Shown: piece after piece, positions 1 to 64,000 of the stretch
Position numbering within the stretch: the first letter of the stretch is position 1
How the letters are laid out: each line of letters starts with the position of its first letter
NCBI RefSeq assembly: GCF_900636915.1
Contig: NZ_LR134327.1
Location: 310,001-374,000 of the forward strand
Reading direction: 5' to 3'
Source of the DNA: Aggregatibacter aphrophilus ATCC 33389
GTDB taxonomy: Bacteria; Pseudomonadota; Gammaproteobacteria; Enterobacterales; Pasteurellaceae
DNA: 64,000 bases
Position numbers and translations under genes: made by a program
The notes under the pieces: generated by a model
What the model saw: only the letters and a program-made list of their open reading frames with translations
What the model was told of the DNA's origin: nothing
The model's database searches: none

Positions 1-308
1 ATTTGTGTCTCGGTGACAAATTGTGGGTTGTAAAACGTACCACCCCAAAAATTAATATTGTATGTGTCGGCAGAAATCAAATTGGCGGTCGAGGCGCAAA
101 TATAAATATCCTGCTCAATCCCTGTACCGGTGGACTTCCAGGCGATTTGACGGATTTCTTTTGTCGTTGTGGTTGCCGGCAAAGTGCGGTCAAACAACAC
201 CGTCCACGCCTGCCCATTGGCAACCAACGTCGGGTCGGTGGTTAAAAACTTATTTAGGATGTCAAGCAAATCGCGCTCGTTTTGCGCGGTGCCGGTTTTG
301 TATGCCAT
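1..308 (-). CDS. phage tail-associated protein, partial (3' end outside window)
   Basis: Open reading frame entering the window edge on the minus strand, starting ATG at 308 after a GAGG-type ribosome site. It follows the tape measure gene by about 11 bases, where long-tailed phages encode distal tail proteins. The visible 102 residues begin MAYKTGTAQNERDLL and contain no signal peptide or membrane segment. The family is not recognised with certainty; the role is inferred from position only. An uptake-signal core (AAAGTGCGGTCA) is embedded in the coding sequence near position 180. Confidence 0.7.
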   Translation of the reverse strand, partial: MAYKTGTAQNERDLLDILNKFLTTDPTLVANGQAWTVLFDRTLPATTTTKEIRQIAWKSTGTGIEQDIYICASTANLISADTYNINFWGGTFYNPQFVTETQ

Positions 309-319
309 GTGATAACCTC

Positions 320-3300
320 TTAATTTAAAATATCTTTTACGGTTTGTTTGTTGGCGCGGAGCATAGTGATGACTGCCTTAACACCCGCGGTGGTCTTGAG
401 CCCCGCAGTAAATAACTCTGCACTGTCAACTGCCAAGGTTTGCTGGATGTTGACCGGTGATGCTACCACCTGCGTGCCCGTGCGGCCGTCACGCAAAGAA
501 TCACTTAATCCAGGCTCACTGTAGCTTGGCACAGGAGGGACAGATACCGGGCCGCCTTGCGAAAATGAGCGGAGTTGTCGGCGGTTGATGGCGTGCATAA
601 AGCCTACGCCATAGTGCGCCACAGAATCCGCCTTAACCACGAACTCACCATTGGATAGGCGGGCGGGGATTGAATCCGATGTGCTTGTGCCGGGACCGCG
701 GATATAACCCCCTGTTGCGGCCGCAACGGTACCGCTGGAAAATGCACCTGCAATCGCACCCCACCAACCGCTTGTCGCGCTTGCCGCCTGCATGGCGAGC
801 TGTTGCGCGGCAATATTAATCATTGCATTTATGATGGTATTGGCGAGATTTAACACGGCATCACGCAAGGTCATTGTCCCTTTAGCAAGCCCTACAATAG
901 AGGTTTGCAATCCTTCCGTTAAACCCTCTTTAAAGGTCTTCTCAAGGTCATTTCCCGCATTTTTAAGCTCGGCAATCTTGATTTTCATGCCCTCTAGAGA
1001 GCTTTTGGCCGCTTCACCTTGCGCGCCAGGCATTTTGGCCAATTTTTCCAATACCGGGATTTGTTTTTCAAGCTCTGCCACAGTTTCGGTGTATAGGGCC
1101 TTCAGTTGTTGTTGCCCCTCAAGGTGGCTAATTAAGCCCACCTGCACCTGCGCTTGGATACGTTGCTCTTGCGTGCTTTGGTTTTGATACAAGCGATTGA
1201 TTTCAGCTTGCACCCCGTCCACCTGCGCCTTGGCTTGCTCCAGTGGTAAGATTTTTTTAATCAGATTAATCCCATCCACATTGGAGTGCTTAGTAAACTC
1301 GGCTAATAGCTTGTTATAACGGCCCTCAATGTCGGTTAAGTTAGCCTTAACCTCTTGCCCTGTTAAGCGCAAATACTGCACGTTAAGCGCAAGGTTTTTG
1401 TCTTCTGCATCGTATTTTTTAGTTTTTGTGCGGGCGTTTTTTTTGGCTTTTTCGCCGGCTTCGATTTTTGCGGCGTATTGTGCGGCGAGTTTGCGTTGCT
1501 CGTCGTTTAATCCTTCTTTCTCCGCGTCATACATAATCTTTTGCGCGGTGCCCATGCCGGCAGTTGCGGCGCGGTCTTTTAACCGCTCAAGCCAGGATTC
1601 ATTTGTTTTGTTTTGCTTTGCCTGCTCAATTTGTTTGTTAAGGTCAATCATCATGTTAATGCGGGCGATAAACGGATCCATTTCGCTTGCCGCATTGCCG
1701 GCTTGTTTGCTTAACGCGATAAAGGCTTGCTTCATATTTTCAAGTTGCTCGGTCGCCGTCATCGTCGCTTGCGTCAGCTCATTGCGCAGTTTTTTCTCGG
1801 TTTGCGTCAATTCGCCGCTCATGGATTGCATTTGTTCTTCCGCGGATTTAATGGCTTTTTTGAGCTCTTCTTGGGTTTCTGCTGCCTCCAAGCCACCAAG
1901 ATCTTTTAACCGTTCGGCAAATTCGCCGCCTGCTTCCATCGCGGCGTTAAATGCGGCGGTGAGTTGCTCCTGATTGATGTCTGCCAACTCTCCCGTTGTC
2001 TCGCTCAAGTCATTAACAGCGGCTTGCAGTGTCTTAATTTGCGCATTAACTTGATTTATCTCGTCTGCATTAATTAATCCGCCCATCACACTAAAGCGGT
2101 TTTTACTGAGCAATTCATCGCGACGCTTAATCAGATCATCAAGCTGAGCTTTGGCTTCCTCGATTGCTTTATTGTTGGTTTCAACTTGGCTCACGCGCTC
2201 GCTAAATCCGCCAATTTCGCCCAGTTCTTTGCGGGCTTGGATTAATGATTGCGTTTTTTCGATGTTGGATTGGATGCTGTTGGCTGTTTGCTGATATTGC
2301 GCATCAAGCTCCGCCTCTTTGCCTTTGATGTATTCATAGGCCGCATAAAGGCCAAAAATAGCGGTAATAGCAAGCCCAATAGGGCCGCCCGCAAGCGCGA
2401 GTAAACTTTGCCCCAATCCGCTAAACGTTGCGGCACGCATAGCCACGGCAAGATTGCGGTTAGCTAATGCAAGACGTTCCGTGGCCAGTGTTGCTCTATC
2501 GGTTGACGCGGCCATCGCCACTGATGCCTGAGCGGCTTTAACCTCAATGGCGGCGCGGGCAACTAATGCATTGTTAGATGCCGCTGTCACCGCGGCATTG
2601 CGCGCCATAGCCACCGCACTTTGCACCATACCGGCGACAAAGCGGGAGGCGGCCACTGCGGCAACCACAAGTGCAACATTGCCAAATAAATCTAGATTAT
2701 TAGCAAGCCCACTAATTGCGGCCGCTACTGTTGCGGTTAAAGAGATAGCATTGTCGGTTTTGTTAAGGTATTCCGTCCACGCGTTACCAAAATGCGCACC
2801 GGCGCGACCGATAGTCAGCGGCATGGATTCGTATTGTTTTTCGATTTCAGCGGCGGCTTCTTTTGTCGCACTCAAGATAATCTGTGGTGTGAGCTCGCCG
2901 TCTTCGGCCATTTTGCGTAATTCGGCGCGGGTTTTGCCGAGGGATTTTTGCAGTACCTCTAAAAAGATAGGCATTTGCTCGGCGACGGAGTTAAATTCCT
3001 CGCCGCGCAAGGTGCCGGAGGCTAAACCCTGGGATAACTGGATAATGGCGGACTTAGCCTCCTCGGGTAATGCCCCGGAGACGACCACCATTTGTTGCAA
3101 TGTGCGGGTAAATTGGAGGAGTTCCGCGCTATTGGCTTTATCGCCCAAAGCACGGTAAACACGAGTGTAAAGCTCCGCAGTGGATTTAAACGCATTGCCC
3201 GTCTCGTTAGAGATGTCCATCAACTCTCTAAACGTGCCTTTCGCCTCGTTGTTTGTGCGGGAGACAAGTTTAATGCGCGCCTGATAGCTAGTCATGGCAT

Positions 3301-3619
3301 CCGCATCAAGTAAGATACTTTTAGCGCCAAGAGACACGCCGGCAATAGCGGTAAACCCTAACAATTGGGATTTAAACCCGTTTAATTGTTGGCTGACACC
3401 GTTTAATTCGGTTTTTGTTTGTTTTAGCTTGTTGTTAAGTTGCCCGGTGACAGTATCTAGCACGCTTAAACCTTGCGCACCCGCTTTACCTTGCGCGCTC
3501 AAGCGATCACTTGCCGTGCCAACGCCTGTGATTTCCGCCTTAAACTGTTTAAAATTGCGCACCGCCGCATCCACATCGGCTTTAATGCGCATTGCAAGCG
3601 TCAAGGTATCTGCTGCCAT
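320..3619 (-). CDS. phage tail tape measure protein
   Basis: 1099 residues, the longest prophage gene. Tape measure proteins run inside the tail tube, set its length and help DNA passage into the cell. The sequence is alanine-, glutamine- and lysine-rich with long helical and coiled-coil stretches, an N-terminal tape-measure-type domain (about residues 60-270), and a hydrophobic segment near residues 400-425 (GGPIGLAITAIFGLYAA). The C-terminal part has a glycine-rich stretch before a final helical region. It lies directly downstream of the G/T chaperone pair, the standard order in phages with lambda-type tails. By the usual ratio of about 1.5 angstrom per residue, a tail on the order of 150 nm would be expected; that is inference. 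Confidence 0.93.
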   Translation of the reverse strand: MAADTLTLAMRIKADVDAAVRNFKQFKAEITGVGTASDRLSAQGKAGAQGLSVLDTVTGQLNNKLKQTKTELNGVSQQLNGFKSQLLGFTAIAGVSLGAKSILLDADAMTSYQARIKLVSRTNNEAKGTFRELMDISNETGNAFKSTAELYTRVYRALGDKANSAELLQFTRTLQQMVVVSGALPEEAKSAIIQLSQGLASGTLRGEEFNSVAEQMPIFLEVLQKSLGKTRAELRKMAEDGELTPQIILSATKEAAAEIEKQYESMPLTIGRAGAHFGNAWTEYLNKTDNAISLTATVAAAISGLANNLDLFGNVALVVAAVAASRFVAGMVQSAVAMARNAAVTAASNNALVARAAIEVKAAQASVAMAASTDRATLATERLALANRNLAVAMRAATFSGLGQSLLALAGGPIGLAITAIFGLYAAYEYIKGKEAELDAQYQQTANSIQSNIEKTQSLIQARKELGEIGGFSERVSQVETNNKAIEEAKAQLDDLIKRRDELLSKNRFSVMGGLINADEINQVNAQIKTLQAAVNDLSETTGELADINQEQLTAAFNAAMEAGGEFAERLKDLGGLEAAETQEELKKAIKSAEEQMQSMSGELTQTEKKLRNELTQATMTATEQLENMKQAFIALSKQAGNAASEMDPFIARINMMIDLNKQIEQAKQNKTNESWLERLKDRAATAGMGTAQKIMYDAEKEGLNDEQRKLAAQYAAKIEAGEKAKKNARTKTKKYDAEDKNLALNVQYLRLTGQEVKANLTDIEGRYNKLLAEFTKHSNVDGINLIKKILPLEQAKAQVDGVQAEINRLYQNQSTQEQRIQAQVQVGLISHLEGQQQLKALYTETVAELEKQIPVLEKLAKMPGAQGEAAKSSLEGMKIKIAELKNAGNDLEKTFKEGLTEGLQTSIVGLAKGTMTLRDAVLNLANTIINAMINIAAQQLAMQAASATSGWWGAIAGAFSSGTVAAATGGYIRGPGTSTSDSIPARLSNGEFVVKADSVAHYGVGFMHAINRRQLRSFSQGGPVSVPPVPSYSEPGLSDSLRDGRTGTQVVASPVNIQQTLAVDSAELFTAGLKTTAGVKAVITMLRANKQTVKDILN

Positions 3620-3646
3620 AAATTCACCTTAAAAATTGACCGCACT

Positions 3647-3913
3647 TTATGCGGTCAGGTCGTTAATATAATTGGTTAAGTCTTTGCCGCCGCTAAATCC
3701 CACGGCGCAATCTATTGCTCGTGCGGCGCGTTCACGTCGGGCGCGGAGCATGGATTTTTCGTAAAATAGGATGAGTTGCCGGGCAGTGTATTGCCCCAGC
3801 TCGTTAAATTGGTGACCGTTAGCCACCAAGTGCTCTATGATTTCGCCCCAATCAGGCGGCGCGCATTGGTCTGTGCTATTTGCTCGACTAGCGGTTGCAC
3901 CGCTTTGCGGGTA
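3647..3913 (-). CDS. tail assembly chaperone T domain, probably made as a G-T fusion by -1 frameshift
   Basis: This frame is open from the T7 run at 3913-3919 to a stop at 3647-3649. If ribosomes slip back one base on TTT-TTT in the upstream gene, translation continues Y-P-Q-S-G-A-T and reaches a folded-looking segment (DWGEIIEHLVANGHQF...) ending NYINDLTA. No ATG occurs in this frame near its beginning; only TTG/GTG codons at 3829 and 3826 could start it independently, and they would truncate the apparent domain. The fusion would be 204 residues (116 + 88). Lambda makes gpG and gpGT the same way. A USS hairpin overlaps the 3' end (about 3629-3657). Confidence 0.7.
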   Translation of the reverse strand, partial: YPQSGATASRANSTDQCAPPDWGEIIEHLVANGHQFNELGQYTARQLILFYEKSMLRARRERAARAIDCAVGFSGGKDLTNYINDLTA

Positions 3914-4260
3914 AAAAAATTACTGTTGACCGCCCACCACAACAACATCAAATCTTCGCCTTCTTGGGCATTTAGGTTTGCAACAAACTCCACGGGCTTG
4001 TTAATGGATACGGCAACCAGCTCAATAATGGCTTCGTAGTTATCGGCAAGCGCCTGCATGATTTCATCCCAGCGCGCGTTTTCGGGCTTATCGACACTGG
4101 CTAATTGGTCACGCAAAGTTGCGATAAACGCTGCCAATTTAGCGTTATGTTGCATTTGCTGGATAAGCGTGTATTCCTTCACAGTGACGGTTTCCCCGCC
4201 CACGGTGATGTCGCGATTTGGGTAGAGGATGTCAAGTTCGGAGGTGGCTTGGTTTTGCAT
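3835..4260 (-). CDS. tail assembly chaperone (lambda gpG-like)
   Basis: 141 residues, close to the 140 of lambda gpG, and placed between the tube protein and tape measure genes as expected for the chaperone that keeps the tape measure protein soluble during tail assembly. The middle contains a helical region (QALADNYEAIIELVAVSINK). About 25 codons before the stop is AAT TTT TTT ACC, a perfect slippery sequence for a -1 shift into the T frame. Family membership is judged from order, size and the frameshift arrangement rather than strong residue identity. Confidence 0.75.
   Translation of the reverse strand: MQNQATSELDILYPNRDITVGGETVTVKEYTLIQQMQHNAKLAAFIATLRDQLASVDKPENARWDEIMQALADNYEAIIELVAVSINKPVEFVANLNAQEGEDLMLLWWAVNSNFFTRKAVQPLVEQIAQTNARRLIGAKS
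3913..3919 (-). promoter_or_regulatory. candidate -1 ribosomal frameshift slippery site (T7)
   Basis: On the minus strand the G gene reads N-F-F as AAT TTT TTT, so seven T residues sit in the X XXY YYZ register. Both tRNA(Phe) anticodons could re-pair after slipping one base back. The -1 frame is then open for 88 codons. No downstream pseudoknot was established by eye. Confidence 0.65.
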
Positions 4261-4344
4261 TTTTATTATCCTTGCAATTTTAAAAAATCCCGCTCAATCA
4301 AAAGTTGCTCCCGCAATGATTGAGCGGGGGAGCTTGCAGAATGG

Positions 4345-5091
4345 CTACTGCTTAATAGTGGCTACGCGGCCAAAACGCCCAAGGACTGCATCGCCCGGTT
4401 TAGAGGTATCGGCCAACACTTTCGCTTTTGCATTCAAGGCGGCCAACGAGTTGTCGTTGTTAATCAACGCAAGTGCATCGGTTGGGTTAAAGTTGATTTT
4501 GTACAACTCCAACATCACCCATTCGTTTTGCTCGGCAAGGTTGACGCCCTCGTAACGCAAAAATAAGTCTTTCGGGTTGCTTGTTAGCATTGCCACGTTT
4601 TGCGACTCACCGTAGCTGTATTTCACTGTTTCGGTGTTGCCGGATTTGTCTTTCAAAAATTCAATCGCGCCAAATACCTTATGCACTACATAATCGGTGT
4701 TTTCGGTCATATTGGCGATTTCTACATTGCTGACATTGACGTGTTTTAATGCAATGCGATCACCGGCCTTAATTTCCGTTGGTAACGCTTCGCCGGTAAC
4801 TGTACCCGCGGCAATTTTGGTATACTCACCAAGTAACAACAACGCCAAGTTTTCAGGGCTTAACTCGTGGAATTTAAGGCTTACCTCGCCTGATTTGCCG
4901 GTATTGATTTTGCGTACTTCTTGGCGCTGACCCGAGTAAGATTCTTTGTGGGTAAATTCTTCCGTGCTTAAGGATAGGTTGGCTTCGGACACATCACCTA
5001 CCCAACGTAAATTTTTCGGTTCGCCGTTTGGCAAACGTTCGCCAAGGTACACACGGCCTTGACCGTAGCTATAAGTTTCATTGCGCTCCAT
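4345..5091 (-). CDS. major tail tube protein (siphovirus type)
   Basis: 248 residues. Its place before the G/T chaperone and tape measure genes, and the absence of a Mu-type sheath (gpL) and tube (gpM) pair, identify it as the tube subunit of a long non-contractile tail. The N-terminal half has features of phage tube folds: YSYGQGRVYLGERLPNG, then a region resembling coiled beta-hairpins (KSGEVSLKFHELSPENLALLLLG). It overlaps the upstream small gene by 14 bases. Transposable phages such as D3112 and B3 combine Mu-type heads with such tails; this is the same arrangement. Confidence 0.8.
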   Translation of the reverse strand: MERNETYSYGQGRVYLGERLPNGEPKNLRWVGDVSEANLSLSTEEFTHKESYSGQRQEVRKINTGKSGEVSLKFHELSPENLALLLLGEYTKIAAGTVTGEALPTEIKAGDRIALKHVNVSNVEIANMTENTDYVVHKVFGAIEFLKDKSGNTETVKYSYGESQNVAMLTSNPKDLFLRYEGVNLAEQNEWVMLELYKINFNPTDALALINNDNSLAALNAKAKVLADTSKPGDAVLGRFGRVATIKQ

Positions 5092-5263
5092 TGTTTGTCT
5101 CCTCGCTTGGTGCTTCTGCTCGACGGGTCGCGGTAGCTTTGCCGGCGCCCATTTTTAAGATAAATTCTGCGGAGGACTCGTCTAACTCCAACGTCTCTCC
5201 CGCCTGATATTGTTGCCCTGCATGGGTATGCGGAGCGGTTAAGATAATTTTAGTTTGTGCCAT
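5078..5263 (-). CDS. small phage protein of unknown function (head-tail region)
   Basis: 61 residues, beginning MAQTKIILTAPHTHAGQQY. It contains a short THAG-x(4)-GETLELD segment, then a helix and a charged tail. Short proteins with this pattern are common next to tail tube genes, but no function is known to me. It ends 14 bases inside the tube gene and starts two bases after the gp37-like gene stops, so the three are probably translationally coupled. Confidence 0.6.
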   Translation of the reverse strand: MAQTKIILTAPHTHAGQQYQAGETLELDESSAEFILKMGAGKATATRRAEAPSEETNNGAQ

Positions 5264-5265
5264 AG

Positions 5266-5700
5266 TTACCCTTTGTCATAGCTTGGCATTGGTGCTTTAA
5301 AGTACATGCCGTAAACTGCCACACCCATGCCGCTTTGCGTGTCAGACCACAGGTTTTGCACGCTTAACAGCTCAAATGTGCCACTTGGTGGTAGTCGATA
5401 ACGGTGCAAGCCCGCGCTTAACCGCTCAACCAACTGATAGATGCCGACATCATTTTCGCGCTCGCCGTCTAACACGTTTGCGACGACATACACCGCCCAG
5501 CGTGCCTGCACAATACCCGGATGTTCGCCCGGCATATGCCCAAGCCATGCGGTATAAGCGGCGGGCGGATTACTTACAATGCGTGTGACCGCCGAGTCAT
5601 CCCAGTGCCCGGGATGTGAGGTCACCTCTCGCAATACATCACCGCAAAGCTCACGGATTCTCGCTTGTAGCGCGTCACTGGTTTTCGCAATATTGCTCAT
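5266..5700 (-). CDS. Mu gp37-like protein (DUF1834-type)
   Basis: 144 residues. In Mu-like phages gp36 and gp37 follow the capsid gene and are thought to act in head completion or tail joining. The sequence has an internal VQARWAVYVVANVLDGERENDVGIYQLVERL segment typical of this family's central helix, written here only in outline: residues about 65-95. Its start overlaps the stop of the preceding gene by one base at 5700. The assignment rests on order and family-like sequence; the biochemical role is inferred. Confidence 0.75.
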   Translation of the reverse strand: MSNIAKTSDALQARIRELCGDVLREVTSHPGHWDDSAVTRIVSNPPAAYTAWLGHMPGEHPGIVQARWAVYVVANVLDGERENDVGIYQLVERLSAGLHRYRLPPSGTFELLSVQNLWSDTQSGMGVAVYGMYFKAPMPSYDKG

Positions 5701-6107
5701 CAGATAAACCCTTTTGCTTTATCACGCGCCCATACGGAGCCCTGTGATTCAATGATGGCCACATTATCGCCTTCCACTGTTTTGCCGTCCTCACTAATCC
5801 CGAGCGAGATAGTGCCGTTGGCCACTTTTTCGAGGTAGCGGATACTGTCGTCGTAATCTCGGCGGGCTTGGTCGGTTGCTCGATTTTTTTCCAAAAAATA
5901 GCGGGCGATGTAACAACAGTGGCGCTCTAATACCGCAGGCACGCTTTTTAGCGGCAGGGTATAACGCCCGGCAAGATAGCTATCAATCGTCTGAGAGGCG
6001 TCTTCAAGCGCTTCGGCGACTTTGGGGCTGTCCGCGCTTATGGCAAGCGTTTTAATGCTTTGCTCGCCATAGCGTTTAACTAAGCCTTCCGGGGTGGCGT
6101 AAAGCAT
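5700..6107 (-). CDS. Mu gp36-like protein (DUF1320)
   Basis: 135 residues. The N-terminus (MLYATPEGLVKRYGEQ) and central helix pattern (ASQTIDSYLAGRYTLPL) are characteristic of DUF1320 proteins, which are found next to capsid genes in Mu-like phages and probably connect head and tail. It overlaps the preceding gp35-like gene by one base (ATG/stop overlap at 6107) and the next by one base at 5700, indicating tight translational coupling. Confidence 0.85.
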   Translation of the reverse strand: MLYATPEGLVKRYGEQSIKTLAISADSPKVAEALEDASQTIDSYLAGRYTLPLKSVPAVLERHCCYIARYFLEKNRATDQARRDYDDSIRYLEKVANGTISLGISEDGKTVEGDNVAIIESQGSVWARDKAKGFI

Positions 6108-6505
6108 TATTGCCCGTCCTGCACGGTCTTAACGGCGTCAGCCAATAAGGCAACCAAATCCGCTTTCACCGCATTGCCGGCAAACTGCACATTACGCTCG
6201 GTTAATGCGGCCTTTAACTGCTCAACGGTCAGGCTGTTTAAATCGGCTGGTAATGCACCGTCATCCACGGTTTTTGTCGGCGTTCCGTTCTCGCCGTTTT
6301 GAGGTACTTGTTGCCCGTCACCTTCTTGATTAGGCTCCATGGGTTCAGGCGTTCCAACAACCAACCGGTGGTCACCTTGTAACGCCGCCACTTGTTCAGC
6401 CGTAAGCGCTTCAAGGGTGCTTTTGCCGAGAGGTAACACACGCCCAGCGCGGCAATAGCCATCTTTAATACGGTTGTGGACCGCAACTTTAAATAAGTTA
6501 AGCAT
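6107..6505 (-). CDS. Mu/FluMu gp35-like protein with SAP/HeH-like C-terminus
   Basis: 132 residues. The N-terminus carries a short basic segment (HNRIKDGYCRAGRVL); the middle is low-complexity (Gly, Gln, Glu, Pro, Asn); the C-terminal 40 residues (LNSLTVEQLKAALTERN ... LVALLADAV) form a helix-extension-helix pattern resembling a LEM/SAP nucleic-acid-binding fold. Similar proteins sit directly after the capsid gene in FluMu of Haemophilus influenzae. Its exact job in the virion is not known. Confidence 0.75.
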   Translation of the reverse strand: MLNLFKVAVHNRIKDGYCRAGRVLPLGKSTLEALTAEQVAALQGDHRLVVGTPEPMEPNQEGDGQQVPQNGENGTPTKTVDDGALPADLNSLTVEQLKAALTERNVQFAGNAVKADLVALLADAVKTVQDGQ

Positions 6506-6542
6506 TGCATTTTTATCCTTAAAGAGGTTTTAAAAGGGGTTT

Positions 6543-6572
6543 AAAGTGCGGTTAAAAATCACCGCACTTTTT
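6543..6572 (-). terminator. inverted uptake-signal pair, probable terminator after the capsid gene
   Basis: Inverted copies of the uptake-signal core (AAAGTGCGGT at 6543-6552 and ACCGCACTTT at 6561-6570) form a 10-bp stem with an 8-base loop, just after the major capsid stop codon (6582) and before the gp35-like gene. Paired uptake signals often double as terminators in Pasteurellaceae. Here one is inside a prophage operon, so it may attenuate rather than stop transcription. Confidence 0.7.
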
Positions 6573-6581
6573 GATGAACGG

Positions 6582-7508
6582 TTACAGGTAGTCTGCAACA
6601 ATCAACTCAAGTTTTAAGTTGCGTAATTCGTTGTCCACGGTGGCACCGTTTTCAACGCGGAATGCACGATCTAACAACTTGGTGGCTTCCTCTTGCAAAT
6701 CTACCGGCACCACAATGTGAGTTGGTTTAATGCCCAATTTATGGCCACCGTCACCTTCTACTTTGCGCATTGCTTTAATGGCTTTCCACAGGTTTTCGGC
6801 GGTTAGCTTGCCTTTTACGGCGTGTGCCATCTGCCAAAAGCCGTAGCCCACGTTGCAACGGAAGTCCACCCCGTAGCTGTACATGTTTTCTTCATAGACT
6901 TTCTGTGCGTTAGCGTCGGTCATTTGAGCCGGCGTGGGCGCTTTGCGATTTTGAAAAATAATCGGTTTTAACGCGCGGGAGCAGTCTAACAGGTACCATG
7001 CGCCATCTTCGGTGACATTAGTGCTGTCATCGGTGATATTGCTCACCTGCACCGGGTCCGTGCCATCCGGATTTTTTCCAACCGGGTGGTCGGTGTCAAA
7101 AAAGTACTGGCCGTCATAGCACGCTGTTTTAAAGCCTGCTTTTAATGCGCCAAACACTAATTCGTCCGGTTGTTCACCTGCGGAGCGGCCTAACTCCATG
7201 ACAAGCGGGGCATATACGCTGATATTGTCATCTTCAATGTCGGTACGAAGGATTTCTACCCCTGACGCCCAGTCTTTGTTGACTACCGCATAACCGTGAG
7301 ACTGGATAGCGGTGACTGCGCGTTTGCCTACCCATTCTTTAAGTTTAGGCATTTGACCTAGCCAGGTGTAGGTGTTGCTTTTGGTGGTAGAGTTAACCAC
7401 AGTAGCGATTTTGGTGTATTGGCTCGGGGCTTTTTCTAAGCCCTCACGAAAGTTTTTACCAAGACCGGTAAATAACGCTTTTACGATTTCAGGGGTTACA
7501 TTAGCCAT
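6582..7508 (-). CDS. major capsid protein (Mu gpT-like)
   Basis: 308 residues (Mu gpT is about 305). The N-terminus (ANVTPEIVKALFTGLGKNF) and the segment YTWLGQMPKLKEWVGKR are hallmarks of the Mu gpT family, which forms the icosahedral shell. It lies directly after the protease/scaffold gene, overlapping it by one base at 7508, and before gp35/gp36. No premature stop or frameshift is present. Confidence 0.93.
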   Translation of the reverse strand: MANVTPEIVKALFTGLGKNFREGLEKAPSQYTKIATVVNSTTKSNTYTWLGQMPKLKEWVGKRAVTAIQSHGYAVVNKDWASGVEILRTDIEDDNISVYAPLVMELGRSAGEQPDELVFGALKAGFKTACYDGQYFFDTDHPVGKNPDGTDPVQVSNITDDSTNVTEDGAWYLLDCSRALKPIIFQNRKAPTPAQMTDANAQKVYEENMYSYGVDFRCNVGYGFWQMAHAVKGKLTAENLWKAIKAMRKVEGDGGHKLGIKPTHIVVPVDLQEEATKLLDRAFRVENGATVDNELRNLKLELIVADYL

Positions 7509-8584
7509 TATTTAGCTTCCTTTTCTTTGGCAAAATCGTCTTCGCTAATGCCTAACAATTTTGCGACGGTTTGTTCTTCTGCGGATAATACTGCTACGCC
7601 TTTTTCTTTCGGCTGTTCCAGATTTTCCGTTTGTTGTGCGGATAACACGGCAAGTTTCGGACGTGCATCAAGCATGGCGGATAACGCCGCAACGCCTTGC
7701 TGTTTGCCAAAGCCGGTTAAATAGTCCACTTCGGTTTCCATTACGCGGCCTTCGTTTTTGGCTTTTGCGATTACGCCCGCCACGTCGGTTTCATTGGTTT
7801 TTGCGGATAACACGGCAAGCTGTTGCACCGTGGCATCATACGTTGCTTTCGGCACATATTTGCTTAAATCCACATCATTGATTTTGGCGCTTAATGCGGC
7901 GACTTGCGTTTCGGCTGTCGTTTTGGCGGCGGTAATGCCGTCCAGCGCAGAAAGTGCGGTTTGTGCTTGCTCTTCGGTGAGTTCCGCGTTGTCTTCCACG
8001 GTCACACCCAGTTTGCCAAGCAACTGCTTTAACAATGGATTCATTGTTGCTTTCTCCTTGGGGTTGGGTTGATTAAGTTGGGCTGACAGCACCGCCAACC
8101 GACGCATGCCGGTGACTCCGGGGTCGTTGGTTAGCGCTGCCATTCTGAGTTCGATGGGTTTGCCTTTGTCGTCGTAACTAAATACGGCGCTTAAAAAAGC
8201 AAATTCGCCGTTTTTGATGTGGTCATAGGCTTTTGGCGTCCAGCGCGGCTTAATCCACAAGCCTTGACGCTCGTTATCGTCAAACCACTTGATTTCATCT
8301 GCATTAAACCACCCGGCGGCAAGCACTTCTCCCGCGCCTTCGCCTTTTTTGGCTTTGAGGATGGTTTCGTGCTCGTAGTCAACTAAGGCGTCTTGTTTTA
8401 GCGCACGTAAGCGGGCAATGAGACGTTTTGCAATCGTCTCATCGATATACCAATGCGGCACGTCGTGCGGGGAGCCGTCACGAGATCTAAATTCACCCTT
8501 CGGCAAAAGCTGTTGCCAGCCGTCCGCCGAGGTTTTGTTGATTTGGGCCGTTAAGACGGCAATAGGGTGGTTTGTCGTTTTCAT
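7508..8584 (-). CDS. capsid protease and scaffold (Mu gpI-like)
   Basis: I choose ATG at 8584 (358 residues), beginning MKTTNHPIAVLTAQIN, over a TTG at 8602. Residues about 1-170 match the Mu gpI protease domain (FNADEIKWFDDNERQGLWIKP, then ALTNDPGVTGM). The rest is scaffold-like, acidic and helical. The scaffold part and N-terminus carry eight copies of A-x-L-[S/T]-A, which is unusual. In Mu the C-terminal product (gpZ) is the scaffold around which gpT assembles, and an internal start makes it separately; here ATG at about 8043 (MNPLLKQLLGKLGV) could do that. A hairpin covers the region just before the start codon. Confidence 0.9.
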   Translation of the reverse strand: MKTTNHPIAVLTAQINKTSADGWQQLLPKGEFRSRDGSPHDVPHWYIDETIAKRLIARLRALKQDALVDYEHETILKAKKGEGAGEVLAAGWFNADEIKWFDDNERQGLWIKPRWTPKAYDHIKNGEFAFLSAVFSYDDKGKPIELRMAALTNDPGVTGMRRLAVLSAQLNQPNPKEKATMNPLLKQLLGKLGVTVEDNAELTEEQAQTALSALDGITAAKTTAETQVAALSAKINDVDLSKYVPKATYDATVQQLAVLSAKTNETDVAGVIAKAKNEGRVMETEVDYLTGFGKQQGVAALSAMLDARPKLAVLSAQQTENLEQPKEKGVAVLSAEEQTVAKLLGISEDDFAKEKEAK

Positions 8585-8601
8585 GGCGCAATAATGCGCC
8601 A
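8584..8601 (-). promoter_or_regulatory. perfect hairpin abutting the gpI start codon
   Basis: TGGCGCA ATAA TGCGCCA (plus strand, 8584-8601) is a 7-bp perfect inverted repeat with a 4-base loop. The first base of the gpI ATG lies in it, and no clear Shine-Dalgarno sequence precedes the gene, so the structure may control translation initiation. The gap 8603-8770 upstream is AT-rich and has no gene I can support. Confidence 0.5.
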
Positions 8602-8770
8602 ATTTGAGGGGGTGGTGGGTTTATTGTGGCTCGCAATAATTAATGATGTTTTAGTTTGATTTTGTGATTTGTGATTAAGATTGGATTTGCTATCGCGTTT
8701 AAGAGGGGTTTAAATGCGTTTAAGTGCGTTTAAAAAATTAAGTTAATACGATTTATCGCCTTAATATATT

Positions 8771-9214
8771 TTAATCGCTCCACGCGCGTTTTATTGCGTT
8801 TTTTAAAATATCCTTGATTTCATCTATTCCCTGCTCGGATATCCCTAAAAACGGACGCGCAGGCATTTTTTTGGTGCCAAGCTGATGATATATGCCGTAA
8901 GACTCAGACACACCCACGGCGGCAAAGTCATCACCATAATCAATATTAAGGCTTGCCATCAATAAGCCGGTGCGGTGCAATATCTTACCATCATAACCCT
9001 TGGCATAACGACTTTTTTTATAGGCGGGGTCGAGATCTTCCCACTTTTCACCTTTTGGTGACCGCTCATCCTCTAAAGCGTCTTCAGCATCTTCACGCAA
9101 TACGTTAGCCATTTTGCGTGTAATGCCGTCAGATTTGCCTAATTGCACCAGTTTAGCAAATGCGCCCTGTACAATGCGCATGTCTTTTTCGTCAAATTTT
9201 ATATCGAGTTCCAC
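8771..9214 (-). CDS. phage virion morphogenesis protein (Mu gpG-like)
   Basis: 147 residues. The pattern ALEDERSPKGEKWEDLDPAY, then HRTGLLMASL, then YGIYHQLGTKKMPARPFLG is diagnostic of the phage virion morphogenesis (gpG/gpS-like) family, needed for head completion or tail attachment. It sits between the minor head gene and the protease gene, as in Mu. It is separated from the gp30 gene by a 126-base gap that holds a tRNA-like sequence on the opposite strand. Confidence 0.9.
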   Translation of the reverse strand: MELDIKFDEKDMRIVQGAFAKLVQLGKSDGITRKMANVLREDAEDALEDERSPKGEKWEDLDPAYKKSRYAKGYDGKILHRTGLLMASLNIDYGDDFAAVGVSESYGIYHQLGTKKMPARPFLGISEQGIDEIKDILKNAIKRAWSD

Positions 9215-9256
9215 TTGACATACTCCTTCAAAAGGGGTTAAATCAATTCAACTAAC

Positions 9257-9333
9257 GCGCTGGGTGGCGAAACGGCAACGCGGCATGATGACAAAATCAT
9301 GTATACTGTAGGTTCAAATCCTGCCCCAGCGCT
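9257..9333 (+). tRNA. orphan tRNA-like element, anticodon loop irregular
   Basis: On the plus strand, opposite to all neighbouring phage genes, the sequence folds as a cloverleaf. The acceptor stem is GCGCTGGG/CCCAGCGC (8 bp if fully paired, or CGCTGGG/CCCAGCG as a normal 7 bp). U8 follows, then a D arm with 3-bp stem GCG/CGC and loop AAACGGCAA containing A14 and G18G19. The T arm is a 5-bp stem GTAGG/CCTGC with a canonical 7-base loop TTCAAAT. The anticodon arm is aberrant: CATGAT/ATCATG leaves a 6-base loop GACAAA, or a 5-bp stem leaves 8 bases, so no normal anticodon with U33 can be read. The variable loop is about 6 bases. No CCA is encoded. It may be a decayed tRNA, an unusual phage tRNA or a tRNA mimic. 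Confidence 0.6.
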
Positions 9334-9340
9334 TAGTCAT

Positions 9341-10678
9341 TTAAGGCTTTCCTTTCAATACTACATACACACCGCCTTTTATCGCATTTAATACCATATC
9401 AAAGTCTTCGACCTTATAAGCATTAATGACAGCATCCACCTGTTCTTTTGGTTTCAGTCTGCGACGATTAAAATCGGCTGTTACAATCACTTTAATACTA
9501 CGGTCGGCATTAAAATAGATCAGATTGTTATGCCCCTCACTCCTATCAAAGACGACCAAACTTTCATCCGCAATAATACGTGATAATGAGCTGTATTCTT
9601 TTTCATTTAAGCCTATGCCGCCTTTGTGATGTTTATGACTATTGGCATGTAATAAGTTTCTTTCGGTCATAACAAGCAGGCGTTGGCTTGTTTGTCCGGT
9701 AATTTGCTTAACATCGTCAGCAATATCCTCAGACACAATACCTGCGCTAATATATCGGTCACTTGCCCCACGATTATTCAGGTTGGCTTTAACCCAATTC
9801 TCAAATGCCTTATGCCGCGCTTCACTTTTGTTGATTGCTTGGATAGTCTGACTACGTAAATCACGGTTTTTTGCATCTAAGATTTTACGGATTAAAACGA
9901 TGTCATTTCCTACCGCACTTTTGCCAACATTATTGCTCCATCCTGCGTCCGTGGTAATGGTGCCTTTATCGGTCGTTAGGCTATACACTTTGGCATGGGT
10001 TTCTTCGCCGGTGGCCTTATCCACGCCCGCAAGCGCCCAATCCTGTTTAATTCTGCCGCCCGATTGACTTACCTCAAGCCCCATTTTGTCTAACCGTCTT
10101 TGGCTTAACGCACGCACCCGGCAACGACAATTCCAGCCATTGGGCGGATACATGACATCCCAAATCGGGTCGTCATAACGATACACCTTCTCGTGCAAGG
10201 CTAAATGACTTGCCCGAGTGCGACTATCTTTAATCGCCAAATATTGCCAATAGGGCTGTTCATCGGCGTTGGCCATTTGTTCGGCGTAGCGCGCGGCATG
10301 GTAAGCGGTGATTTTATTGGTGCGTAAAATCGTTTGTAAGCGGCGCGGACTGCCGAGCTGTATCGTCTGCTCCGTGCCGTTGGTATTAGACACTTTAACT
10401 TTTCCCCACCATCCCAACGCCTCCAGTTTGGGGCGCAAATTGTTGATATATTCGCGCTCCGGGATGCCTTTTTCAATGGCTTCCACGGTGGCCGTGCGGA
10501 TAGTCTCTAAAATATCCATGCGGGTGACTTTTGCCACGGTAAACGCCCGCGCGTGGGCATCCTCAAGGGCTTCTTGCCAATTCCAGGCGATGGCATACCC
10601 CTTGGCCTTGAGATAGTCAACGGCAAGTTTAGGCTCCATGCGCAATAGCTCGCGCATATCTAGATTAGCGGTTGGCAT
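9341..10678 (-). CDS. minor head protein (Mu gp30/F-like) with C-terminal nuclease-like extension
   Basis: 445 residues. Residues 1-200 form an SPP1 gp7/Mu gp30-type minor head (MuF) domain ending in the signature NGWNCRCRVRALSQ (about 180-192). A further region of about 245 residues follows; its last 100 (HHKGGIGLNEKEYSSL ... VFDRSEGHNNLIYFN ... VVLKGKP) resemble the Barnase/EndoU/ColicinE5/RelE-like nuclease folds known as C-terminal toxins on MuF proteins. The paired histidines at about 349-351 and the YFN segment are suggestive, but active-site assignment is not certain. It overlaps the portal gene by 14 bases. Confidence 0.85.
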   Translation of the reverse strand: MPTANLDMRELLRMEPKLAVDYLKAKGYAIAWNWQEALEDAHARAFTVAKVTRMDILETIRTATVEAIEKGIPEREYINNLRPKLEALGWWGKVKVSNTNGTEQTIQLGSPRRLQTILRTNKITAYHAARYAEQMANADEQPYWQYLAIKDSRTRASHLALHEKVYRYDDPIWDVMYPPNGWNCRCRVRALSQRRLDKMGLEVSQSGGRIKQDWALAGVDKATGEETHAKVYSLTTDKGTITTDAGWSNNVGKSAVGNDIVLIRKILDAKNRDLRSQTIQAINKSEARHKAFENWVKANLNNRGASDRYISAGIVSEDIADDVKQITGQTSQRLLVMTERNLLHANSHKHHKGGIGLNEKEYSSLSRIIADESLVVFDRSEGHNNLIYFNADRSIKVIVTADFNRRRLKPKEQVDAVINAYKVEDFDMVLNAIKGGVYVVLKGKP

Positions 10679-12245
10679 TGAGACGTCCTATCAAGTCGCT
10701 AACAAATAATGCACGGGTAAGCATTTGCTCCAACGCGTCATCGTCCAAATCTTGATAGAGTTCGGCCAGGCGGGTTTGTGCGTATTCATAGCCACCTGTG
10801 CGGATAGCGTCCACAATCGGTTTTAACATCGGGTCAATCACCGACTCGTATTCTTCTGCCGTAGGCTCCAGCTCGTCGATTAAGTCGTCGGGGTCGCGGT
10901 GGATTGTGTTAAATTTAAGCTCCGGTAGGTTAGCGCTTAATATGGCTTTTTTGCGCGGGTCTTCCGGTTCGGCTTTGGGCTGTGTTCGGCTTAATACGTC
11001 TTCATTCTCGGCTGCAACAGGGATTTGCATTTTATCTTGCGCCCATTGCAACGGGATTTTAAACCCGATGTCAACTAACTTGCCCAATCCCTCACCAAAG
11101 CTATTAATATCCTCACTTTCGGCGGTGTCAAATTCAAATCGTGGTATGCGGCGCGCGTCGTTAAATGACTTACAGTTAAGCGCATAAAGCGGGTACACCA
11201 AATCACGGGTTAGCGTTGCGGCTAAGCGTTTTAAATCGGCGTCACGTAATTCTTGGCGCACCTCATTGTGTACATTGCCAAGGGCATTGGTCGAGGTCTT
11301 GCCATCAGATTGCGAGGTGAGCGTGCCGCCTAAAATCGCTTTAGACATGGATTTTTCCGCCCAGTCAATCATCGCCATAAATTCTGCCGCATTGCCGTCA
11401 GCCGCCTTGGCAAATTCAATCTCCATGCCGCGCGGGATGATGCCGCCTGCGTTATGACCGATACTCATTACCGCCCGTAACAATGTATTTTTCTCGTTGT
11501 TGGTAGCCCCTTCCGGATATTTACCAAGGCGCAATGGCAGGCCATAAATCTCCAAAAACTCGGCAAAATCTCGGGCGGAGTAGTTGCGATAAATAAACGG
11601 CCAAACCAAGGTGCGCACAAGACCAATACGGGACAAATAACCCGTTTTCGCCTTGGCTATATGCGTAATCCATCCAAATTTAGCCAGCTCCACGCCTTTT
11701 TCTGTGCCATCGCGCAAGCGTAATGTATTGCGGTCATATTGCGGCGTCATAAACCACGCAGGGTCGCGCCAGTTAACATTACGGATTAATTTCAGGCCGC
11801 TGACAAGGCCCGGTTCCCACTCGATTTCTTGGCAACTAAACCCTTTCAAAATGGCGTCAGTCGCATCAAAAATGCAATCATCCAGCCACGTTGCGTCACG
11901 CAAGATTTCTTCGAGCATTTGTGCGTCTCGTTGTTCTGCCGCACCGGCATTAGGCGGCGGGGCAATTTGCCAATCCATTGTCAAGATGGCATTACGGCGC
12001 TTGCCGAGCTCCGATTGCAAGTGTGAGTCCTTTTCCTCCATATCTTCGGCCAATTCACATTGTCCGATTAAGTCGCCCATTTCAGCGGCACGTAATAATG
12101 TTGCCGCTTTGGATGGGGTAAGACCGCTTGCCGGGTGCTCACTATAATGACGTTGCAACCAACCTAAGCGGCTGTCATTTTCGGTTTGTAGCTCGTCATC
12201 AAAAGCAAATGGTTTGCCGTGGATGTCTAAAATTTTGCTTTGCAT
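10665..12245 (-). CDS. portal protein (Mu gp29-like, DUF935)
   Basis: 526 residues. The portal forms the dodecameric channel through which DNA enters the head. The N-terminal pattern (SGLTPSKAATLLRAAEMGDL), the central LTMDWQIAPP and WRDPAWFMTPQYDR segments, and the KSMSKAILGGTLTSQSDGKTS motif are diagnostic of DUF935 portals. It lies between the terminase large subunit and the minor head gene, as in Mu. The C-terminus is acidic. An uptake-signal-like core does not interrupt the frame. Confidence 0.93.
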   Translation of the reverse strand: MQSKILDIHGKPFAFDDELQTENDSRLGWLQRHYSEHPASGLTPSKAATLLRAAEMGDLIGQCELAEDMEEKDSHLQSELGKRRNAILTMDWQIAPPPNAGAAEQRDAQMLEEILRDATWLDDCIFDATDAILKGFSCQEIEWEPGLVSGLKLIRNVNWRDPAWFMTPQYDRNTLRLRDGTEKGVELAKFGWITHIAKAKTGYLSRIGLVRTLVWPFIYRNYSARDFAEFLEIYGLPLRLGKYPEGATNNEKNTLLRAVMSIGHNAGGIIPRGMEIEFAKAADGNAAEFMAMIDWAEKSMSKAILGGTLTSQSDGKTSTNALGNVHNEVRQELRDADLKRLAATLTRDLVYPLYALNCKSFNDARRIPRFEFDTAESEDINSFGEGLGKLVDIGFKIPLQWAQDKMQIPVAAENEDVLSRTQPKAEPEDPRKKAILSANLPELKFNTIHRDPDDLIDELEPTAEEYESVIDPMLKPIVDAIRTGGYEYAQTRLAELYQDLDDDALEQMLTRALFVSDLIGRLNANR

Positions 12246-12254
12246 AAGTAATCC

Positions 12255-13817
12255 TTAAATATTATCCCAATCAGAGCCAAACTCGGCCTTAAGGTCTTCT
12301 TTTTCGCTGTTGGAGTATTCAAAATTTCGGCCGCCTGTCGCGCTTTGGTGTTTGGCGGGCAGTGGTGTAAACTCAATTTCTCCGCCCGTCATATAACTTG
12401 CTCGCACTGCCATACAATACGACACCGCGCTGTCTCCGTGGCGCTGTCCGCTTTTGCCTTGATTGCGGGCGCGGTCGATTTTCGGTACGCCATTAATCAC
12501 CACAATGTGCCCTTGGTCTAAGATGATTTCTTCATCTTGCGGGATTTGGATCAGTCCGCTTTCATATAGCGCTTTATATTTTGGCATCCACTCGCGGTAC
12601 CATTTATCATTTAACTGCACCGTCTCGACCATGCTTGCGCCATAACGCAATAGCACGGACTCCGCTAAATACCCCCCGTTTCCGGTGGCATCAAATGCCG
12701 CACCGATAAAACGTGGGATGTGTTTTAACACAAAAAATACGATTTGTTTTTGTTGCTCATAAGGGCAATTACGCACCTCAAGGGTGATATCCATGTGGCG
12801 TGCCGTAGTCGGTTGCACGGCACAAACGCTAAAAATACTCAAGTCGCCTTTACGCGCAAAGTCACACCCAAACGAGTGACGCATATCTTTATCTAGCGCG
12901 TCTAAGTGCGGTAAAACGTCTTTGATTAGCCATTCATTGACTAGCGTAATACGCTCCATCTCACTGTAGTCTATAAACTTGCTGTCGCATTCAAATGCAA
13001 GTTTGACCTTATCCGGATTCGCCGCGCGGTCAACTAGCGGACGAGGGATATAACCACCGGAGCTTCGTTTTGGTACGCAGTAGTATTCTTCCAGTGCGTC
13101 TTCTTCCGTGGAGGTGTCACGCAATAAACCGCGCTTCCAGGCATCTTCTTTTGCTGGTGACCATTCCTGTTTTGACACCTGGCAAATACGTTGGTAAAGC
13201 CCCTCTTTGCACGCGTCATCTAGTGTAATAGTGTGGATGGAGTAGCTTTTGCGACCCGCGCGGCTATCTTGGATTAATTGGTTAAACAGATTGTCCACGC
13301 CGTTATGAGTTGAGATTAACCGCACTTTTGCGCCCCACATGGTAAGCGCAAGAGCCGCCTTCAGAACTTCGGCTAGTTTTTCGTGAAATGCCGCTTCGTC
13401 AATACACACGACCCCTTGCATACCACGCAAGTTTTTAGGGTTGGATGAGAGTGCTTTAATCTTAAAGCCCGATGCAAAGTAGATGACGTAGGTTAAAATG
13501 TCCTTGTCTTCGTCATCAAAAATCTCTTCTTGGATTTGCCCGGCGGCTTGGTTAAAGTTTTCCGCCCACATGGCCGCCGCGTCAATAAACTCGCGTGCCA
13601 TCTCTTTGTTGGAGCCGATATAAAAAACATCAGACCCGCTGTCTGATTTTGCTCTGCCCGCAATTAATACATCATCTGCCGCTTCCGCCCAGGTTAAACC
13701 TGTTCGACGGGACTTTTCGGCAATTTTTAAAGGGCTATCATCAGCAACCCAGCGCTTTTGATAGCCCAATAATAATTCTTTCGGATCAAACGGGATAAAA
13801 TCCGGTAACTTCATCAT
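12255..13817 (-). CDS. terminase large subunit (Mu gp28-like)
   Basis: 520 residues. This is the packaging motor: an N-terminal ATPase with an adapted Walker A at about 35-43 (KSRRTGLTW) and Walker B at 136-141 (VVCIDE), then a C-terminal RNase H-like nuclease with acidic residues at HSFGCDFARKGDLS and AAFDATGNGGYLAE. It is preceded by the gp27-type small subunit, overlapping it by 4 bases (ATGA), and followed by the portal after 9 bases. Mu-like phages package by headful from integrated copies, so packaging needs host flanking DNA. Confidence 0.93.
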   Translation of the reverse strand: MMKLPDFIPFDPKELLLGYQKRWVADDSPLKIAEKSRRTGLTWAEAADDVLIAGRAKSDSGSDVFYIGSNKEMAREFIDAAAMWAENFNQAAGQIQEEIFDDEDKDILTYVIYFASGFKIKALSSNPKNLRGMQGVVCIDEAAFHEKLAEVLKAALALTMWGAKVRLISTHNGVDNLFNQLIQDSRAGRKSYSIHTITLDDACKEGLYQRICQVSKQEWSPAKEDAWKRGLLRDTSTEEDALEEYYCVPKRSSGGYIPRPLVDRAANPDKVKLAFECDSKFIDYSEMERITLVNEWLIKDVLPHLDALDKDMRHSFGCDFARKGDLSIFSVCAVQPTTARHMDITLEVRNCPYEQQKQIVFFVLKHIPRFIGAAFDATGNGGYLAESVLLRYGASMVETVQLNDKWYREWMPKYKALYESGLIQIPQDEEIILDQGHIVVINGVPKIDRARNQGKSGQRHGDSAVSYCMAVRASYMTGGEIEFTPLPAKHQSATGGRNFEYSNSEKEDLKAEFGSDWDNI

Positions 13818-14383
13818 GCAATCCCCAAAATTTTTGCTTTCAGGTGGTCAACGGTTTCTTGCGATAGTCCGGCTTGCGAAATCACTTTTTCCGCCGTTTC
13901 TGCGGCAAGTTGCGCCACCTCTTTGCGAATTTTGCGCTCCCGCTCCTCGTTGATAGCTTGTGCTTGCTCAATTCGGTTGGCTACTAAAGCAAGCTGATTA
14001 ATGACTTTAGGGTCGACATCATCATCTTGACCTAACGCCATGGCCTTATCAAAGGCAATGGTCTTGACCGCCTCCATTAAGAGTTTGCCAACATCCGATT
14101 GCGGCGCTTCGCCGATTTGCTTCGTCCAGATTTCGGCCATCTCGCGGCTTTCGCGGATTTTTGCCCCCATCTTTTCCATCTTGCTGGCATAGCGGTTAAG
14201 CCCTGTTTTGCTCAAAAGTGCGGTTTCCGGCAAGCCACAATCGCGGATGAGATCGTTAATTTCTTCCAAAATTTCAGCCTGTGAAAACATCTTGTCGCGC
14301 AACATCATGGCAAGGCGGGTTTTGATGTCCGGTGGTAATAAATCAACTTTTGATGCGCGCCCGCGGGTGGTTTTATCACTCAT
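13814..14383 (-). CDS. terminase small subunit (Mu gp27-like, DUF3486)
   Basis: 189 residues. The pattern RGRASKVDLLPPDIKTRLAMML at the N-terminus (helix-turn-helix for DNA-site recognition) and the long helical C-terminal half are characteristic of DUF3486 proteins, the small terminase subunit of Mu-like phages. It overlaps the large subunit gene by 4 bases. The charged coiled-coil stretch (QAINEERERKIRKEVAQLAAE) is about residues 140-165. Confidence 0.9.
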   Translation of the reverse strand: MSDKTTRGRASKVDLLPPDIKTRLAMMLRDKMFSQAEILEEINDLIRDCGLPETALLSKTGLNRYASKMEKMGAKIRESREMAEIWTKQIGEAPQSDVGKLLMEAVKTIAFDKAMALGQDDDVDPKVINQLALVANRIEQAQAINEERERKIRKEVAQLAAETAEKVISQAGLSQETVDHLKAKILGIA

Positions 14384-14405
14384 TTAAAGCCCCTTTAAAG
14401 TCGGT

Positions 14406-14705
14406 TTAAAGGTGAGGTGACGGGCGTTTAACGCCGTCCACGATAACGCGCCCTTGTGCCACGTCTAACCCTCTTTGAGTGATGACGAGGACAAAAAACT
14501 CACCTTTGCCGGTGTCAATGCGCTTGATTTTGACTAAACCTTGTTCTTCGAGCCAAATCGCATGATTGCGCACCAAATCGCGGCTGATGTTGTGTCCGTA
14601 GGCGGTTAATACATCTTGTAAGATGGACTCGTTAGCGTCGTAGCCGTCTTCCGCAAGCGTGCGGAGCATGACAAGACGTTGGTCTTTAGTAAAAATATCG
14701 TGCAT
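14406..14705 (-). CDS. Mu gp26-like winged-helix protein
   Basis: 99 residues. The pattern QRLVMLRTLAEDGYDANESILQDVL (outline residues 9-33), then SRDLVRNHAIWLEEQGLVKI, is a winged-helix DNA-binding fold and matches a small phage protein family that precedes gp27 in Mu-like phages. Its function is unknown; it may belong to the packaging set. It ends 22 bases before the gp27-like gene. Confidence 0.8.
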   Translation of the reverse strand: MHDIFTKDQRLVMLRTLAEDGYDANESILQDVLTAYGHNISRDLVRNHAIWLEEQGLVKIKRIDTGKGEFFVLVITQRGLDVAQGRVIVDGVKRPSPHL

Positions 14706-14708
14706 GAT

Positions 14709-15044
14709 TTATTCCTTTCGGTTCAAAACTTTATCTTCCAGCAATAAGCCCGTTTGGCGGCTAATTGCGCTTAATGTGGCGTTAGTGGCCTTCGTTTCGC
14801 CTTCAATTTTTGTCATCAATTTTTCAAGTGATGCAAAATCTTTTGCAGTGGGTAACGCGTCCACTTTTAATTCCATTTTTGTCAACCGTTCATCGTTTTT
14901 TTCGATGCCATCTTGCAGCATGTAAATATCGCTTTTTTTGGCATATTTACTATCCATTTTGAGCCAAAAAAGGGTTCCTATAACGCCAAAAAGGGTGGCG
15001 ATAATGCTCCAGTTTTTCTGGATAAAAGAGATAATTTCCATCAT
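14709..15044 (-). CDS. DUF2730-type phage membrane protein
   Basis: I prefer ATG at 15044 (111 residues; MMEIISFIQKNW) over an upstream start. A single hydrophobic segment (about 11-31) is followed by an amphipathic coiled region (EKNDERLTKMELKVDALP), the layout of DUF2730 proteins in Mu-like prophages. Its start overlaps the stop of the preceding zinc-finger gene. A role in lysis or superinfection is possible but not shown. Confidence 0.75.
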   Translation of the reverse strand: MMEIISFIQKNWSIIATLFGVIGTLFWLKMDSKYAKKSDIYMLQDGIEKNDERLTKMELKVDALPTAKDFASLEKLMTKIEGETKATNATLSAISRQTGLLLEDKVLNRKE

Positions 15045-15259
15045 TTTTGTGATTCTTCGTGTTCTTGTTGACAACTTACACAACGCACACAGTGCGGCAT
15101 GGCTTTAATGCGGGCTGGGGGGATAAGCGCACCGCAATCCATACAATACCGCGCCGTGTTCATGGCATTGGCAAATTGTTGCGCCGATGCCTGTTGTTTG
15201 CGCCAGTTATCCCACATTATTTCTTCCCTTTCTTGGGTTTTATCAACAATGTCATTCAT
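15041..15259 (-). CDS. TraR/DksA-type zinc finger protein
   Basis: 72 residues with C39-x2-C42 and C57-x2-C60 (CMDCGALIPPARIKAM ... CVRC), the C4 zinc finger of the TraR/DksA family. The N-terminal helix carries acidic residues that in DksA-like proteins enter the RNA polymerase secondary channel. Phage versions can redirect host transcription. It overlaps the Rz1 gene by 8 bases and the DUF2730 gene by 4 bases. Confidence 0.85.
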   Translation of the reverse strand: MNDIVDKTQEREEIMWDNWRKQQASAQQFANAMNTARYCMDCGALIPPARIKAMPHCVRCVSCQQEHEESQK

Positions 15260-15458
15260 TGGGTTGTGATTCCTTCTCGCAAATGGTGCGATAGGTTTTG
15301 TTATGGGCTAACACTTGGCGCAACGTGCCTAGCGTGTCCTTTTCCGAGGCTTTAATAATGGCAAAGCCTGCGCAACTATTATTCGGCGCGTAAGTCGTTG
15401 TTTTTGCGCAACTCGTCAACAACAGAGTCGCGACCAAGACCATGAGTTGTTTCATCAT
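15252..15458 (-). CDS. Rz1-like outer-membrane spanin lipoprotein
   Basis: 68 residues with a lipoprotein signal: MMKQLMVLVATLLLTSC, lipobox ending at C17, and no retention of a long mature domain. The gene starts inside the Rz-like gene in another frame (overlap 15379-15458), the classical embedded Rz/Rz1 layout. Together the two spanins fuse inner and outer membranes in the last step of lysis. Confidence 0.8.
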   Translation of the reverse strand: MMKQLMVLVATLLLTSCAKTTTYAPNNSCAGFAIIKASEKDTLGTLRQVLAHNKTYRTICEKESQPNE

Positions 15459-15663
15459 TTTTTTGCTTCACTTTGTAGTTTTTAACTTGTTTCTCAACGA
15501 CCGCTTTTTCGGTCTTGAGCTGTTCGTTTTTGGTTGTTAATTCCGCGTTTGCACGAGACAGGCTCTCTGCGTGAGATTTAATTCTGCGGATTTTAAAATA
15601 CACATAGCCGATGATGGCCAAGATAACGGCGCCAAGCGCGCCAATTAGGCTTAAATTAATCAT
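15379..15663 (-). CDS. Rz-like inner-membrane spanin (DUF2681-type)
   Basis: 94 residues: a single N-terminal membrane segment (about 5-23) followed by a coiled-coil region (SRANAELTTKNEQLKTEKAV) and a polar C-terminus, the standard layout of an i-spanin. It overlaps the Rz1-like lipoprotein gene in another frame, and both follow the holin-like and amidase genes. Confidence 0.8.
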   Translation of the reverse strand: MINLSLIGALGAVILAIIGYVYFKIRRIKSHAESLSRANAELTTKNEQLKTEKAVVEKQVKNYKVKQKNDETTHGLGRDSVVDELRKNNDLRAE

Positions 15664-15889
15664 AATTAGGGTCTCTGTGTCTGTTGCGATTTAATGCGTT
15701 AGCAAAGCCCTTGGTTGCTGCACCGCCTGCGCAAAAAATGGCAAAGTACATAAACATTTCCGGCACATAAGGACGGTCAACCCATGCGCAAAAGCAGAGG
15801 ATAACGGCCATTAAAATCGCGCCGAAAAACTGGATAAATGCGGTTGTGGACAATCGGCCGTCCGCGTTAGTGTAAAGCTGTGAAAACAT
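15656..15889 (-). CDS. holin-like protein (DUF2644-type)
   Basis: I choose ATG at 15889 (77 residues), starting MFSQLYTNADGRLSTTAFIQ. Two hydrophobic segments (about 20-40 and 46-64) with a polar C-terminal tail suggest a holin. The sequence matches a small Pasteurellaceae Mu-prophage family (DUF2644). It lies in the lysis cassette, overlapping the Rz-like gene by 8 bases. Confidence 0.7.
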   Translation of the reverse strand: MFSQLYTNADGRLSTTAFIQFFGAILMAVILCFCAWVDRPYVPEMFMYFAIFCAGGAATKGFANALNRNRHRDPNYD

Positions 15890-15891
15890 AA

Positions 15892-16125
15892 TTATTGCCC
15901 CTGTATAAGCTCGCAACGGTAAAAATTAACGCCTATTTTGAATTTGCCGTAATCTTGGCAATCGGTAACAACATCAAAACTGACGCTAATCACAGTAAAC
16001 ATAATGCCAATTAGACATACTGCGACAATCAAAAATAAAATCGCTATGTCAGTCTTGTCATGCATAAACGATATAACAGCACCAAAACTGCAAACGGCAA
16101 ATAAACAGATCGGAAGCCCCATCAT
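15892..16125 (-). CDS. small membrane protein in the lysis cassette
   Basis: 77 residues with two membrane segments (about 4-22 and 27-49) and a short polar C-terminus with three cysteines overall. It lies immediately after the amidase gene (ATG one base after its stop) and before the holin-like gene. It could be a second holin or an antiholin; position is the only support. Confidence 0.6.
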   Translation of the reverse strand: MMGLPICLFAVCSFGAVISFMHDKTDIAILFLIVAVCLIGIMFTVISVSFDVVTDCQDYGKFKIGVNFYRCELIQGQ

Positions 16126-16671
16126 TTACCCCTTATACAAATGGTCAAAGTTAATCATTTGCTCACTATCAAGCCATGCCCATACATCAAAACAAGGGCA
16201 ATCTTTCAGCCACTCGTTCGGCGTAATCGTGCCGTCGCCGTTTAAATCAGGGCTTAAATCACGATGTCCACAAATGCGAGCACTGGGATGTTGACTTTCG
16301 AGTTTGCGTAAGAGTTTGTGCAGTGCAATCCACTGCGCCTCGGTGTATTCACCGTGGTTTTTGCCTCTTTTGGTGACGCCACCGACTAGGCAAATGCCGA
16401 CGGAATGTTGGTTGTGGCCTTTTACATGCGCCCCGTCTTCACCAACTTGACGGCCTGTTTCCACGGTGCCGTCAGTATCAATCACAAAGTGGTAGCCGAT
16501 AGAGGTTAAGTGCGGGTTAAATTGTTTGCATTTTGCGGCGTCACGTTTAAATCCGCGCGCTTTGTGCCACTCATCAATGCGTTGTGCGGCGGTTTGTGTG
16601 GCAGTGCGTAATTGATTGCCGTTTTGTGTGGCCGAGCAATGGATCACTATTTTGTGGATGGGTAAAGACAT
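16126..16671 (-). CDS. N-acetylmuramoyl-L-alanine amidase (endolysin)
   Basis: 181 residues. Amidase_2 family, T7 lysozyme-like: the zinc-binding histidine in VIHCSAT near the N-terminus, GHNQHSVGICLVGG in the middle, and GHRDLSPDLNGDGTITP with KDCPCFD near the C-terminus supply metal ligands and the catalytic site. It cleaves the amide bond between muramic acid and L-alanine in peptidoglycan. There is no signal peptide, so holin-dependent release is expected. It is the first late gene after the Mor terminator. Confidence 0.93.
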   Translation of the reverse strand: MSLPIHKIVIHCSATQNGNQLRTATQTAAQRIDEWHKARGFKRDAAKCKQFNPHLTSIGYHFVIDTDGTVETGRQVGEDGAHVKGHNQHSVGICLVGGVTKRGKNHGEYTEAQWIALHKLLRKLESQHPSARICGHRDLSPDLNGDGTITPNEWLKDCPCFDVWAWLDSEQMINFDHLYKG

Positions 16672-16674
16672 AAA

Positions 16675-16707
16675 AAAACTCCCTTTAATGTTTTAAAGGG
16701 AGTTTAA
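16675..16707 (-). terminator. rho-independent terminator after mor
   Basis: AAACTCCCTTTAA and TTAAAGGGAGTTT form a stem around ATG-TT-type loop bases, followed by a T run on the minus strand. It separates the middle operon ending with mor (16750) from the lysis and late genes, where a Mor-type activated promoter would lie. Confidence 0.8.
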
Positions 16708-16749
16708 ACAAAGTAAGGAGCTATTCGGGTTTATTGTCTATCACTAAAT

Positions 16750-17190
16750 TTAGTAGGGTAATTCAGGCTGATAGCGTTTTTTGATGATGTTACGTTGTTT
16801 GCGGATAATAGCGTAAATATGCGGCTCAGACAAGCCGTAACGCTCACTTAATGCCCGCACATTACCGCCGTTAAAATCATTATAGATAGCATAGTCGCGG
16901 AGTGCTTCTTTTAGTCTGTCTGCGCGCGGCAGGTAGATAGCACGACCGCCGAGATAGTGCGATATGACAAGGATTATTTTTTCGATAGTCTTATCATCAA
17001 AGCTCTTTCCTTGTCGGCTAAATTCGGCTTTAATCAACTGCACTAATTTGACTAACACGCTTTCCCAAGACTTGGATAATTCATCATCCGGAATGTGATC
17101 TAACTTATCAAATAACTGCCCGACCATCTCGTGGTCATCTGCAAATAAATCGTGTTGTTCGTCTGTCATACTTGCGCTCTCCGTTGCCAT
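16750..17190 (-). CDS. mor: Mor-type transcription activator (Mu middle/late)
   Basis: 146 residues. The C-terminal half has the Mor/C family pattern (GRAIYLPRADRLKEALRDYAIYNDFNG, then VRALSERYGLSEPHIYAIIRKQR), a helix-turn-helix preceded by a dimerisation domain. In Mu, Mor activates the middle promoter and C the late promoters. Only one such gene is visible here, so it may do both jobs. It overlaps the GemA gene by 25 bases and is followed by a terminator. Confidence 0.93.
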   Translation of the reverse strand: MATESASMTDEQHDLFADDHEMVGQLFDKLDHIPDDELSKSWESVLVKLVQLIKAEFSRQGKSFDDKTIEKIILVISHYLGGRAIYLPRADRLKEALRDYAIYNDFNGGNVRALSERYGLSEPHIYAIIRKQRNIIKKRYQPELPY

Positions 17191-17639
17191 TTTTTCAAAA
17201 TCTCAAGTAGTTTTGTTGCTTCGTCGTCATCTAAACTTTGCACATTGAGCTTGATTAGCTGATTTGGTTGATTGTTTTTTGCTTTAAACAATGTATTGTG
17301 CATAAACCGATTTAACGCACGCTCCGAGCCGTCTTTAACAATGCCTGCTTTGTGCATTTGTATCCAAATTGCGCGGATTTTGTGAGTGATTCGGGATTTC
17401 ACAATCGCATGTTCAGTTACCGGTGTTCTGCCTTTTCTGACTTGTGGTTTAAACCCCTTATCTTTCATGCTTTCGTACACTTTTAAAAGCTCCTCAATCG
17501 TCATTTTAGTGGTGCTTGTTTTGCCGGTTAGATTATCCAACAACACACGATAACTTAACTCATCCATATTTAACTTGCTTTTTGCAATATGGATCAGCTG
17601 GATAAGTTTAGGTTTAGTTAATTTAACGTCTAGTATCAT
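17166..17639 (-). CDS. gemA: GemA-like regulatory protein (Mu gp16, DUF1018)
   Basis: 157 residues. The N-terminus (IQLIHIAKSKLNMDELSYR) and the central helix pattern (TKMTIEELLKVYESMKDKGF) are the DUF1018/GemA signature. In Mu, GemA affects host gene expression and DNA topology. It overlaps the mor gene by 25 bases and the preceding unknown gene by 17 bases. A USS-type core is not present in it. Confidence 0.9.
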   Translation of the reverse strand: MILDVKLTKPKLIQLIHIAKSKLNMDELSYRVLLDNLTGKTSTTKMTIEELLKVYESMKDKGFKPQVRKGRTPVTEHAIVKSRITHKIRAIWIQMHKAGIVKDGSERALNRFMHNTLFKAKNNQPNQLIKLNVQSLDDDEATKLLEILKKWQRRAQV

Positions 17640-18162
17640 TTTTCCATTCCAACCAAATTGTATATTCCGGCATATTCTTTACAAATTCCAATTGCCCAAT
17701 AGCAGCATATTGCTCAATGTACTGTATTGCAGCCGTACGCTTGTCTTCTTCCAATTTTTCCGTATTTTCCACCGTACTTTTACCTTGCTCATTGCGCACC
17801 ACAGCAAATAACGGTTTCGCCCCCTCATACACCTTTTTGAGATAATTGTGATTTGTTAACGCTACCACATTTCGGGTTTCACGGCGGTTTTTCATCACGC
17901 CACTGACAGTTTCGGTGAGCGCATGGGACAACAACGGACTCGGCTGATACATATCCAACACCTCTTGCATTAATTTTAATGCTCTTGAGTTAGATAATGC
18001 CGCTTTTCCCGGTCTAAATAGGGAAATATAACTCACCAACGCACGGGCATTGTCGCCGCGTAAATTGGTAATAATACCCAACATTTCACGCCCCGCGTCA
18101 TCTTCTAATAGCACATCCAAGTGGATGTCACTATGGCAAACCGGGCAACGGCATAATTTCAC
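17623..18162 (-). CDS. Mu-like prophage protein of unknown function with N-terminal CxC-x2-C
   Basis: 179 residues. The first residues MKLCRCPVCHSD contain a zinc-knuckle-like cysteine cluster; the rest is mostly helical with a segment (MKNRRETRNVVALTNHNYLKKV) that may contact nucleic acid. It sits in the middle operon directly before gemA, overlapping it by 17 bases. I do not recognise its function. Confidence 0.7.
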   Translation of the reverse strand: MKLCRCPVCHSDIHLDVLLEDDAGREMLGIITNLRGDNARALVSYISLFRPGKAALSNSRALKLMQEVLDMYQPSPLLSHALTETVSGVMKNRRETRNVVALTNHNYLKKVYEGAKPLFAVVRNEQGKSTVENTEKLEEDKRTAAIQYIEQYAAIGQLEFVKNMPEYTIWLEWKNDTRR

Positions 18163-18277
18163 TTTTAAAACTCCTTTAAACTAGGTTTAAAACACATTAT
18201 TCAGCCCACTTCATCTAACTTATTCCCCTCTTTTGTAAAGAGGGGTTAGGGAAGATTTAATGGACTGTAAATGGGTT

Positions 18278-18772
18278 TTAGTCGATTGGTGGTTGTGGCA
18301 ACGGTTTCCAATGTGTTACACCTTCAAACTCTACACCGTCAAAACTACAAAATCCCATACCATCTTCAAAGTAGCTGCCCGTTCTAATTAGCCACCCGGA
18401 TTCGGATTCCGGTACCTTCATTGCAAATAAAACTTCACTCCAATCGCCTGGCAACCGTTCCGAACACTTAATCCAGCCATTTTGTGGATACTCAACAAGC
18501 ACCGGAGGATTTTCAACCATGTGAATGAACTCATCGGCATAGAGTTCTTTTTCCTCTTCGGTGAGCGGTCTGGTCGGTAAATCAAATCCGCCTAACACAA
18601 CCCCAAAACACCCCTCTTTTATAGCGTCTTCAAGGTCAGTATCAAATCCATCATTTGTGCCAAATTCAAATATCTGGTCGACACAGTCTTGTGCTTGTGA
18701 TTTAGCTTCGTCTAATGTATCGTGCGTTGTGAACTCACGTTCTAACGCGTCATAAGCAAAATATTTGTTCAT
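18278..18772 (-). CDS. prophage protein with C-terminal DUF551 domain
   Basis: 164 residues. The C-terminal 55 residues (GWIKCSERLPGDWSEVLFA ... THWKPLPQPP) match DUF551, a short module common in phage genes of unknown role. The N-terminal half is acidic and contains an antirestriction- or adaptor-like region I cannot name. Two bases separate it from the upstream gene, so both are probably co-translated. A 115-base gap follows before the gene at 17623-18162; it holds no supported gene. Confidence 0.8.
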   Translation of the reverse strand: MNKYFAYDALEREFTTHDTLDEAKSQAQDCVDQIFEFGTNDGFDTDLEDAIKEGCFGVVLGGFDLPTRPLTEEEKELYADEFIHMVENPPVLVEYPQNGWIKCSERLPGDWSEVLFAMKVPESESGWLIRTGSYFEDGMGFCSFDGVEFEGVTHWKPLPQPPID

Positions 18773-18774
18773 TT

Positions 18775-19335
18775 TTATTTTCCTTGTAACATCAAAAATT
18801 CACTTTGTTTGATTTCCGTTAAACACTCAGGGATTGCCGGAAAATCATCACCACCGAAGCCTTCTGATTTCACCGGTATTTTTGCGATAAAGTGATCGCT
18901 TGCCACACCACACACTGCGATATATGCCATGTTACTCGCAAACACCCAACAATTAAGCGCTAACTCGCTTATCATAAAATCATTAAAACTTGGATATTGA
19001 TTTAATATATTTCTGAGTTCTTGGATTTTAGCGTTAAACGCCTTGCCGGCTTTGGTGCGATTGTTGCCGGTAATATTCACTTTCCCACCTTCAATCATTT
19101 CAAATTTATAGGTTTTATCCTCTTTAATTTTTTCAAATTCAGGATTGTTTTCGCTACATACAATGCCATAAATTCGACTTTCACTGCCGCGCCAAAACTC
19201 ATAAAACGGGATAGTGTCAAAAATTACGTCTAATTCTTTGTTTCGTTGTTCGTGGTCGATATTCCATTGTTGATAAAGTGATTTAACCGGTTCAACATTT
19301 AATGCACATTTAAAATATCTAAATTCAGGTTTCAT
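18775..19335 (-). CDS. Pasteurellaceae prophage protein of unknown function
   Basis: I choose ATG at 19335 (186 residues), MKPEFRYFKCALNVEPV, which follows GAAAGGGG as ribosome site; an upstream start at 19353 is less likely. It is a mixed alpha/beta, moderately acidic protein with no signal peptide or membrane segment. It appears to belong to a family restricted to Haemophilus-type Mu prophages; I cannot name a biochemical function. Confidence 0.7.
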   Translation of the reverse strand: MKPEFRYFKCALNVEPVKSLYQQWNIDHEQRNKELDVIFDTIPFYEFWRGSESRIYGIVCSENNPEFEKIKEDKTYKFEMIEGGKVNITGNNRTKAGKAFNAKIQELRNILNQYPSFNDFMISELALNCWVFASNMAYIAVCGVASDHFIAKIPVKSEGFGGDDFPAIPECLTEIKQSEFLMLQGK

Positions 19336-19337
19336 TT

Positions 19338-19616
19338 TTACCCCTTTCTCCATTCGCCCTTAGGCATTATTTCGGTTATGTCGGCGTCTGCCCATTTTAA
19401 AAATTTGGTTACGCTAATTTTCGGATAATGCCGTCCATCTTTTACTGACGGGCTGTCATATTGCAACCCCTGGACGAACCCTTCTTTGTTGTCATAAATC
19501 ATCCCAACCCAAAGGATTTGTCTATCTCCCAATAAACGGGCGAATCCGTATGTTTGAGGGCGTTTCGCCGAATAAACATGCCCAACTTTTAGGTCTTCTG
19601 TTGTTAGCTCTGCCAT
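19338..19616 (-). CDS. small prophage protein, unknown function
   Basis: 92 residues from ATG at 19616 (MAELTTEDLKVGHVYSAKRP), preceded by GGAGTGAGT as ribosome site. The sequence has a compact beta-rich look (QILWVGMIYDNKEGFVQGL) with VGHVYSAKRPQ near its start, a pattern common in small phage proteins that bind nucleic acid or act as adaptors. No function is known to me. Confidence 0.6.
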   Translation of the reverse strand: MAELTTEDLKVGHVYSAKRPQTYGFARLLGDRQILWVGMIYDNKEGFVQGLQYDSPSVKDGRHYPKISVTKFLKWADADITEIMPKGEWRKG

Positions 19617-19618
19617 AC

Positions 19619-19798
19619 TCACTCCAACACCGGCGTAATCTTCCACGCCACACATTTCATTTCTCTGCTTGCTGCCTGTAATAGCTTCAAGCACGCTTTA
19701 TCATCATCTTCCTGCCACATTTCCTTGGCCATTTCTAACTGCTCAATAATCTGTGCCAATTGGATAGTTACATGCGACTTTTTATCTTTGTCAATCAT
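19619..19798 (-). CDS. small prophage protein, unknown function
   Basis: 59 residues if started at ATG 19798 (MIDKDKKSHVTIQLAQ); the GGGG in the overlapping upstream gene is the likely ribosome site. It is a helical, acidic protein containing EQLEMAKEMWQEDDDKACL. The start is not certain because an in-frame ATG lies 9 bases further upstream at 19807. Confidence 0.5.
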   Translation of the reverse strand: MIDKDKKSHVTIQLAQIIEQLEMAKEMWQEDDDKACLKLLQAASREMKCVAWKITPVLE

Positions 19799-19982
19799 AG
19801 TATTCATCCCCTTTGGATGGCACAGGCTCAACCTCAATCACGTCATACACTTCGGTGATGATGTGCGCCATTTGGGTGAGGTCATTGTTATTCAAATCGC
19901 AAGCGTCCATCGCTTGTTGCATGTTTTCGGCTTCAATTGCAAATTCCACCGTGCAATCTAGCCTGACGAGATATTTAGCCAT
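19791..19982 (-). CDS. small prophage protein, unknown function
   Basis: 63 residues from ATG at 19982 (MAKYLVRLDCTVEFAIEAEN), preceded by AAGGAGCGAATA. The N-terminus is beta-rich and the C-terminus acidic (PVPSKGDEYYD). It overlaps the following gene by 8 bases. No known family is recognised. Confidence 0.6.
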   Translation of the reverse strand: MAKYLVRLDCTVEFAIEAENMQQAMDACDLNNNDLTQMAHIITEVYDVIEVEPVPSKGDEYYD

Positions 19983-20060
19983 TATTCGCTCCTTAGTTGT
20001 TATTCTAAAACTCATTATTCAGCGCACTTAAACCGTGCTTAAATGCGCTGTAAATGGGCT

Positions 20061-20150
20061 TTATCGGCCTTTGCAAGCAAGCAAGATCACAATCAATGCA
20101 AAGCTAGCCCACCCCCATATACTCAGCAGTGTTATTAAGCGTTCATCCAT
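20061..20150 (-). CDS. 29-residue membrane miniprotein coupled to the ANR gene
   Basis: ATG at 20150 lies inside the end of the ANR-family gene (overlap 8 bases; the ANR stop is at 20143-20145). The peptide begins MDERLITLLSIWGW and continues as a hydrophobic helix ending ILLACKGR. The tight coupling and the hydrophobic run favour a real small membrane protein, but the support is limited to this architecture. Confidence 0.5.
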   Translation of the reverse strand: MDERLITLLSIWGWASFALIVILLACKGR

Positions 20151-20355
20151 CTTGCTTTACCTCCGTTTGTTTCTTGCGTTTTAATCTTGGGTGCCAGTGT
20201 TCGCAAAATTCACCGCGCGTAATTGCCCAATCTTGATTAACCGTTTTTTTGGCGATATCTGCCGCCTTAAACCAAAGCGTCGCGGCATAACTCAAATCCC
20301 CCGCACGTTCCACTTCAACGGCCAGCTCGGATAAGTCCTTGTAGGTCATTTCCAT
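20143..20355 (-). CDS. ANR-family transcriptional regulator
   Basis: 70 residues. The pattern ELAVEVERAGDLSYAATLWFKAA, then WAITRGEFCEHW, is that of ANR proteins (AraC negative regulators), small proteins that repress AraC-type activators of virulence genes and are often phage-encoded. The gene is in the middle block between two small genes. Target and partner are unknown here. Confidence 0.75.
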   Translation of the reverse strand: MEMTYKDLSELAVEVERAGDLSYAATLWFKAADIAKKTVNQDWAITRGEFCEHWHPRLKRKKQTEVKQDG

Positions 20356-20357
20356 GA

Positions 20358-20558
20358 TTAATCCCGTCTAATTGAGTTTAATATTCGGGTGTAATCTGCT
20401 GCGGTGACTCTATCCGCCGTCACAGTTGACCCGTTGACAAAGTTAAATGTCAGTTTTACGGTCCCATCTTCGTTTTTATCCGCTTTAATGATGGTTACTT
20501 GGTCTAAATTAATTAGGTCCGGATATTCTTTTCTTCCTGTTAATCCTAAGTAGTTCAT
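20358..20558 (-). CDS. small prophage protein, unknown function
   Basis: 66 residues beginning MNYLGLTGRKEYPDLINLDQ. A compact beta-rich protein with TVIKADKNEDGTVKLTFNFVNG (outline residues 22-43). Two bases separate it from the ANR gene. No function is known to me. Confidence 0.6.
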   Translation of the reverse strand: MNYLGLTGRKEYPDLINLDQVTIIKADKNEDGTVKLTFNFVNGSTVTADRVTAADYTRILNSIRRD

Positions 20559-20568
20559 TTTGCGCTCC

Positions 20569-21192
20569 TTAAATGCTTGCTAAATCAAGACTAATTGGTT
20601 CGTATTTGTCGGTGTCGCCGACGCGTTTATAAACTCGGATATAGCTTTTTGAGCCAACCACCTGCACGCTGTCGGAGATAGCGTCCATCGCGCATTTCCA
20701 GCGTGGGTCTTGGATGTCCACGCGGCGTAGGGCTAAAATCTTGTTTGAGTTAAGATTGCCTTCCTTATCCACGTCAAACGCGCGGTCAATAATGGTTTTA
20801 AGCTCAGGGCGACTGCCTTCTGTCCAGTCTTGCAAACAGGCGTCAATTAATGCTTTAGCCGCTTGGATGCGTTCATCAAATTGCAATGATTCGGCGATAG
20901 CGCGTTGCACTTTGTATTCACCGTCAAAGCTATAAAGTGTGACGTTGCCTTTTTTACCGCCTAAATTTGCGCCATACTGCGCAGCGGAAAGTTCGACAAA
21001 GGCGGCGATGTCGCCAAACACTTCACTTTTAAAGTCTTTCATGACTTGGTTAGTCGCTACGGCCTTGCGCACAATTTCAAGCACCAACTCATCTCGCACT
21101 TTGTCGATTTCTTTAATTGATGCCTCAGGGATAAGCGCGCCGCGTGCGTCTTTGCGATAGCCTTCGGGGATTGTTACTTTTTGAGTTTCCAT
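20569..21192 (-). CDS. DUF3164-type Mu-like prophage protein
   Basis: 207 residues. The N-terminus METQKVTIPEGYRKDARGALIP is diagnostic of DUF3164 proteins, which sit next to the transposition genes in Mu-like phages. The protein is largely helical with a dynamic N-terminus; its precise role is unknown. It begins 15 bases after the small secreted protein gene. Confidence 0.85.
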   Translation of the reverse strand: METQKVTIPEGYRKDARGALIPEASIKEIDKVRDELVLEIVRKAVATNQVMKDFKSEVFGDIAAFVELSAAQYGANLGGKKGNVTLYSFDGEYKVQRAIAESLQFDERIQAAKALIDACLQDWTEGSRPELKTIIDRAFDVDKEGNLNSNKILALRRVDIQDPRWKCAMDAISDSVQVVGSKSYIRVYKRVGDTDKYEPISLDLASI

Positions 21193-21207
21193 TTGTTTTT
21201 CCTTTTT

Positions 21208-21438
21208 TTACGGGTTACTAAAATCAGTGTTTGGGTAGTGTTTGGCGAGCCATGCACGCACTTCTTTTTCGGCTTCGGCCGTCAATGGCGGTGGCATATC
21301 GCCAAATTCTTCGCGCCATTCTGCATTTGCCGCTTGTTGCCAACACAACTCATCGCTATCAGCACATTTCAGCGTTTCCGCTTGGGCGACACCGCTCAAA
21401 AGTGCGGTCAAAATCAAAGCCGTTTTTAAGGTTTTCAT
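21208..21438 (-). CDS. small secreted/periplasmic prophage protein
   Basis: 76 residues. A clear signal peptide (KTLKTALILTALLSGVAQA, cleavage after A21-A) is followed by a short mature domain with two cysteines (LKCADSDELCW) that could form a disulphide. The signal-peptide codons I-L-T-A-L-L contain an uptake-signal core (AAAAGTGCGGTCAAAAT near 21398-21414 on the plus strand). It starts within the end of MuB (ATGA overlap). A role in surface alteration or superinfection exclusion would fit, but nothing proves it. Confidence 0.7.
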   Translation of the reverse strand: MKTLKTALILTALLSGVAQAETLKCADSDELCWQQAANAEWREEFGDMPPPLTAEAEKEVRAWLAKHYPNTDFSNP

Positions 21439-22355
21439 CAGTTGCCCCCGGTCATTTGTTTTTGTGCGATTAAAATCAGGTCTAATGTAATTGCGGTGCC
21501 CTGTGCTTTGGCGGTGATAGCGGCAAGTTTTAAATACTGCGTCAACGCGCGTAAACCGCCTGCCTTGGTGCCGATACTATTAAGTACGGTCATCAAATCT
21601 TTATCGTCAGTATCCAAACCCCAAGCACCTGCAATCGCTTTAATATCGGCCTTACTGCTCCCCTTGATAGGCGTATGCTTACCAATACGGCTCCAAAGGC
21701 GCGCATATTCGTGCGCTTGGTTCACCCCGCCTTGGATGCGGTTGTAAACCTTGTCGTTACCGATTAGGGCAAAGCCGACTTCGACTTCTTCTTGGATAAT
21801 GCGGATTTCTTCAAGAGCGTCATAAGGCAAGTGGTCGCTTTCATCGATAATCACCAAACCTTTTGATTTTTGTAGCTTTTTAACAATTAAACGGCTTAGG
21901 CGGTCTTTACGGCGTGGCGCATCATTAATGCCAAGCTCTAATGCCAATTCATACAAAATACTGCTTAACGTGGCGCGTGCCGGGCTTGCGGTAATCATCC
22001 ACACGTTGGTGTTGTGTTGTTGATAGGCTTGGCAGGCTTTCGTTTTGCCTACGCCACTGGCGCCGTAAATGGTCACCATCGTTGGCAAAATGCGCGCCAT
22101 ATCAAGCACACCAAACACCGTTTTAGCAGTCGGGATTTCGATAAAACTTGGCGCTTCAACAAACACCTGCACTTTACGTTCGTTTAAGGCCATCCAGTTT
22201 TTAATGGGTTCTTCCACTGTTTCTACATTGCCGGTGTATTTTTCGTTTAGCCATGCACTCAATGCCCCGCCGTTTACGCCCGTTTCGCGCGCTAACTTGG
22301 CTTGCGTGAGCTTGCCTTGTTTGATTAATAAGCTAATTTGCTCTCTTAATGTCAT
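21438..22355 (-). CDS. B: MuB-like transposition ATPase
   Basis: 305 residues (Mu B is about 312). An N-terminal helix-turn-helix (about 10-45) is followed by an AAA+ ATPase with Walker A at 98-105 (GASGVGKT) and Walker B at 167-172 (LVIIDE). MuB binds target DNA, delivers it to MuA and gives target immunity. It follows the MuA gene after 34 bases and is followed, with a one-base overlap, by the small secreted protein. Confidence 0.95.
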   Translation of the reverse strand: MTLREQISLLIKQGKLTQAKLARETGVNGGALSAWLNEKYTGNVETVEEPIKNWMALNERKVQVFVEAPSFIEIPTAKTVFGVLDMARILPTMVTIYGASGVGKTKACQAYQQHNTNVWMITASPARATLSSILYELALELGINDAPRRKDRLSRLIVKKLQKSKGLVIIDESDHLPYDALEEIRIIQEEVEVGFALIGNDKVYNRIQGGVNQAHEYARLWSRIGKHTPIKGSSKADIKAIAGAWGLDTDDKDLMTVLNSIGTKAGGLRALTQYLKLAAITAKAQGTAITLDLILIAQKQMTGGN

Positions 22356-22389
22356 TTTTTTCGCTCCTTAAAGGTGGTTTAAACTGGCT

Positions 22390-24396
22390 TTAAAGCCCTT
22401 TTTCTTCTTTCAACATGGCGATGCCTTTCATCAGCCATTGTTCGGCTTCGTCTTCTTGTTCATCCTCCGGCACGACTTCCACTTTGCGTAATGCGGTGCC
22501 TTCTTTAATGACTTGCCACATTTGGGCTTCCGCCTCTTGGTTTTCTTCAAACTCCACCGGTGGCATATAGGCGGCTGCCTCTTGGATTGCCATATCCTGT
22601 GCCGCTTTCGCCGCTTTTTGGGTGTGGCGTACAAATTCGCGCTCTTTGCGAGAGTGGTCTTGTGCCGCACTTGTGTCGCCAAAGGCGGCATCCACCGTAC
22701 AGTGCGCCTCGGCTAAATAACTTCCATCCAAGCTGTACACCCAAACCGCATCGTGCAAATTGTTCGGGTCGTAACGCACCACCACTTTCTTGTGGCTTGT
22801 ACCAATCAACTCGTAAGCCTCGTATCGGTTGCGTAATCCTTGCACTTCGCCACCGGCTTTTAACGTAAAGGTGCCGTTGTCTTTTAGCGTGACTTCTTCG
22901 TGTAATGTGAGTAAGTAGCGCAGTTGTTCAGGCGTTGCCCAACGTTTCTCGGCAACCGCATAATCCCGTTCAAATGCTTGATTAAAACTCAGTTTGCCTT
23001 GGCAAATTTCAGTGGCGCGGTCTTGGCGTTCGTTAAACATCTGTATGCCTTCTTCGAGGGCTAAAATAAAACTCTCATAGTCCACGCCCGCCTTGTTGCC
23101 TTGGTAGTTATCAGGCTTGTCTAATGCGTTGTCACCTGCGTGGTAGCCGGCAAGTAAAGGGTGCTTATCCACAAGCTCACCCAAGCCACCGTGCGAAAAT
23201 GCACGCTCAATCGGCTTGGCTTGCCCCCGTCCTCGGCCGTAGCGCACCGTTGTCCAGTGCAGTTGGATGCCAAGCGCCGGAATAATCCCTTGCACCTCAT
23301 CTTCCCGCACTTTAAAGCGGTAACGGTTTTTCACCCCGCCTGTCATTTTCTTATTGGCTGCCGCTTTGGTGTTGTCGATGGTTAAGTGTTTCGGGATACC
23401 GTACTTATTCACGACATCAAGCAACGCCAAGCGGATCATGTTGGTGTTTTCCGACTCATCGCACCGATACGCCAAGATTTTGCGGGTGCGCACATCCTGC
23501 CAAAGCCACGTTTTAGGGCGGATAATGTGGCCGTTATGCCATCTCACCCAAACGTTATGCTTATAACCGTCCCCGTTGACCCATTCCATTGCTTCAATGC
23601 CGGCAACGGTACGAATGAGCGATGGATACATGCGGCTCAACGCATAAGTGCCATCTCTTAAATAGGTTTGGTGGGTTTTTGGGATTTCGCGCAAGATTTT
23701 GCGCTTAATACTAGAGGGGCTTGGGATAACCCAACCGTTCGCACTTGCCGCACGTTTCAAGCGTTCATAACAAGATCCAAACTGAGGGCGCTCATTACGG
23801 AAATAGTCGGCGCGGAAAAATGCCCAGGCTTCAGAGGTAAAAGCGGCCTCGCGGCTTTCGCTGTGCGCACCGTAGCTATCCATTAAAAGCGGTAGCCACA
23901 AACTACGATCAGCGTCTTTAACTTGATACCACCAAGACTTAAGTGCACTCACCGTGACCGATTTCTCGCCATCTTGGTTGTGTTTATGGCATACCAATGC
24001 CAACGCATCCAAAATCTTCACGCCACCGTTGACCAATTCGGCCACCGCAAACATAATGCCAAGCTTCATTTGCGCTTTTTGTTGTTGCTTTGCCGTGCCT
24101 TGTTCATAGGTCGCCCACAACAACTGCGCATCAACAGGCGCACTTTCCTCGGCTAAAACTGGGAGATTTTTCACCGCACTTTTGCCAAGTTTCACCACGA
24201 TTTCGGCTTGCACGTCTTCCGGCATGGATTTCACGGCATATTCAACACCACCGCCTTTACCAACTCTTTTTTGAGTTGCCCAGCAATTCTTTTTAGCTTG
24301 GTAAAGTATTCCTTGCACCGAATTAGGCAAAGTTGCTAAACTTAAACCAACTAATTCTTTTGCTGAGTAGTGTGTTTTTAAGTTGTTTACGCTCAT
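22390..24396 (-). CDS. A: MuA-like DDE transposase
   Basis: I choose ATG at 24396 (668 residues) after GAGGTTATTT. The N-terminal domain (about 1-75) is a Mu A-type DNA-binding winged helix for end and enhancer sites. The RNase H-like catalytic core has D276 (NGDGYKHN), D341 (TIDNTKA) and E397 (KPIERAF), the same spacing as Mu D269/D336/E392. A basic C-terminal region follows. This enzyme joins phage ends to target DNA by cut-and-paste or replicative transposition. The product appears intact, so transposition is plausible. Confidence 0.96.
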   Translation of the reverse strand: MSVNNLKTHYSAKELVGLSLATLPNSVQGILYQAKKNCWATQKRVGKGGGVEYAVKSMPEDVQAEIVVKLGKSAVKNLPVLAEESAPVDAQLLWATYEQGTAKQQQKAQMKLGIMFAVAELVNGGVKILDALALVCHKHNQDGEKSVTVSALKSWWYQVKDADRSLWLPLLMDSYGAHSESREAAFTSEAWAFFRADYFRNERPQFGSCYERLKRAASANGWVIPSPSSIKRKILREIPKTHQTYLRDGTYALSRMYPSLIRTVAGIEAMEWVNGDGYKHNVWVRWHNGHIIRPKTWLWQDVRTRKILAYRCDESENTNMIRLALLDVVNKYGIPKHLTIDNTKAAANKKMTGGVKNRYRFKVREDEVQGIIPALGIQLHWTTVRYGRGRGQAKPIERAFSHGGLGELVDKHPLLAGYHAGDNALDKPDNYQGNKAGVDYESFILALEEGIQMFNERQDRATEICQGKLSFNQAFERDYAVAEKRWATPEQLRYLLTLHEEVTLKDNGTFTLKAGGEVQGLRNRYEAYELIGTSHKKVVVRYDPNNLHDAVWVYSLDGSYLAEAHCTVDAAFGDTSAAQDHSRKEREFVRHTQKAAKAAQDMAIQEAAAYMPPVEFEENQEAEAQMWQVIKEGTALRKVEVVPEDEQEDEAEQWLMKGIAMLKEEKGL

Positions 24397-24410
24397 AAAT
24401 AACCTCAAAA

Positions 24411-24662
24411 CTATCTGTCAGCATATTTTTTAAGGTTGCGTTGCTCATAGCGAGATGCCCAAATCACTTCGGCAGGTACGCCAATCGCTTCAGCAATAAT
24501 GCGTTCACCTTTCAACCATGGACGGTCTAACGCATTTTTTAACGTGCTTCCGTTGCTGTAACCGTGTTTCAACGATAACTGGCGCAACGACCAACCTTTT
24601 TTTGCTAATGCAGCTTTGATGTCTTCTCTATGCCAATCAATAGCTGTTTTTTTAGTTTCCAT
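24411..24662 (-). CDS. ner: Ner-like DNA-binding protein
   Basis: 83 residues. The pattern DWHREDIKAALAKKGWSLRQL, then HGYSNGSTLKNALDRPW and GVPAEVIWASRY, is the Ner/Nlp (SfsB) family: a winged-helix or homeodomain-like DNA binder that in Mu negatively controls early transcription. It lies directly before the transposase gene and downstream of the control region, as in Mu. Confidence 0.92.
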   Translation of the reverse strand: METKKTAIDWHREDIKAALAKKGWSLRQLSLKHGYSNGSTLKNALDRPWLKGERIIAEAIGVPAEVIWASRYEQRNLKKYADR

Positions 24663-24872
24663 TTATGTCCTCATTAGATAACTTCACTCGTTAATCTAAT
24701 GAGGATAATAAACCATAAAAACAACTCAATCAACTTTAAAAAAGTCATTTTAAAGTTAATTGATTAAAAATTAAGCGTTGTTTTAAGGGTTGTTTATTGT
24801 ATCTCTTTGAAATCAATAACTTTTAATTCAACTTTAAAAACATTAAAGAAAATACAAGGATTTTTTAAAGTT
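24663..24872. promoter_or_regulatory. prophage control region with four AACTTTAAA operators
   Basis: The 210 bases between divergent ner and repressor genes hold four copies of a 9-mer: AACTTTAAA at 24732-24740 and 24830-24838, and its complement TTTAAAGTT at 24749-24757 and 24864-24872. The first two face each other around an AAAGTCAT spacer, forming a near-palindrome. The last copy ends immediately before the repressor ATG, so self-repression is likely. They are probably repressor/Ner operators. Confidence 0.7.
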
Positions 24873-25571
24873 ATGCGTGTTAAGTTTAAAAACAACTCAT
24901 CAATAGGAAGTCGAATTAGAGAGTTAAGAGAGCAGAAAAAAATCTCCAGAAATGCCATGGCAGAGAATTTGGGGCTTTCGTTATCTGCCTTGCAGAATTG
25001 GGAAACAAGTCAAACTGAGCCTATAGCTTCAATGATTATTACCCTTGCGGAAGAATTAGGGGTTGAGCCTAGTTATTTACTAACTGGCGAGAAGAACGGG
25101 GATGTTGATAGTCCTCCGATTAAACGCGCACAAAAGCACGAAATAAGCGGAGTTTCAATGATTGACTGCTTTTGTTCGGTAAACGTGTCGGCAGGCTTTG
25201 GCAGCTTTAACGAGGGCGTAACCGCGCCCGACGGGCAAGTGCCATATTCGGACAGCCTGTTGCAAAAGCTCGGCATTAAACCAACGCACGCCGCCGTATT
25301 TTGGGCAGATGGCACATCCATGCGCCCAACCATTGATGACGGCGATCAGATGTTGGTTGACCTCTCTAAAAAAGAGATCAAGGGCGATAAAATCTATTTA
25401 GTGCAAAACGGCGAAAGCGTGTGGGTTAAGCGTGTAAAACTCAACTGGAACGGCATAGAGCTCATTTCAGACAACAAAGAAGAGTACGCCCCGATAACGC
25501 TAACCAAAGAGGAAGCGGACAATTTAGAGATAATCGGACAAGTTGCCTACATCGGCAAAAGCGTAATTTAA
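24873..25571 (+). CDS. phage repressor, LexA/CI-type (HTH + S24 peptidase)
   Basis: I choose ATG at 24873 (232 residues, MRVKFKNNSS) because an operator-like repeat ends right before it; an upstream TTG at 24807 is in frame but has no ribosome site. An N-terminal Cro/CI helix-turn-helix (about 10-65) is joined to an S24 peptidase-type domain with the self-cleavage site A107-G108 (SAGFG), Ser149 (GTSMRP) and Lys186 (WVKRVK). It is the only plus-strand gene in the prophage and would keep it silent; RecA-type signals could trigger cleavage. A terminator follows. Confidence 0.92.
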   Translation: MRVKFKNNSSIGSRIRELREQKKISRNAMAENLGLSLSALQNWETSQTEPIASMIITLAEELGVEPSYLLTGEKNGDVDSPPIKRAQKHEISGVSMIDCFCSVNVSAGFGSFNEGVTAPDGQVPYSDSLLQKLGIKPTHAAVFWADGTSMRPTIDDGDQMLVDLSKKEIKGDKIYLVQNGESVWVKRVKLNWNGIELISDNKEEYAPITLTKEEADNLEIIGQVAYIGKSVI

Positions 25572-25614
25572 ACGGTCTTTAAACGTTTTTTAAACGCCTT
25601 TTTGTTTTTCTACA

Positions 25615-25812
25615 ATTAAGTGGCTAAAACCGCCCTTTTTAGATTTTAGCCACTTTTTTTCTAAAACCAACTTTAACGACAAAACCACCCAACAAAAAAG
25701 GCCAAAATTTCTTTCAGCCCTTTATTTCATTGATTCTTTCCCGCTTAATTCCGTTTAATTCAATTTAAGTCCTAACCTGTTATCAATTTCTAATATTAAG
25801 TGGTTGGGTACA
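25615..25812. other. right terminal region of the prophage with candidate transposase-binding repeats
   Basis: The terminus read inwards begins TGTACCCAACCACTTAAT; in plus orientation the phage ends ...GGTTGGGTACA at 25812. ATTAAGTGGCT (25615-25625) and ATTAAGTGGTT (25795-25805) are near-identical and lie 180 bp apart, and TTTAATT motifs recur between them, so they may be transposase-binding sites. Insertion end type TG...CA is typical of transposable phages. No gene is seen in 25661-25812. Confidence 0.65.
25618..25660 (+). terminator. rho-independent terminator of the repressor gene
   Basis: Inverted repeat AAGTGGCTAAAA (25618-25629) and TTTTAGCCACTT (25644-25655) followed by a T run. It ends the repressor transcript before the phage end. 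The strength of the stem and the T tract make read-through into cpxR' unlikely from this promoter. Confidence 0.85.
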
Positions 25813-26218
25813 CTTGCAAAAACCATTTAACGACCGTGAATTAGTCGCCCGTATTAAAGCAATTCTAAGACGTACTGCACAAGCCAATAGCGTCAAAGAT
25901 CCTGCTGATTTGGATAAAGTTGAGTTTGCCGGCATTTTGCTTTATCCAGGACGCCAACAAGCCTTATTTGGCTCAAAGGATCTTGAATTAACCGGCACAG
26001 AATTTACCTTATTACTCAAACTCATTATGAACCCAGGTCTAATTCTTACCCGTGAAGAATTAAGCCAAGAAGTTCTAGGCAAACCACTGACTCCGTTTGA
26101 TCGAGCGATTGATATGCATATGTCAAACCTACGGAAGAAATTACCTAATCGTCCTGATGACTTACCATGGTTTAAAACGCTCCGTGGTCGAGGCTATCTA
26201 TTAATTGCCGAAAAATAA
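25813..26218 (+). pseudogene. cpxR: cpxR 3' remnant, truncated by the prophage
   Basis: The reading frame enters in mid-codon at the phage end and continues TTG CAA AAA CCA TTT (L-Q-K-P-F-N-D-R-E-L-V-A-R), which is the conserved end of the receiver domain of CpxR (D-Y-L-x-K-P-F-N-D). A complete OmpR-type winged-helix domain follows (LELTGTEFTLLLKLIMNPG ... FKTLRGRGYLL). About the first 100 residues, including the phosphorylated Asp, are missing. The window shows the phage only on this side, so the other half should lie beyond it. A TTG at 25814 could start a truncated 134-residue regulator. Confidence 0.9.
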
Positions 26219-26273
26219 TCAACTAACTAAAGGCTATTCCATTTCCATATAGCCTTTTTTATCTCTAAGAATC

Positions 26274-27662
26274 ATGTTCAGAAAAGAATTTATTTTTAAC
26301 TCATTAACCATCCGAATATTTACCTTCTTCTGGTTAACATTCTCTATTTTATTAATATTTATTTTCCTGTTGCCCTATTTTGACGCACATATTTATTCCA
26401 ATCTAAAAGAATACGAAGTTGCAAAATATCAAAAAGAAATCACCACCTCTATCCGTAATAATCAAATTTCACGTATTTTGGCCGGTGTGCCTGTATTTCC
26501 AAATGATCGATTTAGCGCACATCCGGTTTTAATTGCACCAAGCGGACAAATTCTAGGCGCTTTACCAGAAGAAGAAAAATCGTTACGCCAGTTTATATTT
26601 AATAATGCAGTATTAGAACAACCGTTGAAAAAAATCTATTCCAATATTCAAATTGTTGGACCATTTTCACTTTATTTAAATCCGGAACATAACCAATCCT
26701 ATAGTTTATACTTTGTTAATCAAATTAATGCCCAGAAAGAAATCTTAAATTATATTTTTGATCGTCCATTTTTCCTGATTGTATTGGTCATTCTAATTTC
26801 TACACCATTGCTTTGGTGGCTGTCACGCAGTATCGGACAACCAATCCACAATCTGCAACTAGCCGCAAATGCCGTTGCTATCGGAAACTTGAGAATTAAT
26901 AAAGATCTTGAAACAAAAGGATTGTTAGAACTCCGCCAAGTAGGACAAAGTTTTAACCGAATGATGCAGTCTCTCGAAGAAGTGTTATTAAACCAACAAT
27001 CGTTATTATCCTCTATTTCTCACGAACTTAGAACACCACTCACCCGCTTACAGTTAGCCACGGCACTGCTACGCCGTAAATTAGGCGACAGTAGTGAAAT
27101 CCAACGAATTGATACGGAAGCACAACGTCTAGATAAAATGATCAATGACTTATTGCAACTTTCCCGTCAGCAATTACACAGTCATTTAGAAAAAAACATT
27201 TTCCCAATTCCAACATTATGGGCAGAAGTCTTAAATGATGCGGAATTTGAAGCCGCACAACGACATATTAAATTTACCGTTGTTCAGTCTATTGTCCATC
27301 CAGAAACATATTACCTAAATGGTAATCACGGCTTATTGGCAAGTGCAGTGGAAAATCTCATTAGAAATGCGTTGAAGTACACAAAATCAGCCATTGTTAT
27401 GTACATTTATATTTATGAAAATGATCTCTTCATACGTATTGAAGACAACGGAGAAGGTTTACCACAAGAAGAATACGAAAAAATTTTTAAACCATTTTAT
27501 CGTGTTGATGAAGCTCGAACTAGAAAAACAGGCGGTGCAGGGCTGGGTTTATCTATTGTAGCCAACACAGCTAAAGACCATCACGGCGCAGTATGGGCAA
27601 GAAAAAGTGGCTTAGGTGGATTAGCCGTGACTTTACGCCTACCGCTTTGGATTGCCAAATAA
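26274..27662 (+). CDS. cpxA: CpxA-type sensor histidine kinase
   Basis: 462 residues: inner-membrane segment about 13-35, periplasmic sensor about 36-160, second membrane segment about 163-182, HAMP linker, then HisKA with phosphorylated H250 (SSISHELRTPLTRL), N box (VENLIRNALKY), G1 (DNGEGLP) and G2 (GGAGLGLSIV). CpxA senses misfolded envelope proteins and phosphorylates CpxR. Its response regulator is destroyed by the adjacent prophage insertion, so this kinase probably lacks its partner. Its own promoter status is unclear. Confidence 0.93.
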   Translation: MFRKEFIFNSLTIRIFTFFWLTFSILLIFIFLLPYFDAHIYSNLKEYEVAKYQKEITTSIRNNQISRILAGVPVFPNDRFSAHPVLIAPSGQILGALPEEEKSLRQFIFNNAVLEQPLKKIYSNIQIVGPFSLYLNPEHNQSYSLYFVNQINAQKEILNYIFDRPFFLIVLVILISTPLLWWLSRSIGQPIHNLQLAANAVAIGNLRINKDLETKGLLELRQVGQSFNRMMQSLEEVLLNQQSLLSSISHELRTPLTRLQLATALLRRKLGDSSEIQRIDTEAQRLDKMINDLLQLSRQQLHSHLEKNIFPIPTLWAEVLNDAEFEAAQRHIKFTVVQSIVHPETYYLNGNHGLLASAVENLIRNALKYTKSAIVMYIYIYENDLFIRIEDNGEGLPQEEYEKIFKPFYRVDEARTRKTGGAGLGLSIVANTAKDHHGAVWARKSGLGGLAVTLRLPLWIAK

Positions 27663-27671
27663 TTTCTATTA

Positions 27672-27718
27672 CAAAACAAAGAACTCTATGGATCATCAAT
27701 AGGGTTCTTTGTTTTTCG
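27672..27718. terminator. bidirectional hairpin terminator between cpxA and gltS
   Basis: ACAAAGAACTCTAT ... ATAGGGTTCTTTGT with one internal mismatch forms a long stem with a T run on the plus strand and an A run giving T on the minus strand. The two convergent genes end at 27662 and 27729. Confidence 0.8.
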
Positions 27719-27728
27719 TATCAGGTGA

Positions 27729-28937
27729 TCAATGTAGGTATTTTACGACTTCCATAAATACTTTTAGTACAGCAGCATTTACCAAATCAATGAAAAACGC
27801 CCCAACCATCGGCACGATTAAGAAGGCTTTATGAGAAGGCCCAAAACGGCTGGTTATTGCTTGCATATTGGCCACGGCCGTTGGCGTAGCCCCCAAACCG
27901 AAACCACAGTGACCAGCACTTAGTACCACCGCATCATAATCTCTTCCCATTATGCGATAAGTCAAATAAATCGCAAATGCAGCCATTAATACCACTTGAA
28001 TAGCCAAAATAGCGACCACAGGTAACGCTAAACCTGCTAATTGCCATAATTTTAAGGACATCAATGCGATTGCCAAGAATAAAGATAGACCCACATTACC
28101 TAATACATCTACAGCAGAATCGGCAACATTAAATTTGAAAATATGGGTTAACAAGTTACGAATTACCACGCCGGTAAATAAACACCATACGAACGTCGGC
28201 AACTCAATAAGTGTGCCTTTTGTTTGTATATCTAAGAACTGACCAATAAGTAAACAACATACCATCATAGTGATGGTTTCAATTAAAGAACGAGTTGTAA
28301 TCTTACGCTGATAAGTGGGATGCTCAAAAGCCTCTTGTACATCATCGACATCATCACTTTCCGGATTCTCGCCATGTTTCATTTTCCCTAATAAATGGCG
28401 TGCCACCGGACCACCGATAATACCACCGGAGACTAAACCAAAGGTTGCACAAGCCATGGCTAATTCCAAGGCGCCTTCAAGGTGGAATAACTCTGTTAGT
28501 TTACCTGCCCATGCTGCACCAGTACCATGCCCACCGGTTAATGTCACTGAACCGGCAATTAACCCGTAAGCAGGGTCAATACCAAATAATACAGAACCAC
28601 CAACACCAACAAAATTCTGTACAGAAATTAATAATGTTGCAGCAATCACGAAAATAATTAAGGGCTTACCACCTTTTATCAAACGAGCAAAGTTGGCACT
28701 TAAACCGATGGAAGAAAAAAATACCAGCATCATGGTGAACTGCAAGTTCGTATCGAAAGTAAAAGACAAACCCCACCCTTGATATAAAACGGTAAGAATA
28801 AGCGCAACTAAGAAACCGCCCACAACCGGCTCGGGAATATTATAATTTTTCAAGAAGGAAATACGTTTGACTAAGAAATAGCCTAGCAACAAAACAAAAC
28901 CTGCTAGAGCAAGGGTTTCATAGGTATTAAAATTCAT
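27729..28937 (-). CDS. gltS: sodium/glutamate symporter
   Basis: I choose ATG at 28937 (402 residues; MNFNTYETLALAGF) after AGAGGATATTCT. About ten membrane segments and the GltS signature (VVGGFLVALILTVLYQGW; TLTGGHGTGAAWAG; AGHCGFGLGATPTAVANM) identify the Na+-driven glutamate uptake protein of the inner membrane. It is separate from the neighbouring genes; a gene-free gap of about 165 bases lies upstream. Confidence 0.93.
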   Translation of the reverse strand: MNFNTYETLALAGFVLLLGYFLVKRISFLKNYNIPEPVVGGFLVALILTVLYQGWGLSFTFDTNLQFTMMLVFFSSIGLSANFARLIKGGKPLIIFVIAATLLISVQNFVGVGGSVLFGIDPAYGLIAGSVTLTGGHGTGAAWAGKLTELFHLEGALELAMACATFGLVSGGIIGGPVARHLLGKMKHGENPESDDVDDVQEAFEHPTYQRKITTRSLIETITMMVCCLLIGQFLDIQTKGTLIELPTFVWCLFTGVVIRNLLTHIFKFNVADSAVDVLGNVGLSLFLAIALMSLKLWQLAGLALPVVAILAIQVVLMAAFAIYLTYRIMGRDYDAVVLSAGHCGFGLGATPTAVANMQAITSRFGPSHKAFLIVPMVGAFFIDLVNAAVLKVFMEVVKYLH

Positions 28938-29104
28938 AGAATATCCTCTTTTTGATAGTAATTTTTCCATGACAACTTGAAATATAAAGCACAGAAAAAC
29001 TTATGCGAAGAATAAAAAATTTTTATTAATCACGAAAGGACTTTCAATTTAGCAGAAAATAAAGACCACTTCTACAAAAAACACATAAAAATACAGGTCA
29101 AACC

Positions 29105-29539
29105 TTAATTATTTAACCAAAATGTAACTGGGCCGTCATTAGTTAAGCTTACTTGCATATCCGCAGCAAATCTCCCCGTTTCCACCTTAATTTTCTCACC
29201 GCACTTTTGTACAAAGTAATCATAAAGCGCATTGGCCAATGCAGGAGGTGCGCCTTTAGAAAAACTCGGACGCAGCCCTTTTTGCGTATCCGCAGCTAAG
29301 GTAAACTGCGACACCACCAACACTTCGCCACCAATTTGTTGCACATTCAAATTCATTTTGTCATCTTCATCGCTGAAAATACGATAATTGAGTACCTTTT
29401 CCGCAAGCTTATCCGCCTTCTGGCAATCATCATCCTTTTCCACACCTAATAGCACCAACAAACCCTTACCAATTTGCCCGACCACTTCGCCCTCGACGTC
29501 CACTTTCGCCTGAGTTACCCGTTGAATTAATGCGATCAT
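29105..29539 (-). CDS. dtd: D-aminoacyl-tRNA deacylase
   Basis: 144 residues, the usual Dtd length, from ATG at 29539. SQFTLAAD at 77-84 and GPVTFWL at 136-142 are the conserved chiral-proofreading motifs (including the cross-subunit Gly-Pro). It hydrolyses D-amino acids from tRNA in the cytosol. It overlaps the upstream BrkB-family gene by 4 bases; the same dtd/yihY pairing is common in gamma-proteobacteria. Confidence 0.96.
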
Positions 29540-30372
29540 TTTGTTTCCTCTATTTGTTCTAAATTTATCATTTTTTCCGACCGCACTTCCGCCAACACTG
29601 CTGCTAATTGTGCGCCGAGTAGCACGAACGTCCAGCTTAACTGAATCCACAGTAACATAATCGGCAGAGTGGCCATCGCACCATAAATTAACTGATAAGA
29701 CGGGAATGTCACGATATACCAAGCAAAGGCCTGCTTACCCAACGTGAAAAACACGGCAGCAATAAGCGCACCGGCAGCAGAATGTTTGATGCTGACTTTT
29801 TTATTCGGCACTACCATATAAATCACAGTGAAGATAAACCACGTAGAAAGAAACGGCACAAAGCTCAATAATTTCAAGCCAAAAGAAAATCCCGATGCAT
29901 TTTCAAACATGGTTTTTACATAGGCACTGGCGGCAATACTGGTGCCAACTAACAGCGGGCCTAAGGTGAGAATGAGCCAATAAATAGCGAAAGAAGTAAA
30001 AATCGGACGAGTGCTAGTGTCATGCCAAATACTGTTTAGCGTACGGTCAATAGAATTAATCAACATTAATGCTACCACAATCAAACTGATAATCCCCACC
30101 GCGCTCATTTGCTTGGAATTATTCACAAACTCATCAATATATTGCCCTACTACATCACTCGCCGACGGAGCAAAATTGGTGAAAATAAACTCTTTCAAGG
30201 CACCGGTTACTTCGTTAAACACCGGAAATGCCGAGAAAATGGAAAATACCACCATAATTAACGGCACAATGGCAAGCATGGTGCTGTAAGTCAAATAACC
30301 GGCGGCTTGGGTTAATTTATTCTGATTAAAACGCTGCCAAAAGATCGTACAAAACGTTTTCCACTCAATCAT
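29536..30372 (-). CDS. BrkB/YihY-family inner-membrane protein
   Basis: 278 residues from ATG at 30372. The first 40 residues ([25 protein letters not shown]) and about six membrane segments match the YihY/BrkB family of unknown precise function, earlier described as UPF0761. It overlaps dtd and the upstream SEC-C protein gene by 4 bases each, so the three form an operon. The C-terminal region ends near NLEQIEETK. Confidence 0.9.
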
Positions 30373-30842
30373 AAAAAGCCTCCGCAACAATGCTTAAATT
30401 TTTTGCCAGAACCGCACACACAAGGTTGTTTCATCGTCGGCAGCGGCACCGTTGGATCCACAAAATACCAACGCCCGTCAATTTTTACAAAAATCGAACG
30501 TTCATGATGAGATTGTTCCCCCTCCTCACCTTGAAAAACGGCGTTAAATTCCACCGCACTTTGGAGCTTGCTCAACGTCTCCGTCTTTAAAATCTGCAAA
30601 CCAAGCCATTGGGTATTTTCTGCCCAAGTTTGAATGGCCTGTACGTTTAGTAACGCCTGTTGTCTTGGCACGGTGGTTTCCACAATATAAGGCACATTTT
30701 TCAGTACATAAGCGGCATAGCGGGAACGCATGAGTTGCTCGGCGGTCTGTGGCAATTGTTCACTGGCGTGAAAACGTCCGCAACAATCTTGATAAGTTTG
30801 CTGCGATTGACAAGGGCAATTTGAATCTAAAAGTGCGGTCAT
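30369..30842 (-). CDS. YchJ-family SEC-C motif protein (UPF0225)
   Basis: 157 residues. An N-terminal cysteine motif ([13 protein letters not shown]) and a C-terminal SEC-C motif ([15 protein letters not shown]) bracket a central NTF2-like region ([21 protein letters not shown], about residues 35-57). SEC-C motifs bind zinc and mediate protein contacts. The family's role is not established. It overlaps the BrkB-like gene by 4 bases. Confidence 0.9.
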
Positions 30843-30844
30843 TT

Positions 30845-31513
30845 TTAACTCTGTTTTTCTTGTAATTTTATCAGTTGTGAATTTAACGAACGCTTGAACG
30901 CCGGCGCCAACACCTCAAGAGCCAAGGCCTGTTCAAGCTCCTCTGCATGATTGGGTGCCGACAATAAACGGTTCAAATGACGAATGGTAAATTCAGGATG
31001 CGGACGGCTTAACAAGTGCAGTTTATCGCCTTTATGAATTACACCCGCTTGTACCACGCGCACATACCAACCGGACCAACCGGAACGATATACGGTCTGT
31101 TGAGTATTTTGATTTTCGGTATTTTTCGATAAACGTTCACAAGGCTTACGCGGTTGCGACACTTCCACCACGCCGGTGCCAATTTGAAAACGGTCTCCCA
31201 CACATACGGAATCTTCGTTCAACTCGGAAACCACAAAATTCTCACCGTAAATCGCTGTGCCCTGATAAGAAAAATTTTCATCTAATAACGCATTTAACGC
31301 CGGGAAAGAATCTTCCGACATAAAAAAGAGCGCCTTATCCACGCCGCCGTGATGGGCTTTTAATCCCACATCATTGCCTTCCGCCCCTAGCGCATGGATG
31401 TTCACCGTATCTACCGGTTGCTTGCGAATAGCACTTTCATATATTGAGCCGTCAGCAAAAGTCAGCTGTTGTACTTGCCCGACCTTAATGATCAAAATTT
31501 CTGCATTTGCCAT
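30845..31513 (-). CDS. MOSC domain protein (YiiM-like)
   Basis: 222 residues from ATG at 31513 ([15 protein letters not shown]) after GAGGAAA. The MOSC core ([22 protein letters not shown] ... [14 protein letters not shown], outlined) has the conserved cysteine of the C-terminal region of molybdenum cofactor sulfurases. YiiM-like proteins help reduce N-hydroxylated bases such as 6-hydroxylaminopurine. It begins 2 bases upstream of the YchJ-like gene's start in operon order. Confidence 0.9.
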
Positions 31514-31638
31514 CATTTTCCTCGTTATTATCTGAAATCTGCAGAATTATACCGTAAAAACAACTTATTTTTTGACCGCACTTCTATTTTTAAATATCAT
31601 GCGGAAAATTCATTCGCAATCCATTAGGAACAATAACA

Positions 31639-33138
31639 ATGCAATATTTATTAGCCCAAACCCCTCAAAACCAACAACTTGGTATTACCGCGAAAATGGC
31701 GAACCGCCACGGTTTAATCGCCGGTGCCACCGGCACAGGTAAAACCGTCACGTTACGCAAAATGGCGGAAGCCTTTAGTGACGATGGAGTACCGGTGTTT
31801 TTAGTGGATGTGAAAGGCGACCTTTCCGGTTTAGTGCAACCGGGTGCGATGCAAGGCAAAATCGCCGAGCGTATTGAACAATTCAATTTAGGCGGCGAAA
31901 GCTATTTGAGTGGTTACCCTGTATCCTTTTGGGACGTGTTCGGTGAAACCGGCATTCCGCTACGCACCACCATTTCCGAAATGGGGCCGTTGTTGCTCTC
32001 CCGTTTATTAAACCTCAACGCGACGCAAGAAGGTTTGCTCAACCTGGTATTCCGCGTTGCCGATGACAAAGGCTTATTGCTTATCGACCTAAAAGACCTG
32101 CGCGCAATGCTGAAATATGTGGCGGAAAATGCCAAAACCTTCCAAGTGGAATACGGCAACGTGTCTGCCGCCAGCGTAGGCGCCATTCAACGCGCCTTAT
32201 TAACCTTAGAAAACGAAGGTGCAACAAATTTATTCGGCGAGCCTGCATTAAATTTAGATGATTGGTTACAAACCCGTGACGGACGCGGCGTCATCAATGT
32301 GCTTAATTCGGAAAAATTAATTAACTCCCCACGTATGTACAGTGCGTTCTTGCTTTGGTTAATGGCGGAATTGTTTGAACAATTGCCGGAAGTGGGCGAC
32401 CCCGACAAACCGAAATTTGTGATGTTCTTTGACGAAGCACATTTACTGTTTGACGGTGCACCAAGCGTATTGGTGGATAAAGTAGAACAGGTCGTGCGTT
32501 TGATTCGTTCCAAAGGTGTGGGCATTTATTTTGTGACCCAAAACCCGTTGGACTTACCGGATACCGTGCTAGGTCAATTAGGCAACCGCGTACAACACGC
32601 CTTGCGCGCCTTTACGCCACGCGATCAAAAGGCCGTGAAATCGGCCGCGGAAACCTTCCGTTCCAACCCGAACATAAACGTGGTTGAAACCATTTCAACA
32701 CTCGGCGTAGGTCAGGCATTAGTCTCGTTCTTAGATGAAAAAGGCATGCCGACACCGGTGGAAATTGCTTATATTTTCCCACCGAAAAGCCAATTAGCGC
32801 CTATTACCGCCGAACAACGCACCGCTTGGGTGAAAGACGACGATTTATACGCTTTCTATAAAGATTATGTGGATAACGAATCTGCTTTTGAGGTGTTAAA
32901 CCAACAAGCGGATTTAGCCGCCGTAGCGCAAAAACAAGCTGAACAAGCCAAGCAGGAAGAAGAAAACGGCATTATGGGTAGTCTCAGCCGCATGATTTTC
33001 GGTACCAAAAAACGTGGCGAGCAACTGACTGTGACGGAAGAATTGGTCAGTGGCGTAGCAAAATCCGTGGGACGCAACATCCGCAACCAAATCACCAAAC
33101 AAATTATGCGTGGGATTTTGGGCGCGTTTAAAAAATAA
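31639..33138 (+). CDS. HerA-type ATPase (YjgR, DUF853)
   Basis: 499 residues. Walker A GATGTGKT at 29-36, a Walker B-like FFDEAHLL at about 263-270 (D265-E266), and RSKGVGIYFVTQNPLDLP are typical of the HerA/FtsK clade called YjgR. These proteins are hexameric DNA-dependent ATPases, but this member's function is not established. A paired uptake-signal terminator follows. An uptake signal also precedes it near 31577. Confidence 0.9.
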   Translation: MQYLLAQTPQNQQLGITAKMANRHGLIAGATGTGKTVTLRKMAEAFSDDGVPVFLVDVKGDLSGLVQPGAMQGKIAERIEQFNLGGESYLSGYPVSFWDVFGETGIPLRTTISEMGPLLLSRLLNLNATQEGLLNLVFRVADDKGLLLIDLKDLRAMLKYVAENAKTFQVEYGNVSAASVGAIQRALLTLENEGATNLFGEPALNLDDWLQTRDGRGVINVLNSEKLINSPRMYSAFLLWLMAELFEQLPEVGDPDKPKFVMFFDEAHLLFDGAPSVLVDKVEQVVRLIRSKGVGIYFVTQNPLDLPDTVLGQLGNRVQHALRAFTPRDQKAVKSAAETFRSNPNINVVETISTLGVGQALVSFLDEKGMPTPVEIAYIFPPKSQLAPITAEQRTAWVKDDDLYAFYKDYVDNESAFEVLNQQADLAAVAQKQAEQAKQEEENGIMGSLSRMIFGTKKRGEQLTVTEELVSGVAKSVGRNIRNQITKQIMRGILGAFKK

Positions 33139-33150
33139 AATTCATCCGAA

Positions 33151-33213
33151 AAATGAACCGCACTTTTTGATATTCACTGACAATATTCTCTTAAAAAGTG
33201 CGGTCATTTTTTT
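33151..33213 (+). terminator. inverted uptake-signal terminator after yjgR-like gene
   Basis: AACCGCACTTTTT and AAAAAGTGCGGTCA form a stem with a long AT-rich loop, followed by TTTTTTT. Paired Hin-type uptake signals commonly double as terminators. It separates this gene from the methyltransferase gene. Confidence 0.75.
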
Positions 33214-33237
33214 AATGTTTTTCACTCTTCATTATCC

Positions 33238-33275
33238 AGTCTTTAATTAAGAATAATTCTCATCTATAATCACGC
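33238..33275 (+). promoter_or_regulatory. probable promoter, possibly Fur-controlled, of the methyltransferase gene
   Basis: TATAAT at 33265-33270 is a good -10 box, and GAATAATTCTCAT at 33251-33263 resembles a Fur-binding sequence overlapping the spacer. Iron control of a methyltransferase is inference and needs experimental support. Confidence 0.4.
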
Positions 33276-33379
33276 CTATTAATAAGAGAAATCCCTTTTC
33301 CATGACGGCAGTTTACGCCGTACTGCCCGCCATAGCTTTATTCCACTGCAAACAAGCAGTATAAACATAAGGAGTAACT

Positions 33380-34195
33380 ATGTTTCAAATTCAAGATGCG
33401 GTCAGCGAAACCCTACTTATTCCGCTATATATGCGTTATCAAGAATCATTAAAACCCGATCCGATTATTCATGACGAATCAGCTCTGCGTCTAGTACCGC
33501 AAATCGATTACGATTTCAGTAAATTTGATACCGCCGTACACAGTTCCGTAGGTTCGGCGATTCGCGCCACATATTTGGATAACGTGACTAAAGACTTTAT
33601 TCAACGCCATCAACAACCAATTATCGTGATGGTCGGCTGCGGGTTGGACGCACGTCATGAGCGTGTCGGTGATATCGGCAAAAACACGCCTTTTTATGAA
33701 CTGGATTTGCCTGATGTCATTGCATTACGCAAGCAAATGATGCCGCTGGCGGAAAACGAAATTTTATTGCCCGCGTCAGCCTTTGAAACGGATTGGATGG
33801 ATACATTACAAACGCAATACCCGCACGCTTCGTTTTTATTTGTTATTGAAGGCGTGTTGATGTACTTCAATGAAGCGCAAGTGAAAAAACTGTTTAAAGA
33901 CTTAGCCGCCCGTTTTAGCGGTGGTGAAATCGCTTTTGATATCGGTAGCACTTGGATGAGTCGTAATTCGCAAAAACATCATGACGTAATAAAACATATG
34001 CGAGCCCAATTTGATTACGGTTGTGATGACGATCATGAAATGGAGCATTGGGCAAATAATCTGCAACTCATGTCGGCAAAATATATGTTCGATTTTCCGG
34101 CTTGGAAACGTATCGGTTTATTGAAAGCCGCCATCATGTGGATATTCCCCACAGTCCGCAAATCTTATCGTTTCTTACGGTATCGAATTATTTAA
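33380..34195 (+). CDS. class I SAM-dependent methyltransferase (LCM/Ppm1-like)
   Basis: 271 residues. The pattern VMVGCGLDARHERVG (SAM-binding motif I, residues about 91-104), then FYELDLPDVIALRKQ and FVIEGVLMYFNEAQVK is the leucine carboxyl methyltransferase-like superfamily signature. Substrate is unknown. It starts at ATG 33380 after AAGGAGTAACT and stands alone between hairpins. Confidence 0.88.
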   Translation: MFQIQDAVSETLLIPLYMRYQESLKPDPIIHDESALRLVPQIDYDFSKFDTAVHSSVGSAIRATYLDNVTKDFIQRHQQPIIVMVGCGLDARHERVGDIGKNTPFYELDLPDVIALRKQMMPLAENEILLPASAFETDWMDTLQTQYPHASFLFVIEGVLMYFNEAQVKKLFKDLAARFSGGEIAFDIGSTWMSRNSQKHHDVIKHMRAQFDYGCDDDHEMEHWANNLQLMSAKYMFDFPAWKRIGLLKAAIMWIFPTVRKSYRFLRYRII

Positions 34196-34205
34196 AATTT
34201 GAGGT

Positions 34206-34247
34206 AAAAAAAGACCGCACTTTGCTTTTCTCATTCAAAGTGCGGTC
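34206..34247. terminator. inverted uptake-signal hairpin between convergent genes
   Basis: GACCGCACTTTG ... CAAAGTGCGGTC is a perfect inverted uptake-signal pair. It stands between the plus-strand methyltransferase (stop 34195) and the minus-strand glmS (stop 34271), flanked by A- and T-rich tracts, so it can end both transcripts. Confidence 0.85.
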
Positions 34248-34270
34248 AGAATTTCAAACGTTTTTAGAGA

Positions 34271-36103
34271 TTATTCTACTGTTACCGCTTTCGCCAAGTT
34301 ACGAGGCTGATCCACATCGGTGCCTTTGATTAAGGCAATGTGGTAGGCCAATAATTGCATCGGCACGGTATAATAAATCGGCGCGGTGATCTCGCTTACC
34401 GTCGGCATGGTAATAATTTTCATGCCTTCCACTTCGCTGAAGCCGGCTTCTTTATCGGCGAAAACATACAACTGACCGCCACGGGCACGTACTTCTTCAA
34501 TGTTGGATTTGATTTTTTCCAACAATTCATTGTTTGGCGCCACCACAATTACCGGCATATCGGCATCGATTAATGCTAACGGGCCGTGTTTCAATTCACC
34601 GGCAGCATAGGCTTCTGCGTGAATGTAAGAAATTTCTTTTAACTTCAATGAGGCTTCCATCGCAATCGGATAGAATTCACCACGCCCTAAGAATAAGGCA
34701 TGATGTTTCTCTGCAAAATCTTCTGCCAAATCTTCAATATGCTGATCGAATGCCAAGGCCTTTTCAATTTCTGCCGGCAAGGCTTCTAAGGCTTTCACGA
34801 TTTCCTGCTCTTTTTCGGCAGAAAGTGTGCCTTTCGCTTTGCCTACGGCAACCACTAACATTAACAACGCTGCCAACTGTGTGGTAAAGGCTTTGGTAGA
34901 TGCCACGCCGATTTCCACGCCTGCGCGGGTCATGAAGGCTAAATCCGATTCGCGCACCAAAGAAGAGCTGGCAACGTTACAAATCGTCATGGCTGCCATA
35001 TAGCCTTTTTGTTTTGCCAAGCGCAACGCCGCCAAGGTATCGGCGGTTTCACCGGATTGGGAAATCGTAATCAACAAACTGTTCGGGCGGGTCACAAATT
35101 TGCGATAACGGAATTCGGAAGCGATTTCCACATCACAACTGATACCGGCCAAGCTTTCAAACCAATAACGCGACACCATGCCGGAATTGTAAGAGGTTCC
35201 ACAAGCGACAATTTGAATGTGTTCCACTTTCTCTAAAATGTCTTTTGCGCCGTTGCCAATGGATTGAATGACTAAATTATCGTGAGTCAAACGGCCTTGC
35301 ATGGTATTCACTAGTGCAGTCGGTTGTTCGTAAATTTCTTTCTGCATGTAATGGCGGAATTTTCCTTTCTCCGCAGCATCATTTTCAGCGTTGGAATCAT
35401 GCATGCTACGCTCTACTTTCTTACCGTCACGATCGTAAATATCCACGGATCGACGAGTAATTTCTGCAATATCGCCTTCTTCCAAATAAATAAAACGACG
35501 AGTTACGCTTAATAACGCAAGTTGGTCAGAAGCAAGAAAATTCTCACCGATACCCAAGCCAATCACCAGCGGACTACCGGAACGAGCAGCAACCAAATGT
35601 TCGGGATGCATACGATCCATCACGACCATACCATAAGCGCCAGTAAGCTGTTTCACTACTTTTTGTACTGCGTCCAACAGGCTGTCGGTACTACGCATTT
35701 CCCATTCCACCAAATGTGCGATCACCTCGGTGTCGGTTTGAGAGGTAAACACATAACCGCGTTCTTTTAACAGGGTACGTAATTCTTCATAATTTTCGAT
35801 AATGCCGTTATGCACCACTGCGAAATTGCCAGAAACATGCGGGTGCGCGTTATCTTCGGAAGGTGCACCGTGAGTTGCCCAACGGGTGTGTGCGATACCG
35901 GTACCGCCACTAATAGGGGATTTTTCCACCGCATCATCCAATTCTTTCACTTTACCTAAGCAACGTACACGTTGTAATTCGTGCTGTGCATCCACAACCG
36001 CCAAACCTGCCGAGTCATAACCCCGATATTCAAGACGGTGTAATCCGTTAATTAAGATTTCTGCCACATCACGTTGTGCTACCGCACCGACAATTCCACA
36101 CAT
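34271..36103 (-). CDS. glmS: glutamine-fructose-6-phosphate aminotransferase (isomerizing)
   Basis: 610 residues (E. coli 609). The mature N-terminus CGIVGAV gives the glutaminase Cys2 nucleophile; [18 protein letters not shown] and HTRWATHG are class II amidotransferase motifs; two SIS domains bind fructose 6-phosphate ([26 protein letters not shown]). It makes glucosamine 6-phosphate for peptidoglycan and lipopolysaccharide. A DeoR-family regulator lies 49 bases upstream on the same strand. No glmS ribozyme is expected or seen. Confidence 0.97.
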
Positions 36104-36151
36104 AAGATTTCCTTTATAAGACTAAAAAACACTGAAAAAAACCACCGCACT

Positions 36152-36928
36152 TTATGCGCAAATGACATCCACGCCATGCGCCTCAATACGGCGTTTATTC
36201 TCTTCCGACAGCAGATTATCGGTAATCAACACATCAATCTGCTGCCACATTAATTCCACATTCGGCATTTTGCGACCGATTTTTTGTGATTCCACCATCA
36301 CGATCACTTCGCGCGCCACATCCGCCATCACTTGGCTCAGCCCGACTAACTCGTTAAACGTTGTCGTTCCACGTTCAAAATCAATACCATCGGCACCAAT
36401 GAATAACTGGTCAAAGTTATAAGAACGCAATACTTGTTCCGCTACTTTACCTTGAAAAGACTCTGAAGCCTTATCCCATGTACCGCCGGTCATTAATAAG
36501 GTCGGCTCGTTTTCTAGGGAACGAAGTTCATTCGCCACGTACATGGAATTAGTCATCACCACTAGGCCTTGTTTATGATTCAGCTGCTTAATCAAAGCAG
36601 CTGTTGTGGTACCACTATCGATAATAATACGGTTGTGATCCAAAATACGTTCCGCCGCTCGTTTTGCAATCGACAACTTTCGTTCCGAAAGAAAATCTTC
36701 TTGTTCATCCTCAATCAGTTCTTGTGGCATTAAAATTGCTCCACCATAACGACGCAACAGAAAGCCATTACGTTCTAATACGGATAAGTCCTTGCGAATA
36801 GTGACTTCCGATGTATCAAACAACTGGACAAGCTGTTCTACGCTGATTTCCCCGCGTTCCAACAATAATTGCATAATGCCATGACGGCGTTGTTGGGTAT
36901 TACGGGGTTGAATATTACGCTTAGTCAT
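36152..36928 (-). CDS. DeoR-family transcriptional regulator beside glmS
   Basis: 258 residues from ATG at 36928 (MTKRNIQPRNTQQRRH). An N-terminal DeoR winged helix (RRHGIMQLLLERGEISVEQ ... TVRKD-type, here TIRKDLSVLERN) is joined to a DeoRC sensor domain (IIDSGTTTAALIKQL; FIGADGIDFERG). It probably regulates the amino-sugar gene glmS in response to a phosphosugar; this is inferred from the family and location only. Confidence 0.88.
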   Translation of the reverse strand: MTKRNIQPRNTQQRRHGIMQLLLERGEISVEQLVQLFDTSEVTIRKDLSVLERNGFLLRRYGGAILMPQELIEDEQEDFLSERKLSIAKRAAERILDHNRIIIDSGTTTAALIKQLNHKQGLVVMTNSMYVANELRSLENEPTLLMTGGTWDKASESFQGKVAEQVLRSYNFDQLFIGADGIDFERGTTTFNELVGLSQVMADVAREVIVMVESQKIGRKMPNVELMWQQIDVLITDNLLSEENKRRIEAHGVDVICA

Positions 36929-37012
36929 TTTTACCAATAAATAGTTCAGATTAAATTTCGGTTCGAAAGTTTATAAGGATTTAAAGGAGATGTAAACAGA
37001 AAGAAAGACAAC

Positions 37013-37042
37013 AAAAAACCCTGTTTACGATAAACAGGGTTT
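37013..37042 (-). terminator. rho-independent terminator after hupA
   Basis: AAACCCTGTTTA and TAAACAGGGTTT form a 12-bp stem with a 3-base loop (minus strand), followed by a T run. It lies 25 bases after the hupA stop. Confidence 0.92.
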
Positions 37043-37066
37043 AGTCATTAAATATAAGGGCTCTAA

Positions 37067-37339
37067 TTATTTAACAGCGTCTTTTAATGCTTTACCAGAA
37101 ACGAATGCCGGAACTTTAGATGCAGCGATTTTGATTTCTGCGCCGGTTTGTGGGTTACGACCGGTACGTGCTTTACGCGCGTTCACTTTAAATGTACCGA
37201 AACCGATTAATTGTACAGCTTCACCTTTTTTCAAGCTGCCGGTGATAGCTTCTAAAGTTGCTTCTAAAGCTGCTTTAGCTTGTTTTTTATTTAATTCAGC
37301 TGAGCTTGCGATAGCATCAATTAAATCTGTTTTGTTCAT
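37067..37339 (-). CDS. hupA: DNA-binding protein HU-alpha
   Basis: 90 residues, the HU length. [22 protein letters not shown] and the arm signature [21 protein letters not shown] (outlined) identify a bacterial HU subunit, a small dimeric nucleoid protein that bends DNA. It is the last gene of the nudC-hemE-yjaG-hupA run, with about 165 bases of upstream space that likely contain its own promoter. Confidence 0.97.
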
Positions 37340-37504
37340 AGATTAGTACCTTCTATTTTTAATAAAATTTAACAGTGGAGGAATAAATAATTCTGTAATT
37401 ATCTATTCAATGACCATAATCACTGTAATCAGTGCAGTGCCAAGATTAATCTAAGTTGGCCTTAAAGCAAAGCAGGAATTGCAAAAATTGCTGAAAATAT
37501 CGCA

Positions 37505-38095
37505 CTAATGGTCAATTTTTATACAAATATTTGAGATTTTCTCTTCGCGTAACTCGTTTTTTAAGTCCTGAATCAGCGCTACATTATGTTTTTCCGCTTC
37601 ATTCAGCACACGGTAAAGTTGCCATTGCAGGTCCAATTCCTGCTGAATCAGATCCGATTCTTTCAATTCGGTGTCGGACAATTCTCGCTCTTGTTCCATT
37701 TCCAAATAACCCGCAACCGTCCCTAAAGAAAGTTGGCTAACTTTTACGGCTTGCTCCAATGATGCCCCCGCAATGATGGTGTGTAACACTTCTGAAAGCC
37801 CTTCACACGCATCTAAAGCAGGAATAACACCATAACACCGGTAATCATTAACATCGGGAATAATATCTTCGAGTTTTTCCAGTTGGTTTTCAAAATTGAT
37901 TTTAGTGTCTTTCACAGTTAAGTATTCCCACACCAAATTCAAAATATTGTGATACACCTTCGCATTTTGCGGTTGTTCGCTAATTTGACAGAACAAATGA
38001 TAATTGGGATACATCCGTTCACATAGGCATGCCATAAAAGTCAGATGCTGCCAAGTGGCGAGATTTTCTAAACGTTTATGAATCGGATTTCGCAT
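37505..38095 (-). CDS. yjaG: YjaG-family protein (DUF416)
   Basis: 196 residues. The pattern LENLATWQHLTFMACLCERMYPNY and QLEKLEDIIPDVNDYRCYGVIPALDACEGL (outlined) is that of YjaG. Its function is unknown. As in E. coli it lies between hemE and hupA, but the nfi gene normally between hemE and yjaG is missing here (only 17 bases separate them). Confidence 0.93.
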   Translation of the reverse strand: MRNPIHKRLENLATWQHLTFMACLCERMYPNYHLFCQISEQPQNAKVYHNILNLVWEYLTVKDTKINFENQLEKLEDIIPDVNDYRCYGVIPALDACEGLSEVLHTIIAGASLEQAVKVSQLSLGTVAGYLEMEQERELSDTELKESDLIQQELDLQWQLYRVLNEAEKHNVALIQDLKNELREEKISNICIKIDH

Positions 38096-38112
38096 AATAT
38101 TTTCACCGCACT

Positions 38113-39177
38113 TTAGAGATGATAAGACTTGGACAGTTGGTGTACCGCATCCACCAACACTTTCGGACTTTCCGTCGGCACATCCTGATGAATACCATGA
38201 CCAAGATTAAATACATGCCCGCTACCTTCACCAAATGCCGCCAAAATCGACCGCACTTCGTCTTCAATTCGGCCGGCAGGCGCATATAACACGCTCGGAT
38301 CCATGTTGCCTTGCAATGCCACTTTATGCCCGATACGGCGACGTGCCTCAGCGACATCCACCGTCCAATCCAAGCCCACTGCATCACAACCAGTATCGGC
38401 AATGGCTTCTAACCATAACCCACCGCCTTTGGTAAACAAAGTTACCGGCACGCGACGACCATCATGCTCACGAATCAAACCGTCCACGATTTTGTGCATA
38501 TAACGCAAGGAAAACTCCGGATACTCACGATGTGCCAACACGCCACCCCACGTATCAAACACCATGACCGCCTGGGCACCGGCTTTAATTTGCGCATTTA
38601 AGTAAAGAATCACGCTGTCTGCCAGTTTATCTAACAAGGCGTGTAATAAGTGCGGTTCGCTATACAGCATTTTTTTAATTTTCGTAAAGGCTTTAGAAGA
38701 ACCGCCTTCCACCATATAAGTGGCCAATGTCCACGGGCTACCGGAAAAGCCGATAAGTGGCACTTCACCATTTAGTTCACGGCGAATCGTGCGCACCGCA
38801 TTCATCACATATTGTAGCTCCTGCTCCGGATCAGGAACGGGCAAATTTTCCACCGCACTTTTGCTGTCAATGACCCGTTCAAATTTAGGACCTTCACCTG
38901 CGCCAAAGCTCAACCCCAAGCCCATGGCATCGGGAATCGTTAAAATATCGGAAAATAAAATAGCGGCATCCAAATCATAACGACGCAACGGTTGCAAGGT
39001 GACTTCACAGGCTAAATCCGCATTGCGGCATAAAGACATAAAATCACCGGCTTGCGCACGAGTGGCTTTGTATTCCGGCAAATATCGACCCGCTTGACGC
39101 ATCATCCAAACAGGCGTCATATCTACAGGTTGGCGTAAAAGGGCTTTTAAATAGCGATCATTTTTTAATGTGGTCAT
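38113..39177 (-). CDS. hemE: uroporphyrinogen decarboxylase
   Basis: 354 residues from ATG at 39177 ([19 protein letters not shown]). The active-site signature [15 protein letters not shown] and the second motif [17 protein letters not shown] (outlined) are present. It removes four acetate carboxyl groups of uroporphyrinogen III in heme synthesis. It begins 8 bases after the nudC stop, so the two are co-transcribed. Confidence 0.97.
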
Positions 39178-39184
39178 AAAACCT

Positions 39185-39967
39185 CTAGTTATCATGATGT
39201 TGTTGACACAATTCCAGTGTCGCTTCAATTAGTTTACGTGCAATAGTGCCATGTGGCGGCAACTCGGGCAGAGGCTCGTCATAATCAAACCATTGCGCGT
39301 CATGAATTTCTTCAGGCTGAATTTGAATCTCACCACCTGCGTAATCTGCTAAAAAACCAACCATTTGTGAATTGGGAAACGCCCAAGGTTGGCTACCAAA
39401 GTAACGCAAATTTTGCACGTGAATATGCGTTTCTTCGTAAACCTCCCGCCGCACCGTCTCTTCAAAAGTTTCACCGGCTTCCACAAAACCTGCTAGGGTG
39501 GTGTATATGCCGCCTTTATGCCGCATATGATTTGCCAATAAAATCTGTCTTCCACGGCGCACGGCAACGATGATCGACGGACAAATCACAGGATAAGTAC
39601 GAAAGCCACAAGCATGACATCTCACCGCCCACTCATCTGACATTTGTTCGTTTTTTCCACCGCACTTGCCACAAAATTGATGGGTTTGATAGAAATGGTT
39701 GAGTTCCACGCCTCGGCACAATAAATTGAAATAGTCCTGCGGTTCGCCTAGCTGCTCACGTAAGGAAAAGTAATCGCGGGTATCTTCCGTTTGATTTTCA
39801 ATCAAATAAAACGGCTGTTGTTGCCACTCGCCAATTTTCAGCGCATTTAAACCATTTAAACCTAAATCGACCGCCTTTCCAAAAGGCAACTTACCATGGT
39901 TTAAATGAATGCTTGAGCCTTGTGTAAATAACCAAAACCCCATGTCTTCGGGTTTAATCGGTTGCAT
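39185..39967 (-). CDS. nudC: NADH pyrophosphatase / NAD-capped RNA hydrolase
   Basis: 260 residues. A zinc ribbon with C99, C102, C117 and C120, the Nudix box G160-x5-E-x7-REVYEE (residues 160-180) and the NADH-specificity array [11 protein letters not shown] (about 192-202) are all present. NudC cleaves NADH and removes the NAD cap from RNA. An uptake-signal core lies in frame near 39660. Confidence 0.97.
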
Positions 39968-40240
39968 ATGAACACCTGTTTAGTTGGTTGAAAAACGCCG
40001 CAAAAAACGACCGCACTTTTGCTCTTAGGCGACAACATAAGAAGCTTGGTGAACTTGTCAAACCTCTAGTCTTATGTTGTTAGTCGCTGAAATTACTTAT
40101 ATTTCGACAAACGCAATGATTGTAATCTCAGCTATGTTTGACTACGTTATCTCATTGCATGAAAAGTGCGGTCATTATAGAGGGTATTTTTCAATTTAGC
40201 GAATAAAACCCCATGCAAAATCAGATTATTGCGTATAAAC
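39968..40240. other. structured gene-free region between nudC and rpoC
   Basis: No gene is supported. Nested inverted repeats are present: an outer pair of uptake signals (about 40009-40021 and 40163-40174), an inner pair GGCGACAACATAAGA (40028-40042) and TCTTATGTTGTTAGTCGC (40070-40087), and GCAATGA (40113-40119) with TCATTGC (40152-40158). It could be a structured RNA or a cruciform-forming spacer. The minus-strand nudC promoter must also lie here. Confidence 0.5.
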
Positions 40241-40267
40241 AAAAACCCGAGCATGAGCCCGGGTTTT
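40241..40267 (-). terminator. rho-independent terminator after rpoC
   Basis: AAACCCGGGC TC ATGC TCGGGTTT (minus strand) forms a GC-rich stem followed by a T run, 17 bases after the rpoC stop. It ends the rplKAJL-rpoBC transcripts. Confidence 0.92.
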
Positions 40268-40283
40268 AAGTGACGAGAATAAA

Positions 40284-43200
40284 TTATTCTGCGTGATCGT
40301 CGTCTTCTACCATATTCAGCATTTCAGCCAAATTTGCCGATGCTTCATCAGAAGTCATGACGAATTCGGAAGCAATCTCTTCTTCATCCGCTGCCGATAA
40401 TCTTACCGGCACCTCTTCTTCGGAAATCACGGTTGGATTTTTATGACGATTTTGGTGATACGCAAAACCGGTACCCGCCGGGATCAAACGACCCACAATG
40501 ACGTTTTCTTTCAAGCCGCGTAATTCATCGCGTTTACCTGCTACTGCCGCTTCCGTTAACACACGTGTGGTTTCTTGGAAGGATGCCGCAGAGATGAAGG
40601 ACTCGGTTGCCAAGGACGCTTTGGTAATACCCAATAATTCACGTTCATATTCCACCGGTGGTTTGCCTTCCGCTTCACGTTTACGGTTAACGATTTTCAC
40701 GCGAGCCACTTCCACTTGTTCCCCTTCAAGGAATTCGGAGTCATAAGCTTTGGTGACAATCGCTTTACGCAACATTTGGCGTACAATAACTTCGATGTGT
40801 TTATCGTTAATTTTTACCCCTTGTAAGCGGTAAACTTCTTGGACTTCATTAACGATATATTCGGTTACTGCGTGTACACCACGTAAACGTAAGATGTCAT
40901 GTGGCGTTTCCGCACCGTCGGAGATTAAATCACCACGATCTACCATTTCACCTTCGAATACGTTCAATTGACGCCATTTCGGAATCATTTCTTCGTACAC
41001 TTCACCTTCCGTCGGAGTAATCAATAAGCGACGTTTACCTTTGGTTTCTTTACCGAAGGACACGATACCGGAGATTTCTGCCAAAATGGCCGGCTCTTTC
41101 GGTTTACGTGCTTCAAACAAGTCTGCCACGCGTGGAAGACCACCGGTAATATCTTTCGTTCCTACGGATTCTTGCGGAATACGTGCTAATGGATCACCGA
41201 TATGCACTTCTGCGCCGTCATCTAGGGTCACGATAGCTTTACTTGGTAAGAAGTATTGCGCTACAACATCGGTACCCGGCACGACAATATCGTTACCTTT
41301 ATCATCAACCAGTTTAATCGCCGGACGTAAGTCTTTACCGGCTGTCGCACGTTCACCCACGTCTTGTACCACAACGGAAGAAAGACCGGTTAATTCGTCG
41401 GTTTGACGGGTAACGGTTAAGCCGTCCACGATATCCACGAATTTCACGAAACCGCCCACTTCAGAGATAACCGGCATGGTATGCGGATCCCAGTTAGCGA
41501 TAGTTTCGCCGGCATTCACATCTTGCTGATCGCCTTTGTTTAAGATCGCACCGTAAGGCACTTTATAGTGTTCTTTGGTACGACCGAAGGTATCCACAAT
41601 GGTTAATTCGGTATTACGAGAAGTTAACACCAATTTGCCTTCATTGTTAGTTACAAATTTCGCATTGGCCAAACGCAATGTACCGTTGTTTTTCACTTGT
41701 ACGCTAGACTCTTTGGCTGCTGCAGATGCCGCACCACCGATGTGGAACGTACGCATGGTTAACTGTGTTCCCGGTTCACCGATAGATTGTGCCGCAATAA
41801 CACCCACGGCTTCACCTTGGTTAATCAGGTGACCGCGCGCTAAATCACGACCGTAACATTTCGCACACACACCAAAGTCGGTATTACAGGTTACAACAGA
41901 ACGGACTTTCACACTGTCCACAGAATTTTCGTCTAATACATCACACAATTTTTCATCTAATAAGGTATTGCGTGGAATTAATACTTCTTCCGTCCCCGGT
42001 TTTAAGATGTCTTCAGCAACGACACGACCTAAAACTTGTTCGCGTAGAGGCACTTTTTCATCGCCACCCTCAATTAACGGGGTCATCACGATACCTTCGT
42101 GTGTACCACAGTCGTCTTCTACGATAACGAGGTCTTGCGCTACGTCAACCAAGCGACGAGTTAAATAACCGGAGTTCGCTGTTTTCAACGCGGTATCCGC
42201 CAAACCTTTACGCGCACCGTGGGTGGAAATAAAGTATTGTAAAACATTTAAACCTTCACGGAAGTTTGCCGTAATCGGGGTTTCGATAATGGAACCGTCC
42301 GGACGTGCCATCAAGCCACGCATCCCCGCTAACTGACGAATCTGTGCTGCAGAACCACGCGCACCGGAATCTGCCATCATAAAGATACTGTTGAAGGACG
42401 CTTGTTTTTCCGGTTTACCTTCACGGTTAATCACTTCTTCCGTAGAAAGGTTTTCCATCATAGCTTTCGCCACACGTTCGTTGGCGGCAGCCCAAATATC
42501 GATCACTTTGTTATAACGTTCGCCGGCAGTCACAAGACCGGATTGGAATTGCTCCTGAATTTCAGCAACTTCTTCTTCCGCTGCAGAAATAATTTCGTAT
42601 TTTTTCGCCGGAATGACCATATCGTCGATACCAACGGAAGAACCGGAACGTGCAGCATAAGCAAAACCGGTATACATAATGTGGTCAGCAAACATGACAC
42701 TGGCTTTCAAGCCTAAACGACGATAGCTTTCGTTAATTAACTTAGAAATCGCCTTTTTGCCCAGTGTTTGGTTAAACAAGCTAAACGGCATACCTTTCGG
42801 TGCGATCATCCATAAAATGGCACGACCGATAGTCGTATCTGTTAATGTGGTTTTTGATTCAAACTCACCGGCTTCGTTTTTCACATACTCAGTAATACGA
42901 ACTTTCACACGAGAATGTAATTCTGCTTGACCGGTACGATAGGCTTTTTCTGCTTCGCGCGGGTCTTGCAATAACATGCCTTCACCTTTACCGTTCACTT
43001 TTTCACGGGTCATATAGTAAAGACCTAACACCACGTCTTGTGACGGAACAATAATCGGATCACCGTTTGCCGGAGAAAGAATGTTGTTCGTAGACATCAT
43101 TAACGCACGCGCTTCTAATTGCGCTTCCAAGGTTAACGGTACGTGTACCGCCATTTGGTCACCGTCGAAGTCCGCATTGAACGCCGCACAAACAAGTGGG

Positions 43201-44552
43201 TGTAATTGAATCGCTTTACCTTCGATTAAGATCGGTTCAAACGCTTGAATACCCAAACGGTGCAATGTTGGCGCACGGTTCAACAGAATCGGATGTTCGC
43301 GAATGACTTCAGCCAAGATATCCCAAACGATCGCATCTTCACGCTCCACCATTTTCTTCGCAGCTTTAATCGTCGTTGCATAACCACGGCTTTCTAATTT
43401 TGCATAGATAAACGGACGGAATAATTCCAACGCCATTTTCTTCGGCAAACCGCATTGATGTAAGTGTAAGTATGGGCCTACTGTGATTACGGAACGACCT
43501 GAGTAGTCAACACGTTTACCCAACAAGTTTTGACGGAAACGACCTTGTTTACCTTTAATCATATCCGCCAATGATTTTAACGGACGACGGTTAGAACCGG
43601 TGATAGCACGACCGCGACGACCGTTATCTAACAATGCATCAACGGATTCTTGTAACATACGTTTTTCGTTACGCACAATAATATCCGGTGCGATTAAATC
43701 CAATAAACGTTTTAAACGGTTGTTACGGTTGATTACACGACGATATAAATCGTTCAAGTCGGAAGTTGCAAAACGACCACCGTCTAACGGCACTAACGGA
43801 CGTAAATCCGGTGGAAGCACCGGTAATACGGTCATCACCATCCATTCCGGTTTGTTGCCGGACTGTAAGAAGGCTTCTAATAATTTTAAGCGCTTAGTGA
43901 TTTTCTTACGTTTGGTTTCGGAATTGGTTTCTTGTAATTCTTCACGTAAATTTTCGCATTCCGCTTCCAAATCGATACCGCGCAATAAGGCTTGAATGGC
44001 TTCCGCACCCATTTTGGCATCGAACTCATCTTGCCAACGGTCTTCCGCGTCAAGATATTGTTCTTCGGTTAACAACTGACCACGCTCAAGATCGGTCATA
44101 CCCGGTTCGATCACAATGTAAGATTCAAAATACAGCACGCGTTCAATATCACGCAAAGGCATATCTAACAATAAACCGATACGGGACGGCAGGGATTTTA
44201 AGAACCAAATGTGCGCCACCGGTGAAGCTAATTCGATATGCCCCATACGTTCACGACGAACTTTAGTTTGAGTGACTTCAACGCCACATTTTTCACAAAT
44301 CACACCACGGTGTTTTAAGCGTTTGTACTTACCGCACAAACATTCGTAATCTTTTACCGGTCCGAAGATACGGGCACAGAAAAGACCGTCACGTTCCGGT
44401 TTAAAGGTACGATAGTTGATTGTTTCAGGCTTTTTAACTTCACCGTATGACCAAGAACGGATCATGTCAGGTGAGGCTAAACCGATTTTAATCACATCAA
44501 AATCTTCAGCGGTTTTTGATTGTGCTTTTAAAAACTTAACTAAGTCTTTCAC
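40284..44552 (-). CDS. rpoC: DNA-directed RNA polymerase subunit beta'
   Basis: I choose GTG at 44552 (1422 residues; V-K-D-L-V-K-F-L) after AGGAGCAAATCT, as in E. coli; the open frame extends 11 codons upstream. The zinc-binding site ([20 protein letters not shown]), the catalytic NADFDGDQM motif and the trigger-loop/bridge-helix region ([21 protein letters not shown], outlined) are present. It is separated from rpoB by about 103 bases, in which a weak inverted AAGTACGGTCG/CGACCACACTT repeat occurs. Confidence 0.98.
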
Positions 44553-44655
44553 AGATTTGCTCCTGTCGGAGTTAAACTTATTCAAGTACGGTCGTTTTTC
44601 AAAACGTTTTTAAAATCGACCACACTTGGGCTCAATAGGGGGTCAATACCCTGAC

Positions 44656-47600
44656 TTATTCTTCGTCCAAGTCGATGTTGATACCAAGTGAACGGATTTC
44701 TTTCATAATTACGTTGAAAGATTCCGGTGTGCCCGGATCCATGTGTTGGTTGCCGCTGACGATGTTTTTATACATCTTCGTACGACCGTTCACATCATCG
44801 GATTTCACGGTTAACATTTCTTGTAAGGTATAAGCAGCACCATAAGCTTCAAGTGCCCAAACCTCCATCTCACCGAAACGTTGACCACCGAATTGCGCCT
44901 TACCACCCAACGGTTGTTGAGTAACAAGACTATAAGAACCGGTTGAACGCGCGTGCATTTTGTCATCAACCAAGTGGTTCAATTTGAGCATATACATGTA
45001 ACCTACAGTTACCGGACGCTCGAATTTCTCACCTGTACGACCATCATAAAGGGTAATTTGACCGGAAGTCGGTAAACCACCAAGCTCTAATAAGCCTTTA
45101 ATTTCTTTTTCATGGGCACCGTCAAATACCGGTGTCGCAATCGGCAAACCTTTACGCAAGTTTTGTGCTAAACGCATCACTTCTTCGTCAGTAAAGGTGC
45201 TGAGATCCACTTTTTGTGAACCGCCGCCAAGGTCATAGGCTTTTTGCATGTATTCACGCAATTTCGCAATAGATTGTTGTTGTTTAATCATCGCGTTAAT
45301 TTGATCACCGATACCTTTTGCCGCCAAACCTAAGTGAGTTTCTAAGATTTGACCGATATTCATACGGGACGGAACGCCCAGCGGGTTCAATACAATTTCA
45401 ACAGGTTGACCGTTTTCATCGTATGGCATGTCTTCCACAGGGTTAATTTTGGAGATAACCCCTTTGTTACCGTGACGACCCGCCATTTTATCACCCGGTT
45501 GAATTTGACGTTTCACCGCCAAGTACACTTTAACGACTTTCAACACGCCCGGTGCCAAATCGTCGCCTTGGATAATCTTGTTGCGTTGAACTTCTAATTT
45601 ACGTTCAAATTCTTTGCGTAATTCTTCGTGTTGTTCCGCTAACTGCTCTAATTGGTGCTGTTTTTCCTCGTTATCTAAGGTTTGCTCCAACCATTTAGTG
45701 CGGTCTAATTTATCTAAGGATTTCGCATCGAAACCGCCGGACAACAATAGGTTGCGGACACGCATAAACAAGCCGGCTTCTAAGATCTCAAACTCTTCGC
45801 TCAAGTCTTTTTTCGCTTGTTTTAACTGCATTTCTTCAATTTCTAACGCACGTTTGTCTTTTTCTACGCCATCACGGGTAAACACTTGTACGTCAATAAC
45901 GGTACCGGAAACGCTGTTTGGTACGCGTAGAGAAGAGTCTTTCACATCGGAGGCTTTTTCACCGAAGATCGCACGCAATAATTTTTCTTCCGGCGTTAAT
46001 TGGGTTTCACCTTTCGGTGTCACTTTACCTACCAGAATATCGCCGCCTTTCACTTCCGCACCGATATACACGATACCAGATTCGTCCAATTTACTTAGTG
46101 CGGCTTCACCGACGTTAGGAATATCTGCGGTAATTTCTTCCGCGCCTAATTTGGTATCACGCGCCACACAAGACAGCTCTTGGATGTGAATCGTGGTGAA
46201 GCGATCTTGTTGAACCACACGTTCGGAGACTAACATGGAGTCTTCGAAGTTATAACCGTTCCACGGCATGAAAGCTACGCGAATATTTTGACCTAACGCC
46301 AATTCACCTAAATCGGTGGAAGGACCGTCTGCCAAGATTTCACCGCGTTCCACCGGATCGCCCAATTCCACGCAAGGAATTTGGTTAATACAGGTATTTT
46401 GGTTCGAACGGGTATATTTAATGAGGTTATAAATATCAATACCGGCTTCGCCCGCGACAGTTTCGTCTTCATTGACTTTCACCACGATGCGGGAAGCATC
46501 TACATATTGAATAGTACCGCCGCGTTTTGCCACAACCGCCACACCGGAGTCAAGGGCAACCGATTTTTCGATACCTGTACCGACTAACGGTTTGTCCGCA
46601 CGCAATGTCGGCACGGCTTGACGTTGCATGTTCGCCCCCATCAAAGCACGGTTCGCATCGTCATGCTCCAGGAACGGAATCAATGCCGCCGCTACGGAAA
46701 CCACTTGTTGGGTAGAAACGTCCATATAGTGAATTTCTTCCGGTTTATATAAGCCGGATTCACCATGTTCACCACGACAGGTTACAAAGGCATCGGTAAA
46801 GCGGAAATCATCATCAAGATTGGAGTTCGCCTGTGCGATAACGTATTTGCCTTCTTCAATGGCAGACAAATATTCGATTTCTTCAGTCACCTGACCATTT
46901 ACTACTTTACGGTACGGAGTTTCTAAGAAGCCGTAGTCGTTAGTACGCGCATAAACGGAAAGGGAGTTAATCAAACCGATGTTTGGCCCTTCAGGCGTTT
47001 CAATCGGACACACGCGACCATAGTGGGTAGCATGTACGTCACGCACCTCAAAACCTGCACGTTCACGGGTTAAACCGCCCGGACCCAATGCAGAAATACG
47101 ACGTTTGTGTGTGACTTCTGATAACGGGTTGTTTTGGTCCATGAATTGAGATAACTGAGATGAACCAAAGAATTCTTTCACCGCAGCAGAAATTGGTTTT
47201 GCGTTAATTAAATCTTGTGGTGTGATGGCATCTAAATCACCTAAAGATAAACGCTCTTTCACCGCACGTTCAACACGTACCAAGCCAATACGGAACTGGT
47301 TCTCTGCCATTTCACCCACAGAACGGATACGACGGTTACCTAAGTGGTCAATATCATCCACTTCACCGCGACCATTACGAATATCAATCAGTTTCTTCAT
47401 CACACTGACGATATCTTCATTACTTAACGTACCGTTACCGGTGGCTTCTTCAATACCTAAAGAGCGGTTAAATTTCATTCTACCTACAGCAGACAAATCA
47501 TAACGATCGGAAGAGAAGAACAGGTTGTCAAATAATGCTTCTGCGGCTTCTTTTGTCGGTGGTTCACCCGGACGCATCATGCGATAGATTTCCACTAACG

Positions 47601-48684
47601 CACTTAGGCGGTCATTAGAAGGATCTACACGTAAGGTTTCGGAAATATACGGACCATAATCAAGATCATTGGTAAATAAAGTCTCAATTTGTGTATAACC
47701 GGCTTGTGCTAATTTTGCCAATAACTCAAGAGAAAGCTCCATATTTGCCGGGCAAACTAATTCTCCGGTTGCTAGATCCACATAATCTTTCGCAGCAACT
47801 TTGCCTACAATATATTCAGTCGGCACTTCAACTTGGGTAACTTTGTCTTTTTCCAAGGCTTTAATATGACGTGCAGTAATACGACGGCCACGCTCAACAT
47901 AAACCTTACCTTTAGCCTCAATATCAAACGCGGCGGTTTCACCACGCAAACGCTCCGGTACTAAGGTCATTAATAATTTGTTATCTTTGATTTCAAAGGA
48001 AATTTTATCAAAGAAAAGATCTAAGATTTGTTCGGTAGTATAGCCTAGCGCACGTAAAATAATGGTTGCCGGTAATTTACGACGGCGGTCGATACGTGCA
48101 TATAAATTATCTTTCGGATCAAACTCAAAATCCAACCATGAACCGCGGTAAGGAATAATACGTGCGTTATACAGCACTTTACCTGAAGAATGAGTTTTAC
48201 CTTTGTCGCTATCAAAGAATACACCCGGACTGCGGTGTAATTGAGACACGATAACACGCTCGGTACCATTAATAACGAAAGTACCGTTATCAGTCATCAA
48301 TGGGATTTCACCCATATAAACTTCTTGTTCTTTAATATCTTTGATGGTGCCCGGTGCGGCATCTTTGTCGTAACTAACTAAGCGTAGTTTTACTCGTAAA
48401 GGTGCTGCATAGGTGGTACCACGAATTTGGCATTCACGTACATCAAACACCGGCTCGCCTAATTGATAGCTGACATATTGTAATTCAGTATTTCCGTTTG
48501 TACTGACAATCGGGAATACAGAGCGGAAAGCGGCTTCTAAGCCTTGTTGACCATCAGGATCTCTTTGAATAAATTTTTCAAAAGAATCAATCTGAATTGT
48601 TAATAAATAAGGAATATTTAAAACTTGCGGACGTTTGCCGAAGTCTTTACGAATTCGTTTTTTCTCGGTATAGGAGTAAACCAT
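44656..48684 (-). CDS. rpoB: DNA-directed RNA polymerase subunit beta
   Basis: I choose ATG at 48684 (1342 residues, identical to E. coli length), beginning [19 protein letters not shown]. The rifampicin-binding cluster region ([20 protein letters not shown] and following [17 protein letters not shown]) has the standard residues D516-, H526- and S531-equivalents (DQN, HKR, ISALG), with no typical resistance substitution seen; note the unusual reading starts at '[20 protein letters not shown]'. It lies in the rplL-rpoB-rpoC operon. Confidence 0.98.
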
Positions 48685-48892
48685 AGGGTTCCTCTGCTTG
48701 CTGTTCAGTGACCCACAATCAACACGCAATAATTTGGGCAAATATTGGTGACAATGTATTAGATACCGTTTTTAGATGACCGCACTATGAACCTTACTTC
48801 TTGAGTGGGTAGCTCAAATTAAAATGCTTTGTTTAACTTGAGGAAACAAAAGTAATCAAACGGCAAATTTACTTCTGTTTTTGATAGCACAA

Positions 48893-48920
48893 AATGGCTG
48901 ATGGTCACCCACCAGCCATT
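48893..48920 (-). terminator. hairpin/attenuator between rplL and rpoB
   Basis: AATGGCTG (48893-48900) and CAGCCATT (48913-48920) form an 8-bp stem with a partly pairing loop, followed by TTTTGTG on the minus strand. E. coli has a partial terminator at the same place that reduces rpoB expression relative to ribosomal proteins; the same role is inferred. Confidence 0.7.
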
Positions 48921-48953
48921 TAGCCTGAGAAACAGGACGAAATAGAATCAAAA

Positions 48954-49325
48954 TTATTTGATTTCTACTTTCGCGCCGGCTTCTTCTAATTCTTTCTTAA
49001 GCGCTTCTGCTTCTGCTTTAGCAACGCCTTCTTTCAATACAGCCGGTGCAGATTCAACTAAGTCTTTAGCTTCTTTCAAGCCTAAACCGGTTGCACCACG
49101 TACTGCTTTGATTACTGCTACTTTGTTAGCACCAGCTTCAGCAAGAACTACGTCGAATTCAGTTTTTTCTTCTGCCGCTGCTGCTGCACCACCTGCTGGA
49201 GCTGCTGCTACTGCTGCTGCTGCGGAAACACCGAATTTTTCTTCCATCGCTGTGATTAATTCAACGATTTCAGTTACAGATTTAGAAGCAATCGCTTCAA
49301 TGATTTGTTCGTTAGTTAATGACAT
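48954..49325 (-). CDS. rplL: 50S ribosomal protein L7/L12
   Basis: 123 residues from ATG at 49325 ([20 protein letters not shown]). N-terminal dimerisation helix, Ala-rich hinge ([17 protein letters not shown]) and the C-terminal factor-binding domain ([21 protein letters not shown]...KDLVE) are all present. It binds L10 in the stalk. It follows rplJ by about 51 bases. Confidence 0.98.
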
Positions 49326-49376
49326 AACAATCAATTCCTAAAGTAAATAAAGTTAATTGGATGAAGAAACGCTTGA

Positions 49377-49868
49377 TTAAGCCGCTTCTTGTAATTTGTC
49401 GCGTAATGCCGCAAAAGTGCGAACAAGTTTGCCTGCCGCAGCTTCTTTCATTGTGCCCATTAAACGTGCAATTGCTTCGTCGTAAGTCGGTAATGTTGCT
49501 AAGAATTCAACATCTTGGATCTTACCTTCAAAGGCTGCACCTTTAAGTTCAAACTTATCGTTTGCTTTCGCGAATTCTTTGAACAAACGTGCTGCAGCAC
49601 CTGGATGTTCAGTAGAGAATGCGATAAGTGTTGGACCGGTAAATGTGTCTTTCAAACATTCGAATTCAGTGCCTTCTACCGCACGACGTAATAAAGTATT
49701 ACGAACAACGCGCATAGAAACACCGGCTTCGCGTGCTGATTTACGCAATTCGGTCATTTTGTCTACTGTCACACCACGGGAATCCGCGATCACAGCAGAA
49801 AGGGCACCTTTGGCTGCTTCATTTACTTCGGCAACAATTGCTTGTTTGTCTTGAAGATTTAATGCCAT
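49377..49868 (-). CDS. rplJ: 50S ribosomal protein L10
   Basis: 163 residues ([21 protein letters not shown]) with the conserved [20 protein letters not shown] region and the C-terminal stalk-binding helix. L10 carries L7/L12 dimers and represses its own translation by binding the upstream leader. Confidence 0.98.
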
Positions 49869-50070
49869 TGGCTGTTAGCTCCTGAATACACTCCGATTGC
49901 TCGGAATTTAAATACCTAATAAAACGACTATTAGGACGAATTCGGTGCACAGAAGCAAGAAAATTCTTATTCTGTTCACCATCTACGTAGGATGATTAAG
50001 ATTGCTCCCCTACGGTCTTGGACGGGGCTTGAATGAGGTCAAACACCAACCAGAAATGCTAAACCGCAAA
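49869..50070 (-). promoter_or_regulatory. L10 leader (autogenous control) upstream of rplJ
   Basis: The untranslated region contains the conserved kink-turn/hairpin elements of the gamma-proteobacterial L10 leader, e.g. ACCGTAGGGGAGCAATC and CCTACGTAGATGGTGAAC on the minus strand. L10-(L7/L12)4 binding would block rplJL translation. It lies in the 357-base gap between rplA and rplJ. Confidence 0.75.
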
Positions 50071-50171
50071 TAAACTACGGCCTAAAAAGGACGCAAATTA
50101 TAACGGTCTAAATAACATTTGTAAATGCCTGATGATAAAAAAGTCACCAATTCAACAACGAGAAATGCCGC

Positions 50172-50203
50172 AAAAAATAACCGCACTTATAAAAGTGCGG
50201 TCA
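50172..50203 (-). terminator. inverted uptake-signal hairpin after rplA
   Basis: GACCGCACTTTTATAAGTGCGGTT followed by ATTTTTTG on the minus strand: paired uptake signals with a T tract directly after the rplA stop codon (50226). It may end rplKA transcripts or attenuate entry into the rplJ leader. Confidence 0.8.
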
Positions 50204-50225
50204 TATTTCATCGTATTTCTACGGA

Positions 50226-50915
50226 TTATAGTGAAGCTTGATCAACAGCTACACCGGCACCCATTGTAGTAGAAAGACTTACTTTCTTAATGAAGATACC
50301 TTTAGATGTTGCAGGTTTCGCTTTAGTTAAAGCCGCTAACAACGCTTGAAGGTTTTCTTTCAATTGTACTTCAGAGAAGTTTGCTTTACCGATAGTAGTG
50401 TGGATGATACCGTTTTTATCGTTACGATAACGAATCTGACCGGATTTAGCATTTTTCACTGCTTCAGCAACGTTTGGTGTGACAGTACCCACTTTCGGGT
50501 TTGGCATTAAACCACGTGGGCCTAATACTTGACCTAATTGACCAACAACACGCATTGCATCAGGAGAAGCGATAACAACGTCAAAGTTCATTTCGCCTTT
50601 TTTGATTTGCTCAGCTAAATCTTCCATACCTACTAAATCAGCACCAGCTTCTTTAGCTGCTTCTGCGTTTGCACCTTGGGTGAACACAGCTACGCGAACT
50701 TCGCGACCAGTACCGTGTGGTAATACAGTTGCACCACGTACGTTTTGGTCAGATTTACGAGGGTCGATACCCAAGTTTACTGCGACATCAACACTTTCAA
50801 CGAATTTAGCCGTTGCAAATTGTTTCAATACAGCAATTGCTTCGTTGATTTCGTATGCTTTAGTAGAATCTACGCCAGCTTTGATTGCTTTCATTTTTTT
50901 AGTCAATTTAGCCAT
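50226..50915 (-). CDS. rplA: 50S ribosomal protein L1
   Basis: 229 residues ([21 protein letters not shown]...), with the L1 RNA-binding signature region [20 protein letters not shown] (about 132-152). L1 lies at the E-site stalk and regulates its own operon in many bacteria. It starts 4 bases after the rplK stop. Confidence 0.98.
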
Positions 50916-50919
50916 CGTA

Positions 50920-51348
50920 TTATTCCTCCACCACTAAGCCCATTGAGCGAGCAGTACCAGCAATTGATTTCATCTTAGTTTCAATAGTTGCACCAGTCAT
51001 ATCCGCTGCTTTGGTTTCAGCGATTTGACGAACTTGATCTAAAGTTACTTTACCCACTTTATCCTTGTTCGGTTTACCGGAACCTGATTTGATACCTGCT
51101 GCTTTTTTCAATAAAACTGCTGCCGGTGGAGTTTTAGTAACAAATGTAAATGAACGGTCTGCGTATACTGTGATAACAACCGGAATCGGCAAACCTTTTT
51201 CTAAGCTCTCAGTACGAGCGTTGAATGCTTTACAGAATTCCATGATGTTCACACCTTGTTGACCTAATGCCGGACCAACTGGTGGTGATGGGTTTGCCAT
51301 ACCAGCTGCAACTTGCAGCTTAACATAGGCTTGGACTTTTTTTGCCAT
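50920..51348 (-). CDS. rplK: 50S ribosomal protein L11
   Basis: 142 residues ([22 protein letters not shown]...), the normal length, with the proline-rich N-terminal domain and the 23S rRNA-binding C-terminal domain. L11 lies at the GTPase center and is needed for stringent factor response. It begins the rplKA unit. Confidence 0.98.
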
Positions 51349-51461
51349 TTTTAAGTTTCCTCTAAGTGGGTAATAACGCTACTACTAGCTCCCCTGTTGA
51401 TAAAAAGGGTTGCATTCTAATCAAAGTCAACCAGTTTTTCAAGTAAAAATACTTGAGAAAG

Positions 51462-51499
51462 TCACCGCACTTTATCATATTTCATTTAAAGTGCGGTCA
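51462..51499 (-). terminator. inverted uptake-signal hairpin after nusG
   Basis: ACCGCACTTTATCATATTTCATTTAAAGTGCGGT pairs as a 10-bp stem just downstream of the nusG stop (51518) with A- and T-rich flanks. It probably separates the secE-nusG transcript from rplK, though read-through is possible. Confidence 0.75.
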
Positions 51500-51517
51500 A
51501 AATTTTAAACGTTTTAA

Positions 51518-52069
51518 CTAGCTATTCTTTTCCACTTGGCCGAACTCAAGTTCAACCGGTGTAGCACGACCAAAAATAGAAACAGACACTTTCAGGCGGC
51601 CTTTTTCGTAATCGATTTCCTCTACTGTACCGTTGAAATCTATAAACGGCCCCTCGGTTACGCGCACTTCTTCGCCCGGTTGGAACGTTGTTCTTGGTTT
51701 TGGTTTGTCGCTGTTTTGTTCCAAACGATTCAAAATAATATCTGCTTCACGGTTACTAATTGGCGCCGGTTTATCCGGTGTACCACCAATAAAGCCCATC
51801 ACACGTGGCACGCTACGAACCAAATGCCAGGTATCGTCATTCATTTCCATTTGTACTAACACATAGCCCGGGAAATATTTACGTTCACTTTTACGACGCT
51901 TACCGGCTACATTTTCAACCACCTCTTCGGTCGGTACAAGCACCTCGCCAAATTGTTCTTCCATTTGATGAAGCTTAATATATTCGCGTAAAGTTGTTGC
52001 CACACGGGCTTCAAAACCGGAGAAAGCCTGCAACACGTACCAACGTTTTTTATTTGCGGTGTCTGTCAT
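51518..52069 (-). CDS. nusG: transcription termination/antitermination protein NusG
   Basis: 183 residues. An N-terminal NGN domain ([24 protein letters not shown]...) and a C-terminal KOW domain ([21 protein letters not shown]...) are present. NusG binds RNA polymerase and couples transcription to Rho or the ribosome. It begins one base after the secE stop. Confidence 0.98.
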
Positions 52070-52070
52070 T

Positions 52071-52481
52071 TTAGAATCTCCAGTCGGTTAAAAAGGTAAT
52101 AATACGTACAATGATTGAATCCAATCCCCAAAGAATCAACGACACAAACACTGTCACACCAACAACCATAAAGGTTGTTTGAGTTGCTTCCGGACGGGTT
52201 GGCCATACGATTTTTCTCAGTTCTGTACGGGAATCTTTAAAGAAACCAAGGGCTTTTCGACCTTGATTAGTCATTGCTGCTACACCTAAAGAAATCAGTA
52301 GCAAAACAACAATGGCAACAACACGAATCGGGGTAGAATATTGGTCTTGGAAATAAATATTACCGAAAGCTGTTGCCGCAATAATCACAACAGTCAACAG
52401 CCATAAAAAAATGTTTAACCCCTTAGACTTTCCTTCTAAAGGCTCAGGTGCATTTTTCTTTTTCTCAATTTCTAATGCCAT
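52071..52481 (-). CDS. secE: preprotein translocase subunit SecE
   Basis: 136 residues with three membrane segments (about 20-40, 43-62 and 95-120), as in gamma-proteobacterial SecE, and the conserved amphipathic region before the last helix ([20 protein letters not shown]). It is the essential small subunit of the SecYEG channel. The -10-like TATAAT (52537-52542) lies 56 bases upstream. Confidence 0.97.
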
Positions 52482-53345
52482 AAAAATTTATCCATTATGT
52501 AACTTTAAAAAACAGGGATCCTTTTTCGAACGCAGGATTATAGCAGCTAATTTTCCAGTTTCATATTAAAATTACACAAAGATTTGCAAGATCACCTGTC
52601 TCCATAACCTAAGTCATCAACTTGTAGGGTTGTCTTTCTACCACGCTTTACCTGGTTACCGGTATTGGTAAACATCAGTTTCTACGCCTACATTTACGCA
52701 AAGAAAAATCACAAATAGTAGCTAAATCTATAGCTTATTCCCAAAAAACGCAGAGAGATTGCAATATATCTATGAAACCATAGTTTTTTTTTACACAATG
52801 CTATCAAGAATAAAGTAATAGAATAATTGGTCTTATAAATCCCATTTGATAGCTCCAAACATCCTAAAATGTATTAATAAAATTTGAATATCAGTTGGAA
52901 CAAAATAAATAGAAATTGAATGAATAATAGAGTGTTGTTGATTTTCTTCACAAGCTTATTCTCTCATATAAGAACCACATAATATATTTAAGGAACAACA
53001 AAGCTCGATTTAATATAGGTAAATACCCAATAGAATACTAACTATCTCATCAGTCATACTGTGAAACTTATCCGATAGATTTCAATCATTACACTTATTC
53101 TTTATGTATAGAAAAATCACAACAGCACATAGATATTACCTCTGTCAAAATAAGTTTTAACGACATTAATCCAAGTCTATTTTCCTATGTAAGAATATTA
53201 TTCTAAAGTGAAATAACTTTTATTTTTGATGATTTTTTTGAGCCCCCATAAGAAAAATTGCTGCTAAATAATATTTAATTTGATATAGTTACATCCGTCT
53301 GATTTAAGACAAACTTAATCTTTAAAGCTAATTTAGGAGAATTCT
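52482..53345. other. AT-rich gene-free region between divergent secE and hcp
   Basis: About 860 bases with no supported gene. The secE promoter -10 (TATAAT on the minus strand, 52537-52542) lies at the left end. A patch at about 52600-52680 is less AT-rich and could encode a 27-residue minus-strand peptide, but it has no ribosome site. The rest is AT-rich non-coding. Part of it probably drives hcp, whose ribosome site TTAGGAGAATTCT ends at 53345. Confidence 0.6.
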
Positions 53346-53861
53346 ATGCCTACACCAGCGTTTATTTCAATCGAAGGTAGTAACCAAGGAAAAATCACTG
53401 CAGGTGCTTTTACCGAAGATTCTGTCGGTAATGTTTATGTAGAAGGTCATGAAGACGAAATTATGGCACAAGCTGTAAGCCATATCGTTACAGTTCCAAC
53501 AGACCCACAATCTGGTCAACCGTCTGGACAACGTGTACACCAAGCATTTAAATTCACTTGCTCATTAAATAAAGCAGTTCCTTTAATGTACAACGCATTA
53601 GCGTCAGGTGAAATGTTGCCTAAAGTTGAAGTTACTTGGTATCGTACTTCTATTGATGGTCGTCAAGAACAGTTCTTCTCTACTGTATTAGAAGACGCAG
53701 TAATCGTAGATATGAATTTAGTAATGCCAAATGCACAAGATCCTAGCAACGCACCTTATACTCAACTATTAGAAGTGAGTATGAGCTATCGTAAAATTAA
53801 CTGGGATCACACCATTGCAGGCACCTCTGGTTCTGATGACTGGCGTAAACCTCAGGTTTAA
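53346..53861 (+). CDS. hcp: Hcp-family type VI secretion tube protein (orphan)
   Basis: 171 residues. The pattern PAFISIEGSNQGKITAGAF, the long central segment VHQAFKFTCSLNKAVPLMYNAL and the conserved MSYRKINWDHT (outlined) are typical of Hcp1-family proteins, which form the tube and act as carriers or effectors. No other type VI secretion gene is in the window, so this is an orphan hcp. It ends in a hairpin terminator. The neighbourhood (large AT-rich upstream gap) suggests insertion into a chromosomal spot. Confidence 0.93.
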   Translation: MPTPAFISIEGSNQGKITAGAFTEDSVGNVYVEGHEDEIMAQAVSHIVTVPTDPQSGQPSGQRVHQAFKFTCSLNKAVPLMYNALASGEMLPKVEVTWYRTSIDGRQEQFFSTVLEDAVIVDMNLVMPNAQDPSNAPYTQLLEVSMSYRKINWDHTIAGTSGSDDWRKPQV

Positions 53862-53909
53862 CCATAATTCAAAAAATAATCTAATTCTAAAAGTTAGACT
53901 ACTAATTAT

Positions 53910-53948
53910 AGGACTGATTTCGATATATGTTGGACTCAGTCCTTTTAG
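53910..53948 (+). terminator. rho-independent terminator after hcp
   Basis: AGGACTGA (53910-53917) and TCAGTCCT (53936-53943) form an 8-bp stem followed by TTTTAG. It lies about 50 bases after the hcp stop. Confidence 0.8.
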
Positions 53949-54058
53949 TTTCGCTGAAATATAATAATTATTGCAGTAATTACTATTTACCCTTCCCCTC
54001 TTTTGAGAGGTAAAATGAGCACTAACTCATTTATCTTTCTTCTGTTTAAACCCTTTTA

Positions 54059-54132
54059 AGCGATAACAAATACCGAGTAACCCTCTTGCGCTGGGGTTAT
54101 CTGAATTGTTGCTTGTAAGCCTTGTTATTGCT
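54059..54132. other. nested inverted repeat (possible structured RNA) left of the integrated element
   Basis: AGCGATAACAA (54059-54069) pairs with TTGTTATTGCT (54122-54132); within it TAACCC (54078-54083) pairs with GGGTTA (54094-54099). The two-level hairpin could be a small RNA, but no promoter or known family was identified. Confidence 0.35.
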
Positions 54133-54159
54133 AGATCTGTGCAATTTGGTTTTTACTCC

Positions 54160-54184
54160 GTATAACTAAACGTATAACTAAAAT
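54160..54184 (+). repeat. left direct repeat, candidate attL
   Basis: GTATAACTAAAC at the start and GTATAACTAAAAT at the end of a 25-bp sequence, identical to 62393-62417. Position at the far end of the element from the integrase makes it a candidate attachment site. Confidence 0.75.
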
Positions 54185-54477
54185 CTAAAGTGCCTATAAA
54201 AATGGCGGTAATCGGGAGGTTTCTGAACGCTATAAAAAAGAGGTTTTCGGGAATTATAAAAAAGCGATTTAACCAGAAGATGATGATGGTTAGAAATGTG
54301 AAAAATTGGCAGTCTCCGCGCACCCGTTACCCCGTGGAAGTCCTAGCCCATCTAGGAGTACCTTTACTCAAAGGTAAACAAGTCCGGTTTTATCTGTCAT
54401 CATAAAATCTTAATTTTGCGGTGGTGGTAATTGAGTGGGATGGGCGGTTTTAAGGCCTAAAACCTGCAGTAATTTCC

Positions 54478-54495
54478 CGCGCGCGCGTACTGGTC
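54478..54495 (+). repeat. module-boundary repeat, copy 4
   Basis: CGCGCGCGCGTACTGGTC lies just beyond the terminator of the toxin-antitoxin operon. The flank CAATAAAAAA matches that of copy 3. GC-alternating sequence stands out in an AT-rich element. Confidence 0.75.
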
Positions 54496-54505
54496 AAAAA
54501 ACTCA

Positions 54506-54530
54506 ATAAAAAACGCCTAAAGTAGGCGTT
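54506..54530 (-). terminator. terminator after the antitoxin gene
   Basis: AACGCCTA CTTT AGGCGTT-type stem (minus strand) followed by TTTTATTGAG. It ends the toxin-antitoxin operon. Confidence 0.85.
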
Positions 54531-54555
54531 CTATGATTAATGGCGTTGATTTTTC

Positions 54556-54864
54556 TTATATCCCTGCGATAAGCTCAAAGGTTTGCGGGGCTTTATCCAC
54601 CATGCGCAACAATAAAGAGGCGTGCGCGCTAGGTTTGGTTTTGCCTTGCTCCCAGCCTTGATAGGTTCTTACACTGGTTCGTAACTTCTGCGCAAAGACA
54701 GCTTGAGAAAGGTTTAATTTCTCTCTAATTGCTTTCACTTCCTCTGCCGTAATGCTTGCAGGTTCAATTCGTTCACGCGTCTCTACTCTTAGCGTTATTT
54801 TCCCCTGTGTAAAGTCTTTATAGGCATTTAGCCCCTCTATAAGCTCATCAAATAATTCACTCAT
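54556..54864 (-). CDS. HigA-type antitoxin
   Basis: 102 residues. A Cro/CI helix-turn-helix in the C-terminal half (AIREKLNLSQAVFAQKLRTSVRTYQGW, outlined) binds the operon promoter; the N-terminal half should bind the toxin. It overlaps the toxin gene by 4 bases, in the toxin-first order of HigBA. Copies of the module-boundary repeat lie on both sides of this pair. Confidence 0.85.
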   Translation of the reverse strand: MSELFDELIEGLNAYKDFTQGKITLRVETRERIEPASITAEEVKAIREKLNLSQAVFAQKLRTSVRTYQGWEQGKTKPSAHASLLLRMVDKAPQTFELIAGI

Positions 54865-55199
54865 TGCTCTAGCTCCTCTATCTCTTTCACCAGTTTAGCT
54901 AAAATTTTATATTGCTCTGTGGTTAAATCTTCGCATCTGTTTTTACTGTAAGCAGTAACGAGTAATATCCGTGATTTACGTATGAGATAGTAATAAATCA
55001 CTCGTGCGCCACCACGTTTACCTTTGTTTCTCTCACTGTCAGCGATTCTAATTTTTCTCAATCCGCCCGTGTTCTGTATCACGTCTCCCTTTTCGGGGTT
55101 TTCTAATAGCTCATTCTGGAAAGCCCTATATTCATCATCGGACAAATACGCTTTTCTGTAACGCTCAAAGGGCGGCAATTCAATAAACGATAGTTTCAC
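54861..55199 (-). CDS. RelE/HigB-type toxin
   Basis: 112 residues. The RelE-superfamily pattern NTGGLRKIRIADSERNKGKRGGARVIYYYL (outlined, about 43-72) with basic residues and tyrosines is consistent with an mRNA interferase acting on the ribosome. A long linker-like C-terminus (LVKEIEELEQ) follows. It precedes and overlaps its antitoxin gene by 4 bases. Confidence 0.85.
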   Translation of the reverse strand: MKLSFIELPPFERYRKAYLSDDEYRAFQNELLENPEKGDVIQNTGGLRKIRIADSERNKGKRGGARVIYYYLIRKSRILLVTAYSKNRCEDLTTEQYKILAKLVKEIEELEQ

Positions 55200-55278
55200 G
55201 ATAAATAGGCTAAATGTTATTTGTTGCTTATTATACGCTTTAAGGGTATGAAGTAAACATTTTGTTCAATGCTCCTTT

Positions 55279-55301
55279 CCTCGCGCGCGCGTACTGGTCG
55301 C
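55279..55301 (+). repeat. module-boundary repeat, copy 3
   Basis: CCTCGCGCGCGCGTACTGGTC with a CAATAAAAAA flank, between the terminator of the 55366-55947 gene and the start of the toxin gene. It shares the core of the copies at 54478, 59261 and 59328. Confidence 0.75.
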
Positions 55302-55310
55302 GAAATTCAA

Positions 55311-55338
55311 TAAAAAAGGCTCAATGCACTACATCAAG
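55311..55338 (-). terminator. terminator after the 55366-55947 gene
   Basis: AAAGGCT ... AGCCTTT stem with a T run (minus strand), directly upstream of repeat copy 3. Confidence 0.75.
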
Positions 55339-55365
55339 CCTTTTTACATCGGTGTAACCGGTGGA

Positions 55366-55947
55366 TTAATCCACTTTGCTATCCGTCGTTTTTTGCCTTT
55401 CAACGCGCTCAATACTGAGCCGGTCAATCTGCTCTACCACTTCCGAAAACTTATGGATTAGATAGCCGCTCACCTGATTAAATGCCTTCAAAAGTGCGGT
55501 CTGTTCTTTTGTTAAATCGGCAGCTTTCGCTAATTCGTTAAATAACGTTCCACCACCTTTCAACCGCTCTACTAAATCAACGCATTCCTCACGCATTTTT
55601 AGTTTGTGGTGGAAGTCGTCTGGGTAAACCTCAAGACATTTCCTATTGCTATCATGAATTAGCTTAAATTGGCGCGAAAGCTGGGCATATTCAAAGGCTA
55701 ATGGGTTGAATGATAGTTTCCCTTGGTATTTGCGTTTCTCTCCGCTTTGCGCTTCCTGTTGCGTTTTTTGATCAGAATGCAAATTTGCTTTCTGCGCTTT
55801 CGCAAACTGGCGATCGGTTTCGCAATTTTTAACCGCACCAATTTGGGTTTGGTTCATTTCATTCACAAACTGATTTATTTTTTCTTGCTCGTTGTTTTTC
55901 TTCCATTGCTCAAGCTTTGCCATTGGATTAGTTGGTTTCATTTCCAC
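55366..55947 (-). CDS. element protein of unknown function
   Basis: 193 residues, helical and charged, with a low-complexity N-terminal half (Gln/Asn/Lys rich, about 1-75) and a better-folded C-terminal half (NPLAFEYAQLSRQFKLIHD; LNELAKAADLTKEQTALLK-type helices). No membrane segment or known domain is recognised. An uptake-signal core is embedded near 55494. It overlaps the preceding gene by 20 bases. Confidence 0.6.
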   Translation of the reverse strand: MEMKPTNPMAKLEQWKKNNEQEKINQFVNEMNQTQIGAVKNCETDRQFAKAQKANLHSDQKTQQEAQSGEKRKYQGKLSFNPLAFEYAQLSRQFKLIHDSNRKCLEVYPDDFHHKLKMREECVDLVERLKGGGTLFNELAKAADLTKEQTALLKAFNQVSGYLIHKFSEVVEQIDRLSIERVERQKTTDSKVD

Positions 55948-56131
55948 CCTCCGTTAAAACGGTGATAGTTTCTAAACGTCTGCCGGTAATATCTGTTTCG
56001 CCAATCTCAGCTTTCGCCCTGATTTTGGCTTGTAGTGCGTCTCTAAGTGAACAATATTGCCCTGCTGTGAATTGATCGTCGTTGTCATAGGTAAAAACAA
56101 GGGCGTAAGGAAATTTAGTGTTACTCATCAT
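55928..56131 (-). CDS. small element protein, unknown function
   Basis: 67 residues (MMSNTKFPYALVFTYDNDDQ), beta-rich N-terminus and helical C-terminus. It overlaps both neighbours (20 bases and 4 bases), indicating translational coupling. No family is recognised. Confidence 0.55.
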   Translation of the reverse strand: MMSNTKFPYALVFTYDNDDQFTAGQYCSLRDALQAKIRAKAEIGETDITGRRLETITVLTEGGNETN

Positions 56132-56457
56132 TTCGCCCCCTTATTTCCACTGTTAAGGTGATAGGTGGCTTCTGTTGATACATTGCGCAATGTGTTTAGA
56201 AAATATGCGTTAGCCTGAATTAATGCTCCAATATGTTTTACATTGTCATTGCTCATCGCTTGATTATCAAAATCCTGCTTAGAATCAGCAAAATGCCCTA
56301 AACGGCTTATCATATCGCCTAATTCCATTAGTCCGAACTCGATAGTTTCGCAAAGCGTTTCGCTTTCTGAACGTAACTTTATAAGCTCCATTTCATCAAT
56401 ATCATCACGAGCAACTACGTCATTTAATGCCATTTGAATAGCGCCATAACTAAGCAT
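56128..56457 (-). CDS. small element protein, unknown function
   Basis: 109 residues if started at ATG 56457 (MLSYGAIQMALNDVVARDD), inside the end of the Icd-like gene. It is helical, with LIKLRSESETLCETIEFGLM in the centre. The upstream extension to 56493 lacks a plausible ribosome site. Confidence 0.6.
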   Translation of the reverse strand: MLSYGAIQMALNDVVARDDIDEMELIKLRSESETLCETIEFGLMELGDMISRLGHFADSKQDFDNQAMSNDNVKHIGALIQANAYFLNTLRNVSTEATYHLNSGNKGAK

Positions 56458-56908
56458 GAGCCACCTCCATAGAATCACGAGAGATTGCCGCAAAAGTGCG
56501 GTCGTTTTTCACGGTGTTTTGAAGATTGATTTTGCCGGCAAGCACAAGAACAAAATCACGGGCGAATTGGGCGCGTGCGGCTCGTTCAGTGTCAGCAGTG
56601 ATACGGATTTTTTGAATCTGATTGGTTAGATCGGTACGGCGAATAGCCGCAAAAATGAATTGATACATTTGCGTAGATTCCAATAACTGATTTTTAGAAT
56701 CTACCGCTAGACTTCTCACGGTCGGGCGGTAGAACGTAACAGGGTGAGAAACTGTCGTTATTGGAAAACAGCCCGTCAAAGACGGCCTATTACGCTCTAC
56801 CATTGAATGAATTTTTAGATTAGATAAAACAAAATCCGCAAATTCTTGAGGTGTGCGAATGTTACGAACAAAAAAAGCACGGTTCTGTGGCGTGCTATCG
56901 TTCGCCAA
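56450..56908 (-). CDS. Icd-like (host cell-division inhibitor-type) protein
   Basis: 152 residues. The C-terminal half (TQMYQFIFAAIRR ... IRITADTERAARAQFARDFVLVLAGKIN, outlined) matches the Icd/Ash-like family found on Pasteurellaceae phages and satellites; P1 Icd and P4 Ash are founders. The N-terminal part (about 1-75) is variable. Effects on host division are known for some family members but not shown here. It overlaps the next gene. Confidence 0.75.
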   Translation of the reverse strand: MANDSTPQNRAFFVRNIRTPQEFADFVLSNLKIHSMVERNRPSLTGCFPITTVSHPVTFYRPTVRSLAVDSKNQLLESTQMYQFIFAAIRRTDLTNQIQKIRITADTERAARAQFARDFVLVLAGKINLQNTVKNDRTFAAISRDSMEVAHA

Positions 56909-57277
56909 TAACTTAATATTCAGCTTCTCACGGCTGGCAATCGTTTTTTGCGACTGCGTGAATATATTGGCAAAAATATGGGGGGTTGTAAAGCGGTTTT
57001 TGAGGGTAATTTCGATTTTTTGATAGTAAAAAATTTACCTAACTTAGGAAAAAATTTTACATACCTTGCGCATTTTTTAATCATTTTTATGTTGAGTTGA
57101 GTAAAAATTTTACTAAGTCAGCGTATTTTTAGTACTCTCATTGGGTAAAATTTTTACTACCTTTATATATTATAGCCATAGGCTATGTTTTTTTATTGTG
57201 TTTTTTATCTGTAAAATTATTCAAAAAATGAACGATAAATATAATTTGGTCTTTCGCAAAAAAATTCGGGCCAAAAG
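56909..57277. repeat. AT-rich region with four GTAAAAATTTTAC palindromes
   Basis: Four near-identical palindromes occur at 57026-57038 (GTAAAAAATTTAC), 57047-57060 (GGAAAAAATTTTAC), 57101-57113 (GTAAAAATTTTAC) and 57144-57157 (GGTAAAATTTTTAC). They lie in the 369-base gap between the winged-helix gene and the Icd-like gene. Iterons of a replication origin or operators for that winged-helix protein are the likely explanations. Confidence 0.65.
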
Positions 57278-57703
57278 CTAAAATGACTTTTTCCATTTAT
57301 CGCTCGGTCTTTCTGTCGCTTTGATAAATATTCCCGCCTTGTTTACATCATTTAGCGGAAAGCACGTTAAGGCATAAAGTGAGCATTGATTCTTGCCACC
57401 TTGTCGGGTGGTTTCAATAAAGCCGTTCTGTTCAAGCTCTTTTAGTCTGGTTCTTAGACTAGGGGCGGATAAGTTAAATTCTTGCTTAGATCGGCTTTGT
57501 GGCGCGGATAAATCCCCGTTATTCTTACGGTTATATTTTGCCAATAAGTGTAAAAAAGCCACTTTTGCGGAATTGCTTAAGCCTAAGAAGCTAGGGCTAT
57601 TGATTACATCATGCCGTAAGGCAGTGAATGTACTGTCATTAATACTTTTTTTCAGTTCGCTACGTTTACCGCTTCTGCCTTTTCTTTCTGCGTAACCCGT
57701 CAT
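57278..57703 (-). CDS. winged-helix protein, possible replication or regulatory protein
   Basis: 141 residues. A helix-turn-helix/winged-helix core (NSAKVAFLHLLAKYNRK ... APSLRTRLKELEQNGFIETT, outlined) matches phage replication- or regulator-type winged helices. It sits directly beside an array of four palindromes in the downstream gap, which suggests a Rep-type initiator or repressor. No catalytic primase domain is present. Confidence 0.7.
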   Translation of the reverse strand: MTGYAERKGRSGKRSELKKSINDSTFTALRHDVINSPSFLGLSNSAKVAFLHLLAKYNRKNNGDLSAPQSRSKQEFNLSAPSLRTRLKELEQNGFIETTRQGGKNQCSLYALTCFPLNDVNKAGIFIKATERPSDKWKKSF

Positions 57704-57774
57704 ATAATAAACCTGTTCAATTTATATTTAATCTTGCCTATGCCCATTCTTGAAGAAAGCATAGGCATTTTTGT

Positions 57775-58539
57775 TTATGAATGGTGGCGTTCCCGTTCTG
57801 CCAGTGTTATCAATCGTCCTTTGCGCTCGTAGTAGTTCATGCCTAAATTAATTAGCGCGGTGTTGGTGGCCTGCAAGGTTTTCAGGGTGTTTAGTTGTTC
57901 TGTGGTGAATCTGTCGCGCACATTGCCAATAATGCCTTGTTGTTTCTTCCACCGGCGCACGTTTTCACCTAGAACAAGACTATCCAGCATTTCCTGTTCC
58001 CTTGAGTAATAAAACGCTTTAGGGGCTTTATTAGTGCGCTGTAATGTTGCCTTGATTGCGTCCGTCATTTCTCGGTTATGGTCGATTGCCGCCAACCGTG
58101 CCTGTGTTTTGGCAAGCGTGTTTTTATAAACCGTTGGCGCAACCTGTCTTAACTGTCTTTCTGCGTCAATAAAGTGCTGTCTAACCGCTCTGCCGATTTC
58201 GTTCTTCTCCATTAAGCAAAGGTGCTTTGCCATATCAAGGGTAACGATATAATCAACCCTATTGTGTCCTCCTCGGGTTTCTTTTTGCTCGCCCATTTTG
58301 TCGTGCAAAAAACAATCACTTTCTTTGCTTGCCAATTTTGGCAAATCAACGACTAAACTTTGAACAATGGCAAAATCTTGATTTTCAATAAAGCCCGCTT
58401 GATTAATTCGCGCTTTAATCCATTTTGAATAATCCCGCCCCACTTTCAAAAGTCGGTGAACATCGCGTGCATTAATGCCTTGATTTCCACCATCAAGGGC
58501 TTGTGTGGTTTGTAATAGGTTTATAATTTCGGTTTTCAT
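57775..58539 (-). CDS. AntA/AntB-family antirepressor
   Basis: 254 residues. The N-terminal 130 residues (GINARDVHRLLKVGRDYSKWI ... VDYIVTLDMAKHLCLMEKNEIG, outlined) are an AntA/AntB domain; the remainder is a KilA-C-like C-terminal helix-rich region (RWKKQQGIIGNVRDRFTTEQL). Antirepressors inactivate CI-type repressors. It overlaps the next gene by 4 bases. It could release the neighbouring Mu-like prophage or another helper. Confidence 0.85.
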   Translation of the reverse strand: MKTEIINLLQTTQALDGGNQGINARDVHRLLKVGRDYSKWIKARINQAGFIENQDFAIVQSLVVDLPKLASKESDCFLHDKMGEQKETRGGHNRVDYIVTLDMAKHLCLMEKNEIGRAVRQHFIDAERQLRQVAPTVYKNTLAKTQARLAAIDHNREMTDAIKATLQRTNKAPKAFYYSREQEMLDSLVLGENVRRWKKQQGIIGNVRDRFTTEQLNTLKTLQATNTALINLGMNYYERKGRLITLAERERHHS

Positions 58540-58811
58540 GGTGTCATCTCCTTTAGTCGCTTTTCCATGCGCTCTAAATGTTTCTTGGTCGTGTAAAAGC
58601 TGGTTTTTAGTGATTCATTCAACAGGTGAGCGTCTATAGCGCACTCTAAATCGCTTACCTTGAGCTTTAATACATCCACCACCTCTTTTATTGGATAAGG
58701 CTCAAAATCGTCATACAGGCTCGGAAAAGTGAAGATTTGAGCCGATTTCTGATAATGTTTAACCGCTTGAAGTAAAATGAGCGGGTTATGTTTGGCGATT
58801 GCGCATTTCAT
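58536..58811 (-). CDS. small element protein, unknown function
   Basis: 91 residues beginning MKCAIAKHNPLILLQAVKHY. It is helical and polar; the middle contains FTFPSLYDDFEPYPIKEVVD. It overlaps the antirepressor gene by 4 bases, so the two are translated together. No known family is recognised. Confidence 0.6.
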   Translation of the reverse strand: MKCAIAKHNPLILLQAVKHYQKSAQIFTFPSLYDDFEPYPIKEVVDVLKLKVSDLECAIDAHLLNESLKTSFYTTKKHLERMEKRLKEMTP

Positions 58812-58832
58812 TAAATACTTATCCTTTCAGTT

Positions 58833-59216
58833 TTAAAAAGGTGATGTTTTAGTAGCGGATCTTTTTAATCTCGCCATTCCCTTAAATAGCCCTTTCATTC
58901 CTCGCGGAATCGCAAAAGGGTGCGGAGGCGGTTCAGGCGGTTGATAAGGCTCACCGCTTAATAAATCCGCCCGCCATGTTCTCAAGCGGTAATGTGGCAA
59001 GGTTTCCCCACGCTGTTGCATTTCTGCCTTTTCCTGCTCAATTTGTTCCGCTACTCGATAATGGTTCAGTAACTCGCTGGCTTTTGCCCGTAGTGTGTGC
59101 GGTTTCATTCTGCCGGCACGCCCTTCCCCTAATACCATTCGCAAAGCGTGCGTTGCATTGCCCATTCGGGCGTAGGTTTTCGCAAATTGGTTTCGTATTT
59201 CGCGGCCATATCCCAT
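58833..59216 (-). CDS. element protein of unknown function
   Basis: 127 residues (MGYGREIRNQFAKTYARMGNA). A basic helical N-terminal half is followed by a proline-rich segment (PYQPPEPPPHPFAIP) and a short basic tail. Basic residues suggest nucleic-acid binding, but no domain is recognised. Two module-boundary repeats lie directly upstream. Confidence 0.6.
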   Translation of the reverse strand: MGYGREIRNQFAKTYARMGNATHALRMVLGEGRAGRMKPHTLRAKASELLNHYRVAEQIEQEKAEMQQRGETLPHYRLRTWRADLLSGEPYQPPEPPPHPFAIPRGMKGLFKGMARLKRSATKTSPF

Positions 59217-59260
59217 CGTTTTAAATTCCCCTTAATTGCTTTTGTGCAATATGCACCTAT

Positions 59261-59293
59261 CCTGAACTTCCTCGCGCGCGTACTGGTCGCAAA
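59261..59293 (+). repeat. module-boundary repeat, copy 1
   Basis: 33-bp sequence with core CTCGCGCGCGTACTGGTCGC, identical to 59328-59360. A 34-bp spacer separates the two copies, giving a 67-bp period. Confidence 0.85.
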
Positions 59294-59327
59294 CCATGAT
59301 CCAAGTGGCAGAGAGCGGGGAAAATAG

Positions 59328-59360
59328 CCTGAACTTCCTCGCGCGCGTACTGGTCGCAAA
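59328..59360 (+). repeat. module-boundary repeat, copy 2
   Basis: Second exact copy of the 33-bp repeat, just after the stop of the 59368 gene. Confidence 0.85.
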
Positions 59361-59367
59361 ACTCTCT

Positions 59368-59598
59368 TTAGTCCACCACCGACAAATCGACCGATTCGCC
59401 TTTGTCTTCTTGATTGCTAATTAGCATTTCAAGCTGTCCTTTCAGTAGGTCTATTTCCATCAGGGCATAAGTGGCTTGGTCGCAAATAAACTCTAAAGCG
59501 TCTTTGTGCGTGAACGGAATTTGTACCTTTTGCCCGGTCTCATCAATTCGGGTTTGTGTTATTTTTCCATCAAGTGATAAATCAGCCATTTCATACAT
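59368..59598 (-). CDS. small element protein, unknown function
   Basis: 76 residues if started at ATG 59598; alternatives are ATG 59589 or GTG 59634. The mature part includes LDGKITQTRIDETGQKVQI and a helical C-terminus. No family or function is recognised. Confidence 0.5.
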   Translation of the reverse strand: MYEMADLSLDGKITQTRIDETGQKVQIPFTHKDALEFICDQATYALMEIDLLKGQLEMLISNQEDKGESVDLSVVD

Positions 59599-59681
59599 AC
59601 GCTCAATAATTGCGTAAATGCTCCATAGCGTCACTGTGTTGCATTTTGGGGGCTAGGTTAATGATTGTGTATTATTCATAG

Positions 59682-59954
59682 TTAAAATCCCTCTATGCTC
59701 GTCTCATTGCGTTTTTGGCTTACTGCGTTTTCATGTAAAACATAAACACCTACACGGTGAATTAAGCCGGTGTTGTCGGTTTCATCACGAAAGAACGTAT
59801 CAATCAAATAACCTTGATTGCGCAATTCCTTAATACGTGCCGGCGGGGAGTACACGCCCATTTGGCGTAGTTCGTTAGTGCTGTGCGGGCGCTCTCTCAG
59901 TCGTTCAATGGTGAATCGGCGTTGTTCGCCTGTGCTGGTGGTGGAAATAATCAT
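59682..59954 (-). CDS. small helix-turn-helix protein
   Basis: 90 residues from ATG at 59954 after AGGAGGGCGTTA. The segment FTIERLRERPHSTNELRQMGV and YSPPARIKELRNQGYLIDT are a winged-helix pattern common in phage satellite gene neighbourhoods. It overlaps the AlpA gene's 3' end region only through its upstream extension. Likely a regulator or adaptor. Confidence 0.7.
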   Translation of the reverse strand: MIISTTSTGEQRRFTIERLRERPHSTNELRQMGVYSPPARIKELRNQGYLIDTFFRDETDNTGLIHRVGVYVLHENAVSQKRNETSIEGF

Positions 59955-59964
59955 TAACGCCCTC

Positions 59965-60174
59965 CTATGCTCTCGCTTCTGCCAGCTTGGCAATGTAAGA
60001 GTTAATTTCGCTTTCCAAGTAACCGACTGAATTAACCCCTAATTGAATTTTCTTTGGAAAGTCCGGGCGGTAACGTTTCGATTTAGGGTTTTGCCAATCG
60101 GCAAAGGTGGATTTGCTTACGCCTAGCATTTTCATAGTGTCAAGGCGGCGGATAATGCGATCTGATTGATTCAT
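59965..60174 (-). CDS. AlpA-family transcriptional regulator
   Basis: 69 residues. The AlpA/excisionase helix-turn-helix pattern (RRLDTMKMLGVSKSTFADW, then RPDFPKKIQLG and VGYLESEINSYI) is clear. AlpA proteins activate satellite genes or act as excisionase-like factors with the integrase. Two TTAACNGTTAA-type operators and a terminator lie upstream of it. Confidence 0.9.
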   Translation of the reverse strand: MNQSDRIIRRLDTMKMLGVSKSTFADWQNPKSKRYRPDFPKKIQLGVNSVGYLESEINSYIAKLAEARA

Positions 60175-60292
60175 TATGTTTTACTCCGTACTGGTTGGAA
60201 TGGTTAAAGCCGCTTAGGGCTTCGTTGTGTCGGAGTGGATTATGGAGGAGGGTTTTTAGGGTGGAAATGACGCCAACTGTCAATCAATTTCT

Positions 60293-60325
60293 TTAACAGT
60301 TAATTCATCTCTTTAACCGTTAAAG
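60293..60325. promoter_or_regulatory. paired TTAACNGTTAA operators upstream of alpA
   Basis: TTAACAGTTAA (60293-60303) and CTTTAACCGTTAAAG (60311-60325) are near-identical palindromes, 18 bases apart centre to centre, in the 190-base gap between the AlpA and unknown genes. They probably bind a small regulator such as AlpA itself. Confidence 0.65.
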
Positions 60326-60328
60326 AAA

Positions 60329-60362
60329 CAAAAAAGCCGTCAGTAAATTACTGACGGCTTTA
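60329..60362 (-). terminator. terminator after the 60368-60931 gene
   Basis: AAGCCGTCAGTAATTTACTGACGGCTT with a T run (minus strand), directly after the stop of the gene at 60368. Confidence 0.9.
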
Positions 60363-60367
60363 AATGA

Positions 60368-60931
60368 TTAAGTTTTATTTTTTCTTTTGGGGTTATATTG
60401 AGCTATCCATCTTTTTATTTGAGCGTGAGACTTTTCTGATATGCCCTCTTTTCGTATATGTTCAGCTATATCATCAAGCGATAATCTGGGGGTACGTTTC
60501 CACATTGTAACGGCTTCTTCAATCGCTTTTTGCTTACTCGGATCTTCTATTGTTTTTCTCTTTGCTCTAATTCTTTTAGCTGTTAATGTTGTTCGATATT
60601 TATAGCTATCCGCTAATTGCAATATATACTTTCTAATTTTTACCAGCCTTTTTAAATTGGTTTTTAGTTTCTTTAATTCTTCAATTTTTTCTTCATTTAC
60701 GGTTTCTAACTCAGCTAATAAAGTATTTTCTAATGGAACTGTAAAATATTTATCGATTGTATGAAGTGCGTATTTTATACCCTTGTAAATTTTTTCATCT
60801 TTAGTAAATTCTGTTTGTGGTTTTCCTTTTATAGAATAACAGTGATCTAGCATTTTCTTTTTATCGATCAATGCTTGCGTACTTTTTTTTATATGCTCTA
60901 CTTCATCAAGTAAAGAATGTTCATGCTCCAT
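60368..60931 (-). CDS. element protein of unknown function with C-terminal HTH-like segment
   Basis: 187 residues. Two long helical stretches with a coiled-coil look (LLAELETVNEEKIEELKKLK; about 70-90) are followed by a C-terminal segment resembling a helix-turn-helix (LSLDDIAEHIRKEGISEKSHAQIKRWI, outlined). It is the first gene after the integrase and has its own terminator. Function not recognised. Confidence 0.65.
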   Translation of the reverse strand: MEHEHSLLDEVEHIKKSTQALIDKKKMLDHCYSIKGKPQTEFTKDEKIYKGIKYALHTIDKYFTVPLENTLLAELETVNEEKIEELKKLKTNLKRLVKIRKYILQLADSYKYRTTLTAKRIRAKRKTIEDPSKQKAIEEAVTMWKRTPRLSLDDIAEHIRKEGISEKSHAQIKRWIAQYNPKRKNKT

Positions 60932-60994
60932 AAACGCTCCTAGTTGTTCTTTGTTAATTACAAACGATCAAATTCCGCCAAAATCGACCGCACT

Positions 60995-62239
60995 TTAAGC
61001 TACAATCTTCAAATGAAACTGCGGCAAAGTGCCTTGTGAGGATTGTTCTACAAAATCCGCCCATGCTTGCAATAGCTTGAATCGCTGTTCTAATTTTTCC
61101 CCTCTGTCATAGGCAGTTTTTACTCGGTCTGAATTGAGGTGTGATAGTGCTACCTCAATCAAATCACTATTAAAGCCCTGATCGTTTAAATAGGTGCTAG
61201 CGATACTGCGTAAACCGTGCGCTACCAATTTACCGGCATAGCCCATTCGCTTAATGGCAGCGTTTGCCGTTTGCGTATTAACGTGGGTTTGTGGGTTCTT
61301 TACGCTGGGGAATAGGTAAGTTTTTCCGCCACTCAATTTTTTAATTTGTCCTAACAGGGCTAAGGCTTGCCGTGATAACGTGATTCTATGTTCAATGCCG
61401 CGTTTCATTTGCTCTGCCGGAATCGTCCATATTCTGTTTTTCTCGTCAATATCCGCCCATTTCGCCGTAGCCGCTTCGTTCGGTCTTGTCATGGTGAGCA
61501 GTTGCCATAAAATCAAATAACGCGTCTGTAAGTGAATCTGAGCGTTTTGTAGCGTGAACATAAATTCGCTTAAATCCTCAGGCTTAAGGGTTTTAAAATG
61601 TTCAACCGTTGGGCTGTCAAATTCCTTTGCGATATTCGCCGTTGGATTAAAAGAAATTAAGTCTCGGTGTAGGGCGTAAGTCATGATCTCGTTATGCTTC
61701 TGAATCGTCCGTTTGAGCTTTTCTAAGTGTCCTTCATCTTGATATTGCTTAAATGCTTTTAATGCCATTGGCGCGGTAATTTGAGAAATGGGTAAATGTC
61801 CGAAATGTGGCAATAAGCAACGATTAATCAAGCTTATAACGTCCTTTTGATAATTATCTGAAAAGTTTTTTTTGGTTTTGCGATACTCAAGCCACGCCCA
61901 CGCCACTGCTTCATAGGTATTATTCAGCTCATTTTGCTTAGCTTGTTCTTGCTGTTGGCGATAGATTGCCGGATCGATATTCTGCGCAAGTAAAGATAAA
62001 TATTCCTCTCTAATTGCTCTTGCCTGCTGTAAGGAAATATCAGGGTATTTGCCAACGCCAATTAACGCCCTTTTCTTTGGTTGCGTGAAAGGCTTGTAAT
62101 AGTTAAACCGCCATAACTTAGCCCCATTGGGTTTAACCAACAGATAAAGCCCTTTGCCATCGGATAGGGTAAATTCCTTTTCCTGCGGCTTGGCTTTGTC
62201 TATTTTCGTGCTGTTTAACGGCGTGATTGTGCGTGCCAT
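60995..62239 (-). CDS. tyrosine integrase (P4 type, DUF4102 N-terminus)
   Basis: 414 residues. The N-terminal arm-binding domain (about 1-95; LSDGKGLYLLVKPNGAKLWRF) is followed by a SAM-like core-binding domain and a catalytic domain with R252 (TRPNEA), H341-x2-R344 (HGLR), H367 and nucleophile Y377 (AYDRG). It catalyses integration and excision at the att repeats. It is the gene nearest the right boundary repeat and the ssrA gene. An uptake-signal-like sequence lies just downstream near 60986. Confidence 0.96.
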   Translation of the reverse strand: MARTITPLNSTKIDKAKPQEKEFTLSDGKGLYLLVKPNGAKLWRFNYYKPFTQPKKRALIGVGKYPDISLQQARAIREEYLSLLAQNIDPAIYRQQQEQAKQNELNNTYEAVAWAWLEYRKTKKNFSDNYQKDVISLINRCLLPHFGHLPISQITAPMALKAFKQYQDEGHLEKLKRTIQKHNEIMTYALHRDLISFNPTANIAKEFDSPTVEHFKTLKPEDLSEFMFTLQNAQIHLQTRYLILWQLLTMTRPNEAATAKWADIDEKNRIWTIPAEQMKRGIEHRITLSRQALALLGQIKKLSGGKTYLFPSVKNPQTHVNTQTANAAIKRMGYAGKLVAHGLRSIASTYLNDQGFNSDLIEVALSHLNSDRVKTAYDRGEKLEQRFKLLQAWADFVEQSSQGTLPQFHLKIVA

Positions 62240-62359
62240 ATTGCTTCTTTCTGAGAGTTGAAAACTGTTCTAAATAACTCCGACGGAGATTCAGACTTTT
62301 AAAAATTTGGATATAGCCAAAACATGAGCAAAACCTTTTGCTAACAGGTTTTGTATGGT

Positions 62360-62417
62360 TTTAGTTATACCGATTTTGTTATACGGCTATCAGTATAACT
62401 AAACGTATAACTAAAAT
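62360..62417 (+). repeat. GTTATAC/GTATAAC cluster including candidate attR
   Basis: Three to four heptamers of GTTATAC or its complement lie between 62362 and 62417, the last two inside the 25-bp repeat that matches the left end (62393-62417). Such clusters upstream of an integrase gene are typical of arm-type or accessory sites. The sequence to the right (to 62526) contains the ssrA terminator. Confidence 0.7.
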
Positions 62418-62456
62418 TCAAGGATTTTATAGGATTGGGTAGGAACGCTTAGGATA

Positions 62457-62494
62457 TAAAAAAGCCCTTGAGGTTAATATTTTCAAGGGCTTTT
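62457..62494 (-). terminator. ssrA terminator
   Basis: AAGCCCTTGAAAATATTAACCTCAAGGGCTT (minus strand, outlined) followed by TTTTATATCC. It ends the ssrA transcript and shows that the integrated element does not disrupt ssrA. Confidence 0.85.
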
Positions 62495-62526
62495 AGGATT
62501 TGATAAGTTTGCTTTGGATTGTTATT

Positions 62527-62892
62527 TGGTGGAGCTGGGGGGAGTTGAACCCCCGTCCGAAATTCCTCTACCGTTAGTACTACACGTTTAGTCAGTCTTT
62601 AAGATTCGCTTAACCCTGCGGACAGACACGCGATAATTAAGCTAGTTTGATTTAATTTAATGCTTCGATCCTCAAACGGCGGCGTCCACACGATCTCGTT
62701 TGGGTTTGACTCCGCTTTATCCCCGTCTTACGAGCGGAAGCTGGGGAGCGAAGGCTATGAGCAGGTTATTAAGCTGCTAAAGCGTATTGTTCGTCGTTTG
62801 CGACTATTTTTTTGCGGTTTATTTACGAGGCCTACCGCACCTCGACGTGCACCTCGGGCTTCGCTAATCCCGTCGAATCCAGAATCAGCCCC
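62527..62892 (-). ncRNA. ssrA: tmRNA (ssrA)
   Basis: 366 bases on the minus strand. The 5' end GGGGCTGATTCTGGATTCGAC and 3' end GGTTCAACTCCCCCCAGCTCCACCA, outlined here, form the tRNA-like domain with G-U pair; the resume reading frame is GCA AAC GAC GAA CAA TAC GCT TTA GCA GCT TAA, tag A-ANDEQYALAA. It rescues stalled ribosomes. The 3' domain carries an encoded CCA. Confidence 0.97.
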
Positions 62893-63101
62893 AAAAGTGG
62901 CGTAAGAATAGCAAAATTCCACGTCAAATAAAAGCCTGATCATCAGTCAGAAACCATTCCCTACGTTATGTTTGGGCAAATCCCTCTTGTTTCAATGATA
63001 ATTTTCTATACAAAAGTCCTAAAATGTGATCTGGCTCCCAGTTTTAAAATTGAATTTTCATACACTAGGAATTGAATAATAAGAAATCCAAGGAGAAAAG
63101 G

Positions 63102-64000
63102 ATGAATAACCCCTTCAAAGTTTCATTGTTAGCCATTATTTCCGCACTTGCTTTCCATGCTACCGCCAATACACAAGCGGTGCAGGTGCTGGAACCACAA
63201 ATTAACTACCAACAATTACTAACCCAGCGACAAGTCGTGGATGATTTAATCGCACAAGCGGTGAAAATCCAAAACTCACCGGCGCGCGTGTCCAATGCAG
63301 GATTCACGGCGAAATTGCCAAGTAACATGGAACGCATTGCCGCGATTTTGTTGGAAGCCTATGAGTTAGAACCTTATCGCGTGGATTTTTTATTTGGTGC
63401 CGCCAACGCGAATATTTATAACGGCAACACCGACAAAGCTATCGAGCTATATCAAAAAGTCTTGAACGTTGCACCGGACGATGTCAAAGCACATATTTAC
63501 TTAACCGCATGGCATCGTTTCAAAGGCAACAAAGCAGAAAGTGACAATCACTTCAAACAGTTAAAAAATCTTGCGCCGCCAAAAGCCGCAGAACTTGAAA
63601 ACCTGTTCAGCATTATCGACAGCGTAGCGAGCCAACCGATTAGCGACAAATTAGATCATAAATTGCCGGAACAATCTGCCATTATCACCTTGGGTTATGC
63701 GCTAAACCCTGATGGCAGCATGCACGACATCTTAATTCAACGCTTGGAAAAAACCTTAGAAATCGCCAATCAAAACCCTCACGCCTTAATTATCGTCACC
63801 GGGGGCGTACCGCAAAATAACCAAACGGAAGGCGCGTTAATGAAACAGTGGCTCATTGACAAAGGTATTGACGCCAAACGCATTTACGCCGATAACTATG
63901 CCCGTTCAACCGTGGAAAATGCCTTGTTCTCCCGTTATTCCTTAGCCAAACACCACATCAAACACGCCGTCCTCATTAGCTCCGGCAGTCATGTGCGTCG
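63102..64000 (+). CDS. secreted DUF218-domain protein (YdcF/ElyC type), partial
   Basis: The reading frame starts at ATG 63102 after AAGGAGAAAAGG and runs off the window. A signal peptide (NPFKVSLLAIISALAFHATA) is followed by a tetratricopeptide-like helical region (YNGNTDKAIELYQKVLNVAPDDVKAHIYL) and a DUF218 segment (AIITLGYALNPDGSMHDILI ... VTGGVPQNNQTEGALMKQWL ... DNYARSTVENALFSRY, outlined). DUF218 proteins act in envelope maintenance in some relatives; the role here is inferred. Its C-terminus is not visible. Confidence 0.88.
   Translation, partial: MNNPFKVSLLAIISALAFHATANTQAVQVLEPQINYQQLLTQRQVVDDLIAQAVKIQNSPARVSNAGFTAKLPSNMERIAAILLEAYELEPYRVDFLFGAANANIYNGNTDKAIELYQKVLNVAPDDVKAHIYLTAWHRFKGNKAESDNHFKQLKNLAPPKAAELENLFSIIDSVASQPISDKLDHKLPEQSAIITLGYALNPDGSMHDILIQRLEKTLEIANQNPHALIIVTGGVPQNNQTEGALMKQWLIDKGIDAKRIYADNYARSTVENALFSRYSLAKHHIKHAVLISSGSHVR

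Follow-up and report, generated by a model that had tools for sequence, protein, structure and literature searches.

Conserved tRNA-like cloverleaf antisense to the head operon of Mu-like Pasteurellaceae prophages: a candidate small-RNA gene

Introduction

In the tRNA-like domain of tmRNA, the elbow and acceptor of a tRNA are present, and a helix substitutes for the anticodon arm. RNA I of ColE1 is a small, constitutive antisense RNA that consists of several stem-loops and shows type diversity, and the C4 antisense RNA is known from P1/P7-type phages. Across D3112-like phages, the anti-CRISPR site has a fixed position and a variable content. The late genes of phage Mu require the activator C.

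Here, we describe a putative RNA (gap RNA) encoded between two head genes of a Mu-like prophage, gpF and gpG, on the opposite strand. It resembles phage tRNA genes (RF00005) in its cloverleaf, D-loop GG, T-loop TTC, and length. However, it has neither an anticodon loop nor CCA at the acceptor core, its acceptor is mostly longer than 7 bp, and it has its own promoter-like motif, antisense in a late operon. With the tmRNA domain it shares the plan of elbow and acceptor, but it does not match the tmRNA model. The anti-CRISPR locus of D3112-like Mu phages is likewise a small accessory gene within the head operon; in D3112, AcrF2 is located between gpG and the protease, one gene away. The locus described here differs in that the accessory gene would encode RNA rather than protein, occupies the gpF-gpG site, and is antisense; an anti-defence action is our proposal. 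Unlike ColE1 RNA I, the gap RNA has true tRNA D- and T-loop signals and is predicted not to cover the ribosome site. The C4 antisense RNA of P1/P7 (RF01695) is also a prophage antisense RNA, with a fold that differs from that of the gap RNA.

Our searches of an open-access library gave no paper describing the gap RNA, and no annotation of it was found in the records searched. It could not be tied to the sRNAs in the accessible parts of the surveys of Histophilus somni (PMC3262788), Mannheimia haemolytica (PMC3439734), and Actinobacillus pleuropneumoniae (PMC4809551), with which it was compared without gene coordinates. A term search of the accessible part of the H. somni Hfq paper (PMC10204968) gave no match for it. 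For Mannheimia phages, the accessible part of the genome report gives two tRNAs for the lambda-like phages and only CDSs for the Mu-like phage 3927AP2 (PMC4553209).

Results

The Cloverleaf in the gpF-gpG Gap

The analysed window is a stretch of 64,000 nucleotides of Aggregatibacter aphrophilus ATCC 33389. Its minus strand contains a Mu-like prophage, in which the tape measure, major head protein, protease, gpG, gpF, portal, and terminase were recognized with PHROGs and Pfam. The gene for the minor head protein gpF (9341–10678, minus strand; PF04233 Phage_Mu_F, phrog_220) precedes the RNA locus. The gene for the virion morphogenesis protein gpG (8771–9214, minus strand; PF05069 Phage_tail_S, phrog_26) is the next one of the operon after it. 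The two are separated by a gap of 126 nt (9215–9340). The initial annotation of this DNA had placed a near-complete tRNA fold in this gap, on the strand opposite to both genes, and its position was confirmed by two programs. ARAGORN reported 9257–9333 (plus strand) as tRNA-??? with the 4-base 'acaa'. The Rfam tRNA model RF00005 matched 9258–9332 (plus strand) with 43.6 bits at a cut-off of 29 (E = 5.9e-6 in the 64-kb window). Among the 56 tRNA matches above the cut-off in the whole genome, that of the cloverleaf scored lowest.

The acceptor of the window element is formed by the 5′ strand GCGCTGGG (9257–9264) and the 3′ strand CCCAGCGC (9325–9332), whose pairing is backed by covariation; it has 8 bp and not 7. 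The 3′ strand is followed by TTAG, and CCA is missing. The D-like arm GCG-AAACGGCAA-CGC, with G18G19, occupies 9267–9281, and the T arm GTAGG-TTCAAAT-CCTGC occupies 9308–9324; both were assigned from the sequence and from hand-placed rows. The D-loop GG, the T-loop TTCAAAT, and the missing CCA are all as originally described. The anticodon arm is replaced by a middle arm, GCATGAT-GACAAA-ATCATGT (9283–9302), with a stem of 7 bp (one G-U) and a loop of 6 nt, GACAAA. The window element therefore has no standard anticodon loop, which agrees with the earlier reading of an arm without the normal 7-base loop.

A search for a copy of the element elsewhere in the host genome gave short matches only, and those to the T arm that were checked lay in true tRNA genes, e.g., that of Met-tRNA. 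In a comparison aimed at descent from a single host tRNA, the best identity was 0.73 among the 10 host tRNAs compared. The same genome carries a second Mu-like gpF (C1:3–1046), which is 79% identical and has seven in-frame stops, a decayed sister prophage.

Recurrence among Relatives

The relatives were retrieved with the gpF protein, without reference to the RNA; therefore, the prevalence is not biased by the finding itself. The gpF sources were genome contigs (9 loci), viral contigs (32 loci), and 140 genomes of the family, 63 of which had a match. For named phages, 282 gpF-matching records were found, a few of which were fetched. The near set consisted of 36 distinct sequences downstream of gpF, with a gpF identity of 52–100%, and included the window's own sequence and some near-duplicates. 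At four of these loci (L058, L059, L080, and L081), the next gene was not gpG. All 36 sequences carried three motifs on the strand opposite to gpF: TTGA[CT][AT]-N17-hexamer, A..GG[CT]A for the D-loop, and TTC[AG] for the T-loop; such motif counts over near and distant loci cover the whole fetched stretch and not the gap alone. The element had been called an orphan, a description that does not hold given its recurrence in 36/36 near sequences. The remark that transposable phages rarely carry tRNAs, if applied to tRNA-like genes, fails in Pasteurellaceae for the same reason. A DNA search of named phages gave short matches only, none of which exceeded 30% of the query.

Conservation of the Fold and the Folded Strand

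Twenty diverse RNAs were aligned with MAFFT and folded with RNAalifold. The result was a cloverleaf of four arms (acceptor, D, middle, and T), and both sides had changed at 17 of its 19 pairs. Within the named acceptor, D, and T arms of these 20 RNAs, 91.7% of cells were paired, as compared with 65.0% in shuffles. The covariation score, computed for 20 of the 27 RNAs (near-duplicates and a few others were omitted), was 0.740; shuffles gave 0.229 (0/500), and the score did not exceed 0.156 with the partner slid. For this score and for energy folding, the RNAs were trimmed to the hand-placed acceptor core, which makes the acceptor pairing partly a matter of construction. In 26 hand-placed rows, 178 of 181 acceptor pairs were standard; with permuted 3′ strands, 61.9% were standard on average and 76.7% at most (0/5000). 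The D stems were paired in 97/97 cells. Both the D-loop GG and the T-loop start TTC were present in every one of the 26 rows; the T-loop of L082 was placed one base too long, with the pair counts unaffected.

Because hand placing and trimming favour pairing, the test was repeated with anchoring on the D- and T-loop motifs alone. It covered all 36 near sequences, and the controls were given equal search freedom. The longest paired run between the flanks had a mean of 9.61 with the own 3′ side and 6.14 with those of other rows (0/200 permutations). Runs of at least 7 were found in 34 of 36 own combinations and in 404 of 1260 with the 3′ sides of other rows, same-type rows included. The middle arm was very variable among relatives, with 4-nt loops predominating. 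In some members, e.g., L061, L070, L075, L077, and L080, energy alone gave no cloverleaf. Taken at the level of sequence comparison, these data allowed us to conclude that the antisense strand has a conserved, covarying cloverleaf.

On the tRNA strand, 22 G-U pairs were counted versus a single A-C in the acceptor, D, and T arms of the 26 rows, among which rows of the same type are not independent. The reverse would be expected if the complement folded, so the folded product is likely the antisense RNA and not the operon mRNA. The invariant D-loop GG and T-loop TTC also count for the antisense strand, because a structure acting via the mRNA strand would not need them.

A decayed tRNA and a chance fold were ruled out by the covariation, the permutation tests, and the recurrence in 36/36 sequences. 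The decayed gene offered by the initial annotation is contradicted by abundant compensatory changes and a constant T-loop start. Rapid decay with no compensatory changes had been proposed there as the pattern speaking against function, and the relatives display the opposite.

Promoter-like Motif and Terminator

In the window, a −35 element, TTGACA, was read from the sequence at 9215–9220 (plus strand), directly upstream of the gpG start codon (9212–9214, minus strand). It is followed, at a spacer of 17, by the −10-like hexamer TTAAAT (9238–9243), which is weak and agrees with the consensus in 4/6 positions. The predicted start lies near 9250, and the predicted small RNA would span 9250–9333 (plus strand), starting close to the foot of the acceptor stem; 9333 is the end of the cloverleaf and not a mapped transcript end. 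A stricter rule-based scan reported no promoter in 9100–9500 of the window, as it misses the −10 hexamer TTAAAT, whose position 2 is not A. The motif TTGA[CT][AT]-N17-hexamer was located upstream of 27/27 RNAs of this kind (family 1). The distance from the −10 end to the acceptor core is 14 nt in the window and 8–21 nt in 26/27 RNAs, which places the predicted start close to, or at, the foot of the acceptor, which is often extended.

A sigma-70 scan was performed on 114 Pasteurellaceae loci minus 6 with a broken or short gpF; after merging identical gaps, 87 were left, with close relatives remaining among them. At a spacing of 17, a score of at least 9/12 was reached in 65/87 gaps on the antisense strand, as compared with 14/87 on the sense strand and 58/435 windows antisense to gpF. 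A score of at least 10/12 was reached in 22/87, 0/87, and 4/435, respectively. An intrinsic terminator followed 7/27 RNAs versus 3/405 control windows; the terminator scan found none after the window RNA. The upstream TTGA-N17 motif is thus conserved, and together with the sigma-70 scores and the terminators it gives the locus a gene-like character.

Comparison with Decoding tRNAs and Other RNA Classes

The family has the cloverleaf, D-loop GG, and T-loop TTC of a tRNA, and it does not conform to the 7-nt anticodon loop with U33 or to the 7-bp acceptor. In energy folds of the 27 RNAs, the middle loop had 3, 4, 6, or 11 nt, mostly 4 and never 7, and some of these loops were GNRA tetraloops. The paired acceptor had 7–18 bp counting G-U, with exactly 7 in 3/27 (L055, with an acceptor core of 6 bp, was counted one too high). 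CCA at the acceptor core or one base after it was found in 0/27 RNAs. The Rfam tRNA cut-off was reached by 8 of the 14 gap RNAs scanned, and for the other 6 the tRNA model gave no match up to E 1. In two types, ARAGORN assigned an anticodon: Ile(tat) to L030, L039, and L070, and Phe(aaa) to L034, L035, L056, L067, L078, and L079. We take these anticodons as forced fits to longer stems, and they still count as evidence on the tRNA side.

The only Rfam family that matched the family-1 gap RNA was tRNA. The tmRNA model did not match it; its sole match in the window (62527–62892, minus strand) is the host's true tmRNA, with the tag ANDEQYALAA according to ARAGORN and Rfam. The C4 model RF01695 did not match it either, and its matches in the window were confined to 56722–56807. 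No CRISPR-repeat family of Rfam, as would be expected for an RNA anti-CRISPR acting as a repeat mimic, matched the gap RNA in the loci scanned; the CRISPR-repeat matches in L073 come from a true array. The predicted RNA is fully complementary to the co-located mRNA, as a cis-antisense RNA would be, which follows from its antisense position.

Exchange of RNA Types between Phages

The identity of the RNA tracks that of gpF weakly (Spearman 0.15, p = 0.005, 351 pairs). The gpF proteins of L040 and L064 are 56% identical and their RNAs 95%, and those of L066 and L072 are 88% identical and their RNAs 61%. Two different RNA types occur in tandem in L060 and L062, and more than one RNA copy was found in L130, L133, and L157. 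In type B, the core is nearly constant, and the far acceptor end and apical loop vary. Exact signatures of type B (22-base) and type A (26-base) were detected in 10 and 7 viral contigs, respectively, with one match each, and all of these contigs had already been recovered by the gpF search. From these comparisons we conclude that types have been swapped between phages and that, in some phages, different types stand in tandem.

A partner gene for type A or B was sought within about 10 kb on 31 phage contigs, and none was tied to either type after allowing for the number tested. The best uncorrected p over all gene groups was 0.027 for type B and 0.008 for type A.

The 7.3 kb examined of a Bisgaardia hudsonensis locus (L031) carry gpF and a cut-off gpG beside a CRISPR array. 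Two tRNA-like elements of different types are located on it, at about 2730–2853 and 4300–4440, each with a promoter-like motif.

Other RNA Patterns at or near the Same Site

The distant set consisted of 58 Pasteurellaceae loci, including the named phages SuMu and 3927AP2. By motif search, 48 of them carry other RNA patterns: 33 of family 2, 11 of family 3, and 4 of family 4 alone; the family-4 pattern was also matched by two of the 33 family-2 loci. Seven of the remaining 10 loci have an antisense RNA or promoter by eye. In the other three (L118, L137, and L141), neither was seen by eye, or gpF is broken. Rfam searches up to E 1 gave no match to RNAs of families 2–4 in the loci scanned. The gpF-gpG gaps of SuMu, 3927AP2, and Pmp9 have 147, 150, and 123 nt and contain no annotated feature.

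The structure of family 2 was tested on 24 of 29 rows (near-duplicates and a few others were omitted); the named structure was paired in 96.3% of cells versus 80.8% in shuffles and at most 43.2% when slid. The first copy in L133 was omitted from one comparison. The family-2 acceptor has two-sided changes at 9/9 pairs, its ends having been chosen by complementarity. Not chosen in this way was a loop-loop helix, CTCxx:xxGAG, which has two-sided changes at 2/5 pairs and misfits as aligned in 4/24 rows (motif TTCTGC). In family 3, TTCGAAT within a CCTG/CAGG arm was found in 11/11 RNAs, and the acceptors varied. Since complementarity guided the choice of these acceptors, part of their pairing is built in; the motif-anchored check covers family 1.

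Outside Pasteurellaceae, a gpF match with E 1e-20 or better was obtained in 13 other genomes of the class (369 searched). By eye, an antisense RNA-like sequence was seen in L160, L163, L164, L166, L168, L171, and L172, with a clear T arm in L163, which we regard as a lead. The gap sequences of L164 and L166 have, also by eye, a 7-base loop-loop complement, GCCTGCC:GGCAGGC. There is no room between gpF and gpG, which overlap or nearly touch, in Mu, D3112, MuM16-1, PhiKM, KP12, VW-6B, ST405-OXA48phi1.1, and Komp_PAO1_1. In phages QH16 and HXX_Dennis, gpF is not followed by an annotated gpG, and the gap lacks a T-loop motif. In B3 and ZX4290, a small annotated frame lies between the two genes; a quick fold of these stretches gave no canonical cloverleaf, and that of ZX4290 contains one TTCAA, perhaps by chance. 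The antisense strand of B3 ORF34 (L182 2734–2856) folds strongly (−53.3 kcal/mol for 123 nt) and has the stretch CCGGGAAATCGCC in common with the gap of L168; B3 ORF34 could represent a related RNA gene.

Discussion

The locus is very probably a small-RNA gene with a tRNA-like fold minus the normal anticodon loop. It is predicted to have its own sigma-70-type promoter, and its product likely acts in trans as a tRNA look-alike; we give this explanation as a whole a probability of about 0.5. The initial annotation had left the choice between a mimic, a decayed gene, and an RNA with another role, and our analysis supports it in part. The RNA is predicted to be transcribed from its own promoter against the head operon, and would be made in the lysogen while the late genes are silent. 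Acting in trans, it would have a host factor as its partner. It retains the tRNA elbow and drops the anticodon and acceptor end, so it should be recognised by elbow-reading proteins. It may occupy a host tRNA-binding protein, perhaps a tRNA-directed defence nuclease, and different RNA types would then meet different partners. We chose this tRNA-mimic reading because the elbow is kept while types are swapped and stacked at a fixed locus, as at the anti-CRISPR site. Competition for the partner of a tRNA is a putative role and our leading reading. Several results count against this explanation: the weak −10 of the window, where the rule-based scan reports no promoter, the lack of a linked partner gene within about 10 kb on 31 contigs, the anticodons that ARAGORN reads in two types, and the members that energy alone does not fold into a cloverleaf. 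The constant position antisense to one operon could also mean a role in cis.

The main rival, which we consider unlikely, is control of the late operon by an antisense RNA encoded in cis. RNA made in the lysogen would base-pair, in the gpF-gpG gap, with late mRNA of its own type, or its promoter would oppose late transcription. Either would dampen late gene expression, in the prophage itself or in a superinfecting phage that shares its type. The cloverleaf would then stabilise the RNA and serve as a scaffold for kissing, in the manner of ColE1 RNA I. Such control would suit the same operon position in phages whose gpF differs down to about 22% and a −35 element that directly adjoins the gpG start codon. 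Immunity groups could be set by the exchange of types, and the partner gene that the search within about 10 kb on 31 contigs did not find would not be required. However, the predicted RNA misses the gpG ribosome site, which is inside the promoter, and neither the D-loop GG and T-loop TTC nor the one-strand preference of G-U over A-C is needed for antisense pairing. Moreover, the apical loop of type B, the expected key for kissing, is the part that varies.

The other explanations are weaker still. A structured RNA for virion or head assembly, such as a packaging or pilot RNA bound by gpF, is improbable. It would account for an RNA that adjoins gpF in the Pasteurellaceae loci examined and whose family tracks the gpF clade at large scale, but the type does not track gpF at short range, and in Mu, D3112, MuM16-1, and VW-6B the gpF and gpG genes lie too close together to accommodate it. 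The promoter-like motif is also directed against the late genes, and the packaging role suggested in the initial annotation found no support on either count. A working or recently working phage tRNA or suppressor tRNA gene is very improbable. ARAGORN and Rfam do call tRNAs here, with an anticodon read in two types and 8/14 gap RNAs above the Rfam cut-off, and a host enzyme could add CCA; against this stand 27/27 energy folds that have no 7-nt middle loop, acceptors of 7–18 bp with exactly 7 in 3/27, the absence of CCA at the acceptor core in 27/27, and 6/14 gap RNAs without a tRNA match up to E 1. The odd anticodon arm, and nothing else, speaks for chance or a decayed tRNA fragment; its probability is negligible in view of the compensatory changes and of a fold kept in relatives.

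If the trans-acting tRNA look-alike is expressed, a whole clade of Mu-like Pasteurellaceae prophages makes a tRNA-shaped RNA that should not decode. The testable question is then which elbow-reading host protein is worth blocking or using for a dormant phage. A broader proposal, to which we give tentative credence while leaning against it, is a class of exchangeable RNA genes that has had no name so far. It would comprise anticodon-less tRNA mimics and their relatives with an elbow rebuilt by a covarying loop-loop helix, all kept at a single head-operon site, and each type would neutralise a different tRNA-directed host defence or toxin. If this is true, the class would be the RNA counterpart of the anti-CRISPR locus, an accessory site of phages whose exchangeable content is RNA and not protein. 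The loop-loop variant would then represent a second solution to constructing a tRNA-like elbow.

Other features were observed in the window and in a related locus. The C4 antisense RNA at 56722–56807 (minus strand; RF01695, 65.5 bits) may mark another prophage. Two very long adjacent ORFs, of 1433 and 1361 aa, occupy 40284–48741 (minus strand). In L149, a match to the Rfam family AaHKsRNA22 (Aggregatibacter sRNA 22) was found at 2258–2363, downstream of gpF in a Mu-like prophage, so that this sRNA family can be phage-borne.
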